From: Candidatus Gastranaerophilales bacterium
GTDB lineage: Bacteria > Cyanobacteriota > Vampirovibrionia > Gastranaerophilales > Gastranaerophilaceae
NCBI GenBank assembly: GCA_944323195.1
Contig: CALURR010000005.1
Location: 1 to 64,000 of the forward strand
Direction: 5' to 3'
Length of the DNA stretch: 64,000 nt
Shown here: one piece after another, positions 1-64,000 of the stretch
Layout: every line of letters starts with the position of its first letter
Numbering within the stretch: the stretch's first letter is position 1
Position numbers and translations under genes: made by a program
The notes under the pieces: model-generated
Database searches by the model: none
What the model saw: the letters and a program-made list of their open reading frames with translations, nothing else
What the model was told of the DNA's origin: nothing

Positions 1-660
1 GCTCCTGTGGAGTTTTGCTATAGCAAAACATATATAACTTGGGCGTAAGCCCAATAATTATGAGGCAGGCGGAAGTTTTCTTCTTTTCGATTCACTTTTC
101 TTCTTTTTCATTTCGCCGTTTGAGAGAAAAAAGAAGAAAAGTGAAGAATTACTTAAAGGCAAAAGAGGTTTTACTATTCATTAGACCCTGAAACGAGTTC
201 AGGGTGACAAAGAAGCTATTGCGCGCACCCCAAGGGTATTTCCAATCTCTGAAGCTCATAAGTTCGCTAAGGGATTGTGGGCATCGGTCATCAACTGCTC
301 TATCGTCGAGGCTCAACGCCTCAACGATTATCGCACCGGCTTACGCTTTCTTTCCGCCTGTGGGTATCTCGGCTCTGTTCGGCTAAAGTCTCCTCACAGC
401 CTCAATTATCCTACGGCGGTATCGTACGGTTTCAATAAAGACAAGCTCAACGCTTGTCTTGAAATGCTCCTGAGGAAATCAAAGATTTCCACGTCGCCAT
501 GGTATGGTATCCGCACTTGGCACGAGCTCAACGCTCCTGCCTTCGTGCTCCACACACCCATGCCCAAAACTGCGCTTACTAAGCCAAGTCTGGCTAAGTT
601 CGCTTGTTTTGGGTTTTTCACACACGGCTATCGCTTTCTTTTTCGACCCAGATATAGGTT
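1..660. repeat. Hairpin-rich non-coding block
   Basis: No convincing gene is visible and base composition is less AT-rich than the rest of the window. Perfect or near-perfect inverted repeats follow each other: 12-29 (18-base palindrome), 39-54 (6-bp stem, GTAA loop), 91-145 (about 19-bp stem), 186-204 (7-bp stem CCCTGAA, loop ACGAG), 302-328, 438-460 (9-bp stem), 474-490 (7-bp stem, AAA loop), 524-536 and 578-599. Open frames here have proline/serine/leucine-rich translations unlike the neighbouring genes, so I read them as chance. The block resembles clustered REP-like intergenic elements. Whether it is mobile, transcribed or the debris of an older element cannot be told from one copy. It may continue to the left of the window. 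Confidence 0.6.
302..536. repeat. Three hairpins sharing the core GCTCAACGC
   Basis: The nine bases GCTCAACGC occur at 311-319, 445-453 and 526-534. Each time they form the top of a stem-loop with loop TCAAC. The stems differ: GAGGC/GCCTC (308-322, extended by ATCGT/ACGAT at 302-306 and 324-328), AAGACAAGC/GCTTGTCTT (438-460) and GAGC/GCTC (524-536). A constant loop on variable but complementary stems suggests that structure is kept. It is not proof that the sequence is transcribed. Confidence 0.6.
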
Positions 661-998
661 TGCTCATATATAGATTTAAAAGGGTTATATTGAAAATCAT
701 TATTTATAAAAGGGTTTGAGGCTTTTTTGTCATATTTTTTTGCTTTATGTAATAAAAATTTCATATATCTTAGCATATTCTTACCTCCATAGTTAAGGGG
801 TCTATTTTATTATCGCAGTTTTTCAATTTTTTAAATTGCCCGATAGTATAAATTTATCCTTAGTTGATTATGCCGAGTTGAAAAAATAATATTATTCTTT
901 TGGAATAATAACCCTGCTACGTCATTTAGATGATTTTTATTCTATATATAAATTGATTTATGCTAGAATAAGGTCGATAAGGGGAGATATTATTTTAT
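661..998. other. AT-rich intergenic region before the efflux operon
   Basis: No gene is supported in this stretch. It contains a perfect 8-bp inverted repeat, TATTATTC (890-897) and GAATAATA (903-910), about 90 bases before the first gene. That repeat could be an operator or a short hairpin. The promoter of the efflux operon lies at the right end. Confidence 0.5.
961..969 (+). promoter_or_regulatory. Extended -10 promoter of the efflux operon
   Basis: The sequence TGC-TAGAAT is an extended -10 box with only a weak -35 upstream. Transcription would start near 976. The leader carries a GGGGAG ribosome binding site (981-986) about 12 bases before the ATG at 999. Confidence 0.5.
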
Positions 999-2162
999 AT
1001 GAAAAAAGTACTGATTATTGCATCAGCAGTCATTTTGACTTTAATTTTAATTAGATTTTCTATTACTAAATATGGCGAATATTCAAGAGCTAAATCACTT
1101 GCTATGACCTCAACTCCAACAGTTGAATTGGCGGAAGTTAAAGAAATAGATGTTTATAAATCTATTGAAATCCCTGGGCGTGTTCAATCAATGAACAAGG
1201 TTGATTTAGTTGCTCGTATAGACGGTTATCTTCAAAAGAAACATTTTAATGAAGGTGATTTTGTTAAAAAAGGACAGGTTCTTTTCACAATTGAACCTAC
1301 TCAATATTTAAACGCTCTAAATAAAGCAAAAGCAGATTTGCAAAATGCAAAGGCAACTTTATATAAAGCGCAAAGAGATTATGATAGAGGCAGTGAATTA
1401 GTCAAAAAGGATTTCATTTCAAAATCTACTTATGATGGCTTATATGCCGATAAAATGGCAGCAGCTGCCGCTGTTAAATCTGCAAGTGCGCAATTAGCCG
1501 AAGCTCAAAGAAATTATGGCTATACTTCAATAAAAGCTCCTGTTGATGGTAAAATTGGTTCTTTGCAAATTCAAGAAGGAAATTACGTTACTATCTCATC
1601 AGGAACATTGGCTACAATTACGAAAACAAATCCGATATATGTAAAATATAGCGTTGATTCAAAATTGTTTGAAGAATTAAGAGAAAAAGACTTTATTCCG
1701 AAAAAAGGTTCTACTCCAATTAAGGTTGATGTGATTTTGCCAAATGGTGAAACATATCCAATTAAAGGGGTACAAGATTTTTGGGATAATCAGATTTCAA
1801 CAACCACCGGTACAATTGATTTTAGAGCAACTTTTAATAACAACGATAATATCTTAATTCCGGGGGATTTTGTTAAAGTAAAAGTTTATTCAAATCAAAA
1901 AAATAGGGTTCTTGTGGTTCCTCAAGATGTTGTTTTGCAAGATTCAAGAGGAAGATATGTTTATACTGTTTCAAATGATAAAACAGTTTCGCAAAAATAC
2001 TTTGAAGATGGCGGTCAATATGAAAATTATTGGATAATTAAAGACGGTCTTGTATTGAATGATAAATATATTGCAACAAGTTTGACAAAATTAATGCCAA
2101 AAATGCCTGTTAAAGTTGCACAAAAAGAACAAAATACATCTGACACAGACAATAAAAAATAG
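999..2162 (+). CDS. RND efflux periplasmic adaptor (membrane fusion protein)
   Basis: Adaptor subunit of a tripartite drug/solvent efflux pump, linking the inner-membrane RND transporter to the outer-membrane channel across the periplasm. The N terminus has one hydrophobic segment (residues 4-22) without a lipobox cysteine, so it is probably membrane-anchored rather than a lipoprotein. Two half-lipoyl motifs flank a long alpha-helical hairpin: about residues 60-100 (GYLQKKHFNEGDFVKKGQ) and 183-215 (KAPVDGKIGSLQIQEGNYV). Beta-barrel and membrane-proximal domains follow. The length (387 aa) is normal for AcrA/MexE proteins. It is first in a three-gene operon, with 18 bases before the transporter gene. 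Confidence 0.93.
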   Translation: MKKVLIIASAVILTLILIRFSITKYGEYSRAKSLAMTSTPTVELAEVKEIDVYKSIEIPGRVQSMNKVDLVARIDGYLQKKHFNEGDFVKKGQVLFTIEPTQYLNALNKAKADLQNAKATLYKAQRDYDRGSELVKKDFISKSTYDGLYADKMAAAAAVKSASAQLAEAQRNYGYTSIKAPVDGKIGSLQIQEGNYVTISSGTLATITKTNPIYVKYSVDSKLFEELREKDFIPKKGSTPIKVDVILPNGETYPIKGVQDFWDNQISTTTGTIDFRATFNNNDNILIPGDFVKVKVYSNQKNRVLVVPQDVVLQDSRGRYVYTVSNDKTVSQKYFEDGGQYENYWIIKDGLVLNDKYIATSLTKLMPKMPVKVAQKEQNTSDTDNKK

Positions 2163-2180
2163 AAAGTAATAAAAGAATAT

Positions 2181-5100
2181 ATGTTTTCATCTAAATTTTT
2201 TATAGAACGTCCAAGATTTGCATTTGTAGTGTCTATTGTAATAATGCTGATAGGTTTTATTGCAATGAAGAGTCTGCCTTTGGAAGAATATCCCACAATT
2301 ACACCTCCACAGGTTACAGTTAGTGCAACATATATGGGTGCAAGTTCAGATGTTATTGAATCAACCGTTGCAGCTCCGATTGAATCAGCAGTAAATGGCG
2401 TTGAGAGAATGTTATATATGACCTCTGATTCAAAAGACGGACAGTATAAACTAACAATATATTTTGAAGTAGGGTCAGACCCTGATATGAACGTAGTAAA
2501 TGTTCAAAATAAAGTTTCTTTGGTAACTTCAAGATTGCCATCTGATGTATCAAGATACGGTTTGACTGTTAAACAAAACACGAGCGGCGGCGGTTTATTA
2601 TATTATGGTATATATTCGCCTGATAATTCAGTTGATTTGGTTACTTTGTCAAATTATGCCTCTATTTATTTAAAAGATGAATTAGCTCGTATATATGGCG
2701 TTGCCGAAGTTCAAGTTTTTGGCGGCAAAGATTATTCAATGAGAGTTTGGCTGGATAGCCAAAAAATGGCAGCTTTAAATGTTTCGCCATCGGAAGTTTC
2801 AGCGGCAATTACTGCCCAAAATGCGCAAGTTTCAGCAGGGTCGTTGGGTAATGAGCCATTAGTTAATAAACCTGATATGGCTTTGACATTAAGGACTCCT
2901 GGGCGTTTAAAAACAAAAGAAGAATTTGAAAATATTATTATAAGATCTGATAAATATGGTCAAGCAATTAAATTATCAGATATAGCTCGTGTTGAGCTTG
3001 CAGGTGAAAATTATGTAACAAATGGTATGGTAGATAATAAATCTGTTGCTGTTATGTCTGTTATGCAATTGTCATATGCAAATGCGATTGATGTAGCTAC
3101 TAAATGTAATAAAAAAATGGAAGAATTATCTAAATCTTTCCCTGAAGGGATTGAATATTCTGTTTTCCACAATGCAACAGATTCTGTTAAAGACTCCTTA
3201 GCTGAAGTTACAGAAGCAATTATTTTAGCGGTTCTTATTGTTGTAGCTACAGTATATTTGTTCTTGGGCGACTGGAGAGCCAGTATTGTACCATTTTGCG
3301 CAATTCCTGTATCTTTAATCGGTACATTTGCAGCTTTTGCGGTATTAGGTTTTTCAATTAATACGTTGACTCTTTTTGGCTTGGTACTAGCGGTTGGTAC
3401 GGTTGTAGATGACGCTATTGTTGTTGTTGAAAATGTACAAAGACATATTGAAAGAGGTCTAAAACCAAAAGAAGCAGCTATAATATCCATGGAAGAAGTA
3501 TCAGGCGCTGTTATTGCAACATCATTGGTATTGATGGCGGTATTTGTTCCTGTTGCATTTATTCCGGGGATTACAGGTAAAATGTATCAACAGTTTGCTG
3601 TAACAATTGCAGTTTCTGTTGGTATTTCAACAATTATGGCGCTAACTTTGGCTCCTGCTTTGTGTGCAATTTTCTTAAGAAGCAAAGAAGATATGCCGCA
3701 GAGAAGTTATTATGATAAATATAGAGAGTTATATAAAGATTATTGGAAAGACAAAAATAGCTTAAAAGGTTTTGATTTAGTTAAAGCGTGGGGTGAGTTT
3801 TTGGCCTATGCTTGGGATGTATCTTTAAAGAAATTTGACAGAGCTTTTGAAAGAACTAAAACAAGTTTCTTGGAAGGTTCAAAATATTTTATTGAAACAC
3901 CCAAAAGAACAATAATTACATATTTTATACTTATAGTGGCGCTGATTGGTATGTTTAAATTAATTCCATCAGGATTTTTGCCAACAGAAGATTCAGGCGC
4001 CGTATTTACCAATGTTCAATTGAAAGACGGTACTTCTTTAGCTAAAACAACGGAAATGGTTAGTTCATATACTGATGATTTACTAAAAACTCCAGGGGTT
4101 CATTCAGTTCTATCAATGATTGGTTTCCAAGGGCAAAACACAGCGATTTTAATTGCTCATTTAGATAACTGGAAAACAAGATTAAAACCTAAGTTTATAC
4201 AATCTTTGTTTATGTCAAAAGAAGAAAAAGAAAAACAATCGCACAAATCAATAGATGATATTATAGCTAGTGCTAACGGGTTGAGTGCAAAATATCCAAA
4301 TGCAACTATGTATGCGTTTGTTCCTCCTGCAATTACGGGTTTGTCTATGTTTGGCGGTTTTGAATATCAATTATTGGACAAAGGAGAAAGAACTCCTCAA
4401 GAGCTTCACAATGAAGCAAAAAAATTAATCCAAAAAGCTAATCAAAATCCAAAATTGACAAGCGTATTTACCCAATATAACTCACAAACACCTCAATTAA
4501 TGGTTAACATTGATTATCAAAAAATATTAGCTCAAGGTATAGATATTAACGATGTTTATACTGCGCTATCAAGCCAATTTGGTACATATTATGTTAACGA
4601 CTTTAATTTATACGGGCGTGTATTTAGGGTTATGATGCAAGCTAGTGAAGAATATCGTTCAACTATTAATTCAATAGATAAAGTATATGTTAAAACTGCA
4701 TCAGGTGCTTCTGCTCCACTATCTTCTATAATCAGAATAGAACCAACAGTTGGTCCTTATGATATTACCAGATTTAACATGTATAAATCTGTTCCAATTC
4801 AAGGCTCTCCTGCCAAAGGTCAATCCTCAGGTAATGCCATTAAGGAAATGGAAAAATTATCTAAAGAAAATTTACCTGAAGATATGGGTTTTGCTTGGTC
4901 AGGAACATCTTTGCAAGAAATTGAATCAGCAGGGCAAACAGGTGTAGTTTTATTAATGGCCTTAACATTTGTATATTTATTCTTGGTTGCATTATATGAA
5001 AGCTGGATGTTGCCAATAGGTGTTATGTTAATTGCTCCTATTGCAATGTTGGGTGCAATATTGTTCCAATATTTGTGGGGTCTATCTTTAGACTTATATG

Positions 5101-5483
5101 CTCAAATTGGGCTTATTATGTTAATTGGTTTGGCTGCAAAACAAGCAATTTTGATTATCGAATTTGCTAAAACTGAACATGATGAAAATGGCTTACCTAT
5201 AATTGAAGCTGCTGAAAAGGCTGCAAAAACAAGATTTAGAGCGGTAATGATGACTGTTTTGGCTTTCATATTTGGTATATTGCCTCTTGTTTTTGCGGTT
5301 GGCCCTGGGTCTAATTCCAGACAGTCACTTGGCGTAACCGTATTTGGCGGGATGACAGCGGCTGCTATCATTGGTACGATAATGGTGCCGGCATTTTATG
5401 TAGTAATACAAAAATTAAGAGAAGATACTAAAAATAAATGTCATAATAAAGATAAAGGGGCAGAAAGAAAGAATGAAGAATAA
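2181..5483 (+). CDS. RND (HAE-1/AcrB-type) multidrug efflux transporter
   Basis: Proton-driven inner-membrane pump. The family signature in transmembrane helix 4 is present with the proton-relay pair D410-D411 ([14 protein letters not shown]). The matching lysine of helix 10 is K987 ([13 protein letters not shown]). The protein is 1100 aa, slightly longer than AcrB (about 1050), partly because of a charged cytoplasmic insert near residues 505-570. The usual twelve helices and two large periplasmic loops are visible. The substrate cannot be told from sequence. The gene overlaps the start of the TolC-like gene by 11 bases, which indicates translational coupling. No dedicated TetR/MarR regulator is adjacent. 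Confidence 0.95.
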
Positions 5484-7020
5484 ATTTAAAATTTCATTTA
5501 TTATTCTTTGTCTTTTGTTGACAACATTAGGCGCATATTGCGATGAGGATAACAACAAAGATTTAGATGTGGGTAAAAGTATTTTCAAAAAAGAAAAGAA
5601 AGAAAAGAAGCCCAAAAAGGTTAAAGTTAAACCTGCAAAGTTAAAAAAACAATATCAAGTTACAGATAAAGTAAAACAAGAATATTCAATTCCAACTGAT
5701 ATTTACATGAATGTTGGCGAAAAAAGTGATAAAGTTGTTAAGCTTGAAGGCGGAGTTTCAAAATCAATCGAGCTAAACATGGCAGATTGTCTTGAGCTTG
5801 CTTTAATAAATAGTCCTAAGATTAAAGCAGCTTATGCTAAATCTGAAATTGCTAAATATAAAAAATGGGAAACGCTTTCAGGTTATACTCCAAGCCTTGA
5901 TTGGTCAACGTCAATTAATCATAACATGCCTGACCTTAGTATGATTAGAAATATGAAAGCAAGTGCTTTTAATAAATATACTCTTGGTCAAATAGGTATC
6001 AAACAGCTTGTTTGGGACTTTGGTTACACTCAAAATCAATATACAATTGATAAAATTTCATATGAAAAATCTAAAACAGATATAGATACAACAGTAAATG
6101 AGGTTGTGTGTGCTGTTAAAGATGCATACTATAACCTTTTATATGCTTTTGATAAAAAGAGGGTAGCTCAAGAAACTCTTGATAATTATACAAAAACATA
6201 TCATCAAGCAATGGCATTTTGGGAAGTAGGAACAAAAACAAAAGTTGATGTTTTGTTTGCCCAAACAAATATGGAAGATGCAAGAGCGCAGTTGATTTCA
6301 GCTGAAAATAATGTTGATATTGCTTATTCTCAATTAAATAATGCAATGGGATTGCCATTTACTGACCCATATATGATAGATACATCATTAAGATATGAAC
6401 CTGTATCTATAACTATGAGAGAAGCGGTTGAAATAGCTAACGAATCTCGTCCGGATTTAAAAGGGGCTATGCTTAATGTAGATGCTGCTAATCAGGGAGT
6501 TAAATTGGCTTGGAAGACTTTTTTACCAAGTCTTGAATTTCAGGCAAATTTTGCAAAAGGCGGTGTAGACAGTTGGACAGACAGAGATTGGTATAATTAT
6601 GGCGGATTTTTGACTTTTCCTACTGTAAACCCTGTTCTAATTAGAAATCAAATTAAAGAAGCAAAAGCAACCTATCAACAAGTGCAATATGATACAAAAG
6701 CACAGATAAATGATATTTATTATGAAATTCAATCAGTTTATACAAGATTAAAAGACGCAAAAGCAAGAATACCTGTTGCGAAAACTGCTATGGATAAGGC
6801 GATTGAAAATTATGAATTAACTTCAGGCAGATATAAAGTTGGCTACGGTGATGTAATTGAACTAAAAGATGCGCAAGTTGCGCTTGCAACTGCTAAAATG
6901 AATTACTATCAAACAATTTATGATTATAATTCAGCAAGAGCAAATCTTGAAAAATCAATTGGTCAAACCCTAAAACCTGATACATCTGAATTGATTGACA
7001 ATTCATCAGATGATATTTAA
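5473..7020 (+). CDS. TolC-family outer membrane efflux protein
   Basis: Outer-membrane channel completing the tripartite pump. It has a cleavable-looking signal peptide (residues 1-24, [15 protein letters not shown]) and then a lysine-rich segment (about 30-65) that is unusual for the family. Two repeated OEP domains follow; the first begins near residue 105 ([23 protein letters not shown]). The alternating coiled-coil and strand pattern is typical of TolC. The length of 515 aa is normal. It is last in the operon, and its stop overlaps by four bases the stop of the convergent small membrane gene. Confidence 0.93.
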
Positions 7021-7286
7021 AAAATTAAAGGATAGAATTTAACAAAGCATAGATAATAAAATATTGCTATGATTATTATTTTTATTTGTTCAAGATAAAA
7101 TTTTGGTGAAAACAGATAAAAAATGCTTGCTGTTAGCATTAAGAAAAACTCAACCTGAACAAAAATATATTCTTTAATATGAAAAGAGGTTTTAAATTTT
7201 ATAAGCGCAGGCAGAAAAGTTATACAAAACATTGCCCCTATAAGCAAAATTGAACCAATCAAAAAATATTTTGTTTGTCTTTTCAT
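7017..7286 (-). CDS. Small membrane protein, unknown
   Basis: An 89-residue protein with about three hydrophobic helices (residues 8-29, 40-60 and 67-86) and few charged residues. I do not recognise a family. It lies 3 bases after the stop of the second WYL-type regulator, so it is probably co-transcribed with the two regulators. Its 3' end overlaps the tolC-like gene. A function in the membrane linked to those regulators is only a guess. Confidence 0.55.
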   Translation of the reverse strand: MKRQTKYFLIGSILLIGAMFCITFLPALIKFKTSFHIKEYIFVQVEFFLMLTASIFYLFSPKFYLEQIKIIIIAIFYYLCFVKFYPLIF

Positions 7287-7289
7287 TTT

Positions 7290-8162
7290 TTAAAATCCGC
7301 TTTTTAGTTTTTGTAGAGAATCATTTATCAAATTTTGAAATTCTTTTGTAACATCTTTTGGAAATAATATTCTACATAATATATCATAGCGCAATAATCT
7401 TTTAAATAAAATATTTTTATCGGAACTTGAATTTGCAACTACAATTTTATTTGCTTGTTTTTCTATAAGCCTTTCGTCCTCTTTTAAGACGTAGCTCTTT
7501 GCTAATCTGCCATATAGTTCAAAAATTATTTCTTTTTTATATTCAATATTATCTTTGCTTTCGTCAATTGGAATAATTTTTACTATGTCTTCAATTGGTA
7601 TAGTTTTATTTTCGTTTTTTATTTCGTCATAAAAATGGAAATATATATTGCTTTCGTTTCGTTTTATTTTAATTGGTTTTAAAATATAGGTTTTCTCAGA
7701 CAGAGTCATTATTTTTGTTATTTTATTTTTATTTATGAATTCTTCAAATGCACTGATTTTATTGCTATAATCCATATAATTTTTTGTTTTTTTAAACAAT
7801 TCAATTTTGTTTAATGTTTCATCGTATTTTTCCTTTGAAGAAAAAAGAAGAATTTTTTTAAGGGCAGTTGTTAGGTTTTTTGTTCTTTTTTTACTGGATG
7901 AAAAATATGATAGTGTTATAAGATGAGCAATTAAACTGGTGTCTAAACTTGTTAAATTAAAATTATTACTAAATGCTTTGATTTTGTAATATGGGCCATC
8001 TTTTATAATTTCAAAATTAGCATGTTTGATTTCAGTGAGATGTTTAAAAAACGCACCTGATTTAATATTATATTTTTCAATTATTTCATCTTTATTTGAG
8101 TATTTTTTTATTAGCTCATAAAGAATTTTAATTGAATTTTTATCTGTTGATTTATTTGTCAT
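7290..8162 (-). CDS. Probable WYL-domain transcriptional regulator
   Basis: A 290-residue protein. The N-terminal 70 residues look like a helix-turn-helix (KILYELIKKYSNKDEIIEKY). The middle and C-terminal parts have the layout of WYL/WCX proteins, in which a ligand-binding SH3-like domain controls DNA binding. It is co-directional with the related upstream gene and overlaps it by 11 bases. The two share architecture and are probably an old tandem duplication or a hetero-oligomer pair. The WYL tripeptide itself is degenerate here, so the assignment rests on layout and neighbour similarity. Confidence 0.55.
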   Translation of the reverse strand: MTNKSTDKNSIKILYELIKKYSNKDEIIEKYNIKSGAFFKHLTEIKHANFEIIKDGPYYKIKAFSNNFNLTSLDTSLIAHLITLSYFSSSKKRTKNLTTALKKILLFSSKEKYDETLNKIELFKKTKNYMDYSNKISAFEEFINKNKITKIMTLSEKTYILKPIKIKRNESNIYFHFYDEIKNENKTIPIEDIVKIIPIDESKDNIEYKKEIIFELYGRLAKSYVLKEDERLIEKQANKIVVANSSSDKNILFKRLLRYDILCRILFPKDVTKEFQNLINDSLQKLKSGF

Positions 8163-9039
8163 AAGCTTTTTTCAAAATTTCCAGTTTTTCAATTATTGCG
8201 TCTTTAATTTTTCCTTCTGAAATATAAACCACATCAGGGCAAAATTCAAATAGTCTTTGAATAAGATAAAATTCGTCTGTTATCGGGGTTTCAATTGTAT
8301 AATAATTTTCATCTTCGTTTATGATTTTTTCTTTTAAATCTTTTGGAGCCTTTTGCCAAGTTTCTTTTAGAATTTTGTATGTTATTGTTTCTGTTTCAAT
8401 ATTAAATATAAGTTTTTTTCTGATTATTTTTTTAATCATGTAAATTCTATCAATCGGGAGTTTTGAAAAAGTTTTTGTACCTTCCATTATTCCTTCAAGA
8501 TAGAGTCTTTGAGAGGTTTTGGATGGTTTTATTTTATCAACATGATATTCAATTAGTTTATTTGTGCCATAAGGGAGAATGTAGTCAATTAAAATAACAT
8601 CTTTGTTTTTGCAATGATTTTCAAGTTTATATATCAAATCCCAATTTAGTTCTGAATAATACGCAAAATCCATTAATTCATATTTTAAATTTTCATTTTC
8701 AATCAATTTAGAGATTTTATAATAAAACCTCATGAGCATTCTTATAATTTTGTAGTTTTTTTCGCTTAAGATTAGTTTTTTAATATCATTAAGAGCTTTG
8801 ATATTGTCTTTTGTTAGATTAAATTCGTAATTTGAGCAATCAATGTAAAAATTTAATCCGGCTTTTTTGATGCTTATATTGTTATCTTTTAATTTCTTTA
8901 GATAATTGTTTAATGTGGCAAGTGAAATTTCATTGTTTTGCAGTTTAAATTTTTCTAAGATTTCTTTTTTGCTTAGTTTGTTTTCTAATAATAAGTTTGC
9001 TAAAAATAGCGTATTATATGTGCTTTTAGCGTAGTTCAT
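8152..9039 (-). CDS. WYL-domain transcriptional regulator
   Basis: A 295-residue protein of YafY/DeoR-like layout. It has an N-terminal winged helix (about 10-65, LSKKEILEKFKLQNNEISL), a central WYL-like domain (about 145-215, with VILIDYILPYGTNKLIEYHV and PIDRIYMIKKI) and a C-terminal WCX-type region. Such proteins bind nucleic acid or nucleotide ligands and regulate stress or defence genes in other bacteria. It is first of a three-gene minus-strand operon with a second similar regulator and a small membrane protein, divergent from rpsA. The target is unknown. Confidence 0.65.
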   Translation of the reverse strand: MNYAKSTYNTLFLANLLLENKLSKKEILEKFKLQNNEISLATLNNYLKKLKDNNISIKKAGLNFYIDCSNYEFNLTKDNIKALNDIKKLILSEKNYKIIRMLMRFYYKISKLIENENLKYELMDFAYYSELNWDLIYKLENHCKNKDVILIDYILPYGTNKLIEYHVDKIKPSKTSQRLYLEGIMEGTKTFSKLPIDRIYMIKKIIRKKLIFNIETETITYKILKETWQKAPKDLKEKIINEDENYYTIETPITDEFYLIQRLFEFCPDVVYISEGKIKDAIIEKLEILKKAYDK

Positions 9040-9185
9040 ATTAAGATTATAATAAAAAAATTTAATGGCTCAAATGAGGGTTTTATATTCGTACAAATGT
9101 AGTAAATTAACATTGAAATGGCTTAAATTTAGCTAAAAACATATATAATAGGATTTATAAATACGGCTTTATAAGGATTGATACT

Positions 9186-10217
9186 ATGATTAGCGATATT
9201 GAATTTGAGCAACTGATTGAAAAATATAATTATTCTTATAAACCAAAAGAAATTGTTAAAGGGAGAGTTGTTGGTTATGACGGAAATTATGTTTTAGTTG
9301 ATATTCATACTAAAACTGCTGCAAAATGTCCCTTAGGCGAGGTTTTAATATCAAAAGAGCAAGATATTAAAGATATTTTAAAGTTAAATGAAGAATATGA
9401 TTTTGTTATAAACACCCCTGAAGACGAAGATGGAGTTTTTTATTTGTCACATAGAAAGGTTATGCTTGTAAATAACCTTGAAAAGCTTGAAGAAAAATTT
9501 AAAAATGACGAAATTGTTATAGGCTCTATAATTTCAATAGTAAAAGGCGGTGTATGTGTTAATGTTATGGGGATAAAGGGTTTTGTACCATCATCTCAAT
9601 TAAAAATCGAACAAGCTAAAATCGGGCAGGAATTAGAGCTTAAAATTTTGGCTCTTGATATGAATAAGAGTAATTTTGTTTTATCGAATAAAAAAGTTTA
9701 CCAAGAATCAATTGAAAATGTTAAAAAGGAAATTATAGATACAGTTGAGCTTAACATGGTTGTAAAAGGCAGGGTTGTAAGAATAACTGATTTTGGAGCT
9801 TTTGTTGATATAGGAGGACTTGATGCCTTATTGCCATTATCTCAAATATCTTGGAGTTGGATTGATAATCCAAGTGATGTTTTGGAATTAAATGAAAAAA
9901 TTGATGTTGAAATTATTGCAATAGATAAAGAAAAACAAAGAATTTCTTTAAGCTTAAAATCTTTAGAACAAAATCCTTGGATTGAAGCAAAAGATAATCT
10001 TGAACCGGATAAAATAATAAAGGGAAAAGTGGTTAGAATTAAGCCTTTTGGGGCTTTTGTCGAGGTTTATCCAAAAGTTGAGGGTTTATTAAATAAACAC
10101 CAACTTCAAGAATATAAGAAAAAAAATAACAGAGATTTAGCTGAACAAGACATTATTGATGTTATTATTAAAAAATTTGATATAGACAATCAAAAAATTA
10201 ATCTTGATTTAGTTTAA
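9186..10217 (+). CDS. rpsA: Ribosomal protein S1-type RNA-binding protein
   Basis: RNA-binding protein of the 30S subunit that helps load mRNA. Four S1 (OB-fold) repeats can be seen: about residues 20-90 (GRVVGYDGNYVLVDIHTKT), 110-175 (GSIISIVKGGVCVNVMGIKGF), 190-262 (GRVVRITDFGAFVDIGGLDA) and 277-343 (GKVVRIKPFGAFVEVYPKVEG). Repeat 3 is closest to the consensus. At 343 aa it is close to the short S1 proteins of Cyanobacteria rather than the six-repeat 557-aa proteobacterial form. The ribosome binding site is AAGGA, 8-9 bases before the ATG. The 3' end overlaps the convergent methyltransferase gene by 20 bases. Confidence 0.88.
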   Translation: MISDIEFEQLIEKYNYSYKPKEIVKGRVVGYDGNYVLVDIHTKTAAKCPLGEVLISKEQDIKDILKLNEEYDFVINTPEDEDGVFYLSHRKVMLVNNLEKLEEKFKNDEIVIGSIISIVKGGVCVNVMGIKGFVPSSQLKIEQAKIGQELELKILALDMNKSNFVLSNKKVYQESIENVKKEIIDTVELNMVVKGRVVRITDFGAFVDIGGLDALLPLSQISWSWIDNPSDVLELNEKIDVEIIAIDKEKQRISLSLKSLEQNPWIEAKDNLEPDKIIKGKVVRIKPFGAFVEVYPKVEGLLNKHQLQEYKKKNNRDLAEQDIIDVIIKKFDIDNQKINLDLV

Positions 10218-11004
10218 TTTTTTTTAAGTGCGAAAGTGTCATAAGATTGGAATTTTTTATTTCTTCTTCTCGTTTTTTGATTATTTCTTGATGAGTAAAA
10301 TTTAAAAAAGGGTCTTTATAGGTTATTGCGCTTTTTGTGTTTAATTCTTCTATTTCATAATTGTTTAATGGATTTAAAATATTTTCTTTATTAAAAGAAG
10401 CGCAAGTGCCTATGGTTTTATTGTCTTTTAGGGTTTTGCCGACAAACAGACCTGCATTTAAAAGGGCTTTTAAAACAGGCTTTGAGTGGTTATAAGTGCA
10501 ATATATTCCATTTTCATCAAGCAATTTTGAAATATTTAAAATTAATTCTTCGCTCCAAAGCTCGCTTTGTTTATGAGGTGCAAAGCCGTCATGGAAGATA
10601 ATATCATATTTTTTATCTAAAGTTTTGATAATTTTTCTAACATCATTAATATAAAAATGAATTAAATTATTTTTTTCTAAATTAGATTTAATGATTTTAT
10701 CTATGTCATCTCTATAGCTAAATTTATAGGAATTAAAGGCTAAATTTTTATTTATTTCAATACAGTCAATTAAAGAAATATTTTTAAAATTTTCTAAGGC
10801 ACATTTTGTATTGTAGCCTATACCATAGCAAATATCTAATATTTTTAAGTGTTTATTATCAATAATTTTAGCCGGTTGTATAAATTTTTCAAAAGCTTCA
10901 GTCTTGGCGCCATAGATGGAATGAAAAATTTCATCTAATTTTTTATCATATAACCCAACTGAACCGTCTTTTGTTTTAATTATTTCAATATTTTCATCTA
11001 GCAT
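10198..11004 (-). CDS. MnmD-like SAM-dependent methyltransferase
   Basis: Class I methyltransferase of the Methyltransf_30 family, resembling the MnmD part of MnmC, which methylates 5-aminomethyl-2-thiouridine at the tRNA wobble base. Family marks are the N-terminal segment with a GSVGLYD motif and EIFHSIYGAKTEAFEKFI, the SAM-binding loop DICYGIGYNT, and FHDGFAPHKQSELWSEE, which matches the family's DGFxPxxNPxMW region. The FAD domain of MnmC is absent. An upstream TTG at 11022 is in frame. The ATG at 11004 is preferred because a TATTAT box ends six bases before it, as in other leaderless genes here. Confidence 0.75.
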   Translation of the reverse strand: MLDENIEIIKTKDGSVGLYDKKLDEIFHSIYGAKTEAFEKFIQPAKIIDNKHLKILDICYGIGYNTKCALENFKNISLIDCIEINKNLAFNSYKFSYRDDIDKIIKSNLEKNNLIHFYINDVRKIIKTLDKKYDIIFHDGFAPHKQSELWSEELILNISKLLDENGIYCTYNHSKPVLKALLNAGLFVGKTLKDNKTIGTCASFNKENILNPLNNYEIEELNTKSAITYKDPFLNFTHQEIIKKREEEIKNSNLMTLSHLKKIKLNQD

Positions 11005-11016
11005 AAAAAAATAATA
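11005..11016 (-). promoter_or_regulatory. Possible leaderless -10 box of the methyltransferase gene
   Basis: On the minus strand TATTAT (11016-11011) is followed by six T and then the ATG at 11004. There is no Shine-Dalgarno sequence. It overlaps the tail of the terminator of the upstream response-regulator gene, so the T-rich context makes this call weaker than the other leaderless cases. Confidence 0.35.
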
Positions 11017-11018
11017 AA

Positions 11019-11047
11019 ACAAAAAGGCAGTTTTTAAACTGCCTTTA
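11019..11047 (-). terminator. Rho-independent terminator after the response regulator
   Basis: The minus-strand sequence AAAGGCAGTTT / AAACTGCCTTT forms a stem of about 10 bp and runs into TTTTTGTTTT. It sits directly downstream of the NarL-type gene and upstream of the methyltransferase gene. Confidence 0.8.
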
Positions 11048-11052
11048 TTATA

Positions 11053-11751
11053 CTACACCGATACAAGACCTTCTTTTATTGCTTTTACTGCTGCTTGAAC
11101 TCTATCATCTACACACAATTTTTGTAAAATAGAGCAAACATGGGCTTTTGCAGTGTGTACTGAAACAATTAATTCTTGGGCAATTTCTGTGTTGGATTTA
11201 CCTTGAACTAATAGTTTTAGGACTTCACTTTCTCTTTCTGTTAATTTTGCTTTTACATCCATAGAGTGGCCTGAGTTTAAAATTTCTGTGTTTTCAGGTT
11301 TTGGGAATAGCTTTAGTGCTAAATGTGCAACATTTGAATCTATCCAACACGTCCCTTTTGCCACATTTTTAATTACATTTGATAATGTATTTGGGTCAAT
11401 ATCTTTTAGGCAATATGCGCTTGCACCTGAACCCAAGGAAGCTACAACTTCTTCTTCTCTATCATGGCTTGTTAGAATAATTACTTTTGTGTTTGGTGAA
11501 ATTTCTTTTACTTTGCTTGTTGCTTCAAGCCCGTTTATCCCCGGTAAACCTAAATCCATAAGTACAACATCGGGTTGTTCTTTTCTAATTATTTCAAGAC
11601 CGCTTTCAGCATTTTGCGCTTCTGCTATAACATTAATGTTTTCTATTTCGTTAAGAGCATATCTTAGACCTACTCTTGTAAGTTTATAATCCTCTACAAT
11701 GATTACTCTAACATCTTTTGTTTGGTTAGTTCTTACAGTTTGTTGAACCAT
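11053..11751 (-). CDS. NarL/FixJ-family response regulator
   Basis: Two-component output protein: receiver domain (about 13-135) followed by a LuxR-type helix-turn-helix (about 165-228). The acidic pair is E20-D21, the phosphoacceptor is D66 (VVLMDLGLPG) and the conserved lysine is in YCLKD near residue 117. The DNA-binding part carries the hallmark LTERESEVLKLLVQGKSNTEIA. Length 232 aa is normal for the family. No histidine kinase lies next to it, so the partner is elsewhere. A GAGGAAGG ribosome binding site precedes the ATG. The 130-base upstream region is long for this genome and may hold its regulatory sites. Confidence 0.93.
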   Translation of the reverse strand: MVQQTVRTNQTKDVRVIIVEDYKLTRVGLRYALNEIENINVIAEAQNAESGLEIIRKEQPDVVLMDLGLPGINGLEATSKVKEISPNTKVIILTSHDREEEVVASLGSGASAYCLKDIDPNTLSNVIKNVAKGTCWIDSNVAHLALKLFPKPENTEILNSGHSMDVKAKLTERESEVLKLLVQGKSNTEIAQELIVSVHTAKAHVCSILQKLCVDDRVQAAVKAIKEGLVSV

Positions 11752-11881
11752 AGCTAATAATCCTTCCTCTTTTGTATCGTTAATGTATTATCTATGGATT
11801 AATACTAATTGATTAAGCTTAAATAACCAATTAGCTTACTGTCTAATTTAATATTGTCCTTCTTGGCAATAAAAAGCCTTT

Positions 11882-12163
11882 TTAGGCAGCACCAATCGAG
11901 GTTTCATTTTCTTTTTTTTCTTGTAATTGTTTTTGTTTAATAAGTTTTCTTTTATAAATAACACTACTTAAAAGATTATATGCACTTTCGTTATTTATGC
12001 AGTTAATATGAATGGCGTCATCAGTTAATTCAATATCTATTGATTTTGTTTCCATGAAGTCAGACTTAAAACCCGTTATCTGTATTATTCTGTTTTTTAG
12101 AATAGATAAGGGTAAGGCAATAAATTCTTCAAATGAATCTAAAATTTTATTTTTGCTTTTCAT
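11882..12163 (-). CDS. Hypothetical protein, 93 aa
   Basis: A small soluble protein with a mixed alpha/beta N-terminal part and a charged, lysine/glutamate-rich C-terminal helix (about 68-90). I recognise no family. It is transcribed away from speE. A strong extended -10 box (TGT-TATAAT) lies eight bases before its ATG with no Shine-Dalgarno sequence, so the transcript is nearly leaderless. The gene and its promoter make it likely to be real; its function is unknown. Confidence 0.55.
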   Translation of the reverse strand: MKSKNKILDSFEEFIALPLSILKNRIIQITGFKSDFMETKSIDIELTDDAIHINCINNESAYNLLSSVIYKRKLIKQKQLQEKKENETSIGAA

Positions 12164-12196
12164 TAAAATTAATTATAACAAATAAGCTGATTTTTT

Positions 12197-12204
12197 TGTA
12201 TAAT
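12197..12204 (+). promoter_or_regulatory. Promoter -10 of the speE-aroA operon
   Basis: TATAAT at 12199-12204, preceded by TG, lies 36 bases before the speE start, with an AAAGGAAG ribosome binding site in between. A divergent extended -10 box for the 93-aa gene lies in the same 77-base spacer. Confidence 0.5.
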
Positions 12205-12240
12205 ATTAAAACATGTTTAGATTAAATAAAGGAAGTTTAA

Positions 12241-13092
12241 ATGTCAAAAGATTTATACCACGAAATTACACCCGAAGGTTTTGGTATTGCAATAGAAAAA
12301 GATAAAGATTTATTTTCTGATAAATCTGATTTTCAACAAGTAGATGTTTTTCATTCACGCGCCTTTGGTAATGTTTTAACTCTTGATGGGTTGATGATGG
12401 TAACTGAAAGAGATGAATTTTTCTATCATGAAATGATAGCACATATTCCAATGTTGACTCACTCTAACCCTGAAAATATTTTAGTAATAGGTGGTGGTGA
12501 CGGCGGAACAGTTAGAGAACTTTTAAAACATCCGTCTGTAAAACATATTGACATGGTTGAAATTGATAAGATGGTTATTGATGCATCTAAAGAATTTTTC
12601 CCAACAGTAGCTTGTGAATTAAATAATCCAAAAGTTGATGTTAGAGTTGAAGATGCGATTGATTTTATTAAAGGAAAAGAAAATGTCTATGACGTTGTTT
12701 TAATCGATTCAACCGATCCGATAGGCCCTGGGGAAGGTTTATTTAATGAAGGTTTTTATAACAACGTAAAAAAAGCATTAAAAAAAGGCGGTATTGTTGT
12801 TCCTCAAACGGAAGGACCTTTTGCTCAAAGTGAAAACATGAGAAAAACTTATGCACTATTAAGAAAAGTGTTCAAAAATGTGGCTCCATACGCCGGACCT
12901 ATGCCAACATACCCTGGGGGATATTGGTCTTGGGGCTTTTGCTCAAATGATGTTGAAATTCCATTGGATTATACTAAAATTGATGAAAAAAGAGCACAAG
13001 AAATTTCTAAAACTTGTAAAATTTATAATAGAAAGCTTCATAGCGCAGTTTTCTGTGTACCAAACTTTGTTTCAGAGTTAGCTAATGGATAA
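12241..13092 (+). CDS. speE: Spermidine synthase (polyamine aminopropyltransferase)
   Basis: Transfers the aminopropyl group of decarboxylated S-adenosylmethionine to putrescine. The 283-aa sequence has the family's N-terminal strand domain and a Rossmann methyltransferase-like fold with VIGGGDGGTVRELLKH (about 80-95), the acidic EIDKMVIDASKEFF, and the catalytic-site segment VLIDSTDPIGPGEGLF (about 153-170). The start ATG has a good AAAGGAAG site. The gene overlaps aroA by eight bases, so the two are translated together, although their pathways are unrelated. Confidence 0.95.
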   Translation: MSKDLYHEITPEGFGIAIEKDKDLFSDKSDFQQVDVFHSRAFGNVLTLDGLMMVTERDEFFYHEMIAHIPMLTHSNPENILVIGGGDGGTVRELLKHPSVKHIDMVEIDKMVIDASKEFFPTVACELNNPKVDVRVEDAIDFIKGKENVYDVVLIDSTDPIGPGEGLFNEGFYNNVKKALKKGGIVVPQTEGPFAQSENMRKTYALLRKVFKNVAPYAGPMPTYPGGYWSWGFCSNDVEIPLDYTKIDEKRAQEISKTCKIYNRKLHSAVFCVPNFVSELANG

Positions 13093-14386
13093 TATTTTAA
13101 AAACAGAAAAATTAATAAATGGTTTGAGGGGGGAAATAACCATCCCCCCTGATAAATCCATTTCTCATAGAGCTTTAATTTTTGGAGCATTGACCAATTC
13201 AAAAATTAAGATAAAAAATCTTTCTAAAGGCGAAGATTGTGTTTCCACTCTTAAAATTTTAGAAACTTTAGGGGTAAAATATGAATTTATTTCTGAACAT
13301 GATTTGATTTTAGATTCATCAAAAGGCTTGAGTGCCGAAAAAAAAGTTACCTTAAATTGCAATAATTCAGGAACAAGCGCAAGGTTATTATCAGGATTAT
13401 TTTCCGGATGTGATTTTTCTTGTGTTTTAGTTGGTGATGATAGTTTGCAAAAACGTCCAATGAAAAGAATAATAGCACCCTTAGAGCTTATGGGAGCTAA
13501 AATAAAATCAAATGATAATAAACTTCCTCTTGAAATCACAGGAACAAAATTAAAATCTATTACTTATCATTCTCCTATAGCTTCAGCGCAGGTTAAAAGC
13601 GCTTTAATTCTTGCCGGGCTTGGAATAGACGAACCTACAAGGATTTATGAAAAAACATTATCAAGAAACCATTCTGAGGTTATGCTTTCATATTTAGGAG
13701 CTTCTATTAAGATAGGACAAGACAAAGACGGGTGTTTTGTTGAAGTTAAAAAATCAAAATTAATGCCAAAAGATATAGAAATTGTTGGCGATATTTCGTC
13801 TGCTGCATTTTTTATGGTGGCAGCTGCAATTGTTCCAAATTCTGAAATAATAATTAAAAATGTTGGAATAAATCCTACAAGAACGGGGATTTTAGATGTA
13901 TTTAAACAGGCTGAAATTGATTTTTCTATATTAAACGAAAGAAAAGTTTCAGCTGAACTTGCGGCTGATATTAAAGTAAAATATACAAAAAATATTAAAC
14001 CTTTTGAAATAAAAGGTGATTTAATTCCAAGGCTTATTGATGAAATCCCGATTTTGGCAGTTTTAGCTACTCAAGCACAGGGAAAAAGCGTTGTGTCTGA
14101 TGCTCAAGATTTAAGAAATAAAGAATCAGACAGAATTAAAACAATTGTAGATTCGTTTTTAAATCTTGGAATAGGTATATCTGAAAAACCTGATGGTTTT
14201 ATTATTAACGGTTCTTCTCAAATAAATAAAATGGTTTCTCTTGAAACACATTTAGACCATAGGCTTGCAATGAGTTATTATGTTCTATCTTTAATAAATA
14301 ATCAATCTATGGAAATTAGCGGTTTTAATTGTGTCAACACTTCTTTTCCGGAGTTTTTAAAACTCATGAACAAACTGAAAAAATAA
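13085..14386 (+). CDS. aroA: 3-phosphoshikimate 1-carboxyvinyltransferase (EPSP synthase)
   Basis: Sixth step of the shikimate pathway: joins phosphoenolpyruvate to shikimate-3-phosphate. Family motifs are PPDKSISHRALIFGAL near residue 21, the NSGTSARLLSGL active-site loop (about 97-108), KRPMKRI, SAQVKSALILAGL, DISSAAFFMVAAA and the C-terminal DLRNKESDRI and DHRLAMS. The 433-aa length is normal. The gene follows speE with an eight-base overlap and is followed by a hairpin at 14399-14427. Confidence 0.96.
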   Translation: MDNILKTEKLINGLRGEITIPPDKSISHRALIFGALTNSKIKIKNLSKGEDCVSTLKILETLGVKYEFISEHDLILDSSKGLSAEKKVTLNCNNSGTSARLLSGLFSGCDFSCVLVGDDSLQKRPMKRIIAPLELMGAKIKSNDNKLPLEITGTKLKSITYHSPIASAQVKSALILAGLGIDEPTRIYEKTLSRNHSEVMLSYLGASIKIGQDKDGCFVEVKKSKLMPKDIEIVGDISSAAFFMVAAAIVPNSEIIIKNVGINPTRTGILDVFKQAEIDFSILNERKVSAELAADIKVKYTKNIKPFEIKGDLIPRLIDEIPILAVLATQAQGKSVVSDAQDLRNKESDRIKTIVDSFLNLGIGISEKPDGFIINGSSQINKMVSLETHLDHRLAMSYYVLSLINNQSMEISGFNCVNTSFPEFLKLMNKLKK

Positions 14387-14398
14387 TTCCCTTTTGTT

Positions 14399-14427
14399 GC
14401 TAAAGTTCGTTCGTTTGCAACTTTAGC
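14399..14427. terminator. Hairpin after aroA
   Basis: A perfect 9-bp inverted repeat, GCTAAAGTT and AACTTTAGC, with an 11-base loop lies 13 bases after the aroA stop, between convergent genes. It has no clear T tract on either side, so termination is plausible but not certain. Its AAGTTCG segment recalls bases in the 1-660 hairpin block. Confidence 0.4.
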
Positions 14428-14510
14428 TCTTGATTATATAATTATTAAACTAACTATCGTCTTAATAAATATATTCTTGCATGTTGTAAATCTAATAAAC
14501 GCAAGGGAAA

Positions 14511-14717
14511 TTAATTGTTGCTTACTAAAATTGTTTTAAAAGCAGCTAGGCTTCTGATTGATAGACCTTTTGAAGTTTCTTTTTGTTCACGTGCAATGTT
14601 GAATATTTTTACAATTCTTCTGATTTCATCAGCACTTTTTGTAGAGTTTGTAGCATAAACATTTTTAACTCTTTCTGGGGAAATGTTAAATAAAGCATTT
14701 AATTCAACTTCTGTCAT
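14511..14717 (-). CDS. Hypothetical protein, 68 aa
   Basis: A small, largely helical, soluble protein with basic and acidic residues spread evenly; it begins TEVELNALFNISPERVK. A GAGAGAAAAG ribosome-binding-like sequence precedes the ATG. I recognise no family. The region TEVELNALFNISPERVKNVYATN could be a helix-turn-helix, but this is weak. It lies after the FlhA-C-like gene on the same strand, separated by 124 bases, and may have its own promoter. Confidence 0.45.
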   Translation of the reverse strand: MTEVELNALFNISPERVKNVYATNSTKSADEIRRIVKIFNIAREQKETSKGLSIRSLAAFKTILVSNN

Positions 14718-14841
14718 GGCTTTTCTCTCAATTAACTATCTAATACCTTATGTATTAATAAAGTATTTAAAATGTAATCAATTGCACAAAACACTCAAAA
14801 GTTTACAAAATTTAACAATTTGTTTAAAGTATGATTAAATA

Positions 14842-16293
14842 TTATATTTTGCCTAAAATAGTCAATTTGTAATCAGAAGCAATTTCTTCATAGCAAACAA
14901 CAGGAATATCCATAAATAGTTGAGAAACAAGAATGAAGATGATTTGCCTGTATTGTTGCGGAACAATTAAAACAGCGCTTTGATTTATTAAATCTTCTTT
15001 TGTTTCTTTTAGTATTTTTTTGAATTTAGAAAACTTGGATAAATCTATTTTAACGCTGGATTCTTCGTTATTAGTTTGTTTTTCCAATAAATCCAAGGTA
15101 TCATCATCTATTTCATAAGCAAAAATCTCTTTATCTTTATTGGCAATACTTTGAGAAATCTGCCTTGATAGTGCCATTCTTAATTTGTCTAATAAATCTG
15201 CTTTATTTGAATCATCAGAAAAATCATTTAATTTTTCAAAAATATAAACAATGTCTTTTATGCTTACTTTTTCTCTGATTAATTGGCTTAAAAGGTACTT
15301 TAATTCTGAAATACTTATGTAGTCGCCTAAAATTGTGTCTGTTAAAAATGAATTTTGATTGCTGACAAATTCAACATATCTGTTTAAATCATTATAATCA
15401 AATATTTCATCAACATGCGAAATTGCATAATAACTTAAATAATTTGCTATGTATTCTGTAGGCTCAATTCCTTCTACCCAAAAGTTTTCGCATTGGTTTT
15501 TTTCAATCCAAATTATTTTTCTTTTTGTTAGAGGGTCTTTTGTTTTGTATGAATTTTTTGGTGGTTTATCCATATTTAGTTCATCTTCAAAAAAGGCAAG
15601 ATGATTGGGATATGCTTTTGAATTTACTACACTTACACCATGGATATTAATTGAAAAATCATATGCATCTAAGGATGTGTTTTCAATAAATTGAACTTTT
15701 GGGATGATATAGCCAAGTTCATGGGTTAATTCTTGTCTTATTTTTACAGTTTGCGATAAAAGATTTTTTTCAATTTTTGGGTCGCAAAGAGAATAATTTT
15801 CGCTAGAAAGACTTATTGAAAGTTTTTCTTCGCCTAAGAATTTTGCCATTTTAGACGGTGCTAAAACATCTTTTAAATCTTTTTTTAAATTATTTAATTC
15901 GTCAATATCTTTTTTAATTTCGTCATTTAAAATTTCTCTTTCTTCATCTTTTGAAGTTTCAAGAAATTTTTTAACTCGTTCAATTTTGTCTTTTTTATCT
16001 CTAATTTTTTTCTGTAAATTTAGACAAAGTTCATAGGGTTCTTCTTTTGAATAAAGCATTTTTTCAACAGAATTTCTGAAGTTGATTATGTCATCATTAT
16101 TTTCTTCTTCTTGGTTTTCAACTTCTTTTGTAAATATACAGTTGTAGACAATTTTTGAATTTTGTTCTGCTTCATAAATTGAATATAATTCCCATCCTGA
16201 GACAGACATCGCATTCAATGTATTTTCCAGTAAAAGAGCATCTTCTGTCGGGATTTGTTTAATTGAATATTCTTGTCTAAATTGTTTCATCAT
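14842..16293 (-). CDS. Soluble FlhA cytoplasmic-domain paralogue with DUF4177-like N terminus
   Basis: A 483-aa protein without membrane segments. Residues 1-57 look like a DUF4177 domain (NAMSVSGWELYSIYEAEQ, ending in VYNCIFTKE). Residues 70-150 are a charged coiled coil. From about 165 to the end the sequence follows the cytoplasmic domain of FlhA/SctV, the nine-subunit docking ring of the flagellar type III export gate. ELGYIIPKVQF matches DLGYIIPNIRI of the FlhA at 30375-32459, LIREKVSIKDIVYIFEKL matches LIREKVSIKDVIFIFERL, and the last 40 residues align with its terminal subdomain. All eight FlhA membrane helices are missing. An export-substrate or chaperone decoy, adaptor or regulator is inferred only. 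Two ATG codons stand at the start. Confidence 0.8.
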   Translation of the reverse strand: MMKQFRQEYSIKQIPTEDALLLENTLNAMSVSGWELYSIYEAEQNSKIVYNCIFTKEVENQEEENNDDIINFRNSVEKMLYSKEEPYELCLNLQKKIRDKKDKIERVKKFLETSKDEEREILNDEIKKDIDELNNLKKDLKDVLAPSKMAKFLGEEKLSISLSSENYSLCDPKIEKNLLSQTVKIRQELTHELGYIIPKVQFIENTSLDAYDFSINIHGVSVVNSKAYPNHLAFFEDELNMDKPPKNSYKTKDPLTKRKIIWIEKNQCENFWVEGIEPTEYIANYLSYYAISHVDEIFDYNDLNRYVEFVSNQNSFLTDTILGDYISISELKYLLSQLIREKVSIKDIVYIFEKLNDFSDDSNKADLLDKLRMALSRQISQSIANKDKEIFAYEIDDDTLDLLEKQTNNEESSVKIDLSKFSKFKKILKETKEDLINQSAVLIVPQQYRQIIFILVSQLFMDIPVVCYEEIASDYKLTILGKI

Positions 16294-16337
16294 ATATTTA
16301 GTTTAACATTATAAAAATTTTTTTAAAGTGTTTATTT

Positions 16338-16685
16338 TTATTCATCCAAGACAGTTTCGTCAATAATTTCGTCTGTTGAATTTTCATCTTTTTTTTCAGA
16401 TTTATTTTTGAATTTTTTTTGAGATTGCTCTTTTTCTTTTAGGGTTTTCATAAGCATAATTGAGCCGGCATTTGCCATAGCAAGACCGTTCAGAGATGCA
16501 CGAAGCTGGGCAGATCTGTCCTGAAATACTTCTTTGTGTTCTTGGATTTCTTCTTCTGCCATTTCTTGAGCAAAATATTCCCCGCCTTGTCCCATTTTTT
16601 CATCGGACATTTTATTTGCCATAGCGGAGCCGTCACTTGCATTAAAATAACCGCTAACGGGGCTTATACCTCTGTTGTCGACCAT
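16338..16685 (-). CDS. Hypothetical protein, 115 aa
   Basis: A soluble, mostly helical protein. The N terminus is glycine/serine-rich, the central part (about 45-85) is alanine/glutamate-rich helix, and the tail is charged and probably disordered. A GAGGG ribosome binding site lies seven bases before the ATG, with an extended -10 (TGC-TATTAT) further upstream. It precedes the FlhA-C paralogue by 44 bases on the same strand and may be co-expressed with it. I recognise no family. Confidence 0.5.
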   Translation of the reverse strand: MVDNRGISPVSGYFNASDGSAMANKMSDEKMGQGGEYFAQEMAEEEIQEHKEVFQDRSAQLRASLNGLAMANAGSIMLMKTLKEKEQSQKKFKNKSEKKDENSTDEIIDETVLDE

Positions 16686-16794
16686 TATTTTCCCTCGTGC
16701 AAAATATTTTTATGATAATAGCATTTTTTAAATTAAAAAACAACACTATTTTGTCCTACAAAACGTAAAAAGAATTTTTTTTGCGCTTTTTGGC

Positions 16795-17517
16795 TTAAAA
16801 AAATAATTTAATTTTTTCAATTGCTTCTTTTTCGCTGTAACCTTTGCTATCAGGTCCGCAATTCCCCCAAAGAGCTAAAATTGTTTCTATGTTTTGAATA
16901 TTTTTGCAGGAATTTATGTTGTTGATATTGTCATCTACAAATATGGCTTCTTGATAGCCATGTTTTTCCATGTAGTCTTTAAAAAATTCACCCTTTGAGG
17001 AAAATTTATCTAATTCATCTCTTGCAAAAACATGGTCTTCGCTTAAATTAAAGTTGTATTCTTTAAATCTTTTTAAAATTGAAGATTTATTTTTCTTGGA
17101 AGCTACAACTATATCGATTTTTTTATTTTTATAAAGCTCTTTTATGTCGAAGAAAAATTTATATGGAGTTTCTAATGTTTGCCAAAAATCATAGTGATTT
17201 TTTATTAAATCAGCTCTTAACTGAAGAAATTTTTCGCAAAATTCTTCTTCTTTTTTAATATCTCTGCTGGAAATTAGTTTTTTATATTGTGCTACAATAT
17301 CTTCTTCTTTAATGTCAGAAAAAAGAAGAAGATTGTAATAATAAAACATCCAAATGTTATAAACAAGATATTTGTACTTAGAAAAAAGCGCATAAGAGCT
17401 TTCAACAACAGGCTCAAAAAACCCTTGCCCTTTTTGTATATATCTGTTTACAAGATACACTTCTTTTATTGTGTCAAAAAGTACTCCATCGAAATCTAAA
17501 AATAATATTTTCTTCAT
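16795..17517 (-). CDS. HAD-superfamily hydrolase
   Basis: A 240-aa phosphatase-like protein. Motif I is LFLDFDGVLFD with nucleophile D8 and acid D10. Motif II is probably the serine in VVASKKNKS. Motif IV is FVDDNINNINSCK with two aspartates. The helical cap between motifs I and II (about 20-120) suggests a small phosphorylated metabolite as substrate. The substrate cannot be assigned. A 53-aa gene lies just upstream on the same strand. Confidence 0.8.
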   Translation of the reverse strand: MKKILFLDFDGVLFDTIKEVYLVNRYIQKGQGFFEPVVESSYALFSKYKYLVYNIWMFYYYNLLLFSDIKEEDIVAQYKKLISSRDIKKEEEFCEKFLQLRADLIKNHYDFWQTLETPYKFFFDIKELYKNKKIDIVVASKKNKSSILKRFKEYNFNLSEDHVFARDELDKFSSKGEFFKDYMEKHGYQEAIFVDDNINNINSCKNIQNIETILALWGNCGPDSKGYSEKEAIEKIKLFF

Positions 17518-17538
17518 ATAAAGAAAATATCATAAAAA

Positions 17539-17700
17539 TTAGAAACCATAAAGTTTCCTTTTTGGTCTAAAGTTTTGACTTTTTATTTTTCGCGCAAGCA
17601 TTTGGAGCTTGTATTCTTTAAACTCATTCATTAAAAAGCCGGAATAGTCAATAAAAGCATACTCATCTAATAGAGTATTAAATTTCTCATTCTTTTCCAT
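17539..17700 (-). CDS. Small hypothetical gene, 53 aa
   Basis: A short frame not obvious by length alone. It starts MEKNEKFNTLLDEYAFIDYS and ends RKLYGF before a TAA stop. A GGAG ribosome binding site sits five bases before the ATG. The protein is charged, helical and soluble with a strongly basic C terminus (RKIKSQNFRPKRK), which could bind nucleic acid. It lies between the HAD hydrolase and the DUF4145-like gene on the same strand and fills an otherwise empty 260-base gap. No family is recognised. Confidence 0.5.
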   Translation of the reverse strand: MEKNEKFNTLLDEYAFIDYSGFLMNEFKEYKLQMLARKIKSQNFRPKRKLYGF

Positions 17701-17775
17701 TTTTACTCCATCAATAAAAAAATAACATCTTATGTATATATAAAGTATTTCTTATTGAAAAAAGTGCTATATGAA

Positions 17776-18576
17776 TTAAAAAACAATTAACATTTTTAAT
17801 ATAAAAATTAGAGAAATTATAGCAAAAGTAATGAATAATATGTGTTTTAGGTTGTTAGATTTTTTTTGTTTTTTTGGTTTTTTCTTGGTTTTAGTTGTTT
17901 TTGGAGGATTAATATTTTGTTTTAGGTTTTTCTTGGCTTGTTTAACTTTTTCTTTTATTTTCTTTTGGGTTGGGGTTAGTTCTTTCTTTTTGTATTTTTT
18001 GGTGTTTGTTATGTAATTTTTGTCTTTAAATCCGTTTTCGTCCTTTTTTTCGACTAAAGAATTAAATTCACCCTGTTTTGAGTTTAGCAGCTCTTCTTTT
18101 TCTTCTTGGGCTAGTTGAACATATTTTTCTACAAGTTTATTCTCTTTTAGCGGTTTTTGAGTAACTAAAAGAGTTATGTCGAATTGTAGTTTGTTTATTT
18201 TTTCATCTTTCTTTTTTGAGTAAGCATAATTAATTGCCGCCTCAAAAGCTCTTTTTAGTGCTTCAAGAGCGTCTTTGGGGCTTGTATCTTCTCCGTGGGC
18301 CGATTTATTACCCATTCTTTTTATAAAGAATAAGTCATCTATAAATTCTTTTTCTTTTTGTGTTTTGATTTTGTCTTTTAAACAATTCAATGTATCGTCA
18401 AAAGTTAAATTGGGGTCATTGTGGTTCAGAATTTTTTTTGCCATTTTTTCTGCAAAAATTCTTAATTGAACACAGGTTTGATTAAAATATTCATCATGAA
18501 ATAATTTTTCAGAATCTAAAATTATTTCATAAAGTTCTTTATCAATTGCTTTTAGAAAATCAAAATTGCTTGCCAT
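17776..18576 (-). CDS. DUF4145-like protein with C-terminal membrane anchor
   Basis: Residues 1-125 form a helical domain like DUF4145, with LRIFAEKMAKKIL and FIKRMGNKSAHGED. Such domains occur alone or fused to restriction and nucleic-acid enzymes. A long lysine-rich linker (about 150-240) follows, and a single membrane helix (about 243-264) ends the 266-aa protein, giving a tail-anchored, cytoplasm-facing layout. The gene starts four bases after the stop of the receiver-like gene, so the two are in one operon. The role is unknown. Confidence 0.65.
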   Translation of the reverse strand: MASNFDFLKAIDKELYEIILDSEKLFHDEYFNQTCVQLRIFAEKMAKKILNHNDPNLTFDDTLNCLKDKIKTQKEKEFIDDLFFIKRMGNKSAHGEDTSPKDALEALKRAFEAAINYAYSKKKDEKINKLQFDITLLVTQKPLKENKLVEKYVQLAQEEKEELLNSKQGEFNSLVEKKDENGFKDKNYITNTKKYKKKELTPTQKKIKEKVKQAKKNLKQNINPPKTTKTKKKPKKQKKSNNLKHILFITFAIISLIFILKMLIVF

Positions 18577-18580
18577 TTAT

Positions 18581-19930
18581 TTATTGAGGTTTTTTCCTTA
18601 AAATCATAATGAATTTGTCAATTAATTCACTAAGCATAAGAGAAACTTTTCGATAATTTAAAATAGTAAAATCTACAGTTTCTGTTTCAAAAAGTCTTTT
18701 CTGCTCATCATCTGTTATGCTAAGGCGAACAAGCGCATTTTCAACGCCATCATATTCGATTGCCATTGAGGCATTAACCCCTCTTGCTGATACACTGAAC
18801 AGCGATTTTGTACCGGTGTAAGAATTAATGGTAAAATCTTGTCTTTTGATTTTTAATATATTTTCATATTTTTTAAATACAGGCGCAATAACAACTTTTA
18901 GTTTTCTTTGATATGCTTGATTGAATAGTCTTACGCTGTTTTTATCAAAATTATTCTGTGCCTCGTTTAGCGGGATTTGATTATCAATTTCATTTGTAAT
19001 TCTGTTTTCTTTTTGTTTTTCGATTATATTTTTGGGGTTTTCAAGTATAATTTTGTTTTCAGGCGCATTAGAATAAAAATCTGATGCCACTATTAAGGAA
19101 TTAGTATTTTCGCTTGCTTTTTCCAGAGCAGCCTCTAGCGCTTCTTTAATATCTTCAAATTTTTGTTCTTGAACTTCGACAACTCCTGCATTTGCACCTG
19201 AATCGATTCCTAAATTAGTATTTATTCTCTCAAATACGCTATAAGCACCGTTTAATTTTGTTTTTTGAAGATATACGTAGAATTTATCAACATCTTTAAT
19301 TATAACAGAGTCATTTAAACGTATTGATTTTTTAATTATTTCTATAAATTCTTTAGGGTTTTTATAATTAGGATATTTTTTATCGGGTGCAATTAATAAA
19401 ATACAAGCTCTTTGAGAGTATTTTCTTGTTTGAGCTATTTCATTTTTCAAAAATTCATCACAGTATTTTTGAGTATATACCCCTGTATCAGGCTGCATAA
19501 CTCCTAAAGTAGTTAAGAAATTTGTTTGAGATTCAATGCTTAAATTTAGCTCATTTTTTTGTAAACACCAAATAACTCTTATTAATAATTCGTAGTCGAT
19601 TATAGGCATGAATAATACATCGCTTATGCCGTTATCAAATGCTTCAATTATAACTTCTCTAGAACAATTTTCATTGATTAATAATATTGGAAGATTTTTG
19701 TATATTTCTTGTTTTTTAAGGCTTTTGATTAAATTAATTGCTTGGATATTGTTGTTGTCGCAATGAAGAATTAACACATTGGGATTAAAGCCTTCAAACA
19801 TATTTTGGGCTTCTTCAATTGAACAAGATTTAATTTTATCAAGATTTCTTAGAAGAACCAGTTTTTGAGAAATCTGATTTATTAATTCTTGTCTGTTGCT
19901 AATTATTACAACGGTGTTTACATCTGCCAT
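18581..19930 (-). CDS. Protein with degenerate receiver and GGDEF-like domains
   Basis: A 449-aa soluble protein. Residues 6-125 have the fold pattern of a response-regulator receiver. The phosphoacceptor strand reads NVLILHCDN with histidine where aspartate is expected, and the N-terminal acidic pair is replaced by S/N, so it is probably not phosphorylated. Residues 140-300 resemble a diguanylate-cyclase fold without a GGDEF signature. The C-terminal 110 residues form a separate domain (SLFSVSARGVNASMAIEYDG). It may be a signalling scaffold. It shares an operon with the DUF4145-like protein. A GGAG motif precedes the ATG at an unusually long distance (about 12 bases). Confidence 0.55.
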   Translation of the reverse strand: MADVNTVVIISNRQELINQISQKLVLLRNLDKIKSCSIEEAQNMFEGFNPNVLILHCDNNNIQAINLIKSLKKQEIYKNLPILLINENCSREVIIEAFDNGISDVLFMPIIDYELLIRVIWCLQKNELNLSIESQTNFLTTLGVMQPDTGVYTQKYCDEFLKNEIAQTRKYSQRACILLIAPDKKYPNYKNPKEFIEIIKKSIRLNDSVIIKDVDKFYVYLQKTKLNGAYSVFERINTNLGIDSGANAGVVEVQEQKFEDIKEALEAALEKASENTNSLIVASDFYSNAPENKIILENPKNIIEKQKENRITNEIDNQIPLNEAQNNFDKNSVRLFNQAYQRKLKVVIAPVFKKYENILKIKRQDFTINSYTGTKSLFSVSARGVNASMAIEYDGVENALVRLSITDDEQKRLFETETVDFTILNYRKVSLMLSELIDKFIMILRKKPQ

Positions 19931-20059
19931 TAAACAATATTACTCCAAAATAATTCTACTTATTTATTACAATACTACAAAAACCGCTTTTGTAAAAGAT
20001 TTTTAAAAAAGATAACATTCTAAAGTCCTCTTAATTTATGACGACAAAAAGAATCTGTT

Positions 20060-20068
20060 TGCTAGAAT
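20060..20068 (+). promoter_or_regulatory. Extended -10 box, leaderless start of the GT39 gene
   Basis: TG-C-TAGAAT ends six bases before the ATG at 20075, and no Shine-Dalgarno sequence lies between. Transcription would begin at the start codon. Confidence 0.55.
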
Positions 20069-20074
20069 AGTCTT

Positions 20075-21466
20075 ATGAAAGATTTGTTAAAAGATAATAA
20101 AGTAATTTTAATTTTAATTATATTACTTGGTTTGGCTTTAAGATTGTGGAATTTGAATAAACCTGAAGGTTTATGGAACGATGAATATATTACATATTCA
20201 ATTTCAATGTTAAAGTTTCCGTTTGATTTTTTTGACGGCATTAGGACAAATTGCCATGCGCCCTTGCATTATTTTTATTTAAAACTTTGGATGATGATTT
20301 TTAAAAATTCTGATTTTATGTTGAGATTATCATCATTAGTGCCTAATATTTTGGGTTGCGTTGTGATGTATCATGTCGGGAAAAATTATCAAACAAAATT
20401 TCATTCAATTCAAATTGGTCTAGCTTGTGCTTTGATTGCTTCAATAAGTTCATTTTTAATTTATTTTTCTCAGGAAGTTAGAATTTATTCAATGATATTT
20501 TTCTTATCTTCATTGATTTTACTGTATTCAATAAAAATGTTTGAAGCACCATCTAGGAAAAATGCTGCTTGGCTTAGTGTATTTTGTGTTTTATTGATTT
20601 TAGAACATACAATCGGGTTTGTATATGTTTTATTTAATATTTTTGGTTTAATTGCATTTCGTCCCAAGAAGAAAAAAGAAACAGATTTGTATATGCCGAT
20701 TGTGGCAGGTTTAATTCTGTGTTTGCCTATAATACCTTTTATTTTAAGAATATTTGTTCATCCGACTTATTTTTCTCAATGGTGGGCGCCATTTAGCTGG
20801 TCAAAAATATTCTTCTATTTTACTGATTTATTTTCACCTGTCTTAAAAAATATAACAAATTCACCAATGAGTTTTTATCATCAAATAATTAATCATGATG
20901 TTATAAATATTGGTTTTGTTATGTTTGCGCTTGTTCCAATGGGAATTTGTCTTTTGATGATAATAAAATCAAATATCGATTCAAAAAGAATTAACAAATA
21001 TCTTTTAACTGTATTTTTGGCAACATTTTTGACAATTTTAATTACTGCTATAGCAGGTAAAATAATCTTTTTGACAAAATATTTAACTGAACTATATCCA
21101 ATTTTAATTTTAATGGCTGCGATAGGCTGGGCTCAATTAAATTCAAAGGGTACAAAAATTACCCTTGCAACAATATATATATTTATGACTTTATTTTTTA
21201 TTCTTGTTTCACATACTTCAGCTCCAAAGCTTGTTAGACAAGAAGGTCAAAGATTGCCGATTTTGGCTATGCAAGAGTTAGGTATTAAAAAACAAGATAA
21301 AATTTTATTTCTTTTCTATCCTAAGACACACTTTACTAAGTATTATAATGACAATGATTATATAGCAATGTCAATTGATAAATACAATTTTCCATACGCC
21401 CTAAAAGCAGGGTCTACTTATGACGCTTTTTTGAATGGACATTCTATTTATAAAGTTTTTTTTTAA
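20075..21466 (+). CDS. GT39/ArnT-type membrane glycosyltransferase, 3' end split by a T-run
   Basis: Polytopic protein of the PMT/ArnT (GT-C) superfamily, which moves sugars from polyprenyl-phosphate donors to protein, lipid or glycan in the membrane. The family aspartate/glutamate pair is in GLWNDEYITYS (about 34-44) after the first helix, and HAPLHYFYLKLW follows. About ten to twelve helices are visible. The frame stops at 21464-21466 within a run of nine T (21456-21464). One extra T would join it to the frame that continues to 21753. So the full-length enzyme is either broken, misassembled, or made by slippage. The remaining 463 aa still contain the whole membrane domain. Confidence 0.8.
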   Translation: MKDLLKDNKVILILIILLGLALRLWNLNKPEGLWNDEYITYSISMLKFPFDFFDGIRTNCHAPLHYFYLKLWMMIFKNSDFMLRLSSLVPNILGCVVMYHVGKNYQTKFHSIQIGLACALIASISSFLIYFSQEVRIYSMIFFLSSLILLYSIKMFEAPSRKNAAWLSVFCVLLILEHTIGFVYVLFNIFGLIAFRPKKKKETDLYMPIVAGLILCLPIIPFILRIFVHPTYFSQWWAPFSWSKIFFYFTDLFSPVLKNITNSPMSFYHQIINHDVINIGFVMFALVPMGICLLMIIKSNIDSKRINKYLLTVFLATFLTILITAIAGKIIFLTKYLTELYPILILMAAIGWAQLNSKGTKITLATIYIFMTLFFILVSHTSAPKLVRQEGQRLPILAMQELGIKKQDKILFLFYPKTHFTKYYNDNDYIAMSIDKYNFPYALKAGSTYDAFLNGHSIYKVFF

Positions 21467-21483
21467 AACAAGATTCACCAATT

Positions 21484-21753
21484 TTGGATGAAAAATTAAA
21501 TAGAGAGATTTTATTTGATATGAAAAAAGGTCAGCAATTTTTTGTTGTTGACCTTGAAAGCGTTAGTTTATATAGCGATGAACAAATGAAAAATCTTTTA
21601 GCTGATGATGAAAAATACAATAAAACCCCATTTTTATTTTTAATTGCTTCTTATATGAGAAACAGGTCTCTTGATTGGGCAGCTCGAAATTTCTTGTATC
21701 AAGGGAAAATAAAAACAGGTTCATGGATGGTTTATTCATTTAAAAAAATATAA
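21484..21753 (+). pseudogene. Detached C-terminal part of the GT39 glycosyltransferase
   Basis: A frame beginning 18 bases after the stop of the glycosyltransferase gene. The only start-like codon is a TTG without a ribosome binding site. Read with one additional T in the run at 21456-21464, the join gives FFLKQDSPILDEKLNRE, and the soluble tail then continues without a break. The translated tail is a mixed alpha/beta soluble segment (QQFFVVDLESVSLYSDEQ), as expected for the extracytoplasmic end of such enzymes. I therefore treat it as a fragment, not a separate gene. Confidence 0.65.
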
Positions 21754-21773
21754 TTTAGAAAAGTAAATTTTGT

Positions 21774-21802
21774 TTGTTTATAAATTATGTTTTTGTTATC
21801 AT
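21774..21802 (+). promoter_or_regulatory. Leaderless promoter of birA
   Basis: TTGTTT, a 17-base spacer, then TG-T-TATCAT ending six bases before the ATG at 21809. No Shine-Dalgarno sequence is present. This supports the ATG at 21809 over the upstream in-frame TTG at 21770. Confidence 0.55.
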
Positions 21803-21808
21803 CAAGCT

Positions 21809-22375
21809 ATGTTTAGTACTATTCATTTTGATGAGTTAAATTCAACGAGCGCTTATGCTCATCAACATCTTGAGGAGTTGAATGATTTTCAGGTGGTTTC
21901 TTGTGATCTGCAAACACAAGGACATGGGCAATTTGAACGCAGCTGGTATTCATCAAATAAAAATGGCGGTAATTTATATATTTCCCTTATTTTAAAGCCG
22001 CAAAATCTGCTTCATCTTAACGAATTAACAAGATTTGCTGCCTTAATCGGAGCAAAAACTCTTGAAGAATACGGTCTAAAACCTCAATTTAAATATCCTA
22101 ACGATATATTGATTGATGGCAAAAAAATTGCGGGGATTTTAGCTGAATCAGAATTTATCGGTCAAACTTGCAAAGGTGTTATTTTGGGGTGTGGAATTAA
22201 TTTAAATCTTGAAGAAGATGAACTTAAAAATATTGATCAAAAAGCAACTTCAATTTACGTCGAAACAAATAAAAGGGTTGATAAAAGCGAATTTTTAGAT
22301 AGATTTTTATCAAACTTTAAAAAAGAATATGCTGACTTTTTAGAAAACGGAATAAAAGGAGAAATACTATGTTAA
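21809..22375 (+). CDS. birA: Biotin protein ligase (catalytic domain only)
   Basis: Activates biotin with ATP and attaches it to a lysine of biotin-dependent enzymes. The 188-aa protein has only the catalytic domain; the DNA-binding N terminus of E. coli BirA is absent, so it is a class I, non-repressor ligase. The biotin loop reads GHGQFERSW, followed by GGNLYISLILKP, KYPNDILIDGKKIAGIL and GVILGCGINLN. The gene overlaps oadG by seven bases. This places the ligase in an operon with its likely substrate, the biotin carrier of OadA. Confidence 0.93.
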   Translation: MFSTIHFDELNSTSAYAHQHLEELNDFQVVSCDLQTQGHGQFERSWYSSNKNGGNLYISLILKPQNLLHLNELTRFAALIGAKTLEEYGLKPQFKYPNDILIDGKKIAGILAESEFIGQTCKGVILGCGINLNLEEDELKNIDQKATSIYVETNKRVDKSEFLDRFLSNFKKEYADFLENGIKGEILC

Positions 22376-22602
22376 ACCCTGAATTATGGGCAACAGGAAG
22401 TACAGCAATGGTTGTTGGAATGGGAATTGTTTTTTCATTTCTAATAATTCTTGTTGGCGCAATTGCTCTAATGGCAAGATTTGTTGAATTTTTAAACAAA
22501 GTTTGTCCACTACCTGTTGTAGAACAAAAAACAAAAAAAGCAAGCACAACAGATGATACTGATATTGCTCTTGCAATTGCAGTTGCTGTTGCGCAAGGTT
22601 AA
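22369..22602 (+). CDS. oadG: Sodium-pumping decarboxylase gamma subunit
   Basis: Small membrane subunit that helps assemble oxaloacetate/methylmalonyl-CoA-type decarboxylase sodium pumps. The 77-aa protein has one N-terminal membrane helix (about 12-37, MVVGMGIVFSFLIILVGAI) and a short polar tail ending in an alanine-rich segment (ALAIAVAVAQG), as in OadG/MmdD proteins. The start codon lies within the birA stop region. It is 36 bases before oadA. Confidence 0.85.
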   Translation: MLNPELWATGSTAMVVGMGIVFSFLIILVGAIALMARFVEFLNKVCPLPVVEQKTKKASTTDDTDIALAIAVAVAQG

Positions 22603-22638
22603 TTTTTTTAAGTAAACACAATTTATGAGGATAAAAAA

Positions 22639-24447
22639 ATGGCAAAAAAACAAATTAAAGTTATGGATACGTCATTTCGTGATGGTTTCCAATCAATTTA
22701 TGGAGCTAAGGTTTTAGTTGATGATTTTATTCCTGCTCTGCAAGCTGCAGTTAATGCCGGTTTAAGACATTTTGAAACAGCAGGTGGTGCTCGTTTCCAA
22801 GCTCCTATATTTTTCTGTAATGAAAACGCATTTGAAACAATGGATAAAATCAGAGCTGCTGTTGGCCCTGATGTTACATTACAATCTTTAGCTCGTGGCG
22901 TTAATGTTGTTGGTTTAAATTCTCAACCACGTGATATTATTGATTTGCACGCTAAAATGTTTGCTAAACACGGTGTTAATGTTATTAGAAACTTTGACGC
23001 ACTAAACGATGTTAACAACTTAATTGATTCAGCAAATTCAATTAAAAAACATGGTTTAAGACACGAAGTTACAATTACAATGATGGAGCTTCCATATGGT
23101 TGCGAAGGTGCTCATGATGTTGCTTTCTATGAAAGAGTATTAAGAAACATTCTTGATTCAGGACTTCCATTTGATTCTTTAGCATTTAAAGATGCTTCAG
23201 GTACTTCAAACCCAAGAAAAGTATATGAAACAGTTAAAATGGCTCGTGAATTATTAGGCGCAGATGCTCATATCCGCTTCCATTCACACGAAACAGCAGG
23301 AACCGGTTTAGCTGCTTATTTAGCTGCTCTTGATGGTGGTGCTGATGGAATTGACCTTGCTATGAAACCTGTTTCAGGTGGTACTGGTCAACCTGATATT
23401 ATTTCTATGTGGCATGCTCTAAAAGGTACTGACTATGACCTTGGTTTAGATATTAAGAAAATCATGGAAACAGAAGAAATCTTCAAAGAATGTATGAAAG
23501 ATTATCCAATTTCACCAATTTCATTAGCAGTTAACCCAATCTTAATCCAAGCTCCACTTCCTGGCGGTGCTACAGCTACAACTGTTAACCAATTAAAAGA
23601 TATGGGTATGTTAGATAAATTCCCAAAATTAATTGCTAATATGAAAGAAGTTGTTGAAAGAGGCGGTTTTGCAACTAGTGTTACACCTGTTTCACAATTC
23701 TATGCTCAACAATCATTCTTAAATGCTATTACAGAACAACCTTGGGAAAAAGCTAACCCCGGATATGCTAAAATGCTTCTAGGTTACTTTGGTAAAACTC
23801 CTTGTGAACCAGATCCAGAATTAGTTAAATGGGCACAAGAAAAAACCGGTTTACAACCAACAACTGAAAAAGTTGTAGATTTAAATGATAAAGACCCCGA
23901 AAAAGGTGTTGAAGCAGCTAAGAAAAGATTACAAGAAGCTGGTTTACCATTAACAGAAGAAAATATCTTTATTTCAGCAGCTTGCAAAGACGGTAATGTC
24001 GATAAAGGTATTGAATTCTTATTAGGTAAAGGTCAAGTTTCAGTTAATAAAGTTTCAGCAGATAAAAAAGATGCTGTTGCAACAACTTCAGCTGATGGCT
24101 ACACTGTTACAGTTAACGGTAAAAAATATGCTGTTAAATTGGATGGTTCTAAAGCTACAGTTAACGGCAAAACTTATGATATTGGCGTTAAAGCTGGTGT
24201 TGAAGAACAAGCTAAATCATCATCTAGCGCTGGTGGCGAAGAAGTTAAAGCTGCACTTCCAGGTAATGTTTTACGTGTTGAAGTATCTGAAGGCGATGAA
24301 GTTGCTGAAGGTGACGTATTATTAGTTATTGAAGCAATGAAAATGGAAACTGAAATTAAATCTCCTGTTTCAGGCAAAATTTCATCTGTTGAAGTTGCTC
24401 AAGGCGACCAAATTAAAACAGGTCAAGTATTGGTTGTTGTAGGTTAA
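22639..24447 (+). CDS. oadA: Oxaloacetate decarboxylase alpha subunit (carboxyltransferase plus biotin carrier)
   Basis: Cytoplasmic subunit moving the carboxyl group of oxaloacetate (or a related acid) to biotin. Residues 1-about 290 are the HMGL-like TIM barrel, starting MDTSFRDGFQSIYGAKV and with metal-binding HSHETAGTG near 217-225. Residues about 300-460 are the conserved carboxylase domain, and a low-complexity linker follows. The C-terminal biotinyl domain has the attachment lysine K568 in AMKMET. Pyruvate carboxylase subunit B has the same layout, but the neighbouring beta and gamma subunits favour a decarboxylase pump. The substrate is not certain from sequence. Confidence 0.92.
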   Translation: MAKKQIKVMDTSFRDGFQSIYGAKVLVDDFIPALQAAVNAGLRHFETAGGARFQAPIFFCNENAFETMDKIRAAVGPDVTLQSLARGVNVVGLNSQPRDIIDLHAKMFAKHGVNVIRNFDALNDVNNLIDSANSIKKHGLRHEVTITMMELPYGCEGAHDVAFYERVLRNILDSGLPFDSLAFKDASGTSNPRKVYETVKMARELLGADAHIRFHSHETAGTGLAAYLAALDGGADGIDLAMKPVSGGTGQPDIISMWHALKGTDYDLGLDIKKIMETEEIFKECMKDYPISPISLAVNPILIQAPLPGGATATTVNQLKDMGMLDKFPKLIANMKEVVERGGFATSVTPVSQFYAQQSFLNAITEQPWEKANPGYAKMLLGYFGKTPCEPDPELVKWAQEKTGLQPTTEKVVDLNDKDPEKGVEAAKKRLQEAGLPLTEENIFISAACKDGNVDKGIEFLLGKGQVSVNKVSADKKDAVATTSADGYTVTVNGKKYAVKLDGSKATVNGKTYDIGVKAGVEEQAKSSSSAGGEEVKAALPGNVLRVEVSEGDEVAEGDVLLVIEAMKMETEIKSPVSGKISSVEVAQGDQIKTGQVLVVVG

Positions 24448-24465
24448 GATTGGAGGAAATAAATT

Positions 24466-25644
24466 ATGAATATAGGAGAAGTTTTCCAACAATTATGGCA
24501 TACAACAGGTATTTATAATTTTGTTCTACCTGCTGATCCTAACATTACAAATGTTTGCGAACAATTCATGCATCAATATGGTTCACCTATAATGCTTGTA
24601 GTTTGCTTATTTTTAATGTGGCTTGGTATTAAAAAACAATACGAACCATTGCTTTTGGTTCCAATTGCTTTTGGTGGTTTTTTATCAAACATTCCAAACG
24701 CCGGAATTGCAGAACCTGGTGGTTTTTTAAATATCATTTATGAAGCAGGTATTCACCAAGGTTTATTCCCATTGATAATTTTCATGGGCGTAGGCGCTAT
24801 GACAGACTTTGGTCCACTATTAGCCAATCCTAGAACTGCCCTATTAGGTGGTGCTGCACAATTTGGTATTTTTGGTGCATTATTATTAGCGCTTTGTGTA
24901 TTTGGTTTTACTTTGCCTCAAGCAGGTGCAATTGGTATCATTGGCGGTGCTGATGGTCCTACATCAATTTATGTTACATCTAAATTAGCTCCTGAACTAT
25001 TAGGCGCTATTGCAGTTGCAGCATATTCATATATGGCATTGGTTCCTGTAATTCAACCGCCAATTATGAAACTTTTAACAACTAAAAAAGAACGTGAAAT
25101 CCAAATGAGTCAATTAAGGGAAGTTTCTCAACGTGAAAAAATCGTTTTCCCTCTATTGGTTTTATCTTTATGTATCTTATTGTTGCCTGACGCATGTCCA
25201 TTAGTAGGTGCTTTGGCTTTTGGTAATTTATGTAAAGAATGCGGTGTTGTTGAAAGATTATCAAATACATTGCAAAATGCACTAATTAATATTGTTACTA
25301 TTTTCTTAGGATTATCTGTTGGTTCAAAATTATCAGCAGACCAATTCTTAACTGTTCAAACATTATTTATTCTAATTCTTGGTGTTGTTGCATTCTCATT
25401 AGCAACCGCTGGTGGTGTAGTAATGGCAAAAATTATGAATTTATTCTCTAAAGATAAAATTAACCCGCTTATCGGTTCAGCAGGTGTTTCTGCTGTTCCT
25501 ATGGCAGCTCGTGTATCAAACAAAGTTGGTTTAGAATATAATCCAAACAATTACTTGTTAATGCACGCTATGGGTCCAAACGTAGCAGGTGTTATCGGTT
25601 CAGCTGTTGCAGCGGGTGTATTGTTGACAGTTTGTGTTCAATAG
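24466..25644 (+). CDS. oadB: Sodium-pumping decarboxylase beta subunit
   Basis: Membrane subunit that decarboxylates carboxybiotin and exports two sodium ions. The 392-aa protein is almost entirely membrane helices. Conserved family segments include [17 protein letters not shown] near residue 108, [17 protein letters not shown] (about 160-176) with the sodium-site aspartate D163, and [20 protein letters not shown]. It completes an operon birA-oadG-oadA-oadB, followed by a strong terminator. This supplies sodium-motive force in fermenting anaerobes. Confidence 0.94.
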
Positions 25645-25663
25645 TTGAATATTAAAATATCTT

Positions 25664-25696
25664 AAAAAGCAGAGTTATTTTAGCTCTGCTTTTTTG
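25664..25696 (+). terminator. Rho-independent terminator after oadB
   Basis: AAAAGCAGAG and CTCTGCTTTT form a stem of about ten base pairs with a nine-base loop, ending in a T tract. It lies 19 bases after the oadB stop. Confidence 0.9.
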
Positions 25697-25843
25697 CTTT
25701 TTATAAAAAAATAATTAAATATTAAATGTCTTACAATTCCCTTTTGAAATAATTTTTAACTACATTAAATGTATGATTTTTTAAAATCTGATTTAACAAT
25801 AATTAATTAAGGTCGAAAACAATTGAAGGGGATAAAGGTAAAA

Positions 25844-26503
25844 ATGTTTAGTCCGCAAATACAAAATTATATAAATTCTTCTTCGCAAGCTCAGGCGTTT
25901 AATCGTGTTAATGAGCTTAATCGTTATATTAATTCTATTTATCCTCAAACCCCCGAAACCAGTAAAGCCTCTGCTTTTGATGAAATTTTAGCTGAATCAA
26001 AAAAAGAAGTTGAGTCTAATAGTGTTTTTGAACTTGATACTCCTCCAATGGTAAAAGAAGATATTAAAACTCTTCCTTTTGGTTCTTTAAGCGGTTTAAA
26101 AAGAACTCAAAGCAAGGTTTCAAGTACCAAAGAAGCAATTTTGGGTTATATAAAAGAAGCAAGTGAAAAATATAATGTTGATGAGAAATTAATTAAAGCC
26201 TTGATAAAACAAGAATCTAATTTTAATCCAAATGCTGTTTCATTAGCAGGAGCAAAAGGATTAATGCAATTAATGCCTCAAACGGCAAAATCTTTGGGAG
26301 TAATGAATTCTTTTAATCCAAAAGAAAATATAGAAGGCGGAGTTAAATATTTAAAACAAATGCTTGATAAATATAATGGAAATAAAATTTTAGCCCTTGC
26401 AGCTTATAATGCAGGCCCTGGGGCGGTTGATAAATATAACGGTATTCCGCCTTATAAAGAAACTCAAAATTATGTTAAATCTGTGCTAGCTAATTATCTA
26501 TAA
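25844..26503 (+). CDS. Lytic transglycosylase (SLT domain)
   Basis: Cleaves peptidoglycan glycan strands. The C-terminal half is an SLT domain: catalytic glutamate E124 in IKQESNFNP, then [33 protein letters not shown] and [28 protein letters not shown]. The N-terminal 100 residues are polar and probably disordered, and no signal peptide is evident. Lying directly before fliE, it probably opens the cell wall for the flagellar rod, and it could be exported by the flagellar system itself. The ATG at 25844 has AAAGG before it and is preferred to the TTG at 25823. Confidence 0.88.
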
Positions 26504-26514
26504 GGAATAGAAAA

Positions 26515-26823
26515 ATGGATAAAATAAATCAAGTAAATTTTTTTAGAACAAATCGCCTAGAGCCTTTAGAGGCAAATATTTCAATAGATTCTAATGATAC
26601 AAATGTTAAAAGTTTTAAAAATGTTGTGGCTGATATGATGAGTGAATTAAATGAAGTTACAAATAAGCCTCAACAATTAACGCAAGACGCAATGTTAGGA
26701 AAAGCTGATGTACATGATGTTATGGCAGCCATTGCGCAAAGTGAGATTACTGTGCAAGCTGCAACAACAATAACAGGTAAAATCCTACAAACATATGAGA
26801 AAATAATGCAAATACAGATTTAG
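26515..26823 (+). CDS. fliE: Flagellar hook-basal body complex protein FliE
   Basis: Rod-base protein joining the MS ring to the rod. The 102-aa sequence has the family's C-terminal part: DAMLGKADVHDVMAAIAQSEITVQAATTITGKILQTYEKIMQIQI, here read in pieces DVHDVMAAIAQSEI and QTYEKIMQIQI. The N terminus is variable as usual. It follows the transglycosylase by 11 bases with an AAGGAA site, and precedes fliF, the order found in many flagellar operons. Confidence 0.93.
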   Translation: MDKINQVNFFRTNRLEPLEANISIDSNDTNVKSFKNVVADMMSELNEVTNKPQQLTQDAMLGKADVHDVMAAIAQSEITVQAATTITGKILQTYEKIMQIQI

Positions 26824-26825
26824 TC

Positions 26826-26854
26826 TTAACTTTAGCATATTATGATAGTATAAT
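26826..26854 (+). promoter_or_regulatory. Sigma-70-like promoter before fliF
   Basis: TTAACT (26826-26831), a 17-base spacer and TATAAT (26849-26854) lie between fliE and fliF. An internal promoter could boost fliF and later genes. The -35 starts just after the fliE stop. Confidence 0.45.
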
Positions 26855-26871
26855 TTAATTAAAAGAACAGT

Positions 26872-28584
26872 ATGGAAAAATTTGACCTAAAAAAACTAAC
26901 CGAAAATAAACCGCTCTTATACACTATAGTTGCTGCAATAGTGGTTATTTTAGTGATGTTTATTATTATGATGTCAGTTATGGTTAGTGTTTCTTCTAAG
27001 GGTGGTCAAGGTCAAGAAAATCAAATAAAACAAGCTGAAAAAGTTATTAAAAATGACCCTGTAACTTTATTTACAACTGAAAATACAGGAAAAGCCCTTG
27101 AAGTTCAAGCCTTATTAGCTCGTGAACAAATTGTGGCTACAAAAGTTGATAACGGGTCAAAAGTTAGCATTGTTTTAAAAGAATACACACAAGATCAAAG
27201 AGATAGAGCGCTTTTGGCTATTGTTAAAAGCGGGCTTTTGGATGAGCATACAGGTTTAGAAATTTTTGATAAAGGCGATTTTACATCAACCAAAGATGAT
27301 AAAAAAATCAAATTAATAAGGGCGATTAACGGGGAGCTTGCTCGTTTAATCAGAAAAATTCCTCCTATTGAAAATGCGCAAGTGTTTATTTCAATTCCTG
27401 AGCAAACTTTCTTTTCTCAAGATCAAAAGCCTACAACGGCTACTGTTCAAATTACTATGCCATCGGGTGAAAGACTTGATAATATGAAAGTAAAAGCAAT
27501 TTCTAATTTGCTTTTAGGTGCAGTCCACGGGCTTCAAGCTGATAATATTTCAATAACCGATACAAACGGAACTGTTTATAACTCTATCATTGGTGCTTCT
27601 GATGATGCTATTGCAAAATTGGAAGAAAATGATAAATATATGCAATCAAAAGTTAATGCTCAATTAGATAAACTTATAGGTAAAGGTAATTATATAGCCA
27701 CTGTTTCAACTTTTTTAACCCAAGCTCCTGTTGAAAAAACAAGTATATTATATGATCCTGACCAAAAAACATCTGTTTCAGAACAGCAATTTAGTGAAAA
27801 TTTAGGCGATAATCATAATGACTCAACAACATCCGGCATGAATCCTGTTAGTGTTTATGTTCCTGATGGAGTTAAAGGTGCGGTGCAATCCGGTTCATCA
27901 AGCCAAGATAGACAATATTCTCGTTCTGCTGTTGAAACTCAATACGGTGTTTCTAAAACACAGGTTAGCGAATATACTCAAGCAGGTACAATTGAAGAGA
28001 TAACAGTTGCTGTTTCTATTGAAGAAAACTCAATTCCAACTAATATGAGTCTTTATGAATTAAAGACTTTGATTGCCCATGCGGCAAGTCCAAAAGTTGA
28101 CCCTGAAAACGTTTCTATTGCTTTTGTTGAGTCAAATAGTCTTGTTTTGGCTCCTGAAAAAGAAAATGAATTACCAAAAGTAGAAGAATCAGGTAATCCT
28201 TGGTGGGTTGTAGGGGCTATACTTGCAATAGGTCTTATTTTAGGACTTAGTCATATTGGTAATAAAGTTAAAGACGAAGCAAGAAAACAAGAAGAAGAGC
28301 TGGAATATTTAAGACAAATTGCAGCAAATCAAGAACAACAATTAAAAGATGTAACTCAACAAGCTTCAAGTTTAATTGCTCAACAAGAGCAAATGGCGCA
28401 AAGTTTTATTGAACAAAAAAATCAATATGCACTTGCGCTTGAACAAGCAAAATCAGCAGCAGCTGCAACAAAAGCTCCAAGAAATAATTTATCTGATGCA
28501 ATTGATGAACTGGAATCCGATTTTAATTCTATGGATGAAAATGAAGCAATAGAAAAGATTAAAAATTGGATTGAAAATGCGTAA
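26872..28584 (+). CDS. fliF: Flagellar MS-ring protein FliF
   Basis: Forms the MS ring in the inner membrane on which the flagellum and export gate are built. The 570-aa protein has an N-terminal membrane helix (about 15-42), a YscJ/FliF ring domain with the RAINGELARLIRKIPPIENA and VQITMPSGERL segments, and a polar variable loop (about 290-370). A second membrane helix (about 443-465, PWWVVGAILAIGLILGLS) and a long cytoplasmic coiled coil with an acidic C terminus follow. That tail (DELESDFNSMDENEAI) normally binds FliG. Length is typical. Confidence 0.95.
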   Translation: MEKFDLKKLTENKPLLYTIVAAIVVILVMFIIMMSVMVSVSSKGGQGQENQIKQAEKVIKNDPVTLFTTENTGKALEVQALLAREQIVATKVDNGSKVSIVLKEYTQDQRDRALLAIVKSGLLDEHTGLEIFDKGDFTSTKDDKKIKLIRAINGELARLIRKIPPIENAQVFISIPEQTFFSQDQKPTTATVQITMPSGERLDNMKVKAISNLLLGAVHGLQADNISITDTNGTVYNSIIGASDDAIAKLEENDKYMQSKVNAQLDKLIGKGNYIATVSTFLTQAPVEKTSILYDPDQKTSVSEQQFSENLGDNHNDSTTSGMNPVSVYVPDGVKGAVQSGSSSQDRQYSRSAVETQYGVSKTQVSEYTQAGTIEEITVAVSIEENSIPTNMSLYELKTLIAHAASPKVDPENVSIAFVESNSLVLAPEKENELPKVEESGNPWWVVGAILAIGLILGLSHIGNKVKDEARKQEEELEYLRQIAANQEQQLKDVTQQASSLIAQQEQMAQSFIEQKNQYALALEQAKSAAAATKAPRNNLSDAIDELESDFNSMDENEAIEKIKNWIENA

Positions 28585-28609
28585 ATAAACCGAGGGCAAA
28601 AAGGGAAAA

Positions 28610-29563
28610 ATGGCAGATACAGATGTAAAAACATTTAATTTTGAAGCTTTTGCCAAAGACTTGTCTAGTCAAGCAAGTCAGGTTATTCCTAATGATATTT
28701 CGAAGCAAGATAAGTCTTTTATTGTTGAAATAATTTATCGGTTTTGCACTATGGCAGGAGATGCCTTGGTTAAAGAAGAAAATTCAAAACTAAGCGCTCA
28801 AGAAGCCAGTCTTGTTACGCAATTTATTGGAGAGTGGATATTTCATAAGTCCATTGATTTGATTAGAGCGAAAATTGATCCTCAATATAGAGAAGGGGTT
28901 TTACAGAAGGTCGCTTTCACTGTATTTGACATAGCCAAGAAAGCTGTTGAAAAACAAATCCCTCAAGAACAATTAATATCATTGGTTGAGGCTCAAGTAA
29001 AAAAATCTTTCACAAAAGCAATGGAAGATTTGAAAAATAGAGGTGTAATATCTGAAGAAATTACTAAAAATGCTCTTTCTCAGTCAAACATAGACGCTAT
29101 GGCTCAGGAACAAATGAAAGAAGAGACCATGGCTGATATTGCTTGTATGAGTGATGAAAAAATAATTAAGCTTGCGTCTTTAGCCATTTTAATGAAAAAT
29201 TTTTCAAGCGAAAAAATGAAAAGCATATTGCAAAAATTCAATAAACCCGAGCGTGAGGTATTGATTAAATATTTAAAAATGCCGGATTTAGAAGAAAAAT
29301 TGGATACTAAGGCCACTATGAGGTGTTTTGAAGAAATGAAAAATGCATTGCCTGAGACAGTTACAATAAGTTATGATAAAGCGTATAAAAAAATGTGTAA
29401 AATTGTTAAAAATTCGGATAAAAACCAAATTTTGAATATTATAGAAAATGAAAGACCTAATGTTAAGGAATATGTTTTATCTTGTTATAATCAAAAAAGA
29501 AAAAAAATTCCTGCCTACATTGCAGATGTCATATCTAAATATTTAGAAGAAAACGCTTCATGA
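28610..29563 (+). CDS. Divergent protein at the fliG position
   Basis: Gene order fliF-X-fliH predicts the rotor switch protein FliG. This 317-aa all-helical protein has the right size, but I cannot see the clear FliG-M EHPQTIA motif or the FliG-C torque helix. Segments such as DEKIIKLASLAILMKNFSSEKM and IIENERPNVKEYVL could be remote versions of FliG repeats. The gene overlaps fliH by four bases, so it belongs to the operon. A strongly diverged FliG is the best reading, but a different FliF-binding protein is possible. Confidence 0.5.
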   Translation: MADTDVKTFNFEAFAKDLSSQASQVIPNDISKQDKSFIVEIIYRFCTMAGDALVKEENSKLSAQEASLVTQFIGEWIFHKSIDLIRAKIDPQYREGVLQKVAFTVFDIAKKAVEKQIPQEQLISLVEAQVKKSFTKAMEDLKNRGVISEEITKNALSQSNIDAMAQEQMKEETMADIACMSDEKIIKLASLAILMKNFSSEKMKSILQKFNKPEREVLIKYLKMPDLEEKLDTKATMRCFEEMKNALPETVTISYDKAYKKMCKIVKNSDKNQILNIIENERPNVKEYVLSCYNQKRKKIPAYIADVISKYLEENAS

Positions 29564-30372
29564 TAATAAGAAAACAAAATATTCAAAATAAGAAATCACA
29601 ACAGTCTTCCTCTAATAAGCCTTCTAAAAAAGGAAATATTATAAAAAAAGAAGACTTAATTTCTGATGTTGAAAATATCTTAGAAAATAATGAAGAAGTT
29701 GAGCCAAAGGCGCCTATTCAAAAGCCAAAAGTAAAAGAAGAAGTAGTTGCTGAAACTTTTGAAAAAATTGATATTTCATCAATTGAATTTAAAGAAAGGG
29801 TTGAAAGAAGAAGAGGTGACAGAAGAAGAGGCTATAGAAGGATTGATGAAAGGTCTTTGGTTTCAAGAGCTCAGCAAGAAGCTCATTCTATTAAAGAATT
29901 AGCTGCCAGAGAAGGTTATCAAAATGGTTTAAAAAAGGCTCAAAATGAGATTGAAGAAATAAAAAATTCATTGTCTGAGTTTTTATCTTTAAGAGATGAA
30001 ATGTATGATGAGTTTTATCCTCATATAATGGAAATAGCTATGGAAGTGGCTAAAAAAATTATTAAAAAGGAAGTAGACTTATCACAAGATGTTCTAAAAA
30101 ATATCATTGAGTCTGTATTAGATGAAATTCATTCAGATTGTGAAAAAGTAACAATTAAAGTTAATCCTGATGATGTTGAATTTGCTTCTGCGTCATTACC
30201 TGAAATTTTGAACAGTAAAAATGTGAGCGCAAAGGTTAATGTTGTTGGTGATGAAATAATAGAAAAAGGAAGTTGCGCCGTTGTAGCCAATAATGGCGTT
30301 ATAGATGCTAATTTTAAAACGCAATTGGCAGTTTTGCAAAGCGCGTTTGGTATTTATAAAGGAGGGGTTTAA
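29560..30372 (+). CDS. fliH: Flagellar export ATPase regulator FliH
   Basis: Stator-like regulator of the FliI export ATPase, linking it to the C ring. The 270-aa protein has a charged, disordered N terminus with an arginine-rich patch (ERRRGDRRRGYRRIDER, about 83-99) and a coiled-coil middle. The C-terminal FliH/HrpE domain follows (MEIAMEVAKKIIKKEVDL, about 158-175, then VTIKVNPDDVEFA). fliI is not in the window. The start overlaps the preceding stop in an ATGA-type junction. Confidence 0.88.
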   Translation: MIIRKQNIQNKKSQQSSSNKPSKKGNIIKKEDLISDVENILENNEEVEPKAPIQKPKVKEEVVAETFEKIDISSIEFKERVERRRGDRRRGYRRIDERSLVSRAQQEAHSIKELAAREGYQNGLKKAQNEIEEIKNSLSEFLSLRDEMYDEFYPHIMEIAMEVAKKIIKKEVDLSQDVLKNIIESVLDEIHSDCEKVTIKVNPDDVEFASASLPEILNSKNVSAKVNVVGDEIIEKGSCAVVANNGVIDANFKTQLAVLQSAFGIYKGGV

Positions 30373-30377
30373 AATTG
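30358..30377 (+). promoter_or_regulatory. Strong ribosome binding site selecting a TTG start for flhA
   Basis: AAAGGAGGGG (30358-30367) lies within the end of fliH and eight bases before TTG at 30375. No in-frame ATG follows soon enough to replace it, and the N-terminal membrane helix is complete only from this TTG. Confidence 0.7.
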
Positions 30378-32459
30378 GCAGCTCCTCAACAAAATTCTAA
30401 TCCAGTTTCAGAAATTGCTCTTGCCGGTTTTGTCATTGTTCTGATATTAATCTTATTGTTAGAAATGCCAAACTGGGTAATCAATTTTTCAATCAGTTTC
30501 AATATTACTCTTGGAATTGTTTTGTTGATGATTTCCTTGTATGTCAATAAGCCTCTTGAATTGGCGGCTTTTCCATCTATTCTTTTGATTGGGACTGTGT
30601 TTAGGCTTGTTTTATCTATTGCTTCAACTCGTTTGATTTTAGCAAAAGGTGATGCCGGACAAGTTGTTGAAGCTTTTGGGCATTTCGTTACAGGCGGTAA
30701 CATGGTTGTTGGTGGTGTAATTTTCTTAATTATCACTGTTGTACAATTTATGGTAATTACAAAAGGTGCTGAACGTATTGCTGAAGTTTCAGCCAGATTT
30801 GCGCTGGATGCTATGCCTGGTAAGCAAATGACAATTGATGCCGATTTTAATGCCGGATTAATTTCTCCTGAAGAAGCTGTCAAAAGGCGTGAAGATTTGC
30901 AAAGAGAATCAAGCTTATATGGTTCAATGGATGGTGCTATGAAGTTTGTTAAAGGTGATACTATAGCTGGTATCATCATTACTTTAATCAATATCATAGG
31001 TGGTTTGATTATTGGTATTTTATTAAACGGCATGGCTCCTGCTGACGCTGTTCAAAAATATACAATATTAACTATTGGTGATGGTTTGGCAGCTCAAGTT
31101 CCGTCATTATTAATGGCTATTTCATCAGGTATAGTGATGACTCGTGCAACCGGCGGCGGAGTTGCTTTGGGGTCTGATTTGGCTGTTGAAATTTTATCTA
31201 AACCTACAAGTTTGTTCTTGGCTTCAGGGTTTTTGATTTTAATTGCACTAACATCAGGTGTAACAGGCTTGCCTTGGTTCCCGTTTTTGGTTTTTGCAGC
31301 AATTTTGATTTGCGGTGGTTTGTCTGTATTGGTTAATCAGGATGTTCAACAACAATTAGGACAATTAGACGCTGTTAAACAAAACATGCAAGATTTAGTT
31401 AATCCTAATAAAATGTATGAAAGATTGGGTGTGGATGTACTATCTTTACAAGTTGGTGCCGGGCTTTTGGTTATAGCAGATCCTGAACAAGATGGTCAAT
31501 TATTGGCAAAAATTGCAGCTTTAAGGCAAAGGGTTACTGATGATTTAGGTTATATTATTCCAAATATAAGAATTATGGATTCAAGCGCTATCGGTGATAA
31601 CGAATATTTGATTTCAATTCGTGGTAATCCAGTTGCAACAGGAACGGTATACCCTGGGAAATTGATGGTTATAGCTGACCAATATGACGCGTTAGGAAAA
31701 AAATTGCCTGAAAATGCTATTGTTTCAGTTGAACCAACATTCCAATCTCAAGCATATTGGTTAAACCCTCAGCATATAGGTAAAAATGATAAAATTCAAG
31801 CAGTTGATGCTGTGGATGTAATTGTAACGCACTTGCAAGAGTGTGTTCGTAAGTATGTTGATGAGATAATGACAAAAACTGATGTATTGAAATTAATGGA
31901 GCTTGTTAAATCCCAAGACCCAACATTGGTTAATGATCTTGTTCCGACAATTATTTCAACATCAGATTTAAGAAAGATTTTTGTAAATCTTATTAGAGAA
32001 AAAGTTTCAATAAAAGACGTTATTTTTATCTTTGAAAGATTGTGTGATTATGCAAGATTTTCAAAAGAGCCCGATATTTTATCTGAACGATTAAGGGCGG
32101 CATTAGGCAGACAAATTTGCTTATCTAACGTGAATAAAGAAAAGGTTTTATATGCGTTGACTTTATCATCAGAATGGGAAAAAACCCTTGATGACAGTTG
32201 TCAAAGAACTGAATTGGGTACAATGTTTTTATTAAACCCAATGCAAGTTCAAGAGCTTATTGAATCAACTGCAAATACTCTTATGAGGGCACAGAGCGCT
32301 GTTGGAGTTCAGCCTGTAATATTGTGTTCTCCAAGGATTAGATTGCCGCTATATCAAATGTTAGAGCGTCATATACCAACTATTGTCGTAATTTCATATT
32401 CTGAATTAATAACTGATATTAGGGTTGAAGCAATTGATACTATTGGAGAAGGATATTAG
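30375..32459 (+). CDS. flhA: Flagellar export gate protein FlhA
   Basis: Membrane gate of the flagellar type III secretion system. Residues about 1-325 hold eight membrane helices with the FHIPEP-family segments FPSILLIGTVFRLVLSIAST and RFALDAMPGKQMTIDADFNAG. Residues about 345-694 are the cytoplasmic domain that forms a nonamer ring docking chaperone-substrate complexes. The start is a TTG with a very strong ribosome binding site. This cytoplasmic domain is the clear relative of the free protein at 14842-16293. The length of 694 aa is normal. Confidence 0.96.
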   Translation: MAAPQQNSNPVSEIALAGFVIVLILILLLEMPNWVINFSISFNITLGIVLLMISLYVNKPLELAAFPSILLIGTVFRLVLSIASTRLILAKGDAGQVVEAFGHFVTGGNMVVGGVIFLIITVVQFMVITKGAERIAEVSARFALDAMPGKQMTIDADFNAGLISPEEAVKRREDLQRESSLYGSMDGAMKFVKGDTIAGIIITLINIIGGLIIGILLNGMAPADAVQKYTILTIGDGLAAQVPSLLMAISSGIVMTRATGGGVALGSDLAVEILSKPTSLFLASGFLILIALTSGVTGLPWFPFLVFAAILICGGLSVLVNQDVQQQLGQLDAVKQNMQDLVNPNKMYERLGVDVLSLQVGAGLLVIADPEQDGQLLAKIAALRQRVTDDLGYIIPNIRIMDSSAIGDNEYLISIRGNPVATGTVYPGKLMVIADQYDALGKKLPENAIVSVEPTFQSQAYWLNPQHIGKNDKIQAVDAVDVIVTHLQECVRKYVDEIMTKTDVLKLMELVKSQDPTLVNDLVPTIISTSDLRKIFVNLIREKVSIKDVIFIFERLCDYARFSKEPDILSERLRAALGRQICLSNVNKEKVLYALTLSSEWEKTLDDSCQRTELGTMFLLNPMQVQELIESTANTLMRAQSAVGVQPVILCSPRIRLPLYQMLERHIPTIVVISYSELITDIRVEAIDTIGEGY

Positions 32460-32461
32460 GT

Positions 32462-32692
32462 TTATTTTTCCATTTGCTTTCTTAGAGCAGCTTCAAGGGT
32501 TTTGATTTTATTTTCAAGAGTCTTAACTCTTAAAGATGAATCATCAGCGCCGATTGATTTTTTTTCATATTGCCTTTTTAGGCTTTTGATTTCTTTTTTT
32601 AATTTTGATATGAAAATCATAAAAATGATTCCTGCCATCATAAAACCAATCATCATATAGCATATATCAAATAATTCAAGATTAATGTTCAT
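32462..32692 (-). CDS. Small membrane-anchored coiled-coil protein
   Basis: A 76-aa protein: one N-terminal membrane helix (about 8-29, DICYMMIGFMMAGIIFMIFI) followed by a charged coiled coil (about 30-74, TLENKIKTLEAALRKQ). It begins inside the end of the pseudouridine synthase gene (11-base overlap) with an AAGGAG ribosome binding site, so it closes that operon. Its layout recalls small envelope scaffolding proteins; I do not recognise a family. Confidence 0.6.
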   Translation of the reverse strand: MNINLELFDICYMMIGFMMAGIIFMIFISKLKKEIKSLKRQYEKKSIGADDSSLRVKTLENKIKTLEAALRKQMEK

Positions 32693-33659
32693 TTTTACTC
32701 CTTAAAAAATTTAAAACTTTTATAAAATCTTTGCTGAATTTGTTTTCCTCTAATTGAAATTCCATAAATTCTTTTGTTTTTGGATGGATGAATGATAAAT
32801 AATAGGATTGAAGAAGCTGCTCTTGGGTTTTTAAATTGTAGAATTCATTTCTCATAAAGCTTTTTGCACCATATAGGCTATCACCAAAAATAGGATGATT
32901 AATTGAAGCTAAATGAGCTCTTATTTGATGAGTTCTGCCTGTTTTTAGCTCTAATTCAATTAAAGATACACCCTTAAATTCTTCAATAACCCTATAATGA
33001 GTTATTGCCTCTAAACCTTTATCATCATCTGATATATTCATTTTAACATTATTTTTAAGATAATGAATAAGGGGCTTGTCTATTATTCCTTCTTTTTGAT
33101 TAAAATTGCCGAGTGCAAGGGCTAAATATTTTCTTTTGGCTGATTTTTCTTTGATTTGTTTAGCTAAATCAATGTGAGAAACATTATTTTTTGCTATAAC
33201 AATGAGTCCGGATGTATTTTTATCAAGTCTATGAACTATTCCTAATCTATCGATACCTTGAATATCAGATAGATTATTTTGATATTGATATAAAAGAGCG
33301 TTAACAAGAGTATGTTCCCTATCATATTTAGTCGGATGAGTTAGGATATTTTTTTCTTTATTAATAACTGCTAAGTCATCATCTTCATAAATAATATCAA
33401 GCTCAAATTTCCAAGGAGTAAGTTCTTGTGGAGGGTTTATGGTTTTATTGAAAATCTCTTCATTGAAAGAAATAATGTCGTTTGGTTTTAGTTTATAGGA
33501 TGGTTTTTGTTTTTTTTGATTGACTAAAAATATCCCTTCATCAATTAAAGCGGTAATTTTTGCTCTCGGGTGTTCGTTTTTAAAATATTCAACAATAAAA
33601 ACATCTAATCTTTTTTTATTATCATTATTTGATATTGTGATTGTTTCAATTTCAGCCAT
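32682..33659 (-). CDS. RluA/RluD-family RNA pseudouridine synthase
   Basis: Converts uridine to pseudouridine in rRNA (RluC/RluD type) or tRNA. The N-terminal S4 domain (about 15-70, KRLDVFIVEYFKNEHPRAKI) binds RNA. The catalytic domain has the signature HRLDKNTSGLIVIAKN with the catalytic aspartate, and ELKTGRTHQIRAHLASINHPI further on. The 325-aa length fits RluD. It overlaps lspA by eight bases, the common lspA-rluD gene pair. The exact target uridine cannot be told. Confidence 0.92.
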   Translation of the reverse strand: MAEIETITISNNDNKKRLDVFIVEYFKNEHPRAKITALIDEGIFLVNQKKQKPSYKLKPNDIISFNEEIFNKTINPPQELTPWKFELDIIYEDDDLAVINKEKNILTHPTKYDREHTLVNALLYQYQNNLSDIQGIDRLGIVHRLDKNTSGLIVIAKNNVSHIDLAKQIKEKSAKRKYLALALGNFNQKEGIIDKPLIHYLKNNVKMNISDDDKGLEAITHYRVIEEFKGVSLIELELKTGRTHQIRAHLASINHPIFGDSLYGAKSFMRNEFYNLKTQEQLLQSYYLSFIHPKTKEFMEFQLEENKFSKDFIKVLNFLRSKNEH

Positions 33660-34125
33660 TAGTATTTTCTTTATTGTCTTTTGAAAATAAAATAAAACAG
33701 ATATAAAGTATTAAACCTATGCTAATCATTATATCAAAACAATTAAATATCGGAAAATTAATGAAATTTAATTTAATATAATCAACAACATAGCCATTTT
33801 GTATTCTTTCAATTAAATTTCCTAAAGTTCCGCTGCTAAAGAGAGTTAGGGATAAAAGAGCAGTTTTATCTGAAAATTTGATATTTTGAAAAACATAAAA
33901 AGCTAATACTATTACAGCAAAAAGACCTATGAAAGATAAGAATATTGCCCCATTTTGAAATAAGCCAAAAGCACTTCCTGTGTTGTTGATATGAAAAATT
34001 GAAAAAATCGGGTTGTTGAAATTTTCTAAATAAGGACTGTAGCTTATTTTTCTAATTTGATTTCCAAAATCTAAAAGGATGATGTTCATCAAAAAATAGA
34101 AAATGCAGGCTTTTTTATCTTTCAT
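33652..34125 (-). CDS. lspA: Lipoprotein signal peptidase
   Basis: Inner-membrane aspartic peptidase that removes signal peptides from prolipoproteins. The 157-aa protein has four membrane helices. Conserved segments are NTGSAFGLFQ (about 51-60), the SGTLGNLIERIQNGYVVDYI box with one catalytic aspartate, and NCFDIMISIG with the second. It lies directly against the upstream secreted protein gene and overlaps the pseudouridine synthase gene. Confidence 0.93.
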   Translation of the reverse strand: MKDKKACIFYFLMNIILLDFGNQIRKISYSPYLENFNNPIFSIFHINNTGSAFGLFQNGAIFLSFIGLFAVIVLAFYVFQNIKFSDKTALLSLTLFSSGTLGNLIERIQNGYVVDYIKLNFINFPIFNCFDIMISIGLILYICFILFSKDNKENTNG

Positions 34126-35010
34126 TTATTTTTTCTCCGCTATACTTGCGCTAACAGCCTTGTTTTTGTTCATGTTGATTCTTTTCATGATATAGGCAAT
34201 TCCTAAAATTTCAATTTTTGCTTTTGTTATTTCTTCATTTATTGAAACTTTAGTAAAACCAACACTTGCAAGGGCATATTCGTTTAAGTTTTTATTGTTT
34301 GCCTTAACATAGCGTTCTAAATCTCCGGTTTCAGGGATTTTTCTGAATTTTTCATTATAATCAGCCGGAGGATAAGTTATTTCTTCTCTTGAAATTGAAG
34401 CAAGAGCGATTATGTCATCCGGTTTATTTGGCATTTTTAAGGAAATATCATAGTTTTCATCATTTTCTATGAAAATTGGTGTTTCAAGTTCCATATCTAT
34501 TTTATTTGCAACACCGTATTTTAGGGATGTTTCTTCCATTAAGATTTCGTCTGCTACGATTTTCCATTTGTCTTTATCTTTTTTAAAATATACTAAATAA
34601 GAACTTTTGCCTTTTAGGGTTCCTGCTTTTTCTTTATTTTTTTTGTCATTATCAAGATAAACTTTTGCATAAGTTTCATCGCTCATTTGAGCTAAAGCCC
34701 AGTTGTCATAGGCGGTTACATTGTTTATTTTTGTCTTGTATTTAATATTGGTGTATGCTTGATGAGTTTTTTCAAGCATAGTTTTCATATCATTAAGATT
34801 AAATCCGTCGGCACTTTTGTAATTTTCATCATAATAAGATTGAACCAAATCAACATCGTGGTCTGCCATTGCTCTATTGTGTTTTTTTAAGACTTTTTTG
34901 ATTTCTCTTTGAGGATTGTTTTTGTTAAAAAAATTGAAATCTAGCGCGTAAAGCGGGCAATTTGCCGATAAAATTAATAATAAAACGAATGATGAGACAA
35001 GTTTTTTCAT
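34126..35010 (-). CDS. Secreted NTF2-like protein
   Basis: A 294-aa exported protein with a signal peptide (about 1-22, SSFVLLLILSANCPLYALD). Residues about 35-155 have the pattern of an SnoaL/NTF2-like fold (KKVLKKHNRAMADHDVDLVQ, YFKKDKDKWKIVADE). The second half (about 160-290) is a separate alpha/beta region without a recognised family. It is in an operon with a second secreted protein and lspA. A binding or scaffolding role in the periplasm is the most that can be said. Confidence 0.65.
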   Translation of the reverse strand: MKKLVSSFVLLLILSANCPLYALDFNFFNKNNPQREIKKVLKKHNRAMADHDVDLVQSYYDENYKSADGFNLNDMKTMLEKTHQAYTNIKYKTKINNVTAYDNWALAQMSDETYAKVYLDNDKKNKEKAGTLKGKSSYLVYFKKDKDKWKIVADEILMEETSLKYGVANKIDMELETPIFIENDENYDISLKMPNKPDDIIALASISREEITYPPADYNEKFRKIPETGDLERYVKANNKNLNEYALASVGFTKVSINEEITKAKIEILGIAYIMKRINMNKNKAVSASIAEKK

Positions 35011-35024
35011 TTATTTTTCCTTAT

Positions 35025-35621
35025 TTAATCTTTTTTGAACAAAAGATAATATTTTTTATCTCCATAATATAATATCATATCCCAATACATTCCCATATCA
35101 TTAAATTCTATGAATGCTTTGGGTATTGGCGTTCTTTGATTTTTGTGCCCCCATTTTGTGCCGATAAAATCCATGGTTTTGTTTCTTATTTTTTCATATA
35201 AATTAGGCACAGGGTGTGGAATTTTATCATCATAAAATTCTTCAGAAATTGTTTCTTCTTTATAAATTGGCATAACATATGAAACTTTGCCGTTTTCTTT
35301 AAACAATATCCATGTTTTGCCATTTTTCTCTCTTGGAGTTAAAAGATAGTATCCAGCTGGAATTGTTTTAGATTTAAAGATTAAATTTACACCTGTTCTA
35401 AATAAAGGATAAGGGGTGTACATGTATTTTGTATATTCATCTGCTTGATAAGGGTCAATCCCAAAAATATAATCAAAATCGGGTTCTTCAAGCATTTCGT
35501 AAATTTCATCATAATTTTTTAATTTAGAGTTTGGAATATTTTCGTTGGCAAATGTGCTGCAGTTGATAAAAAATAATGCAACAAAGACAAATGATGTAAT
35601 TTTAGCGATTAAATTTGCCAT
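35025..35621 (-). CDS. Hypothetical secreted protein
   Basis: A 198-aa protein with an N-terminal signal peptide (about 5-25, AKITSFVFVALFFINCSTFA). It could be a lipoprotein, since the cysteine in FINCS falls near the cleavage zone. The rest is soluble, aromatic-rich and probably beta-rich (GYYLLTPREKNGKTWILFKE). First gene of a five-gene operon ending at 32462. AAAGAGG precedes its ATG. It starts only 30 bases from the divergent glycosyltransferase gene. No family is recognised. Confidence 0.55.
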   Translation of the reverse strand: MANLIAKITSFVFVALFFINCSTFANENIPNSKLKNYDEIYEMLEEPDFDYIFGIDPYQADEYTKYMYTPYPLFRTGVNLIFKSKTIPAGYYLLTPREKNGKTWILFKENGKVSYVMPIYKEETISEEFYDDKIPHPVPNLYEKIRNKTMDFIGTKWGHKNQRTPIPKAFIEFNDMGMYWDMILYYGDKKYYLLFKKD

Positions 35622-35644
35622 GATAACCTCTTTAATGCTACCAT
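35615..35644 (+). promoter_or_regulatory. Leaderless promoter of the MAF glycosyltransferase
   Basis: TTGCCA (35615-35620), an 18-base spacer and TG-C-TACCAT (extended -10, 35636-35644) end seven bases before the ATG at 35652. The -35 overlaps the start codon of the divergent gene. No Shine-Dalgarno sequence is present. Confidence 0.6.
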
Positions 35645-35651
35645 ATTGCGT

Positions 35652-37571
35652 ATGGAAAATAAAGTATTAGAAGAAAATATCAGCCATATTGCTAGGTATA
35701 ATAAAAGACTTTCTGATGAAATTTTAAGGTTTAATTGTGAAAAATCAACTCTTGAATTGGTGCAAATGCCAAATAATGAATTTAACTTATTCACAAATGG
35801 AAGTTTTATTCATGATATGAATGGTGCTCAAGATGAAACCAAAAGAATAGTTAATTCTATTAAAAATAAAGATGAAAAAAATATTGTAAGAATAATTTAT
35901 GGGCTTGGTTTAGGGTATTTGGTTGATGAGGCTGCAAGAAATTTGCAAGGTAAAATTATAGTTTATGAGCCTGATTTGAATTTAATAAAGACTGTTTTGA
36001 GTTTGGCTAAAATAGATGGTTTGTATAAAAATAATGTATTTTTGTGTTCCGATAAGGATGTATTATCAGAATATGCTTATGCTTTAACTGATGAAAATAG
36101 CAATATTTCAATAACTTTCCTAAATTATCATAAGAAATTTTTAGATGATATAAAAGATGTCTTATATACTGCGCAAAAAGCGCAAGCGCGCCATAGAGGA
36201 GATAAAGGTACGCTTTATAAAAAAATACCCATGGCGCTTTATAATTCCTGTATTAATCTTGAAAAAATATTAAAAACGCCAAATATATTGGATTTAAAAG
36301 ACATTTATAAAGGCAAAACAGCTATTTGTCTTTCTGCCGGTCCATCGTTAGCTGAAAATATAGAAATAATCAAAAAAAATCAAGATAAATTTGTTATTTT
36401 TGCGCTAAATCCAACTATTAAACTTTTGGCAAAACATGATATTCAGCCTGATTTTATTTTGTATATTGAAACGATAAATAATATAGCGCAATTTCAATAT
36501 GATATTGTGAAAAATTCATACTTAATTTTAGAGCCATATTGCTATTGGAAAACATACACTCTTCAATCAAAAGGAATATTTAATTATATTTCGGAAAATA
36601 CATTTTTAAATCCTTGGGTGCTAGATTGTCTAAAATCAAAAACAAACCTTCAAACCATGGGTACTGTTTCATATATGGCGCTTATGAGCGCATTTATAAT
36701 GGGTTTTGAAAAAATAATTCTAATTGGACAAGATTTAGCATATAAGGATGGAAATTGTTATGCTAAAGGCAGCCATTATGAAAATTTAAAATGTGTATTT
36801 AAAAAAGAATTGAATAAATATGTAATTGAGCCTGATAATATTGAAGAATTTGAAAAAGCGGTGAAATTATCAGCTAAAGACACTCAGGCAATGAAATTAA
36901 ACGCAAAAAGATATTTAGAATTTTTAAATAATAATATTGCAACAATTAAAGCGCAAGATGGTTCATTGCTTCCAACTCAAACAGGGTATGCTATATTTGT
37001 TGATATTTTTAGAAAATTGGCTAAAGATTTAAAAGAAATAAAACCAACTTTAAAATTAATTAATTCTTCTATTGGCGGAGCGCAAATAGATAATTTTGAA
37101 AATTTGGAGCTTTATGAGGTTGTAAGAAATTTAAATTCAATTGAAAAGCCTGATTTAAAATTAAAACAACCTGTTTTAGATAAAAATCATATTAAAAACA
37201 ATATTCAAAAAATGAAAAATAATCTTTTGGCTTTAAAGGACTTTGTGCTTGAGGTTCGAGAGATTACATCTAAATTATGTGACGAATTAAATATTAAGTC
37301 TGAAATTAATCAAAAAGTTATAAATCTTTTAAAAGAACAAAGTTTGATTTTTAAAAAGATTGAATTTTTGCCTAAAGACAAATATTTTAATATTGTTGTT
37401 GAGAGTTTTGAAAATCGGATTTCATCATACTTTGATGAAAATTATTTAAAAAGTCCTGAAAGTTGCTTTAAGGCAAATTCAGACGCCCTAAAAGCAGTTG
37501 ATTGGTTAATTGAAGTTTTAAATAAAAGTATTAAAAAATTAACAGATTGTGAGCTTTTCGTCTTGCAATAG
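35652..37571 (+). CDS. Motility-associated glycosyltransferase (MAF/DUF115)
   Basis: Member of the MAF/DUF115 family, which in Campylobacter, Helicobacter and Aeromonas adds nonulosonic acids such as pseudaminic acid to flagellin. The central domain has GKTAICLSAGPSLAENIEII (about 221-240), DFILYIETINN and MGTVSYMALMSAFIMGFEKIILIGQDLAY (read as TMGTVSYMAL, then IILIGQDLAY). The 639-aa length is typical. Its location between a flagellar operon and a chemosensory operon agrees with flagellin glycosylation. Its target flagellin is not in the window. Its 3' end overlaps the convergent CheW gene by 33 bases. Confidence 0.85.
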   Translation: MENKVLEENISHIARYNKRLSDEILRFNCEKSTLELVQMPNNEFNLFTNGSFIHDMNGAQDETKRIVNSIKNKDEKNIVRIIYGLGLGYLVDEAARNLQGKIIVYEPDLNLIKTVLSLAKIDGLYKNNVFLCSDKDVLSEYAYALTDENSNISITFLNYHKKFLDDIKDVLYTAQKAQARHRGDKGTLYKKIPMALYNSCINLEKILKTPNILDLKDIYKGKTAICLSAGPSLAENIEIIKKNQDKFVIFALNPTIKLLAKHDIQPDFILYIETINNIAQFQYDIVKNSYLILEPYCYWKTYTLQSKGIFNYISENTFLNPWVLDCLKSKTNLQTMGTVSYMALMSAFIMGFEKIILIGQDLAYKDGNCYAKGSHYENLKCVFKKELNKYVIEPDNIEEFEKAVKLSAKDTQAMKLNAKRYLEFLNNNIATIKAQDGSLLPTQTGYAIFVDIFRKLAKDLKEIKPTLKLINSSIGGAQIDNFENLELYEVVRNLNSIEKPDLKLKQPVLDKNHIKNNIQKMKNNLLALKDFVLEVREITSKLCDELNIKSEINQKVINLLKEQSLIFKKIEFLPKDKYFNIVVESFENRISSYFDENYLKSPESCFKANSDALKAVDWLIEVLNKSIKKLTDCELFVLQ

Positions 37572-38582
37572 TTTATCAACGTCCAGTACTTGATATATTT
37601 CACCATCTTTAACAAATTCAAGGATGTTTGTTTCTTCTTGTTTTTGAAGTTTGTTTTGGATAATTTCTTCAAAGTTTATGTTTAAACTTTCGCATATTTC
37701 ATCAGCTAGAATTCCTAATTTAAATTCATTTGAGTTTAAAATGATAATTGTTGATTTTTCTTTAATGTGGGTTTTTGAATTATTGAAAAATCGTCTTATA
37801 TCCAGTACGGTTGTGTATTCTCCTTTTATATTTGCAAGTCCATATATAAAATCCGGAGTGGAGGGAACTTTTATGAATTTAGTGTTATTTACTTTGAAAA
37901 ATTCCTTTACGCTTGCCATATTAATGTAATATTTTACGTTATTAATTGAAAAAGAAACTCCCATATCATACAATGGCGTGTTTATTTGAACATCTTGGGC
38001 GATTTTTGTTAGGAAATTTTTTCTTTCTTGCAAAACTGCTTTAGATGAGTCATCATTTATTATATATTTTTGAGTGCTTTGCTCATTTAAATATTTATCG
38101 GGGTTGTTTTTTATGTATTGTTCAATAATATCAATATCTAAAATATAAAAATCTTCATCATTTTCCATGAAAACACCTTTGTATAGGCTGTTTTTTGTCA
38201 TATAAGGAATATTTTTTATTTTAGACAGACTTATTTTTTTGACATCTTTAACATTGTCGCAAATGAGTGCCGTGGTGGAATTTTGTGTTTTTAGAACAAG
38301 GATTTTGGCGCTTAGATTATAAACTACTCTTTCGTTTTTTAATACTTCTCTTAAATCAATGACAGCTACAGGAGATTGTTCATAGTCCATTATTCCCAAA
38401 ACGCAAGAAGGAAGTGCATAAGGGTAATCCAGCTCCATTATTTTAACAATTTCAAGAACTTTTTTTGTTTCAATAGCATAAACTTTGTTGTCTATTTCAA
38501 TAAGAGTATAGATTTCACTTTCTTCCTCTTTGATTTCTTGAAGAAGGTTTTGCGATTGAAGTGTTAAATTATTGTTTATCAT
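37539..38582 (-). CDS. Tandem CheW-domain protein
   Basis: A 347-aa scaffold with two CheW (SH3-like) domains, about residues 20-150 (SEIYTLIEIDNKVYAIETKK) and 200-335 (GVSFSINNVKYYINMASVKE, with IYGLANIKGEYTTVLDIRRF). CheW couples chemoreceptors to CheA. Two fused copies could bridge neighbouring receptor arrays. The gene overlaps the end of the upstream receiver protein gene by 14 bases. Its 3' end overlaps the glycosyltransferase gene on the other strand. Confidence 0.85.
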   Translation of the reverse strand: MINNNLTLQSQNLLQEIKEEESEIYTLIEIDNKVYAIETKKVLEIVKIMELDYPYALPSCVLGIMDYEQSPVAVIDLREVLKNERVVYNLSAKILVLKTQNSTTALICDNVKDVKKISLSKIKNIPYMTKNSLYKGVFMENDEDFYILDIDIIEQYIKNNPDKYLNEQSTQKYIINDDSSKAVLQERKNFLTKIAQDVQINTPLYDMGVSFSINNVKYYINMASVKEFFKVNNTKFIKVPSTPDFIYGLANIKGEYTTVLDIRRFFNNSKTHIKEKSTIIILNSNEFKLGILADEICESLNINFEEIIQNKLQKQEETNILEFVKDGEIYQVLDVDKLLQDEKLTIC

Positions 38583-40005
38583 TTTTTATTATAACCTTTT
38601 CATTCAGTGCTTCACTGTATGCTTTTTGTGCTATTTTTTGGGCTTCATATATGTTGTAATTGTTATCAAACATACAGTTTACAGCTGTGATAATTGCTTC
38701 AATATTGTATTCACTGTAAGTAATTTTATTTATAATTTCATATAGTGAGTTTATTCTGTTTTTTAAATCTTTTTCATCTTTAGCAAAGATTATAAGCGCA
38801 TATTCGTCTTCGTAGTTTTTGTGGATTTGTTCATTTTTATTAAGAACATTTATTATTTTTTCTGATATTTTTGAGTTTATTATATCTAAATCTTGAATGG
38901 ATAAATTGTCTTGTAATTGTTGAAAATTAACTATATCGACAATAACAAGATAAATCAAGCTGTGCTCTAAAAGTGCATTTTCAATTTTATTAAAAAAGTT
39001 TAGTTCTGATTTATTTGGCGAATATTTTCTTTGAGAAGCCCTTTTAGTTAAGGCAAACTTATTTATATATCTTGCTTTAGTAAATTTTTCCAAAACGTCT
39101 TTTATGGTCAAAATATTTTCTTCGTCCTGCCATTTTTCTTTTTCAAAAGAATAGAAAGCAACATCTGCAGTTTTTTTGTTTAGGTGCTCAAAACAAAATT
39201 CTATTTTGGAATTAAAATCTTCAATGTTAACAACTGTTTTTAAGTTTGGTGCATAAGTTTTAAACATAGCAGTGTTTTTGGCTTTATATTTATTTAAAAT
39301 GTTGTTTTGTAAAATCGGACTTAAAATAATATCTCTTACATCCAGATAAACTTTTTCTTCTTTTTTTTCAAAAGAATGAATTGCTATAAGCCCCAAATCG
39401 TATTTTAGTATAGGGTATAGAATATGGAATAAATTTTCCATTATTTTTTCATCATCTAATGTAAAATCATATAGTTTTTTAAAATCTTGTATTAATTTTT
39501 CTTTATCTATTTTAGGGCGGTTTTCTTCTTCTACTATTTCTTGCTTTTCTTCTGTTTCTTCCTGTTCTTCTTGAATGGTTTGTGCTTGTAAAAGTGATTT
39601 TTCCAGTATTAAAAGTTTGTATTCTTCATCAACAGGATGTTCATTAATAGCTTTTTGGGCCAATTCAACAAGCGAATTTACGTTATCGCTTTTGGTTAAG
39701 AAATATTCATTTATGTCATCTTGAAGATAGTATCTGGCATGTTTAACATCAAGAATACTATATATAATTACAGGAATTTTTGAGATAAGCGGGTCTTCTT
39801 TGATTGATTTAACCAGTTGAAACCCTCCAATAAGAGGCATTATAGCGTCAGTTATAACTAAATCGGGTGCTATATCAAAAATCATTTCATAGCCGATTTT
39901 GGCGCTTTTTGCGCTATAAACTTCCCAATCGTTTTTGGTTAAGATTGTTTTTAGAAGATTTAATTGGGTGCTGCTATCGTCTATTATAATTACTTTTTTT
40001 GTCAT
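38569..40005 (-). CDS. Response regulator with degenerate GGDEF-like output domain
   Basis: The N-terminal receiver domain (about 3-120) is intact: acidic D9-D10, phosphoacceptor D53 (LVITDAIMP) and lysine in FLTKSD. A glutamate-rich linker (about 148-170) follows, then a middle domain, and about residues 335-475 resemble a diguanylate-cyclase fold without the catalytic signature (YLVIVDIVNFQQLQDNLSI). It is probably a non-catalytic signal output. It is co-transcribed with the tandem CheW and divergent from the receptor and CheA genes, so CheA is the likely phosphodonor. Confidence 0.75.
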   Translation of the reverse strand: MTKKVIIIDDSSTQLNLLKTILTKNDWEVYSAKSAKIGYEMIFDIAPDLVITDAIMPLIGGFQLVKSIKEDPLISKIPVIIYSILDVKHARYYLQDDINEYFLTKSDNVNSLVELAQKAINEHPVDEEYKLLILEKSLLQAQTIQEEQEETEEKQEIVEEENRPKIDKEKLIQDFKKLYDFTLDDEKIMENLFHILYPILKYDLGLIAIHSFEKKEEKVYLDVRDIILSPILQNNILNKYKAKNTAMFKTYAPNLKTVVNIEDFNSKIEFCFEHLNKKTADVAFYSFEKEKWQDEENILTIKDVLEKFTKARYINKFALTKRASQRKYSPNKSELNFFNKIENALLEHSLIYLVIVDIVNFQQLQDNLSIQDLDIINSKISEKIINVLNKNEQIHKNYEDEYALIIFAKDEKDLKNRINSLYEIINKITYSEYNIEAIITAVNCMFDNNYNIYEAQKIAQKAYSEALNEKVIIKNDKQ

Positions 40006-40070
40006 AGCTTAACTTATTTACTATAATTATTTATAATATGATTATACATTTTTTTATATAAAGGTGAAAT

Positions 40071-41129
40071 ATGTCAAAAGAAGTAAATAATAATCAAAAT
40101 GGTAAAATTAACATTAATAGAGAACTTGCAAGAAAGCAAATTTTTGATGGTGCAATGGTTTTTATTGCGCTATGTGTTAATTTTTATTTTGTAAAAGTAT
40201 TAGGTTATGTTAGTTATGATTTGATAACAGTTTCTATTGTAAGTTTAATAATATTACTTTTTGCATTTGAATATAGTAAAAATGCGGTTCAAGGTCCTTT
40301 GAATAATGTAATAATGGACACTTTTGACGAGACTTTATCATCAATTAATTTAATCCAAGATAAAAATAATTCCCAAAAAGAGAATAATATTTCTTCAAAT
40401 GACAAAATTAAAAATGCAAAAGAATTAATTGAAAATCTTCAAAAATATTCTGATGAAATGGCTGATTTAACTGGAAAGACAAGAGAAAAAACCAATCAAT
40501 CAATTAGTTTTACGAATAATGAATATAGCGCTGTTAAGGCAAACATTGAAAAAATGTTTTCAATAAGACATAAAATTCAAACTATTGCGGAGTTGATTTT
40601 AGAATTATCTGATTTTGTGCAATCAATTTCTTCTACTATCGGCTTAGTTGAAGATATAGCAGAGCAAACCAATCTGCTAGCTTTAAATGCTGCAGTAGAA
40701 GCAGCTCGTGCAGGAGAACACGGGAAAGGTTTTGCTGTGGTTGCTTCTGAAATTAGGAAATTGGCAGATGAATCTAAACAAGCGACAACAAAAATTATTT
40801 CTTTGATTAATGATATTCAACAAACAGCAAATTCAACAGTTTTGGCTACTGAAGAAGGCACAAAAGAAATTGAATCCGGTTTAGAATTGGCTCATACAAT
40901 CTCAGAAAATATTGAACAATTGATTAGTGCCATGAACGAAATATCTAAAAATATGAATGAAATAATTGTTTCATCTTCTCAAATCAGCAATGATTCAAGA
41001 ATAACGGACGGCTATATTGAAGAAATATCTCAATTTGTGGAACAGAGTCAAAAAATAACAAATGAGAATGAAGAAATGGTTTCAAAAATACAAATGACTT
41101 CTAATAATTTAAAACAACAGGTTTTATAA
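40071..41129 (+). CDS. Methyl-accepting chemotaxis protein without periplasmic sensor domain
   Basis: A 352-aa receptor. Two close membrane helices near the N terminus (about 23-40 and 46-66) leave almost no periplasmic loop, so it must sense in the cytoplasm or membrane, or through a partner. The C-terminal signalling tip has the near-invariant [28 protein letters not shown] (read here as [18 protein letters not shown], then [15 protein letters not shown]). An AAAGG site precedes the start codon. It is followed by the cheA gene after 22 bases, and is divergent from the receiver and CheW genes. Confidence 0.93.
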
Positions 41130-41151
41130 AATTCTTCTTATAGGTAGGAAA

Positions 41152-44100
41152 ATGGAATTTCAAAAAGAGGAATTAGATGAAATATTAAATATTTTTCAGC
41201 AAGAGTCCATGGAAATAATTTCTTCTATGGATGGTAAATTGTTGATGCTTGAAAAGGGTGGTTTTAATTATGATATTGCTATTCAATTGTTTAGAGATGC
41301 CCACTCTTTAAAAGGTTCAGCCAGAATGCTCGGCTTTGAAGACATACAAAATGTTGCTCATAAAATTGAAGATGTAATCAGCTTAATCAAAGAAAATAAG
41401 TTAAAAGTTCAGTCTTATATAACAGATGTAATATCTGAATGTTTGGATTTTATATCAGATTTAATTAATAAAACAGTGGTTCAAAAGACAGAATATAAAA
41501 GTCCTGATATTCAAAGATATATAGAAAAGCTTGAAAATATTCAAAAAGAAACACAAAAACAAGAAGACGATGAGATTGTTCTTGAGGATAATCCATCCAA
41601 AAAGGAATTGATTGATAAATTAGACGGGCTTGAAAATGATATAATAGAAATTTTATATACGGTTTCATTGGCTAGGGCTCAGAAAAAATTTGATGAAGTT
41701 GTTAAAATTGAAAATATAACAAATGATTTTATGTCATTATTGAATACCAATAATGAAAGTTTAAACTCAATTAAAAATTTAGCTCAAAATATTTTAAATT
41801 CTTTAGATAAATATAAAAACTCAGATAACAAAGAGCTTTCATTTATGGATGTGAATTCTGCTGTTATGGGTTTAATTGAGGAATTTTCATCTCTTTTAGA
41901 TAAGGAAAATATAAAAAGAAAATCTTATTACGATATTATTGATAAAAGATTAAATCAGCCTGAAGCGCTAGAACAAGAAGTAAAGGCAATAGATGAAAAG
42001 CCAATAGAAGTAGTTGAGCTAAAAGATGAAAAACTGAATGAATTTATTCAAAAAATTCCGCTTTTGGAAATAAATTCTGAATTTATTCCTGATACTGTAG
42101 AAATTGTTGATGAATTGATTTCAAAAGAGAAAAATAATATAGTATCAACTATTTATAAAAATATTAAAGAGATAATTGAAATTTTTAAAGAAAAAAACAT
42201 TCCTCTGACCCATGATGTTATTTTGGGTTTTAAGGAGATTTTGGAAAATTTAAAAGAATCAAATAATATCCCTTTGTCTGAGACTTTAACAAAATCTGAT
42301 GTAATTAAGACAATGGTTAAATTTCAACATAAAAACCATAACAGTAAGACAAAAAATCAACACGAATTATCTCAAAAAGATATTTTAAATACTATAACAA
42401 ATACTGAAATTAAAACTCTTAGAGTAGATTCAATTAAACTGGATAATTTGGTGGGACAAATTGGTGAACTTATTGTTTCAAAAATTAAGACAAATGAACA
42501 ACTTTCTTTAGCTAAAAAGATAAATAATGATTTAATTGAATGGCAAAAGAATTTTGTCAAAATGGGTTATTATATTAAATATTTTGATAAAAAATATTTG
42601 TCTAACCCAATTGGTGAAGATGCCTATGATTATAGGAAAATAGTTGCATACAATAAGCAATTATGCGCTTTATCCGAACAGCATAACGACAAAATAACAC
42701 ATTTAATAAAGGAAATGTCTTATCTTTTTAGACAAATTCAAGAAAGTGAAGCAAAATTAAACTCTACTACAACGGAAATAGAAGCAATGGTTAAAAACAT
42801 GAGAATTTTACCATTGTCTACGATTTTTCAACTTTTCCCCAGAATGGTTCATAATATTGCAAGAGATAAAAATAAAAAGATTGATTTAATAATTGAAGGT
42901 GCAGACATTACAGCCGATAAAACAATTATTGAAGAAATTAAAATTCCTTTAATGCATATAATTAGAAATTCGATTGATCATGGGATAGAAGATGTTGAAA
43001 CAAGAAAGTCTTTGGGTAAAAATCCTATAGGCAGAATTGAAATTAATGCAAGCTATAAAGATAATAAAGTTGTAATTGACGTTAAAGACGATGGCAGGGG
43101 TTTGAATATTGAAAAAATAAAAGAGAAAGCTCTTGAAAAAAAATTATTAACAATTGAGGAATTGAATGCAATATCTGATGATGAATTAACCAATTTAATA
43201 TTTTATCCGGGGTTTTCAACGGAAGATTTTGTAACAGAATTGTCAGGTCGGGGTTTGGGGCTTGATATAGTAAATAATAAAATAAGTCAACTTCAAGGAA
43301 GGGTTGATATATTTTCTCAAGTTAATAAGGGAACAGTTGTTAGGATTATTTTGCCTGCTACTGTAGCAACAAAAAAAGTGTTTATTATTGAAGAGCAAAA
43401 ACAATTATATGCTGTTGAAACTTCTGTTATAAGAACAATAGTCAGAATAAATGCAGATGAAGTTTTTGAAAAAGACAATAATAATTATTATATTTATAAT
43501 GGCTCTGCTATTGTTATATATACTCTTTCTCAAATTTTAGGACTTGAAAATAGGCCGAGAGAAAGAGCCAAATGCACATTAATGATTATTGAAACAGAAA
43601 ATACTATTTTTGGAATTATAGTTGAAAAACTTATCTCTGACCAAGAAATTGTTCATAAAAAACTTGCAGCGCCTTTATATAAAGTTAAACATATTTCCGG
43701 AATTACAACTCTTGCTAATGGTGAAGCATGTTTAATTTTAAATATAAGTGATATTATTACAACAATTACATCTAAAAAAATAAGAAGTAGAATAATAGTT
43801 AAAAATGAAATAGCAAGGGTTCAAGATAATTTTAAATATAAGGTTCTTGTTGTGGACGATTCAAGAACTACAAGAATGCTCCAAAAAAATATTCTATCTA
43901 ACCAAGGCTACAATGTATCTACCGCAACAAATCCTATAAATGCGCTGGATAAAAGTAGGCAAACTAAATATGATTTAGTGATTTCAGATATTCAAATGCC
44001 AGAAATGAATGGTTTTGAGTTTATTAAGGAGTTAAGAAAAAACCAAAATTATGAAAAAACTCCGGTAATTGTTGTAAGTTCTGAGCCAAAAGAAAAATAT

Positions 44101-44199
44101 GCAAAAGAAATTGAAGATACGAGAATTAAAAAATACATTCAAAAAAATACTTTTAGACAAGATGAGTTTATTGATGTTATAGAAAATATTCTACATTAA
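41152..44199 (+). CDS. cheA: Hybrid CheA histidine kinase with C-terminal receiver
   Basis: A 1015-aa chemotaxis kinase. The Hpt domain holds phospho-histidine H51 (FRDAHSLKGSARMLGF). A long poorly conserved region (about 110-420) follows, then dimerisation and ATPase domains with HIIRNSIDHGIEDVETRK, DVKDDGRGLNI and ELSGRGLGLDIVNNK. A CheW-like domain comes next, and a CheY-type receiver (896-1015) with phosphoacceptor D946 (LVISDIQMPEMNGF). CheA-CheY fusions are usual for surface-motility and cyanobacterial systems (PilL/PixL-like) as well as some flagellar ones. No cheR or cheB is nearby. The 3' end overlaps the next convergent gene by four bases. Confidence 0.94.
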   Translation: MEFQKEELDEILNIFQQESMEIISSMDGKLLMLEKGGFNYDIAIQLFRDAHSLKGSARMLGFEDIQNVAHKIEDVISLIKENKLKVQSYITDVISECLDFISDLINKTVVQKTEYKSPDIQRYIEKLENIQKETQKQEDDEIVLEDNPSKKELIDKLDGLENDIIEILYTVSLARAQKKFDEVVKIENITNDFMSLLNTNNESLNSIKNLAQNILNSLDKYKNSDNKELSFMDVNSAVMGLIEEFSSLLDKENIKRKSYYDIIDKRLNQPEALEQEVKAIDEKPIEVVELKDEKLNEFIQKIPLLEINSEFIPDTVEIVDELISKEKNNIVSTIYKNIKEIIEIFKEKNIPLTHDVILGFKEILENLKESNNIPLSETLTKSDVIKTMVKFQHKNHNSKTKNQHELSQKDILNTITNTEIKTLRVDSIKLDNLVGQIGELIVSKIKTNEQLSLAKKINNDLIEWQKNFVKMGYYIKYFDKKYLSNPIGEDAYDYRKIVAYNKQLCALSEQHNDKITHLIKEMSYLFRQIQESEAKLNSTTTEIEAMVKNMRILPLSTIFQLFPRMVHNIARDKNKKIDLIIEGADITADKTIIEEIKIPLMHIIRNSIDHGIEDVETRKSLGKNPIGRIEINASYKDNKVVIDVKDDGRGLNIEKIKEKALEKKLLTIEELNAISDDELTNLIFYPGFSTEDFVTELSGRGLGLDIVNNKISQLQGRVDIFSQVNKGTVVRIILPATVATKKVFIIEEQKQLYAVETSVIRTIVRINADEVFEKDNNNYYIYNGSAIVIYTLSQILGLENRPRERAKCTLMIIETENTIFGIIVEKLISDQEIVHKKLAAPLYKVKHISGITTLANGEACLILNISDIITTITSKKIRSRIIVKNEIARVQDNFKYKVLVVDDSRTTRMLQKNILSNQGYNVSTATNPINALDKSRQTKYDLVISDIQMPEMNGFEFIKELRKNQNYEKTPVIVVSSEPKEKYAKEIEDTRIKKYIQKNTFRQDEFIDVIENILH

Positions 44200-44855
44200 T
44201 TTTCTAAATCGCTTGCCATTAGTCCGTCTACCAGAACAAATCTCCCCAAGGGAATAACTTCGCAATATTGTTTTAGGCTTTCAATAAAACAGGGATTTTC
44301 GCAAAATCCTCCTGAAATACATATTTTAGATGGATTTTTGGCAAAATTAAAAGCGTTAAAAGCAATTCCGTGGATAAATTTTGAAATGGCAACTTTGGCG
44401 CTTATTCCTTGCGCTATATCGTCCATAATTTTTTCAAGTCCAAATATGCCGCAAGTTACAGAGTATTTTTGAGGATTAAATTCCAAATCTTTAATATCTA
44501 CATTATAAAATTTTAAAAGCATTTCAATAGTTGCACCTGTAGCTGAAGCACAAGTTGCATTCCAGTCCATGTCTTTAAATTTTTTATTTTGATATTGAAT
44601 ATATTTAATATCTCTTGAGCCTAAATCAAGCGCTATAAAATTGTCTTCAAGATATTTTTTGGCGCCTTTTGCAAGAGCTACAACTTCATTTTCGTATATT
44701 TTTTTGTCTTTAGGCAAGCTATGACCTGTGCATTTGTTGTATTTTAAATTGAGCATTCTAAGGTCTTTTGTGGGGATGATTGAATAATTTTTTTCTCCAT
44801 TTTCTATTTTTAAAATTTTAGTCCAAGTTGTTCCTGCGTCAATATAAGTTTTCAT
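44196..44855 (-). CDS. BadF/HgdC-type activator ATPase
   Basis: Short (219 aa) member of the 2-hydroxyacyl-CoA dehydratase activator/BadF family, ASKHA ATPases that drive one-electron transfer through a [4Fe-4S] cluster between two subunits. Visible marks are MKTYIDAGTTWTKILKI (phosphate 1), LDLGSRDIKYIQY (matching GGQDSK), NATCASATGATIEML with the first cluster cysteine, SVTCGIFGLEKIMDDIAQG with the second, and CISGGFCENP. Activators normally pass electrons to a dehydratase; the neighbour upstream is a candidate partner. The length is below the usual 255-270 aa. Confidence 0.82.
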   Translation of the reverse strand: MKTYIDAGTTWTKILKIENGEKNYSIIPTKDLRMLNLKYNKCTGHSLPKDKKIYENEVVALAKGAKKYLEDNFIALDLGSRDIKYIQYQNKKFKDMDWNATCASATGATIEMLLKFYNVDIKDLEFNPQKYSVTCGIFGLEKIMDDIAQGISAKVAISKFIHGIAFNAFNFAKNPSKICISGGFCENPCFIESLKQYCEVIPLGRFVLVDGLMASDLEN

Positions 44856-44857
44856 CT

Positions 44858-45622
44858 TTACCTCAATTTTAAAAACGCTTCTATTTTAGCTTTTGCGCTG
44901 TTAGATGGAATTGTATCTATGTCAATATATAGCCCTTGATATTTATTTGCTAAATATTTTGCAAGAGCTGTTTTAGAACAAAATGCCTGAGTGAAAAAGA
45001 CAGTCGGAAGATTTTCATCAACATAAGTTTCAATTTCCCAATCTCCTGGGTATCCTGCTTCAACTGCTCTAATCCAGCCAAAAAGTTCTGTGTTATTTGG
45101 AAATAGATTTAAAATATTAAGGTCATTAGGCGGCACTCCCCAAAAGCCAAAAGAGGGTTTTAGTTCACTAAGATATGAATAATCTTTTTGTTCATAGATG
45201 TTTCTGGTTATTATTTCGACTTTTTCTTTTAAGGGTAAATTGCTTTTTGAAATGGGTAATTTAATTTTAGATAAATCAGGACATTTGTCTTCAAAAACGC
45301 ATTGAATTACATTGAAGCCTTCATCTTTTAAAATTTCAGAAATAAAATAAGCGCTGTCGCATTTATCTTTTCCGATAGGAGCAAGAACTGCAATTATTTT
45401 ATCTTTTAGATAAAATGCGTTATTGCAGATATTTTTGATTATTGTGCAATAAGCATCAGGAACAAATTTTAAGTCAGGGTAATTATAATCAATATCCAAA
45501 TCAACCCATTTTGCTCTTGGATATTTTAATTTATATTCATTAATTAAAGCCTTTTGGGGATAACCCCAAAAGGCAATTATATTTTTATTTTTATTATCTA
45601 TTTGCGATAACTCTTGCAACAT
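44858..45622 (-). CDS. Unknown cysteine-containing protein beside the activator
   Basis: A 254-aa soluble protein with two similar segments, AFWGYPQKALINEY (about 19-32) and GFWGVPPNDLNILN (about 160-173), suggesting an internal repeat. Cysteines recur (CTIIKNIC, KCDSAYF, QCVFEDKCPD, QAFCSK), which could bind a metal cluster. The gene sits two bases before the activator gene and overlaps the FAD dehydrogenase gene. Being coupled to an HgdC-like activator suggests a shortened 2-hydroxyacyl-CoA dehydratase-type partner; this is inference. The ATG at 45622 has an AGGTG site; a GTG at 45628 is also possible. Confidence 0.55.
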   Translation of the reverse strand: MLQELSQIDNKNKNIIAFWGYPQKALINEYKLKYPRAKWVDLDIDYNYPDLKFVPDAYCTIIKNICNNAFYLKDKIIAVLAPIGKDKCDSAYFISEILKDEGFNVIQCVFEDKCPDLSKIKLPISKSNLPLKEKVEIITRNIYEQKDYSYLSELKPSFGFWGVPPNDLNILNLFPNNTELFGWIRAVEAGYPGDWEIETYVDENLPTVFFTQAFCSKTALAKYLANKYQGLYIDIDTIPSNSAKAKIEAFLKLR

Positions 45623-46967
45623 GTACACCTGAAGCGCTTGCTTGCATTAAACCTCTTGTAACACCTGCGCCATCGCCGATTGCAAAGAGATTTTTAACTC
45701 CAAGAGTTTCAAGTTCGTTTGAAATTAAAACTCTTGCTGAATAGAATTTAACTTCGATACCATATAAAAGAGTGTATCTTGAAGCAACACCGGGAGCAAT
45801 CTTATCAAGTGCATATAGCATTTCGATTATGCTCAATAGTTGTCTATATGGTAAAACTAAGCTTAAATCACCGGGAGTAGCACATTCAAGAGTTGGTTGA
45901 ATGATTGACTCTTTAATTCTTTGAGGAGTTGAACGTCTGCCATCTAATAAATCGCCAAATCTTTGAACTAAAATACCGCCTGATAACATATTTGCTAATG
46001 ATGCTATGTGTTGACCATATTTTATAGGTTCATGGAATGGTTCTGTGAATTTTTTAGAAACCAATAGAGCAAAGTTTGTGTTAGGAGTTTTCTTATCAGC
46101 GTAAGAATGACCATTAACGGTTGAAATGCCGTTATAGTTTTCATTAACTACTTCGCCATTAGGATTCATACAGAATGTTCTAACTTCATCGCCAAAAGTT
46201 GGCGCATGGTAAATTAATTTTGATTCATATAATCTTGATGTAATAGGTTCTATAACTGCAGCAGGTAATTCAACACGAACACCAACATCGACTGCATTAT
46301 TTACCATTTCAATTTTATGTTTAATAAATTGTTGGCTTAACCAATCTGCTCCTTCACGCCCTGGAGCAACCACAACATAATCAGCAAAATATTCATTTCC
46401 TTGACGAGTTGTAAAGCCTTTAATTACGCCATCTTTAATTATTAATTCTTCAACTTGTTCATTGTTTATTATATCAATTCTATCCATTAGATAATCTTGC
46501 ATAGATTTTAGAACAGCTAATGATTTTTCTGTTCCTAAGTGGCGAACAGGTGAATGAACAAGTTTTAATTCTGCTAATGTTGCAGCATGTTCAATATCGG
46601 CAAAATCTGCTCTATTTGTGCCAAATACAGTTTGTGTTGCACCATGGTCAAGATAGATGTTGTCGCAGTATTCGATTAAATTTTCAACATCAGAATATGG
46701 CATGTAATCAACCAAATGACCGCCAACTTCAGGAGTTAGGGTTAGTTTGCCATCTGAAAAAGCACCTGCTCCGCCCCAGCCGCATAACAAACCGCAAGTT
46801 TTGCAGCTAAGACATTTTTTTTGACCTTCTCTTATAGGACAAATTCTTTTTTCTATTTTTCTGCCTTTTTCAATTAATAAAACTTTCCAATCGGGTTTTA
46901 GTTTTGTGATTTCTAAAGCAGTAAAAATTCCCGCAGGGCCACCCCCAACTATTGCAACATTGTACAT
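45594..46967 (-). CDS. FAD-dependent dehydrogenase (COG2509 type)
   Basis: A 457-aa flavoprotein. The N-terminal dinucleotide-binding motif is VAIVGGGPAGIFTALE (about 4-19). A cysteine-rich segment, CLSCKTCGLLCGWGGAGAFS (about 55-74), could bind iron-sulfur or be redox-active. Later come YVVVAPGREGADWLSQQF and the C-terminal FAD-closing segment GVKNLFAIGDGAGVTRGLMQ. The family is uncharacterised and may reduce unsaturated or thiol substrates. First gene of an operon with the unknown cysteine protein and the BadF-type activator. Confidence 0.88.
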   Translation of the reverse strand: MYNVAIVGGGPAGIFTALEITKLKPDWKVLLIEKGRKIEKRICPIREGQKKCLSCKTCGLLCGWGGAGAFSDGKLTLTPEVGGHLVDYMPYSDVENLIEYCDNIYLDHGATQTVFGTNRADFADIEHAATLAELKLVHSPVRHLGTEKSLAVLKSMQDYLMDRIDIINNEQVEELIIKDGVIKGFTTRQGNEYFADYVVVAPGREGADWLSQQFIKHKIEMVNNAVDVGVRVELPAAVIEPITSRLYESKLIYHAPTFGDEVRTFCMNPNGEVVNENYNGISTVNGHSYADKKTPNTNFALLVSKKFTEPFHEPIKYGQHIASLANMLSGGILVQRFGDLLDGRRSTPQRIKESIIQPTLECATPGDLSLVLPYRQLLSIIEMLYALDKIAPGVASRYTLLYGIEVKFYSARVLISNELETLGVKNLFAIGDGAGVTRGLMQASASGVHVARVIANR

Positions 46968-47114
46968 CTTATTTCCTTTTATTACAGTGATAACTAAATT
47001 AACGGGAAAACATCCTATCTTATTTTACTACAAACAAATTAAATCTAAATATTTTTACTTGAATTTTTAACATTCGTTTAATATTATGGTAAATATAGAT
47101 AAAAGGGTTTAATT

Positions 47115-47726
47115 ATGTACGGAATAAATGAATATAAAATAATGGATTATGTGCCTACAGTTATCGAAGCATCAAGCAGAGGAGAACGCTCGTTTGATAT
47201 TTTTTCAAGATTATTAAGAGAAAGAATTGTTTTTCTTGGCTCTGAAATTGATGATGACGTTGCTAATTCAATTGTTGCTCAATTATTGCTTTTAGATAGT
47301 GAAAACCCTGAAAAAGATATTATGCTTTATATTAACTCCCCAGGGGGCGTTATTACAGCAGGTATGGCAATTTATGACACCATGAAATTAATTAAAGCTC
47401 CCGTTTCAACAATTTGTCTTGGTGATGCTGCTTCAATGGGTGCGTTTTTATTATCCGGCGGAACAAAAGGCAAAAGATTAGCTTTACCTAATTCAAGAAT
47501 TATGATACACCAACCCTTGGGTGGTGCTAAAGGTCAAGCAACTGACATTGAAATTGAAGCAAAAGAAATTTTAAGAATGAAAGCTATGTTAAATGAGCTT
47601 TTGGCTGAACATACAGGTCAAAAACTTGAAACTATTAAAAAAGACACAGAGCGTGATAATTTTATGTCTGCTCAAGAAGCTCTTGAATATGGCTTAATTG
47701 ATAAAATTATTACAAAAGAAAATTAA
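47115..47726 (+). CDS. clpP: ATP-dependent Clp protease proteolytic subunit
   Basis: Serine peptidase that forms the double-ring chamber fed by ClpX/ClpA/ClpC. The 203-aa protein carries the triad S107 ([11 protein letters not shown]), H132 ([14 protein letters not shown]) and D181 ([18 protein letters not shown]). [18 protein letters not shown] is also standard. The ribosome binding site is AAAAGGG before the ATG. No clpX or tig is adjacent, so it stands alone here. Confidence 0.97.
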
Positions 47727-47734
47727 TTCTAACC

Positions 47735-47763
47735 TTGAAAAACATGTTTTTTGGTGCTATACT
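47735..47763 (+). promoter_or_regulatory. Strong promoter of the 83-aa gene
   Basis: TTGAAA (47735-47740), a 17-base spacer, TG-C-TATACT (47758-47763). Transcription would begin near 47770, leaving a 20-base leader with an AAAGG ribosome binding site. This rules out the upstream in-frame TTG at 47751 as start. Confidence 0.7.
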
Positions 47764-47789
47764 ATAGTGTCAATTTTGAAAGGTTGGAT

Positions 47790-48041
47790 ATGTCTTTAGT
47801 TGCTCAATTAGCAAGACAAAGTTTAATAGCTCAAAGGAATAATTTGCAATTTCAAATGTTGCAAAACAATTCTTTACAAAGAGGCATGTTGAATAATCCT
47901 CTTTTTATGGGCAATCTTGAAATGGCAAATCGGGCTGAGTCATCACTTATGTTGGATAACATTAATGCCTCCTCGCAACTAATGGCTATAAATGCCGAGC
48001 TAGATGCTCTAAACAACACCAAATTAAACTACTTAGCCTAG
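47790..48041 (+). CDS. Hypothetical protein, 83 aa
   Basis: A small soluble protein rich in leucine, asparagine, glutamine and methionine, predicted wholly helical (MSLVAQLARQSLIAQRNN). It has its own strong promoter, a good ribosome binding site and a terminator directly behind, so it is an independent and probably well-expressed gene. I recognise no family. The composition resembles small secreted or structural helical proteins, but this is weak evidence. Confidence 0.6.
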   Translation: MSLVAQLARQSLIAQRNNLQFQMLQNNSLQRGMLNNPLFMGNLEMANRAESSLMLDNINASSQLMAINAELDALNNTKLNYLA

Positions 48042-48060
48042 TTAAATTAAATAGTTTTAA

Positions 48061-48093
48061 AAAAAAGACCGATTTATTTAAATCGGTCTTTTT
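48061..48093. terminator. Bidirectional terminator
   Basis: AAAAAGACCGATTT and AAATCGGTCTTTTT form a stem of about 13 bp around ATTT, with a T tract on both strands. It serves both the 83-aa gene and the convergent hisS. Confidence 0.92.
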
Positions 48094-48097
48094 ATAT

Positions 48098-49333
48098 TTA
48101 CAATAAATCATTAAAATTTTCTATTTTCTTTTGTTCTCCGCTATTTAGGTCTTTTACACTATAGAAACCTTTTTCTATCTCGTCTTCGCCTAAGATAATA
48201 GCGTAATTTGCGCATTTTGAGGCTTTTTCCAGTTGTTTTGTGAATTTTCTTTTTTGCATATCAAATTCAACTTTTTTGTTTTGGCTTCTTAATTTTTGCG
48301 CCAGTTTTAGGGCTTCTTTTGTGTTTGTTGAAACAATATAATAATCTAATTTAGGAGTTTCTTTTTTATCAACAAGGCTAAACAGTCTTTCAACTCCCAT
48401 TGCAAAACCAACAGCAGGAGTTGGTGTGCCGCCTAGCATTTCGACTAATCCGTCATATCTTCCACCTCCGCAAACGGCACTTTGAGAACCCAGTGCGGAA
48501 GATTTAATTTCAAAAACTGTTCTATTGTAGTAATCTAAGCCCCTAACAAGAAGCTTATTTCTTTGATATTTGATATTTAGTTCATCTAAATATCCTAATA
48601 ATGTGTTGAAATGTTCCTTGCATTCATCACAAATATAGTCATTAAAAATAACTTTTTTTACTTCTTCTTTTTCAAATATTTTCTGACAACTTTCATTTTT
48701 GCAATCAAGTATTCTTAAAGGATTTTTTTCATAGCGCATTTTGCAATCGTCACACATATTATCAAGATGTGGTTTTAGGACTTCTTTAATAGAATTTCTA
48801 TAATCATTTTTGCATTTAGGGCAGCCTAGAGAATTTAATTCTACTTCTAAATTTCCTAAACCTACTGATTTTAAAAATTCAACAGCAGATAAAATAACTT
48901 CAGCGTCAGCTGATGGTTCATTTATTCCAAACATTTCAACGCCGATTTGATGGAATTGACGTTGTCTGCCTGCTTGAGGGCGTTCATATCTAAACATTGG
49001 TCCAAAATACCAGAATTTTTGCGGCGGGCTTTGGCGGTTTAGGTTGTGTTCAATGTATGCCCTAACAACTCCGGCTGTGTTTTCAGGGCGAAGTGTAATG
49101 GATGACGAATTTTTATCAGCCCCGCCAACGCTAAATGTATACATTTCTTTGTTAACTATATCGGTTGAATCGCCAACACCTCTTTGAAAAAGTTCTGTTG
49201 CTTCGAAAATCGGAGTTTTGATTTCATTGAAACCTGCATTTTGAAATACGTTTTTGGCATTTTCTAAAATCCACTGCCAAGTAGGTATTTCATCATTTAA
49301 AATATCTTTTGTTCCACGTTGTGCTTTAATCAT
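48098..49333 (-). CDS. hisS: Histidine-tRNA ligase
   Basis: Class II aminoacyl-tRNA synthetase. Typical segments are RGTKDILNDEIPTWQWI near the start, motif 2 KFWYFGPMFRYERPQAGRQRQFHQIGVE (read as FWYFGPMFRYERPQAGR), LVRGLDYYNRTVFEI and the motif 3 region VGFAMGVERL. The C-terminal anticodon-binding domain follows. The ATG at 49333 has an AAAGGAAAG site and gives a 411-aa protein of normal length; the upstream TTG at 49354 is unlikely. Confidence 0.96.
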   Translation of the reverse strand: MIKAQRGTKDILNDEIPTWQWILENAKNVFQNAGFNEIKTPIFEATELFQRGVGDSTDIVNKEMYTFSVGGADKNSSSITLRPENTAGVVRAYIEHNLNRQSPPQKFWYFGPMFRYERPQAGRQRQFHQIGVEMFGINEPSADAEVILSAVEFLKSVGLGNLEVELNSLGCPKCKNDYRNSIKEVLKPHLDNMCDDCKMRYEKNPLRILDCKNESCQKIFEKEEVKKVIFNDYICDECKEHFNTLLGYLDELNIKYQRNKLLVRGLDYYNRTVFEIKSSALGSQSAVCGGGRYDGLVEMLGGTPTPAVGFAMGVERLFSLVDKKETPKLDYYIVSTNTKEALKLAQKLRSQNKKVEFDMQKRKFTKQLEKASKCANYAIILGEDEIEKGFYSVKDLNSGEQKKIENFNDLL

Positions 49334-49387
49334 AGTCTTTCCTTTAAATTTCAATTTTTATTTTACTATAAAAATAATTTTGAAACT

Positions 49388-49425
49388 AAAAAGCCGATGA
49401 AATCATTTAGATTTATCGGCTTTTT
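49388..49425 (-). terminator. Rho-independent terminator after pgk
   Basis: AAAAAGCCGAT and ATCGGCTTTTT form an 11-bp stem with a partly paired 16-base loop and a T tract on the minus strand, 20 bases after the pgk stop. Confidence 0.9.
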
Positions 49426-49445
49426 GTGGTTGTTTTTATTTGAAA

Positions 49446-50645
49446 TTAGTCATCTAGAGCATCAACACCGGGAAGAATTTTTCCTTCGATGAATTCTAGT
49501 GATGCGCCGCCGCCTGTAGAAACGTGAGTGAAATCTTCAGCTTTTGCAAATTTCTTAGCTGCAGAAACTGAATCGCCACCACCAATAACAGATGTTGCAC
49601 CGTTTTTAGTAGCTTCAACAATAGCTGCTAAAACTGCTTTTGTACCTTGTGCAAATTTAGGATTTTCAAAAGCACCTACAGGGCCGTTCATAAGAATTGT
49701 TTTAGATGATTTAATAACATCAGCAAATGCTTTTTGAGTGTTTGGACCTGCGTCAACGCCTTCAAAACCATCAGGAATGTTTGTAACATCTACTACTTTA
49801 TTTTCGCCGTTTCCTGAAAAATCGTTTGTAGCCAATACATCAGTAGCTAAAACCAAGTTAACACCTTTTGCTTTAGCTTTTGCTTCAATAGCTTTAGCAG
49901 TTTCTAATTGGTCATCTTCGCAAATTGAGTTGCCAATTTTGCCACCGTTAGCTTTAACAAATGTATAAGCCATTCCGCCGCCAATGATTAAATTATCAAC
50001 TTTTTCGATTAAGTTTTCTAAAACGCCGATTTTAGTTGAAACTTTAGCACCGCCAACAATAGCAGTAAATGGGTGCTCAGGATTATCAAGAGCAGAACCT
50101 AAACATCTTAATTCTTTTTCCATTAATAAACCTGAAACTGCAGGTTTTAAAATTTTAGCTAATTTAGCAGTTGAAGTGTGTTTTCTGTGTGCTGCGCCAA
50201 ATGCGTCATTTACATAAAAATCGCCAAGTTTAGCAAGTTCATTAGCAAAAGTCATGTCATCATCTTTTGCTTCTTCGGCTTTATAAAATCTGATGTTTTC
50301 TAATAATGCAACTTGACCGTCTTTTAGGGCTTCAAGCTCTTTATCAGCGCCTTCGCCAACTAAAGATTTAACAAATAATACATCTTGACCTAAAACTTTT
50401 GATAAATATTTTGCAACAGGTTCAAGTGAAAATTCAGGTTTAACTTCTCCTTTTGGTCTTCCTAAGTGTGCCATTAAGATAACTTTAGCACCTTTTTCAG
50501 TCAAAAAATTAACTGTAGGAATGATTGCTTGTATTCTTGTATCGTCAGATACATTGTTGTTTTCATCTAAAGGTACGTTAATATCAACTCTAACTAGAGC
50601 TCTTTTTCCTTTGATGTCGCCTAAATCTTTAATGGATTTTTTCAT
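49446..50645 (-). CDS. pgk: Phosphoglycerate kinase
   Basis: Glycolytic enzyme making ATP from 1,3-bisphosphoglycerate. The 399-aa protein starts with the family segment KRALVRVDINVPLDENN and has MAHLGRPKGEVKPEFSL, NDAFGAAHRKHTST, GGAKVSTKIGVLENLI and the C-terminal GGGDSVSAAKKF. It has a canonical AAGGAG ribosome binding site and its own terminator. It stands as a single gene; gapA is not adjacent. GC-richer third positions and clean codons agree with high expression. Confidence 0.97.
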   Translation of the reverse strand: MKKSIKDLGDIKGKRALVRVDINVPLDENNNVSDDTRIQAIIPTVNFLTEKGAKVILMAHLGRPKGEVKPEFSLEPVAKYLSKVLGQDVLFVKSLVGEGADKELEALKDGQVALLENIRFYKAEEAKDDDMTFANELAKLGDFYVNDAFGAAHRKHTSTAKLAKILKPAVSGLLMEKELRCLGSALDNPEHPFTAIVGGAKVSTKIGVLENLIEKVDNLIIGGGMAYTFVKANGGKIGNSICEDDQLETAKAIEAKAKAKGVNLVLATDVLATNDFSGNGENKVVDVTNIPDGFEGVDAGPNTQKAFADVIKSSKTILMNGPVGAFENPKFAQGTKAVLAAIVEATKNGATSVIGGGDSVSAAKKFAKAEDFTHVSTGGGASLEFIEGKILPGVDALDD

Positions 50646-50716
50646 ATTAAAACTCCTTATTAAGTCGTACTTTATAAGGTAATTTTAAAATAAAGATAAA
50701 GATAGTTCAATAATAA

Positions 50717-50995
50717 TTATTTCTTAAATATTCTTTTAATGTTTTCAAATAAGTCCAAAAATAAATTTTTTATTATATCTGTAAAACTTTGCGATTGGAT
50801 TTCTTCTTCTATGTCATTTTCTTTTTCAAAAGAATCATCAGGATAATCTTTTGCTGATGAAAAATCTATTTCTTCTTCCTTTTCTTCTTTTTTGCCACGT
50901 TGAAAATATCCTGTATTTCCACCACCACCGGCGCAGGATTTGTGGCTTGCTTGAACATTGGAGAGGTTTCCCATTGGATTAAAATCAAATGACAT
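50717..50995 (-). CDS. Hypothetical protein, 92 aa
   Basis: The N-terminal half is glycine/asparagine-rich with HKSCAGGGGNTGYF. The middle is acidic and probably disordered, and the last 22 residues form an amphipathic basic helix (IIKNLFLDLFENIKRIFKK) that may bind membrane. A strong promoter lies upstream. No family is recognised. Confidence 0.5.
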   Translation of the reverse strand: MSFDFNPMGNLSNVQASHKSCAGGGGNTGYFQRGKKEEKEEEIDFSSAKDYPDDSFEKENDIEEEIQSQSFTDIIKNLFLDLFENIKRIFKK

Positions 50996-51017
50996 TCATT
51001 TTCTTCTTTCTACTATA

Positions 51018-51046
51018 ATTATAGCAGAAATTTGACTCTTCTTCAA
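51018..51046 (-). promoter_or_regulatory. Strong promoter of the 92-aa gene
   Basis: Minus strand: TTGAAG (51046-51041), 17-base spacer, TG-C-TATAAT with a perfect extended -10 (51026-51018). It begins right after the stop of the NrtR-like gene. Confidence 0.7.
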
Positions 51047-51733
51047 CTAAGAGAAGAAATGTCCTCTTTTAGAGTTGAGAGTAATGTTATCAAATGAATA
51101 AAGCGCTGCAGGTCTTTTTGAAACAGATTTTGTATACTCATTTGTTTCGACAAGAATATTTGATGATAACATTTTTTTTCTGAAATTTCTTTTATCAAGA
51201 GTTTTATTTAAAATCAGTTCATAGGATTTTTGTAATTCTGTTAAAGTGAACTTTTTGGGTAATAATTGGAATGCTATAGGGCACAATTCAAGGCGTTCAC
51301 GTGTTCTTTTTAGAGAATATTCGATAATTTCTTTGTGGTCAAATGCAAGCGGCGGAAGATTTTCAACTTCGTACCATTGAACATCGGCAACGCCTTCGGT
51401 TGCTTTAACGTCAAGTTTAATATCTTCGGCTCTCAAAAGCGCAAAATAAGCACAAGTTATAACACGAGCGTTAGGGTATCGCAGAGGATCACCGAATGTA
51501 TAGAGTTGTTCAAGGTAGATATTTGAAACACTTGTTTTTTCTTTTAAAACACGTAAAGCCGCGTCATCAATATTTTCGGACAATCTGATAAATCCTCCGG
51601 GGATTGACCATTTTCCTCTAAAAGGTTCATTGGCACGTTTTACTAATAAGACTTTTAACTTGTTATCGTTAATTGTTAAAATAACAACATCGACTGTGAC
51701 TTCGTGTGTTTTTGTTTCCGCAAATGTTCTCAT
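51047..51733 (-). CDS. Nudix/NrtR-like transcriptional regulator
   Basis: A 228-aa protein: Nudix domain (about 10-140) followed by a winged helix (about 150-225), the layout of NrtR, which controls NAD metabolism after binding ADP-ribose. The Nudix box region is GGFIRLSENIDDAALRVLKEK. Compared with GX5EX7REUXEEXGU, the R is present but the following E is V and the last E is K, so hydrolase activity is probably lost, as in known NrtR regulators. The ATG at 51733 is preferred over the upstream TTG at 51748, because the -10 box ends six bases before it. Confidence 0.82.
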   Translation of the reverse strand: MRTFAETKTHEVTVDVVILTINDNKLKVLLVKRANEPFRGKWSIPGGFIRLSENIDDAALRVLKEKTSVSNIYLEQLYTFGDPLRYPNARVITCAYFALLRAEDIKLDVKATEGVADVQWYEVENLPPLAFDHKEIIEYSLKRTRERLELCPIAFQLLPKKFTLTELQKSYELILNKTLDKRNFRKKMLSSNILVETNEYTKSVSKRPAALYSFDNITLNSKRGHFFS

Positions 51734-51739
51734 AAGCCT

Positions 51740-51768
51740 ATAATACAATAAATATCGATTTATGGCAA
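51740..51768 (-). promoter_or_regulatory. Leaderless promoter of the NrtR-like gene
   Basis: Minus strand: TTGCCA (51768-51763), 17-base spacer, TATTAT (51745-51740), six bases, then ATG at 51733. No Shine-Dalgarno sequence is present. Confidence 0.65.
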
Positions 51769-51787
51769 GTTTTACACTTAATAATAA

Positions 51788-53563
51788 TTAATCAATAATT
51801 CTTCCGTTAAATTGTTCAATCATCTCTTGAACCTTATGACTGTATTGTTTTTTTTCGTTTTCAGACATTTGTTTTTTTTCTTCAGGTTCTTTTGCTTGAT
51901 TTTCTTTAATCGGATTTTGTTGAGTTGGCTGAGCTGCCTGAGGTATGTAAGGCTGGGGCTGTGTTTGAGGCCTATTAAACGAGGGTTTGATTTCAATAAT
52001 TTTTGTATTTTCATCAATTCTTGAAAATTCAATTTTATAATCAATTCCTGAGGCTTTAATGGCATTTTCAAGCTGAGGCAGTTTTGAAGCTGACTTTGCT
52101 TGAGTTAATGTATTTTCATTTAAAAAGCCTAATGTTATAGTTTGGTTTTCAATTTTTACCAGTTTTGCAACACCTTTATAAAAAGCTCTAGCAGGCATTG
52201 AGGGGATAAGAGAAATTATATCCATCCAAATTTGAGCGCTGTCTTTAGATTGGATGTTGTTAACCTGTGGTTTTTCAATCGGTATTTCTTTTGTCGGCTC
52301 CGGAATTGGTGCAGGTTTTTGTTCTATAACAGGTTCTTTGTTTGCTATAGGCGAAACAGATTTTTCGATTGGTTTAGTTTGTTCAATTGGAGCTTGCATA
52401 TTGATTGCTGCAATTTTTGGATTTTGAGCTACAGGTTTAGTGTTTTGAATTTGGTTTGTTGTTAAATCAAGCCTTGAGGCTCCAATTGCAGCCAATTCCA
52501 TCCACAAGTAAGGATTTGTTGAAATTTTAATTTCTTTGTAATATTCAATAATTGTGTTTAAGATTTTAAATACTTTGTCTTTATCGAAATTTAAGGCTTT
52601 AATTTTTTCTATGTCGTCATCAATTAATGAGCTGAAATTTTTAATATTTTCAAGATTGTCTGAATTAAGCACCAAAATTACATTTCTTAAAAATTCAATA
52701 AAATTTTCTGCTAAATTTCTTGGTTCATTACCTTTTGAATAAATTTCATCAACGCAAATCAGTGCTGATTGTGTGTTTTGATTATAAATTTCTTTTAAAA
52801 GGTTTAATAATACATCAAAATTAATTTTTCCTAAAAGTTCTTCAATTAAATCTTTTGTAATTTCCTCTTTAACGCCTAGGATGCTAACTTGGTCTAATAG
52901 AGCCAAAGAATCTCTTAATCCCCCTGAAACATTTTTAGCTATTGTATATAGCGCTTCTTGGGTTATTTTAATATTTTCAAGGTCTGAAATTTCTCTTAGT
53001 CTTTTAACTATATCTTGAGTTGTAATTCTTCTTAAATCAAACCTCTGGCATCTTGAAATAATTGTTTCAAGGACCTTGTGGGGTTCTGTTGTGGCCAGAA
53101 TAAAAATAACATTTTTGGGCGGTTCTTCGAAAGTTTTCAAAAGCGCATTAAATGCGTCATTAGAGAGCATATGGACTTCATCTATGATGAAAATTTTATA
53201 TTTGCCATGGATTGGAGCGTATTGAACTTGGTTTATAAGTTCTTTTGCGTCTTGTATACCTCTATTTGATGCAGCGTCAATTTCAATTACATCAAGCCCT
53301 TGAGCGTTTGTGATGTCAATACAGCTTGCACATTTTTGACAAGGTTCCAGAGTTGGACCATGTTCACAATTAAGAGATTTGGCTAAAATTCTTGCACTTG
53401 AAGTTTTTCCTGTTCCTCTTGGCCCGCAAAATAAGTAAGCATTTGCAATTCTGTTTAATTCAATTGCATTGGACAACGCCTTGACAAGGCTTTCTTGACC
53501 CACTATATCTTTAAAAGATTGCGGACGATATTTTCTAAATAGAGGCAAGTAATTTTGTTCCAT
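51788..53563 (-). CDS. dnaX: DNA polymerase III subunit gamma/tau
   Basis: Clamp-loader ATPase. Walker A is GPRGTGKTS (residues 47-55), the zinc-binding cysteines are in NCEHGPTLEPCQKCASC, Walker B is FIIDEVHMLS, and ATTEPHKVLETIISRCQRFDL is also standard. Domains I-III fill about residues 1-365. A proline/glutamine-rich linker and a tau-like C-terminal domain complete 591 aa. A perfect TATAAT ends seven bases before the ATG and no ribosome binding site is seen, so the mRNA is probably leaderless. The gene is divergent from engB across 60 bases. Confidence 0.95.
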   Translation of the reverse strand: MEQNYLPLFRKYRPQSFKDIVGQESLVKALSNAIELNRIANAYLFCGPRGTGKTSSARILAKSLNCEHGPTLEPCQKCASCIDITNAQGLDVIEIDAASNRGIQDAKELINQVQYAPIHGKYKIFIIDEVHMLSNDAFNALLKTFEEPPKNVIFILATTEPHKVLETIISRCQRFDLRRITTQDIVKRLREISDLENIKITQEALYTIAKNVSGGLRDSLALLDQVSILGVKEEITKDLIEELLGKINFDVLLNLLKEIYNQNTQSALICVDEIYSKGNEPRNLAENFIEFLRNVILVLNSDNLENIKNFSSLIDDDIEKIKALNFDKDKVFKILNTIIEYYKEIKISTNPYLWMELAAIGASRLDLTTNQIQNTKPVAQNPKIAAINMQAPIEQTKPIEKSVSPIANKEPVIEQKPAPIPEPTKEIPIEKPQVNNIQSKDSAQIWMDIISLIPSMPARAFYKGVAKLVKIENQTITLGFLNENTLTQAKSASKLPQLENAIKASGIDYKIEFSRIDENTKIIEIKPSFNRPQTQPQPYIPQAAQPTQQNPIKENQAKEPEEKKQMSENEKKQYSHKVQEMIEQFNGRIID

Positions 53564-53570
53564 AGAATTT

Positions 53571-53576
53571 ATTATA
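53571..53576 (-). promoter_or_regulatory. -10 box of dnaX, leaderless
   Basis: Minus-strand TATAAT ends seven bases before the dnaX ATG at 53563. I see no good -35 at 17-18 bases and no Shine-Dalgarno sequence. Confidence 0.5.
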
Positions 53577-53623
53577 ATATAAAAAATCCATGCCCATGGT
53601 AAAATAAATAAAAAAAGGTAAAA

Positions 53624-54211
53624 ATGAAAATAAAAGACGCAAAATTTTTAATAAGTTCACCAAATTTAAAACTTTGCCCGAGTACAAATCTGGCGGAGTT
53701 TGCGCTTTTGGGGCGTTCTAATGTTGGAAAATCAACATTTATTAACACTTTGACTAATAGGCAAAAACTGGCTAAAACCTCTAATACCCCAGGGAAAACC
53801 AGATTAATTAACCTTTTTGAAATACAAAGTGAGAAAATACCGTTTATTTTAGCTGATTTGCCGGGGTATGGGTATGCAAAAGTGTCTAAAAAAGAACAAG
53901 AATCTTGGCAGAGAAATCTTGAAGAATATCTTTTAAAAAGAGAAAATTTGATTTGTTCAATTCAATTTATTGACGCTCGTCATGATATTCAAAAAAATGA
54001 TATTTTAATGCAGGAATGGCTTAAATATAATAAATTGCCCTGCATTAATATCTTAACTAAATGTGATTATATTTCAAGGAACGAAATAGCAAAAAAAATT
54101 GCTATAGTTGAAAAACAGTTTAATAATAAAACTCTTGCATTTTCATCTAAAAATCGAATTTATTGTGATGAAGTTGTTTCTTATTTGGTTAATTTAATTC
54201 AGAATAATTAA
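53624..54211 (+). CDS. engB: Ribosome-biogenesis GTPase EngB/YsxC
   Basis: GTPase for 50S subunit maturation. Motifs are G1 GRSNVGKST (about 31-39), G2 threonine in KTSNTPGKTR, G3 DLPGYGYAKVS and G4 LTKCDYI, with SFSSK-like G5 (FSSKN) near the end. The 195-aa length is typical. An AAAAGG site lies before the ATG. The 3' end overlaps convergent rsmG by 18 bases. Confidence 0.96.
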   Translation: MKIKDAKFLISSPNLKLCPSTNLAEFALLGRSNVGKSTFINTLTNRQKLAKTSNTPGKTRLINLFEIQSEKIPFILADLPGYGYAKVSKKEQESWQRNLEEYLLKRENLICSIQFIDARHDIQKNDILMQEWLKYNKLPCINILTKCDYISRNEIAKKIAIVEKQFNNKTLAFSSKNRIYCDEVVSYLVNLIQNN

Positions 54212-54826
54212 ATTTCTTTCATAAATTTCATCAAGCGGTAGTTTGTATGGAATGATTTTAAAATTGCTATTTTTATATTTTTTTTGAAACATTTTTATTT
54301 CATCATCTGATAATTTGGCTTTATAAATTAAAAAACTGCCTTCTTTTTTAAGATGTTTTTTTGATAATTCCCAAACATCAATCATTTTTCCAACTGCTCT
54401 TGATACAATCAAATCAACATTTTGGTTTGGTGCTTGTTCAATTCTTGAGTATAAAATTTCAAGATTATTAAGTTCTAATTTTTCTTTTATTTCTTTTATG
54501 AAATTAATTTTTTTAATGCGAGAGTCATTTGCAATTATTTTTTTATCTTTAAAACATATTGCCAATATTACGCTTGGAAAACCGCCCCCGCAGCCAACAT
54601 CGAGAATTTTTTTATGGCTTTTAAATTTATCCCATTGATAGATAGCCAAAGAATCAAAAACATGTTTTTCAAAAAGAACTTGAATATCGTTTTGGCTCAT
54701 CAAATTGGTATGAGAATTGTATTGTTTAAAAATTTCTTCCCATTTGTTTAATTTTTCAATAGTTTTATCATCAAGTTCTAAATTCAGCTCTTTAATCAGT
54801 ATTTCTTTATTATTATTGGTTATCAT
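54194..54826 (-). CDS. rsmG: 16S rRNA (guanine-527-N7)-methyltransferase RsmG
   Basis: Methylates G527 of 16S rRNA with S-adenosylmethionine. Family segments are YNSHTNLMSQNDIQVLFEKH, the SAM loop LDVGCGGGFPSVILAI (about 75-90), and DLIVSRAVGKM. The 210-aa length is normal. Its start overlaps the stop of the upstream ATPase/TPR gene by 14 bases, so it depends on that gene's transcription. Confidence 0.95.
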   Translation of the reverse strand: MITNNNKEILIKELNLELDDKTIEKLNKWEEIFKQYNSHTNLMSQNDIQVLFEKHVFDSLAIYQWDKFKSHKKILDVGCGGGFPSVILAICFKDKKIIANDSRIKKINFIKEIKEKLELNNLEILYSRIEQAPNQNVDLIVSRAVGKMIDVWELSKKHLKKEGSFLIYKAKLSDDEIKMFQKKYKNSNFKIIPYKLPLDEIYERNLIILN

Positions 54827-57134
54827 ATTTTTCCATAATTAAATCGAAAGTCATCTTATCAAGTCGCATTTTAATATCTTCAATCCGTGAATTAATTCTT
54901 GCAACATTTTCACTTTTCGGGTTTGCCTTTAGGGCTTTTTTGGCATTTAAGAAGTTTGTGAGGGCTTTTTTGTCATCTTCTTTATCATAATAATATTCGC
55001 CAGCTTCGAAATATACAAGCGCAATTTTAAAATCATCGTTTAATTTTGTGGCCGAGTCAAGCGCTTGCTTATAATAGCCTATTGCATTTTGCTCATCTAT
55101 TCTTGAATATAATTTTGCCAGCTCTTTTTGTGAAAAATACATGTTATTAAGGTCATTATTTTCGCTGTCGTATTGTAAGGCAAGTTTTAAAAATTCTATC
55201 GCTTCGCGATATTTTGATTCTTCAATATAAATTAAAGCTAAATTGGTTAAGGAAGTGCTATAGTATTTATTCTCATTTTTTTCAGAGCTTGTTGTATAGT
55301 TTTTTTGATAATATTTAATAGCATTTTCCCAATCTTGATTTTCATCATAGATTAAACCGAGTTTAAAATACGCTCTTGAAACTATTGATTTATTTTTCCC
55401 TAAGACTAATTTAAGAGCATTATTGTATGATCTTATTGCGCTGTCAATTTTTGAATCAGCTTGTTCTATTTCGCCATATTCAATTAGAGCGTTTGCCCTG
55501 TAGCTTGTTGGATTGTTTTCGTTTGTTGCAATTTTTGTAAATTGTGTTTTAGCAAGCTCTGTTTTAAAAAGTCTGACATTTGTCATAGCGATTGCAAATT
55601 GCAGTTCGCATTTTCTTGAATCTCTTGTTTCTATGGCATATTCAAGGGCTTCTGAATAATTTTTTTGGGCAATATTGAAGTTGTTTAGAGCTTCGTGATT
55701 TTTTGCAATTAAAGATAGAATTTCGATTTTAAATTCATTATCAAAATCCAATTCTTTTGCTCTTAAGAGTTCATTTATTGCTTCATTGTATTGATAATTT
55801 TTAGTGTAATCACGTGAAGAATTAATTAAATTTATAATAAAATTGTGCTCTTGTTCTTTTTTGAGTTCTTCTTTTTGTGATTGTATATTTGTAGTTTTAG
55901 AAAAAATATTATTTTCTTTTGATAAAAAGTTTCTTCTTTCTTTGATTTTATTTAATTTTTCGTTTAATTTTAATTTTTGTTTTTCTTTTTCATTTGCCCA
56001 AGGTGCTTGAGGTATTCCAAGATATGAAAATTGTTTGCCTGATGAAGAATTAATTTGCGGCATTAGAGTTTTAAAAGATTCAATTTCTTTTCTGATTGAT
56101 TCTCTGGATAGCCTTAATAACCTATCTTTTGGACTTTTAGTTAATTCATTTTCATAGATTGCAATAAGATTTTTGTAGTTTGTTATTTTTTCTTGGATAG
56201 AAAAAGTTTTTACGATGTATTGTTTGAAATAGTCTTTAACATACATTTCATCTCTAAAGTGGCTTACAAGGAAGTTTTTAGATAAGTAATCAATGTATGA
56301 AGTATTGCCTAATTTGTATTCTTTTAGAAAGTCGATACCAACAGGATGGGATAGTGTTGCTAATATTTTAAATAATCCTCGATATGCCAGAGGCGTTAAA
56401 GATACAAATTTTGTTACCATAAATTCGTCAAAATCAATGTTTTGACTTTGATTTTTTCTTTCAAATTCTGATATTAAATCTTTTATTGAAAAACCTGTTG
56501 TAGCACAATATTTGACACCCATTTTAAGGTATAATTCAAGTCCGTCTGTAATATTGTAATATTTTTCTTTTAAATCTTCGTCTAAAACATCGCCCAAGAT
56601 TGTAAGTTTTGATTTAAATTCTTCTTTACTTATGGGGCTGATTTCAAGAGTTTTCATTTTAATTGGTTTAAAACGAAAAAGATTTTTGTTATTATTTCTT
56701 GCGACAACAATTATTTTTACGTTTTCATAGCTTGCAAGATGAGATAAAAAATCTATGATTTCGATATTTTCATTAACTTTTTCAAAATTTTCAACAGCGA
56801 TTATGCATTTTGAATTAATTGTTTTAAAATAATGGCTTACTTTTTCTTTAAAATCATCAGTCATGAATTTTTTAAGTGAAATTTTTTGTGCCAAGGAAAA
56901 ATCTCTTAGTGCATCATAAAAATTTAATAAAAAATCATCGATTACGGTATTTTTAAAACAAAAATGTTGGAATATTAAGTAATCTTTAGAAAGTTCTTTT
57001 GCTAGTTTTTCAATTGTTTCGCTTTTGGCTGAACCTTTTGGACCGCTCATGTAGAGTAGGTCAAAAGATGATGTGGCAAAATTTATTATTTCATTTATAA
57101 TAGAATTATTAAATTGAAAAAAGCCTTGAGTCAT
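54813..57134 (-). CDS. STAND-like ATPase with TPR repeats
   Basis: A 773-aa soluble protein. The N-terminal 250 residues are a P-loop ATPase: Walker A SGPKGSAKSE with K37, and a Walker-B-like strand CIIAVENFEKV where the usual aspartate is replaced. A winged-helix-like middle (about 250-330) and coiled coil (about 365-430) follow. From about 440 to 740 come TPR repeats (YNEAINELLRAKELDFDN, WENAIKYYQKNYTTSS, YREAIEFLKLALQYDSEN). The layout is that of STAND signalling or scaffold proteins (MalT/Apaf-like), which oligomerise on a signal. The ligand is unknown. A near-consensus leaderless promoter drives it, and rsmG follows in the same transcript. Confidence 0.75.
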   Translation of the reverse strand: MTQGFFQFNNSIINEIINFATSSFDLLYMSGPKGSAKSETIEKLAKELSKDYLIFQHFCFKNTVIDDFLLNFYDALRDFSLAQKISLKKFMTDDFKEKVSHYFKTINSKCIIAVENFEKVNENIEIIDFLSHLASYENVKIIVVARNNNKNLFRFKPIKMKTLEISPISKEEFKSKLTILGDVLDEDLKEKYYNITDGLELYLKMGVKYCATTGFSIKDLISEFERKNQSQNIDFDEFMVTKFVSLTPLAYRGLFKILATLSHPVGIDFLKEYKLGNTSYIDYLSKNFLVSHFRDEMYVKDYFKQYIVKTFSIQEKITNYKNLIAIYENELTKSPKDRLLRLSRESIRKEIESFKTLMPQINSSSGKQFSYLGIPQAPWANEKEKQKLKLNEKLNKIKERRNFLSKENNIFSKTTNIQSQKEELKKEQEHNFIINLINSSRDYTKNYQYNEAINELLRAKELDFDNEFKIEILSLIAKNHEALNNFNIAQKNYSEALEYAIETRDSRKCELQFAIAMTNVRLFKTELAKTQFTKIATNENNPTSYRANALIEYGEIEQADSKIDSAIRSYNNALKLVLGKNKSIVSRAYFKLGLIYDENQDWENAIKYYQKNYTTSSEKNENKYYSTSLTNLALIYIEESKYREAIEFLKLALQYDSENNDLNNMYFSQKELAKLYSRIDEQNAIGYYKQALDSATKLNDDFKIALVYFEAGEYYYDKEDDKKALTNFLNAKKALKANPKSENVARINSRIEDIKMRLDKMTFDLIMEKYDNQ

Positions 57135-57140
57135 ATTACT

Positions 57141-57169
57141 ATTTTAAAAATTTTTTATGGTGTTGGCAA
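57141..57169 (-). promoter_or_regulatory. Leaderless promoter of the ATPase/TPR gene
   Basis: Minus strand: TTGCCA (57169-57164), exactly 17 bases, TAAAAT (57146-57141), then six bases to the ATG at 57134. No Shine-Dalgarno sequence is present. Confidence 0.7.
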
Positions 57170-57348
57170 TAGGTTAAGTATTCGAACAATGTGTTGATGA
57201 AAATATTTATACAAGTTTAAAAACCAGATTAGGTGTGCTTTTTACAGTTGTTGTTAATATTACAAATTGTTAAGAATATTTAATAAAAAAAGGCAAAAAA
57301 TGCAATTTAGTGTTGTTTATATAAGTGTGTAGTTGTTTTGGAGTAAAT

Positions 57349-58380
57349 ATGCAGCAAATCCAAAGTCCTAGTGTCGACAGTCTTCCAAGAATAGGATATT
57401 ACGTATCAAAAGAAGAACAAAAACAAAAATTTTATAAAAATGAATCTCATATACATAAGCAAGGACCCCTATCAGGCGTAAAAGCAGGAGCACACAAATT
57501 TACAAATGATTTTTTAACTTATTTTCCAAAGGGGTTTGCAGGTTCTAAAAATAGCGATTTTTATGAATATCTATCTTTAGGCATGGTGCCTTATGTTGTT
57601 GGTAGCGCAATGCTAATTGCCTTATATGGTGCTGCAAGAGGCAAGTTTAATCCAACTGATGCTTATGCTGCAGGCAAAGGTTTTAGGATGATGACAGCAG
57701 GTGTACTTGGCTATGGCATTGGTAAATGGGCTTCTCCTAAATTATCAAGAACATTAATAAACGCTTCAACAGATAATGATTTAGATTTGAAATATATTAA
57801 AAAAATTAATGAACTTCCAGAACCGGGTCAAGAAAAAGGACTTGTTAGAATACAATATCCAGGAGTTTATGATTCAGCTGAGTTTTTTAGAAAAGATTTG
57901 CTTGCAAAAGATGCTGAATTAAACCATGGCAATGTATATGCGCTGGATGATAAAAAAGCAAAAAAAGCCGGATTTAAAGAAAAACTAAATAACCCCGGAC
58001 AATTAATAAATGAAAAAACAAGAAAATTAAAAATCAGAGCAACTGCACTTGAAAATGTTTCAAAATATATTGTAGCGGCAACAGGCGTTGCTCTTGGTTC
58101 TCAAAAAGCATTTGAAGAAATGAAATTAAATAAAAATAATAGCTTGAAAAATATAACTTCAAACATAAGAGGAATCGGAAAAACTATTGTAGAAGCAGGA
58201 AAACAATTGTGGCAAGGTACTGATAGAAATATTGTTACAAGAAATTACGGAAAAGTTTTGATTGGTGCAAGCGCAATAGCAACTCTTTTAGCATGGCTTA
58301 TTCCGACAATCGGATTTAAAACAAATCCAAACACAATGAAATCAAAAGTAGATACTAACAAAGAATATGAGGTATGCTAA
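57349..58380 (+). CDS. Unknown protein with two membrane segments
   Basis: A 343-aa protein. The N-terminal 70 residues are polar, then a membrane segment (about 82-102, SLGMVPYVVGSAMLIALYGA) and a second short hydrophobic stretch near 115-130. A soluble middle and a C-terminal membrane segment (about 304-322, LIGASAIATLLAWLIPTIGF) follow. I recognise no family. The ATG at 57349 has a GGAG site seven bases upstream and is preferred over a GTG at 57325. First gene of an operon with a related-looking 820-aa protein and a GH13 glycosidase. Confidence 0.6.
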   Translation: MQQIQSPSVDSLPRIGYYVSKEEQKQKFYKNESHIHKQGPLSGVKAGAHKFTNDFLTYFPKGFAGSKNSDFYEYLSLGMVPYVVGSAMLIALYGAARGKFNPTDAYAAGKGFRMMTAGVLGYGIGKWASPKLSRTLINASTDNDLDLKYIKKINELPEPGQEKGLVRIQYPGVYDSAEFFRKDLLAKDAELNHGNVYALDDKKAKKAGFKEKLNNPGQLINEKTRKLKIRATALENVSKYIVAATGVALGSQKAFEEMKLNKNNSLKNITSNIRGIGKTIVEAGKQLWQGTDRNIVTRNYGKVLIGASAIATLLAWLIPTIGFKTNPNTMKSKVDTNKEYEVC

Positions 58381-60842
58381 TGACATATATAAGCCCTATT
58401 CTAAGCAATTCTTTAAAACAAAATAATAAATCAAAAAAGCAAAGTGAAAGTCATTACAATAAAATATACGAAGAATTGACTCGTCATGCTAATGATGTTA
58501 AGCCTAATGCTCCAAAGGCAAAATTAATCAAAGGCGGACCGGCGCATGCTGTTAAAAATACTATAAAAGATGGTAAAAATTTCTTCAAAGCGGTTAAAGA
58601 CGGTAAACTAAGCGATAATAACTTAGGCAGAATTAATGACCTTGGTATGAAGCTTGGTGCATTAACAATTGCCTCATTTTTAGCAAGTAGAGCAAAAACA
58701 AAAACTGATGCTATTATGCAATTTGTGGGCGGTGCAACTTTCTTTGCTTCAATGAGTTTATGGCCAAAATTGTTTATTAATTTACCTGCAAGAATTGTTC
58801 ATGGGTTTGATATAGGTCAAAAATACGTTAGTGCCCAAGGAGACGAAAAAGATTTCTTCTTGGATAATCAATTTTTACCTTGGGATGCTTATTCAAAAGA
58901 TGAATTAAGAAAAATAGGCAAAAGAACAGGAATTGATTACGATAGTCCTAATGGTGAAGAAAAAATTCAAAGAAAAATGCAAAAAACTGCTCTTCAAAAC
59001 AGAACTCTTTGGATGGCAACTGCAGGTTTTGCAACTCCATTATTGACTGCTATGTTTGGCAATTTTGTAGAACCTAAGGTAAAAAATGCAGTAATAGAAA
59101 AAGGTTACAAAAAAGCGCTTGATATAGTAACTCCAAAATTGTTCTATGAACAAGACGGAACAGGTGTTCCAAAAACAGGTTTGGCTGATTATTTAGCAAA
59201 TTCTAAAACTGATGTAAGAAATGTTGCAGGTATTGATAAATTATTTAAAAAGTATTCAAACGGAGTTTTAGATGATAAATTCTATAGTGAATTAGCAACT
59301 TTGCTTGAACTTAATTCAGCCCAAGATTCTGTTCAAGGAAAAGGCGAAGAAACAATTAAAAGAATTTATCAGATGTTTAAAGACCCTGATGATTATGAAC
59401 CAATCAAAAAATTACATATTACCACACCTTTTGTCGATGAATTAAAGAACATTCAAGCTGAAACTGCTATAGTTGAACCAAATAGCCTAGAAAATGCACT
59501 TAAGGGCTTTAGAAAACCAATCAAAGAAGCTAACAGTTTTGTTATGAATGGCAGCGTTACTTCTACTCCTAAAGAAGTTAGATTAGATGTAGCAAAAATC
59601 ATGCAAGAATTTAAAGAAAGTGCAGATAAAACTCTTGCAGGCTTAAAAACAGTTTTGAAAAATAATGGAATTAATAATGAAGAAGACTTTGAAATAATTA
59701 GCAAGAGTCTAAGTTTTGATAACTCTAAATTCTTTGAAACAATAAAAGAATACAATGAAACTGTTCTTCCTGAAATCAGGGGCAGATTTAAATCATATAT
59801 GAATTTATTCAATTCAGTTATGGGTTCAAAAACTGAGTCTAAAACTACCCAATTATACCTAAATGAAATAGATACAATATTAAAGAGATTGAACTTTAAT
59901 TATAAAGACTTAAAAGTTGTATCAGAAAATGGTATTTTAGCTCAAAAAACTCAAGGATACCTTACTAAATATTTTTCTGATTTTGCACAAAGAACACAAA
60001 ATTTAAATCCGGAAGAATATAAAAAAGCCTTAAAAGAATTTTTATCAATCTCATTTGATAGTGATTTATTGCAAGCAATGGATACATTAGTTGACCCAAA
60101 CAATGTTCAAAGTATCGTAGATGGTGCTAAAGCTGCAGGTGATAATTCAATATTTAAGAGATTAAATAATGTAATTATTGGGACTAAAAATCAAATTGGC
60201 GGCTTAGCAAATACTTTATTAAACTTTAGAAATTGCAAGCAAGATTCTGTTGAGGCAATAAAAGCAAAATCTTTAATTTGTATTAACTTTGAAAGAAGAG
60301 TTGCAAACGGCGAATTTAAAAAAGCTCTTAAAGAAGCAAAACTAATATCAGAGGATGTTCTTAAGGATGACACCCTTGATTATAATAGATTGCTTGAGTA
60401 TGCAAGATCTACAGTTTATGATGGAACATCTGCTAAAGATGCTTGCAATGGCAATATAGGTAGTGCTGCAGGAGATTTTTATAAAAAATTAAGAGAAACT
60501 ATATATAATCCTGAATTTTTTAATACAGAAGCTGAATTTTTAAAAGAAACAGCTAACAGCGTAGATAATAAAAAACTAATTCCTTTTGATTTGAAGAAAA
60601 TTGTTAAAGGTTTAGGAAGTTTAAATGAATCTGAAATTCCTAAACGAGATTATTTGAAATCATTGAGTTTTTCTCAAGCAGTTACAAAACGTGCTACTGA
60701 AATCTTTAATAATAAGAGCTGGGCAAGAATATTTGTTCCTATGACCGCTGCTTTAATTGCGGTTACTCTATTGGTTCAACCATTCTTTGGAAAAATCGAT
60801 AAAGAATTCCCTGATGAAAATAAAAACGGAGGTGCTAAATAA
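58380..60842 (+). CDS. Unknown large membrane-associated protein, 820 aa
   Basis: Begins with a polar N terminus. Two hydrophobic stretches near 90-140 (GALTIASFLASRAKT, FVGGATFFASMSLWPKL) and one near 210-235 (LWMATAGFATPLLTAMFG) follow. A long helical soluble region (about 260-760) comes next, and a C-terminal membrane helix (about 787-806, IFVPMTAALIAVTLLVQPFF). No family is recognised. The start at 58380 overlaps the previous stop as TAATG. A GAGGT site seven bases upstream favours this ATG over the one at 58374. It ends in another TAATG junction with the GH13 gene, indicating tight coupling. Confidence 0.6.
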   Translation: MTYISPILSNSLKQNNKSKKQSESHYNKIYEELTRHANDVKPNAPKAKLIKGGPAHAVKNTIKDGKNFFKAVKDGKLSDNNLGRINDLGMKLGALTIASFLASRAKTKTDAIMQFVGGATFFASMSLWPKLFINLPARIVHGFDIGQKYVSAQGDEKDFFLDNQFLPWDAYSKDELRKIGKRTGIDYDSPNGEEKIQRKMQKTALQNRTLWMATAGFATPLLTAMFGNFVEPKVKNAVIEKGYKKALDIVTPKLFYEQDGTGVPKTGLADYLANSKTDVRNVAGIDKLFKKYSNGVLDDKFYSELATLLELNSAQDSVQGKGEETIKRIYQMFKDPDDYEPIKKLHITTPFVDELKNIQAETAIVEPNSLENALKGFRKPIKEANSFVMNGSVTSTPKEVRLDVAKIMQEFKESADKTLAGLKTVLKNNGINNEEDFEIISKSLSFDNSKFFETIKEYNETVLPEIRGRFKSYMNLFNSVMGSKTESKTTQLYLNEIDTILKRLNFNYKDLKVVSENGILAQKTQGYLTKYFSDFAQRTQNLNPEEYKKALKEFLSISFDSDLLQAMDTLVDPNNVQSIVDGAKAAGDNSIFKRLNNVIIGTKNQIGGLANTLLNFRNCKQDSVEAIKAKSLICINFERRVANGEFKKALKEAKLISEDVLKDDTLDYNRLLEYARSTVYDGTSAKDACNGNIGSAAGDFYKKLRETIYNPEFFNTEAEFLKETANSVDNKKLIPFDLKKIVKGLGSLNESEIPKRDYLKSLSFSQAVTKRATEIFNNKSWARIFVPMTAALIAVTLLVQPFFGKIDKEFPDENKNGGAK

Positions 60843-62743
60843 TGTCAATAAATAATGTAAGATTAGCGCAAGTGCCTACTCAAACCGTTAATATAGCAGC
60901 TCCCAAGACTCAAGTTAAAGAAGCACAAGAAATAAAAGGTGATTATCAATTGACCATGGTGAGCCCATTGTTGGCACAAATGCTATTGGCTCAAAGCAAA
61001 AAAGTATTAGCAAATAATAGTGTTTCTTCAGTTCAAAATGTAACAGAAGCTCAAAAAAGAGTCCCTGGTTATAAAAATGACTTAAGGGATATGATGACTC
61101 ATAATAAAGCCAATATTATTGCTGTAATTCCAAGAACAATGAATGCTCAAGATAAAGATGGCAATGAATTAATCCAAGGTGATGAAATTTCAGGCAATTT
61201 TATTAATGCTGTTGGAAGATTAGATGAAATTAAGGATTTAGGGTTCAATACTCAACATGTTCTTCCTATTCATCCTACAGGTAAAACTCACGCTATGGGT
61301 ACAGCAGGTTCATTATATGCACCAAAAGATTTTCTAACTTTAGATCCTGAATTAGTTGATGAAAATCCACCTGAAGAAGTTAGAAAAAGAGTGGCAGAAC
61401 TATATGAACAAAAAACCGGTAAAAAGCTTGAAAAAATGGATAAAAACGATCCAGAAGTAGCTTTTGCACAATGTAAATATTATATTGATGAATGTCATAA
61501 ACGTGGTATAAAAGTAATGCTTGATTTGCCATCTTGCGCTAGTGTTGATTTTGCAAGAATGCATCCTGAACTAATGGCTATAGGAGCTGATGGAAAAGAA
61601 AAAGTTCCTCAAGGATGGCAAGATATTAGAATGTTCAAATCATTTATTGATGAACAAAGACGTATTTTAAATAAACCATTTGTAGATATGCTTAAAAAAT
61701 ACGTTGATATGTGTGTTGATTTAGGATTTGACGGTATAAGAGCCGATGTTGGCAGAGCAAGACCTGTTGAATTTTGGAATGTTATTATTAACTATTCTAG
61801 AGCTAAAGATCCTCAATTTGCTTGGTTGGCTGAAACATATACTCACGAAGATGCTTCTCCGCAATTAAATATGCCATACGATAGACCGCAAGAACTTTTA
61901 GAAGTTGGTTTTGATAGTTATTATGGTCAATATCATAATTATAGCGATTGGACAAAAGCAGATGTTTTATATGATTATGTAAAAGAAAATATTGATATGA
62001 ATAATCAAATAGGTGCAAAATGCGGGCCTAAATCTTTAATAGGTTCTTTTGCAACCCATGATGACCAATCTCCAATGCTTTATGGCGGTGCCCCTTGGGT
62101 AATGTTTACAACAATACTACAAAGTATGTTGCCTCAAGTTAATCCATATATTGTTGATGGTATTCAAACAGGTGATTTCTACTTATATCCATATGAACAT
62201 GCCCTTGTGAGAGATTCTGAAACTGATAATCACGAATGTACAGTTCACTCAGGCAGATTAGACATCTTTAATAAATCAAGAAAACCAGGTGGCAACTCTC
62301 CTGAGATTGCTCAAGTTGTTAAGAGTGCATTTGCATTAAGAGATGGCAGATATAATGAATTAAATCCAAATTCTAAAGTTAAACTATCAATGACAAATGC
62401 TCAAGAGGTTATTACCAAAGGTTCATTTATTACATTGCCTACAAATAACCCCGAAATTATTGCTTTTGCAAGACATAAAGATGGTAAAACATTATTATTT
62501 ATAGGTAATAGAAATATTAACTTAAAAGTTGGCGGAAAAATTGAAATTCCGGGCTTAAAACCTGAACAAAAATTCGAAAACTTAATGCCAAGCTATGGTG
62601 AAGAATGTAAGTTCCAAAATGATGGTCAAGGTTCAGCTGTTGTTGAGTTGGGTGCAGGTAGAGCTTGTGTATTTGAAATAGACGATAAAGATATAGAAAA
62701 ACTATCTAAAGCAGAAAACGTATTACAACAAAAATATCTATAA
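60842..62743 (+). CDS. GH13 (alpha-amylase superfamily) protein
   Basis: A 633-aa protein with an N-terminal variable region (1-80), an alpha-amylase barrel and a C-terminal beta domain (about 545-610). The catalytic triad is visible: nucleophile D302 in GFDGIRADVGRA, acid/base E331 in WLAETYTHED, and transition-state stabiliser D407 in ATHDDQSP. The segment HVLPIHPTGKTHAMGTAGSL recalls transferases of the amylase superfamily, but the exact subfamily is not clear. No signal peptide is seen, so it is cytoplasmic or co-localised with the two membrane proteins. GGAGG lies nine bases before the ATG. Confidence 0.85.
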   Translation: MSINNVRLAQVPTQTVNIAAPKTQVKEAQEIKGDYQLTMVSPLLAQMLLAQSKKVLANNSVSSVQNVTEAQKRVPGYKNDLRDMMTHNKANIIAVIPRTMNAQDKDGNELIQGDEISGNFINAVGRLDEIKDLGFNTQHVLPIHPTGKTHAMGTAGSLYAPKDFLTLDPELVDENPPEEVRKRVAELYEQKTGKKLEKMDKNDPEVAFAQCKYYIDECHKRGIKVMLDLPSCASVDFARMHPELMAIGADGKEKVPQGWQDIRMFKSFIDEQRRILNKPFVDMLKKYVDMCVDLGFDGIRADVGRARPVEFWNVIINYSRAKDPQFAWLAETYTHEDASPQLNMPYDRPQELLEVGFDSYYGQYHNYSDWTKADVLYDYVKENIDMNNQIGAKCGPKSLIGSFATHDDQSPMLYGGAPWVMFTTILQSMLPQVNPYIVDGIQTGDFYLYPYEHALVRDSETDNHECTVHSGRLDIFNKSRKPGGNSPEIAQVVKSAFALRDGRYNELNPNSKVKLSMTNAQEVITKGSFITLPTNNPEIIAFARHKDGKTLLFIGNRNINLKVGGKIEIPGLKPEQKFENLMPSYGEECKFQNDGQGSAVVELGAGRACVFEIDDKDIEKLSKAENVLQQKYL

Positions 62744-62792
62744 AAGTTAAACAATTTCATCAAAAGGGAAATTAAACAGTAAAGGATGAGTT

Positions 62793-64000
62793 ATGGATTT
62801 ATCAATTAATAAACTAAAAAAAGCTAGAGAAAAACAAATTTCATTTGAAGGGGTGAAAACTGCTTATAATGCCAAAGCTGTCCCCACGATTGATTTTACA
62901 GCTCCACCTTATAATTCTTTACAAGAAACAGCAAATTTAGAGCTTGTACTTTTAAATAAGAAGAAAAATTCAACCGGCTTTTATAAGCCCAATATATCTG
63001 ATGCCTTTGTAATTCAATTTAATGAGCAAAATCGTATTGTCCTTAATAAGGAAATGTTAGAAAAAGAAAGCGGCGCTTTTGCTTATAGATATAGATTTGA
63101 TAATATTAAAGACGGTACAAGCAGATATTCTCTTGATGGTTTTAGAACTATTGATAGTGATGATGGTGCTCAATTTAACATAATTGACCTTGGTGAAAAT
63201 TATGGAATTTCACCTAAGGGTGGTACAATGTATCATGTTTTTGTTGATTCAAATGCCATCTCTGACGGCGAAGGTGGCGTAAAGAATATTAATACAAAAA
63301 TAAGTAAATATAGAAGAAATCATTTTACTAAATTAGGTGGAAGCATTGAAGGTCTTGATGCGCTTTTAAAAACAGATGAATTAGATCCTTATACTTACGT
63401 AATGACTTCTCCTGATATTGGTGTTGACCCTACTTCAAGTCATAAATACTGGACAAATAATGTTTATCAATGTAACGATATAAAAACACTTAAAGATTTT
63501 ATTTTTCACTTATATGAAAAAGGTAAAGGCTATGTGGCCGATATTGCGCTAACAAGCCAAAGTTTGCAATCGCCAATAGTCGCACATGCCCTAAAATGGG
63601 GTCCTCAATCGCCATTTTATAATATGTTGAAACTTGAAAATAACACAGAATTTGGTGTTATACCAACTCTGCCAAAAAAAGGCGAAGAATATGAATATCC
63701 TACTCTTGGGGTAAGGGTTATTAATCCTAAAAAGGCGGGTTATAACAAGAATAAACCAACTTACATCCAATTTTATGATACTAGATTGGCGAGCAGAAGA
63801 CAAATCAACGATTCTACAAAATTAATAGATAGCTACGATTCTTCTCCTGAAGATCCTTTTGATATTGTAGGATACCCCGGATCTGTTCATCAATTCTATT
63901 TTGAAGTAGACCCTGATGATAAAAGATTAAATGTTTTTAGAGATAAAAATGCCATTCTTCTTAAAGATTTAGATGATGTTGAAAAATTTTTATCATTTGA
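62793..64000 (+). CDS. Unknown protein, GH13-like possibility, cut by the window end
   Basis: An uninterrupted frame of 402 codons running off the right edge. It starts MDLSINKLKKAREKQISFEG after an AAAGGATGAG ribosome binding site. Much of the sequence is beta-rich (YRYRFDNIKDGTSRYSLDGF, IIDLGENYGISPKGGTMYHV). KGKGYVADIALTSQ, followed by LKWGPQSPF, could be a remote version of the amylase barrel strand KRGIKVMLDLPSC and HPELM in the preceding gene, but the catalytic residues are not visible in this part. It is 49 bases after the GH13 gene and probably belongs to the same operon. Confidence 0.7.
   Translation, partial: MDLSINKLKKAREKQISFEGVKTAYNAKAVPTIDFTAPPYNSLQETANLELVLLNKKKNSTGFYKPNISDAFVIQFNEQNRIVLNKEMLEKESGAFAYRYRFDNIKDGTSRYSLDGFRTIDSDDGAQFNIIDLGENYGISPKGGTMYHVFVDSNAISDGEGGVKNINTKISKYRRNHFTKLGGSIEGLDALLKTDELDPYTYVMTSPDIGVDPTSSHKYWTNNVYQCNDIKTLKDFIFHLYEKGKGYVADIALTSQSLQSPIVAHALKWGPQSPFYNMLKLENNTEFGVIPTLPKKGEEYEYPTLGVRVINPKKAGYNKNKPTYIQFYDTRLASRRQINDSTKLIDSYDSSPEDPFDIVGYPGSVHQFYFEVDPDDKRLNVFRDKNAILLKDLDDVEKFLSF

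Follow-up and report, generated by a model that had tools for sequence, protein, structure and literature searches.

FlhA is known as a gate in the membrane, and chaperones dock on its cytoplasmic ring. To our knowledge, DUF4177 itself has no functional description. The roles in FlhA of the dimple residues Asp-456, Phe-459 and Thr-490, and of Gly-368 in the GYXLI motif, have been reported (PMC8166844, PMC9431611), and non-motile Gastranaerophilales were earlier described with partial flagellar gene sets (PMC3787301, PMC4040986, PMC5877343). Here, we analysed a 64,000-nucleotide stretch of a Candidatus Gastranaerophilales genome (the window), which encodes a membrane-free protein corresponding to the cytoplasmic domain of FlhA (FlhA-C) that is kept across Gastranaerophilales and most likely derives from the gate lineage of a filament-less export system. 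We refer to this soluble FlhA-C paralogue as SOL, to the canonical flagellar protein as FlhA1 and to the full-length gate of the second system as FlhA2. The initial annotation knew of no described system of this shape, and we likewise found nothing resembling SOL in the open-access full-text literature.

Architecture of the soluble FlhA paralogue

SOL is encoded by an intact 483-codon open reading frame that includes no membrane domain. The gene and its surroundings comprise the following features:

14842-16293 (-): SOL, soluble FlhA-C paralogue, 483 aa (open reading frame, Pfam match, orthologues, AlphaFold model, Foldseek)
16300-16308 (-): TGTTAAACT, extended -10-like element, 7-15 nt ahead of the SOL start codon (read by eye)
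16114-16293 (-): SOL residues 1-60, DUF4177-like beta-alpha-beta-beta domain (PF13783 in 30 of 46 orthologues, and models)
15865-16038 (-): SOL residues 86-143, helical hairpin or coiled coil, continuing into the FlhA-type linker (models; FlhA2 linker alignment)
14845-15909 (-): SOL residues 129-483, FlhA linker and cytoplasmic domain D1-D4 (profile, fold, alignment), with chaperone dimple and GYXLI unconserved

Residues 129-475 match positions 321-656 of the 657 in the FHIPEP profile (Pfam PF00771; 165 bits, E 3e-48, cut-off 29.1 bits), a match that comprises the linker and the whole cytoplasmic domain. With the match beginning at profile position 321, the membrane domain of about eight gate helices was not found in SOL, and the sole hydrophobic window of the protein is located at residue 449, within D4. 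SOL scores below the cut-offs of both the flagellar FlhA equivalog TIGR01398 (156.3 bits; cut-off 772.1) and the injectisome SctV family TIGR01399 (93.2 bits; cut-off 692.25). Structure prediction, initially suggested as a check, yielded an AlphaFold model built on 24 orthologues (mean pLDDT 79.5) that matches FlhA-C. In a Foldseek search of this model against the PDB, FlhA-C ranked first across D1-D4 (6ch1, E 2.1e-21), the FliT-FliD complex 6ch2 was matched with a TM-score of 0.84 by target, and SctV-C structures were also recovered. The profile and fold matches bear out the original description of SOL as a free-standing FlhA cytoplasmic domain.

The front end is modelled as a strand (residues 5-15), a helix (19-31) and two further strands (35-44 and 47-59), followed by long helices at 86-113 and 116-144 that agree with the coiled coil proposed behind the front domain. 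DUF4177 (PF13783) is the commonest Pfam match of the orthologous N-termini, albeit a weak one (30/46, best E 1.3e-4), and is found in 13 of the 24 full-length SOL members, while the window protein itself gives no PF13783 match at E<=5. The DUF4177-like label, already applied in the initial annotation, is thus reasonable, though its support is weak. Searching the PDB with the fold of the N-terminal domain returned nothing significant (best E 0.014), and KCTD5, dodecin, NikR and ACT-like folds were rejected as its identity, these matches all being non-significant. Just 5' of the SOL start, TGTTAAAAT or a similar -10-like element can be read by eye in most same-genus orthologues, and SOL appears to have its own promoter-like sequence. 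Directly upstream lies a gene for a 115-aa protein of no recognised family (16338-16685, (-)), which is kept only in close species.

The second flagellar-type export system

The source genome holds three FHIPEP genes. SOL had been described as a paralogue outside the flagellar operon, which holds, but the full-length flhA noted alongside it in the window (30375-32459) is not the flagellar gate, the canonical flhA being located on a separate contig (C59) where it adjoins fliR and flhB in the order fliR-flhB-flhA. The canonical FlhA1 scores 848.5 bits, above the TIGR01398 cut-off of 772.1 (NCBIfam), whereas the full-length protein of the window falls under both NCBIfam cut-offs (FlhA, 684.8 vs 772.1; SctV, 588.1 vs 692.25). 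The latter is FlhA2 of a second flagellar-type export system, encoded in the following gene run:

25823-26503 (+): lytic transglycosylase SLT (PF01464, E 3.6e-36), in the same order in genomes G040 and G029
26515-26823 (+): FliE-like protein, 102 aa, homologous to the FliE-like proteins of L178, L214, L216 and L218
26872-28584 (+): FliF2 ring protein (PF01514, E 4e-36)
28610-29563 (+): G-position protein, at the position of FliG but not FliG (no Pfam match below E 0.1)
29560-30372 (+): FliH2 (PF02108, E 1.7e-21)
30375-32459 (+): FlhA2, full-length gate and nearest relative group of SOL (profile, NCBIfam, tree, alignment)

The FliE-like proteins of L214 and L216 match PF02049. The G-position protein is conserved, and its identification as a divergent FliG was rejected (hhalign probability against FliG, 0.6%). 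FlhB2 and FliP2 are encoded away from this run, and the second-system operon of G040 additionally carries two FlgE/F/G-type rod proteins, FlgB, FlgC and FliI. Most genomes encode two FlhB and two FliF proteins, and those without canonical FlhA as a rule one of each; of 16 genomes tested, FliM is absent and a single FliP present in the ten that lack canonical FlhA. Our analysis indicates that the gene sets read as partial flagella in non-motile Gastranaerophilales include a second export system that is distinct and kept across the order, also in genomes that have lost flagella, and not only decayed flagella. A sigma-70-family gene adjoins FlhB2 in two distant genomes (L213:9021-9683(-) and L215:10185-10850(+)), and it is possible that this gene is a dedicated regulator of the second system.

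Distribution and ancestry of SOL

In the genome collection, 351 stretches were confirmed as relatives, of which the best 80 were kept, and the named records are mostly Candidatus Gastranaerophilales. The search for co-occurrence in related genomes, proposed at the outset, found single-copy SOL genes nearly throughout this order, and the architecture is shared by 20+ genera. Orthologues are 478-506 aa long, some being partial matches, either in divergent genomes or where a contig ends, and among the order genomes searched SOL is missing only from G029, G030 and the incomplete G054; many of the sampled genomes are draft MAGs, in which a single absence may reflect an assembly gap. Outside the order, the same-class genomes tested yielded no SOL, only FlhAs of full length or short pieces of such a protein. 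Judging by dN/dS ratios of 0.04-0.06 between close species, in which D3 and the N-terminal domain are the slowest-changing parts, SOL is under purifying selection. D4 diverges fast (29% identity within SOL). No gene neighbourhood of SOL is conserved across genera, and common neighbours are confined to close species.

In a co-occurrence sample of 80 genomes, canonical FlhA (scored at ~870 bits) is present in 36 and flagellin in 37, namely the same 36 and G027. SOL is retained in 42 of the 44 genomes without flagellar FlhA (exceptions G029 and G030), and so is full FlhA2 (exceptions G117 and G272); 43 of these 44 also lack flagellin. SOL is independent of the flagellum: on this distribution a flagellar role was rejected, and the earlier proposal that it competes with the export gate is disfavoured for the flagellar one. 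Both G029 and G030 encode FlhA2, and the second-system operon of G029 looks intact despite the absence of SOL. Since SOL is lacking from these two lineages, one of them with an intact-looking operon, the core apparatus does not strictly need it. SOL is also present in G272, where FlhA2 was undetected, and in G117, where full FlhA2 is missing. As nearly all genomes have both SOL and FlhA2, their co-occurrence allows no statistical test.

A tree of 72 FHIPEP proteins, including SOL, FlhA2, fusions and flagellar FlhA, recovered SOL as one clade (100/100) that groups with FlhA2, the FlhA fusions and a single FlhA from a related lineage in the class, with flagellar FlhA apart (99/97). Support for the join between SOL and the fusion proteins is only 94/86, and SOL sits on a long branch (1.15). 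SOL is more similar to FlhA2 than to FlhA1 in all four subdomains (D3, 37% vs 26%), and its linker and D3 motif (LIREKVSIKDI..IFE) is FlhA2-like. The LIREKVSIKD part, noted from the outset, is indeed present and near letter-identical in FlhA2. Because of the tree grouping, the subdomain identities and this shared motif, we infer that SOL most likely goes back to a duplicated FlhA2-type gene in which a new front end took the place of the channel.

Further derivatives of FlhA-C were detected. A 694-aa fusion in two genomes (L220:5893-7977(-) and L286:586-2670(+)) joins the N-domain of the G-position protein, hydrophobic segments and FlhA-C, and a 995-aa fusion in G350 (L221:5697-8684(+)) contains the same parts followed by a FliI-type ATPase (ATP-synt_ab PF00006, E 1.9e-38; T3SS ATPase C-terminal domain PF18269, E 7e-14). 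A related 574-aa fusion of the G-position N-domain and FlhA-C lacks subdomain D2 (L291:805-2529(-)), and other members of that genus encode similar fusions. Hydrophobic segments being present, the G-position/FlhA-C fusions are not soluble, but they place FlhA-C derivatives physically with parts of the second system. Another, non-Gastranaerophilales class of the same phylum encodes, in one genus only, an HTH_17 DNA-binding domain fused to FlhA-C (PF12728, E 4e-13; L171:6765-8018(+) and L173:7315-8556(-)) on a branch separate from SOL. This class also encodes a nearly bare FlhA-C protein (L172) and soluble FlhA-C proteins whose helical front end of 200 residues matches no recognised family (L162:7629-9410(-), L164:7126-8892(-) and L165:7769-9637(-)). 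Since the helical-front-end group nests among the full-length FlhAs of its own class in the 72-row tree, it arose independently. The other soluble or fused FlhA-C proteins, including HTH-FlhA-C and the FlhA-C-ATPase fusion, arose separately.

Docking surface, possible functions and known systems

The chaperone pocket was compared in an alignment of 24 SOL, 11 FlhA1 and 14 FlhA2 rows. Position 459 is aromatic in all 25 FlhA1 and FlhA2 rows and in none of the SOL rows. FlhA1 keeps Phe-459 and Thr-490 throughout (11/11), and FlhA2 has Phe or Tyr at 459 and Thr or Ser at 490 (14/14) together with the hinge glycine Gly-368. SOL retains Asp-456 in 23/24 rows, but Thr-490 in none: 5/24 have Ser at this site and the remaining rows other residues, three residues are deleted ahead of it, and Gly-368 of GYXLI is gone from 24/24. 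The loss of the dimple and the GYXLI hinge speaks against chaperone binding or storage by SOL, although that of Phe-459 is not decisive since this residue is missing from some full-length FlhAs as well as from the other class's soluble FlhA-C proteins. The linker and D3 motifs, which are relevant to the nine-fold ring, are retained in SOL.

Based on these comparisons, we propose that SOL is a cytosolic, membrane-free FlhA2 paralogue and a putative accessory ring subunit of the second export system, a reading that we give about an even chance. It probably serves this undescribed machine, and not the flagellum, as an accessory part. Through the surfaces that it retains on the linker, D1 and D3, SOL could form a ring or join one, which would sit under, or mix into, the nine-fold FlhA2 ring, and as a non-docking subunit it may control gate access or gate state. 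The beta-alpha-beta-beta domain and coiled coil would serve as an oligomerising or partner-binding handle. The tree, subdomain identities, co-occurrence, pocket loss, fusions and dN/dS (0.04-0.06) count for this explanation; a SOL neighbourhood untied to the second system, the exceptions G029, G030, G117 and G272, the 94/86 join and the long branch count against it.

SOL could alternatively be a regulator, sensing a component of export (FliJ, FliH/FliI or a substrate) and acting back on gene expression or the ATPase complex. A lost docking dimple suits a sensor better than a platform, SOL lies apart from the apparatus genes with its own promoter-like sequence, and an HTH_17-FlhA-C fusion exists in another class (L171, L173). 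However, SOL has no DNA-binding domain and the HTH fusion is a separate branch of one genus, and we consider a regulatory role unlikely. Recruitment to a function outside type III export would fit the variable gene context, the fast D4 divergence, the novel front end and the two genomes with SOL in which intact FlhA2 was not found; it appears rather unlikely given that the D3 and linker motifs stay FlhA2-like and the order-wide distribution of SOL follows the second system. Quite improbable is the initially suggested function of holding chaperone-substrate complexes, as a platform or decoy for the flagellum or the second system: the fold matches FlhA-C structures including the FliT-FliD-bound 6ch2, and Asp-456 is mostly retained, but SOL persists in genomes without flagella and has lost the Phe-459/Thr-490 dimple and GYXLI glycine, the equivalents of which FlhA2 keeps. 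A broken remnant of full-length flhA would fit the absence of all membrane helices but has practically no chance of being correct, since full-length orthologues share the same architecture across 20+ genera at a dN/dS of ~0.05.

An order-wide, strongly selected FlhA-C copy without membrane part or docking pocket suggests a separable role of the ring domain, for which SOL would represent a natural separation of function. With a distinct second export system, the function of this system in common gut bacteria becomes a testable question. More broadly, we tentatively suggest, at well below even odds, that soluble FlhA-C proteins could be general, repeatedly evolved cytosolic controllers of flagellum-derived export systems, acting as free rings or sensors without chaperone docking and acquiring new partners (DUF4177-coiled coil, HTH, helical front end, G-position domain, export ATPase), with the Gastranaerophilales SOL controlling the undescribed filament-less machine.

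Compared with known systems, SOL shares with FlhA-C (PDB 6ch1, 3a5i, 3mix) the four-subdomain fold, the linker and invariant core residues including Arg-391, Gly-399, Trp-465, Glu-559, Arg-579, Arg-655 and Glu-676, whereas it carries a DUF4177-like domain and coiled coil in place of the FlhA membrane domain and has lost the dimple and GYXLI. The cytoplasmic domain of SctV/InvA/YscV has the same fold; SOL reaches 156 bits against FlhA but only 93 bits against SctV, and lacks the membrane part. DUF4177 (PF13783) gives a weak profile match in most SOL orthologues and is joined in SOL to a coiled coil and FlhA-C. The nearest group in the tree is FlhA2, which has the linker and D3 signature in common with SOL but, unlike it, possesses a full membrane channel, the dimple aromatic residue, Thr/Ser-490 and Gly-368.
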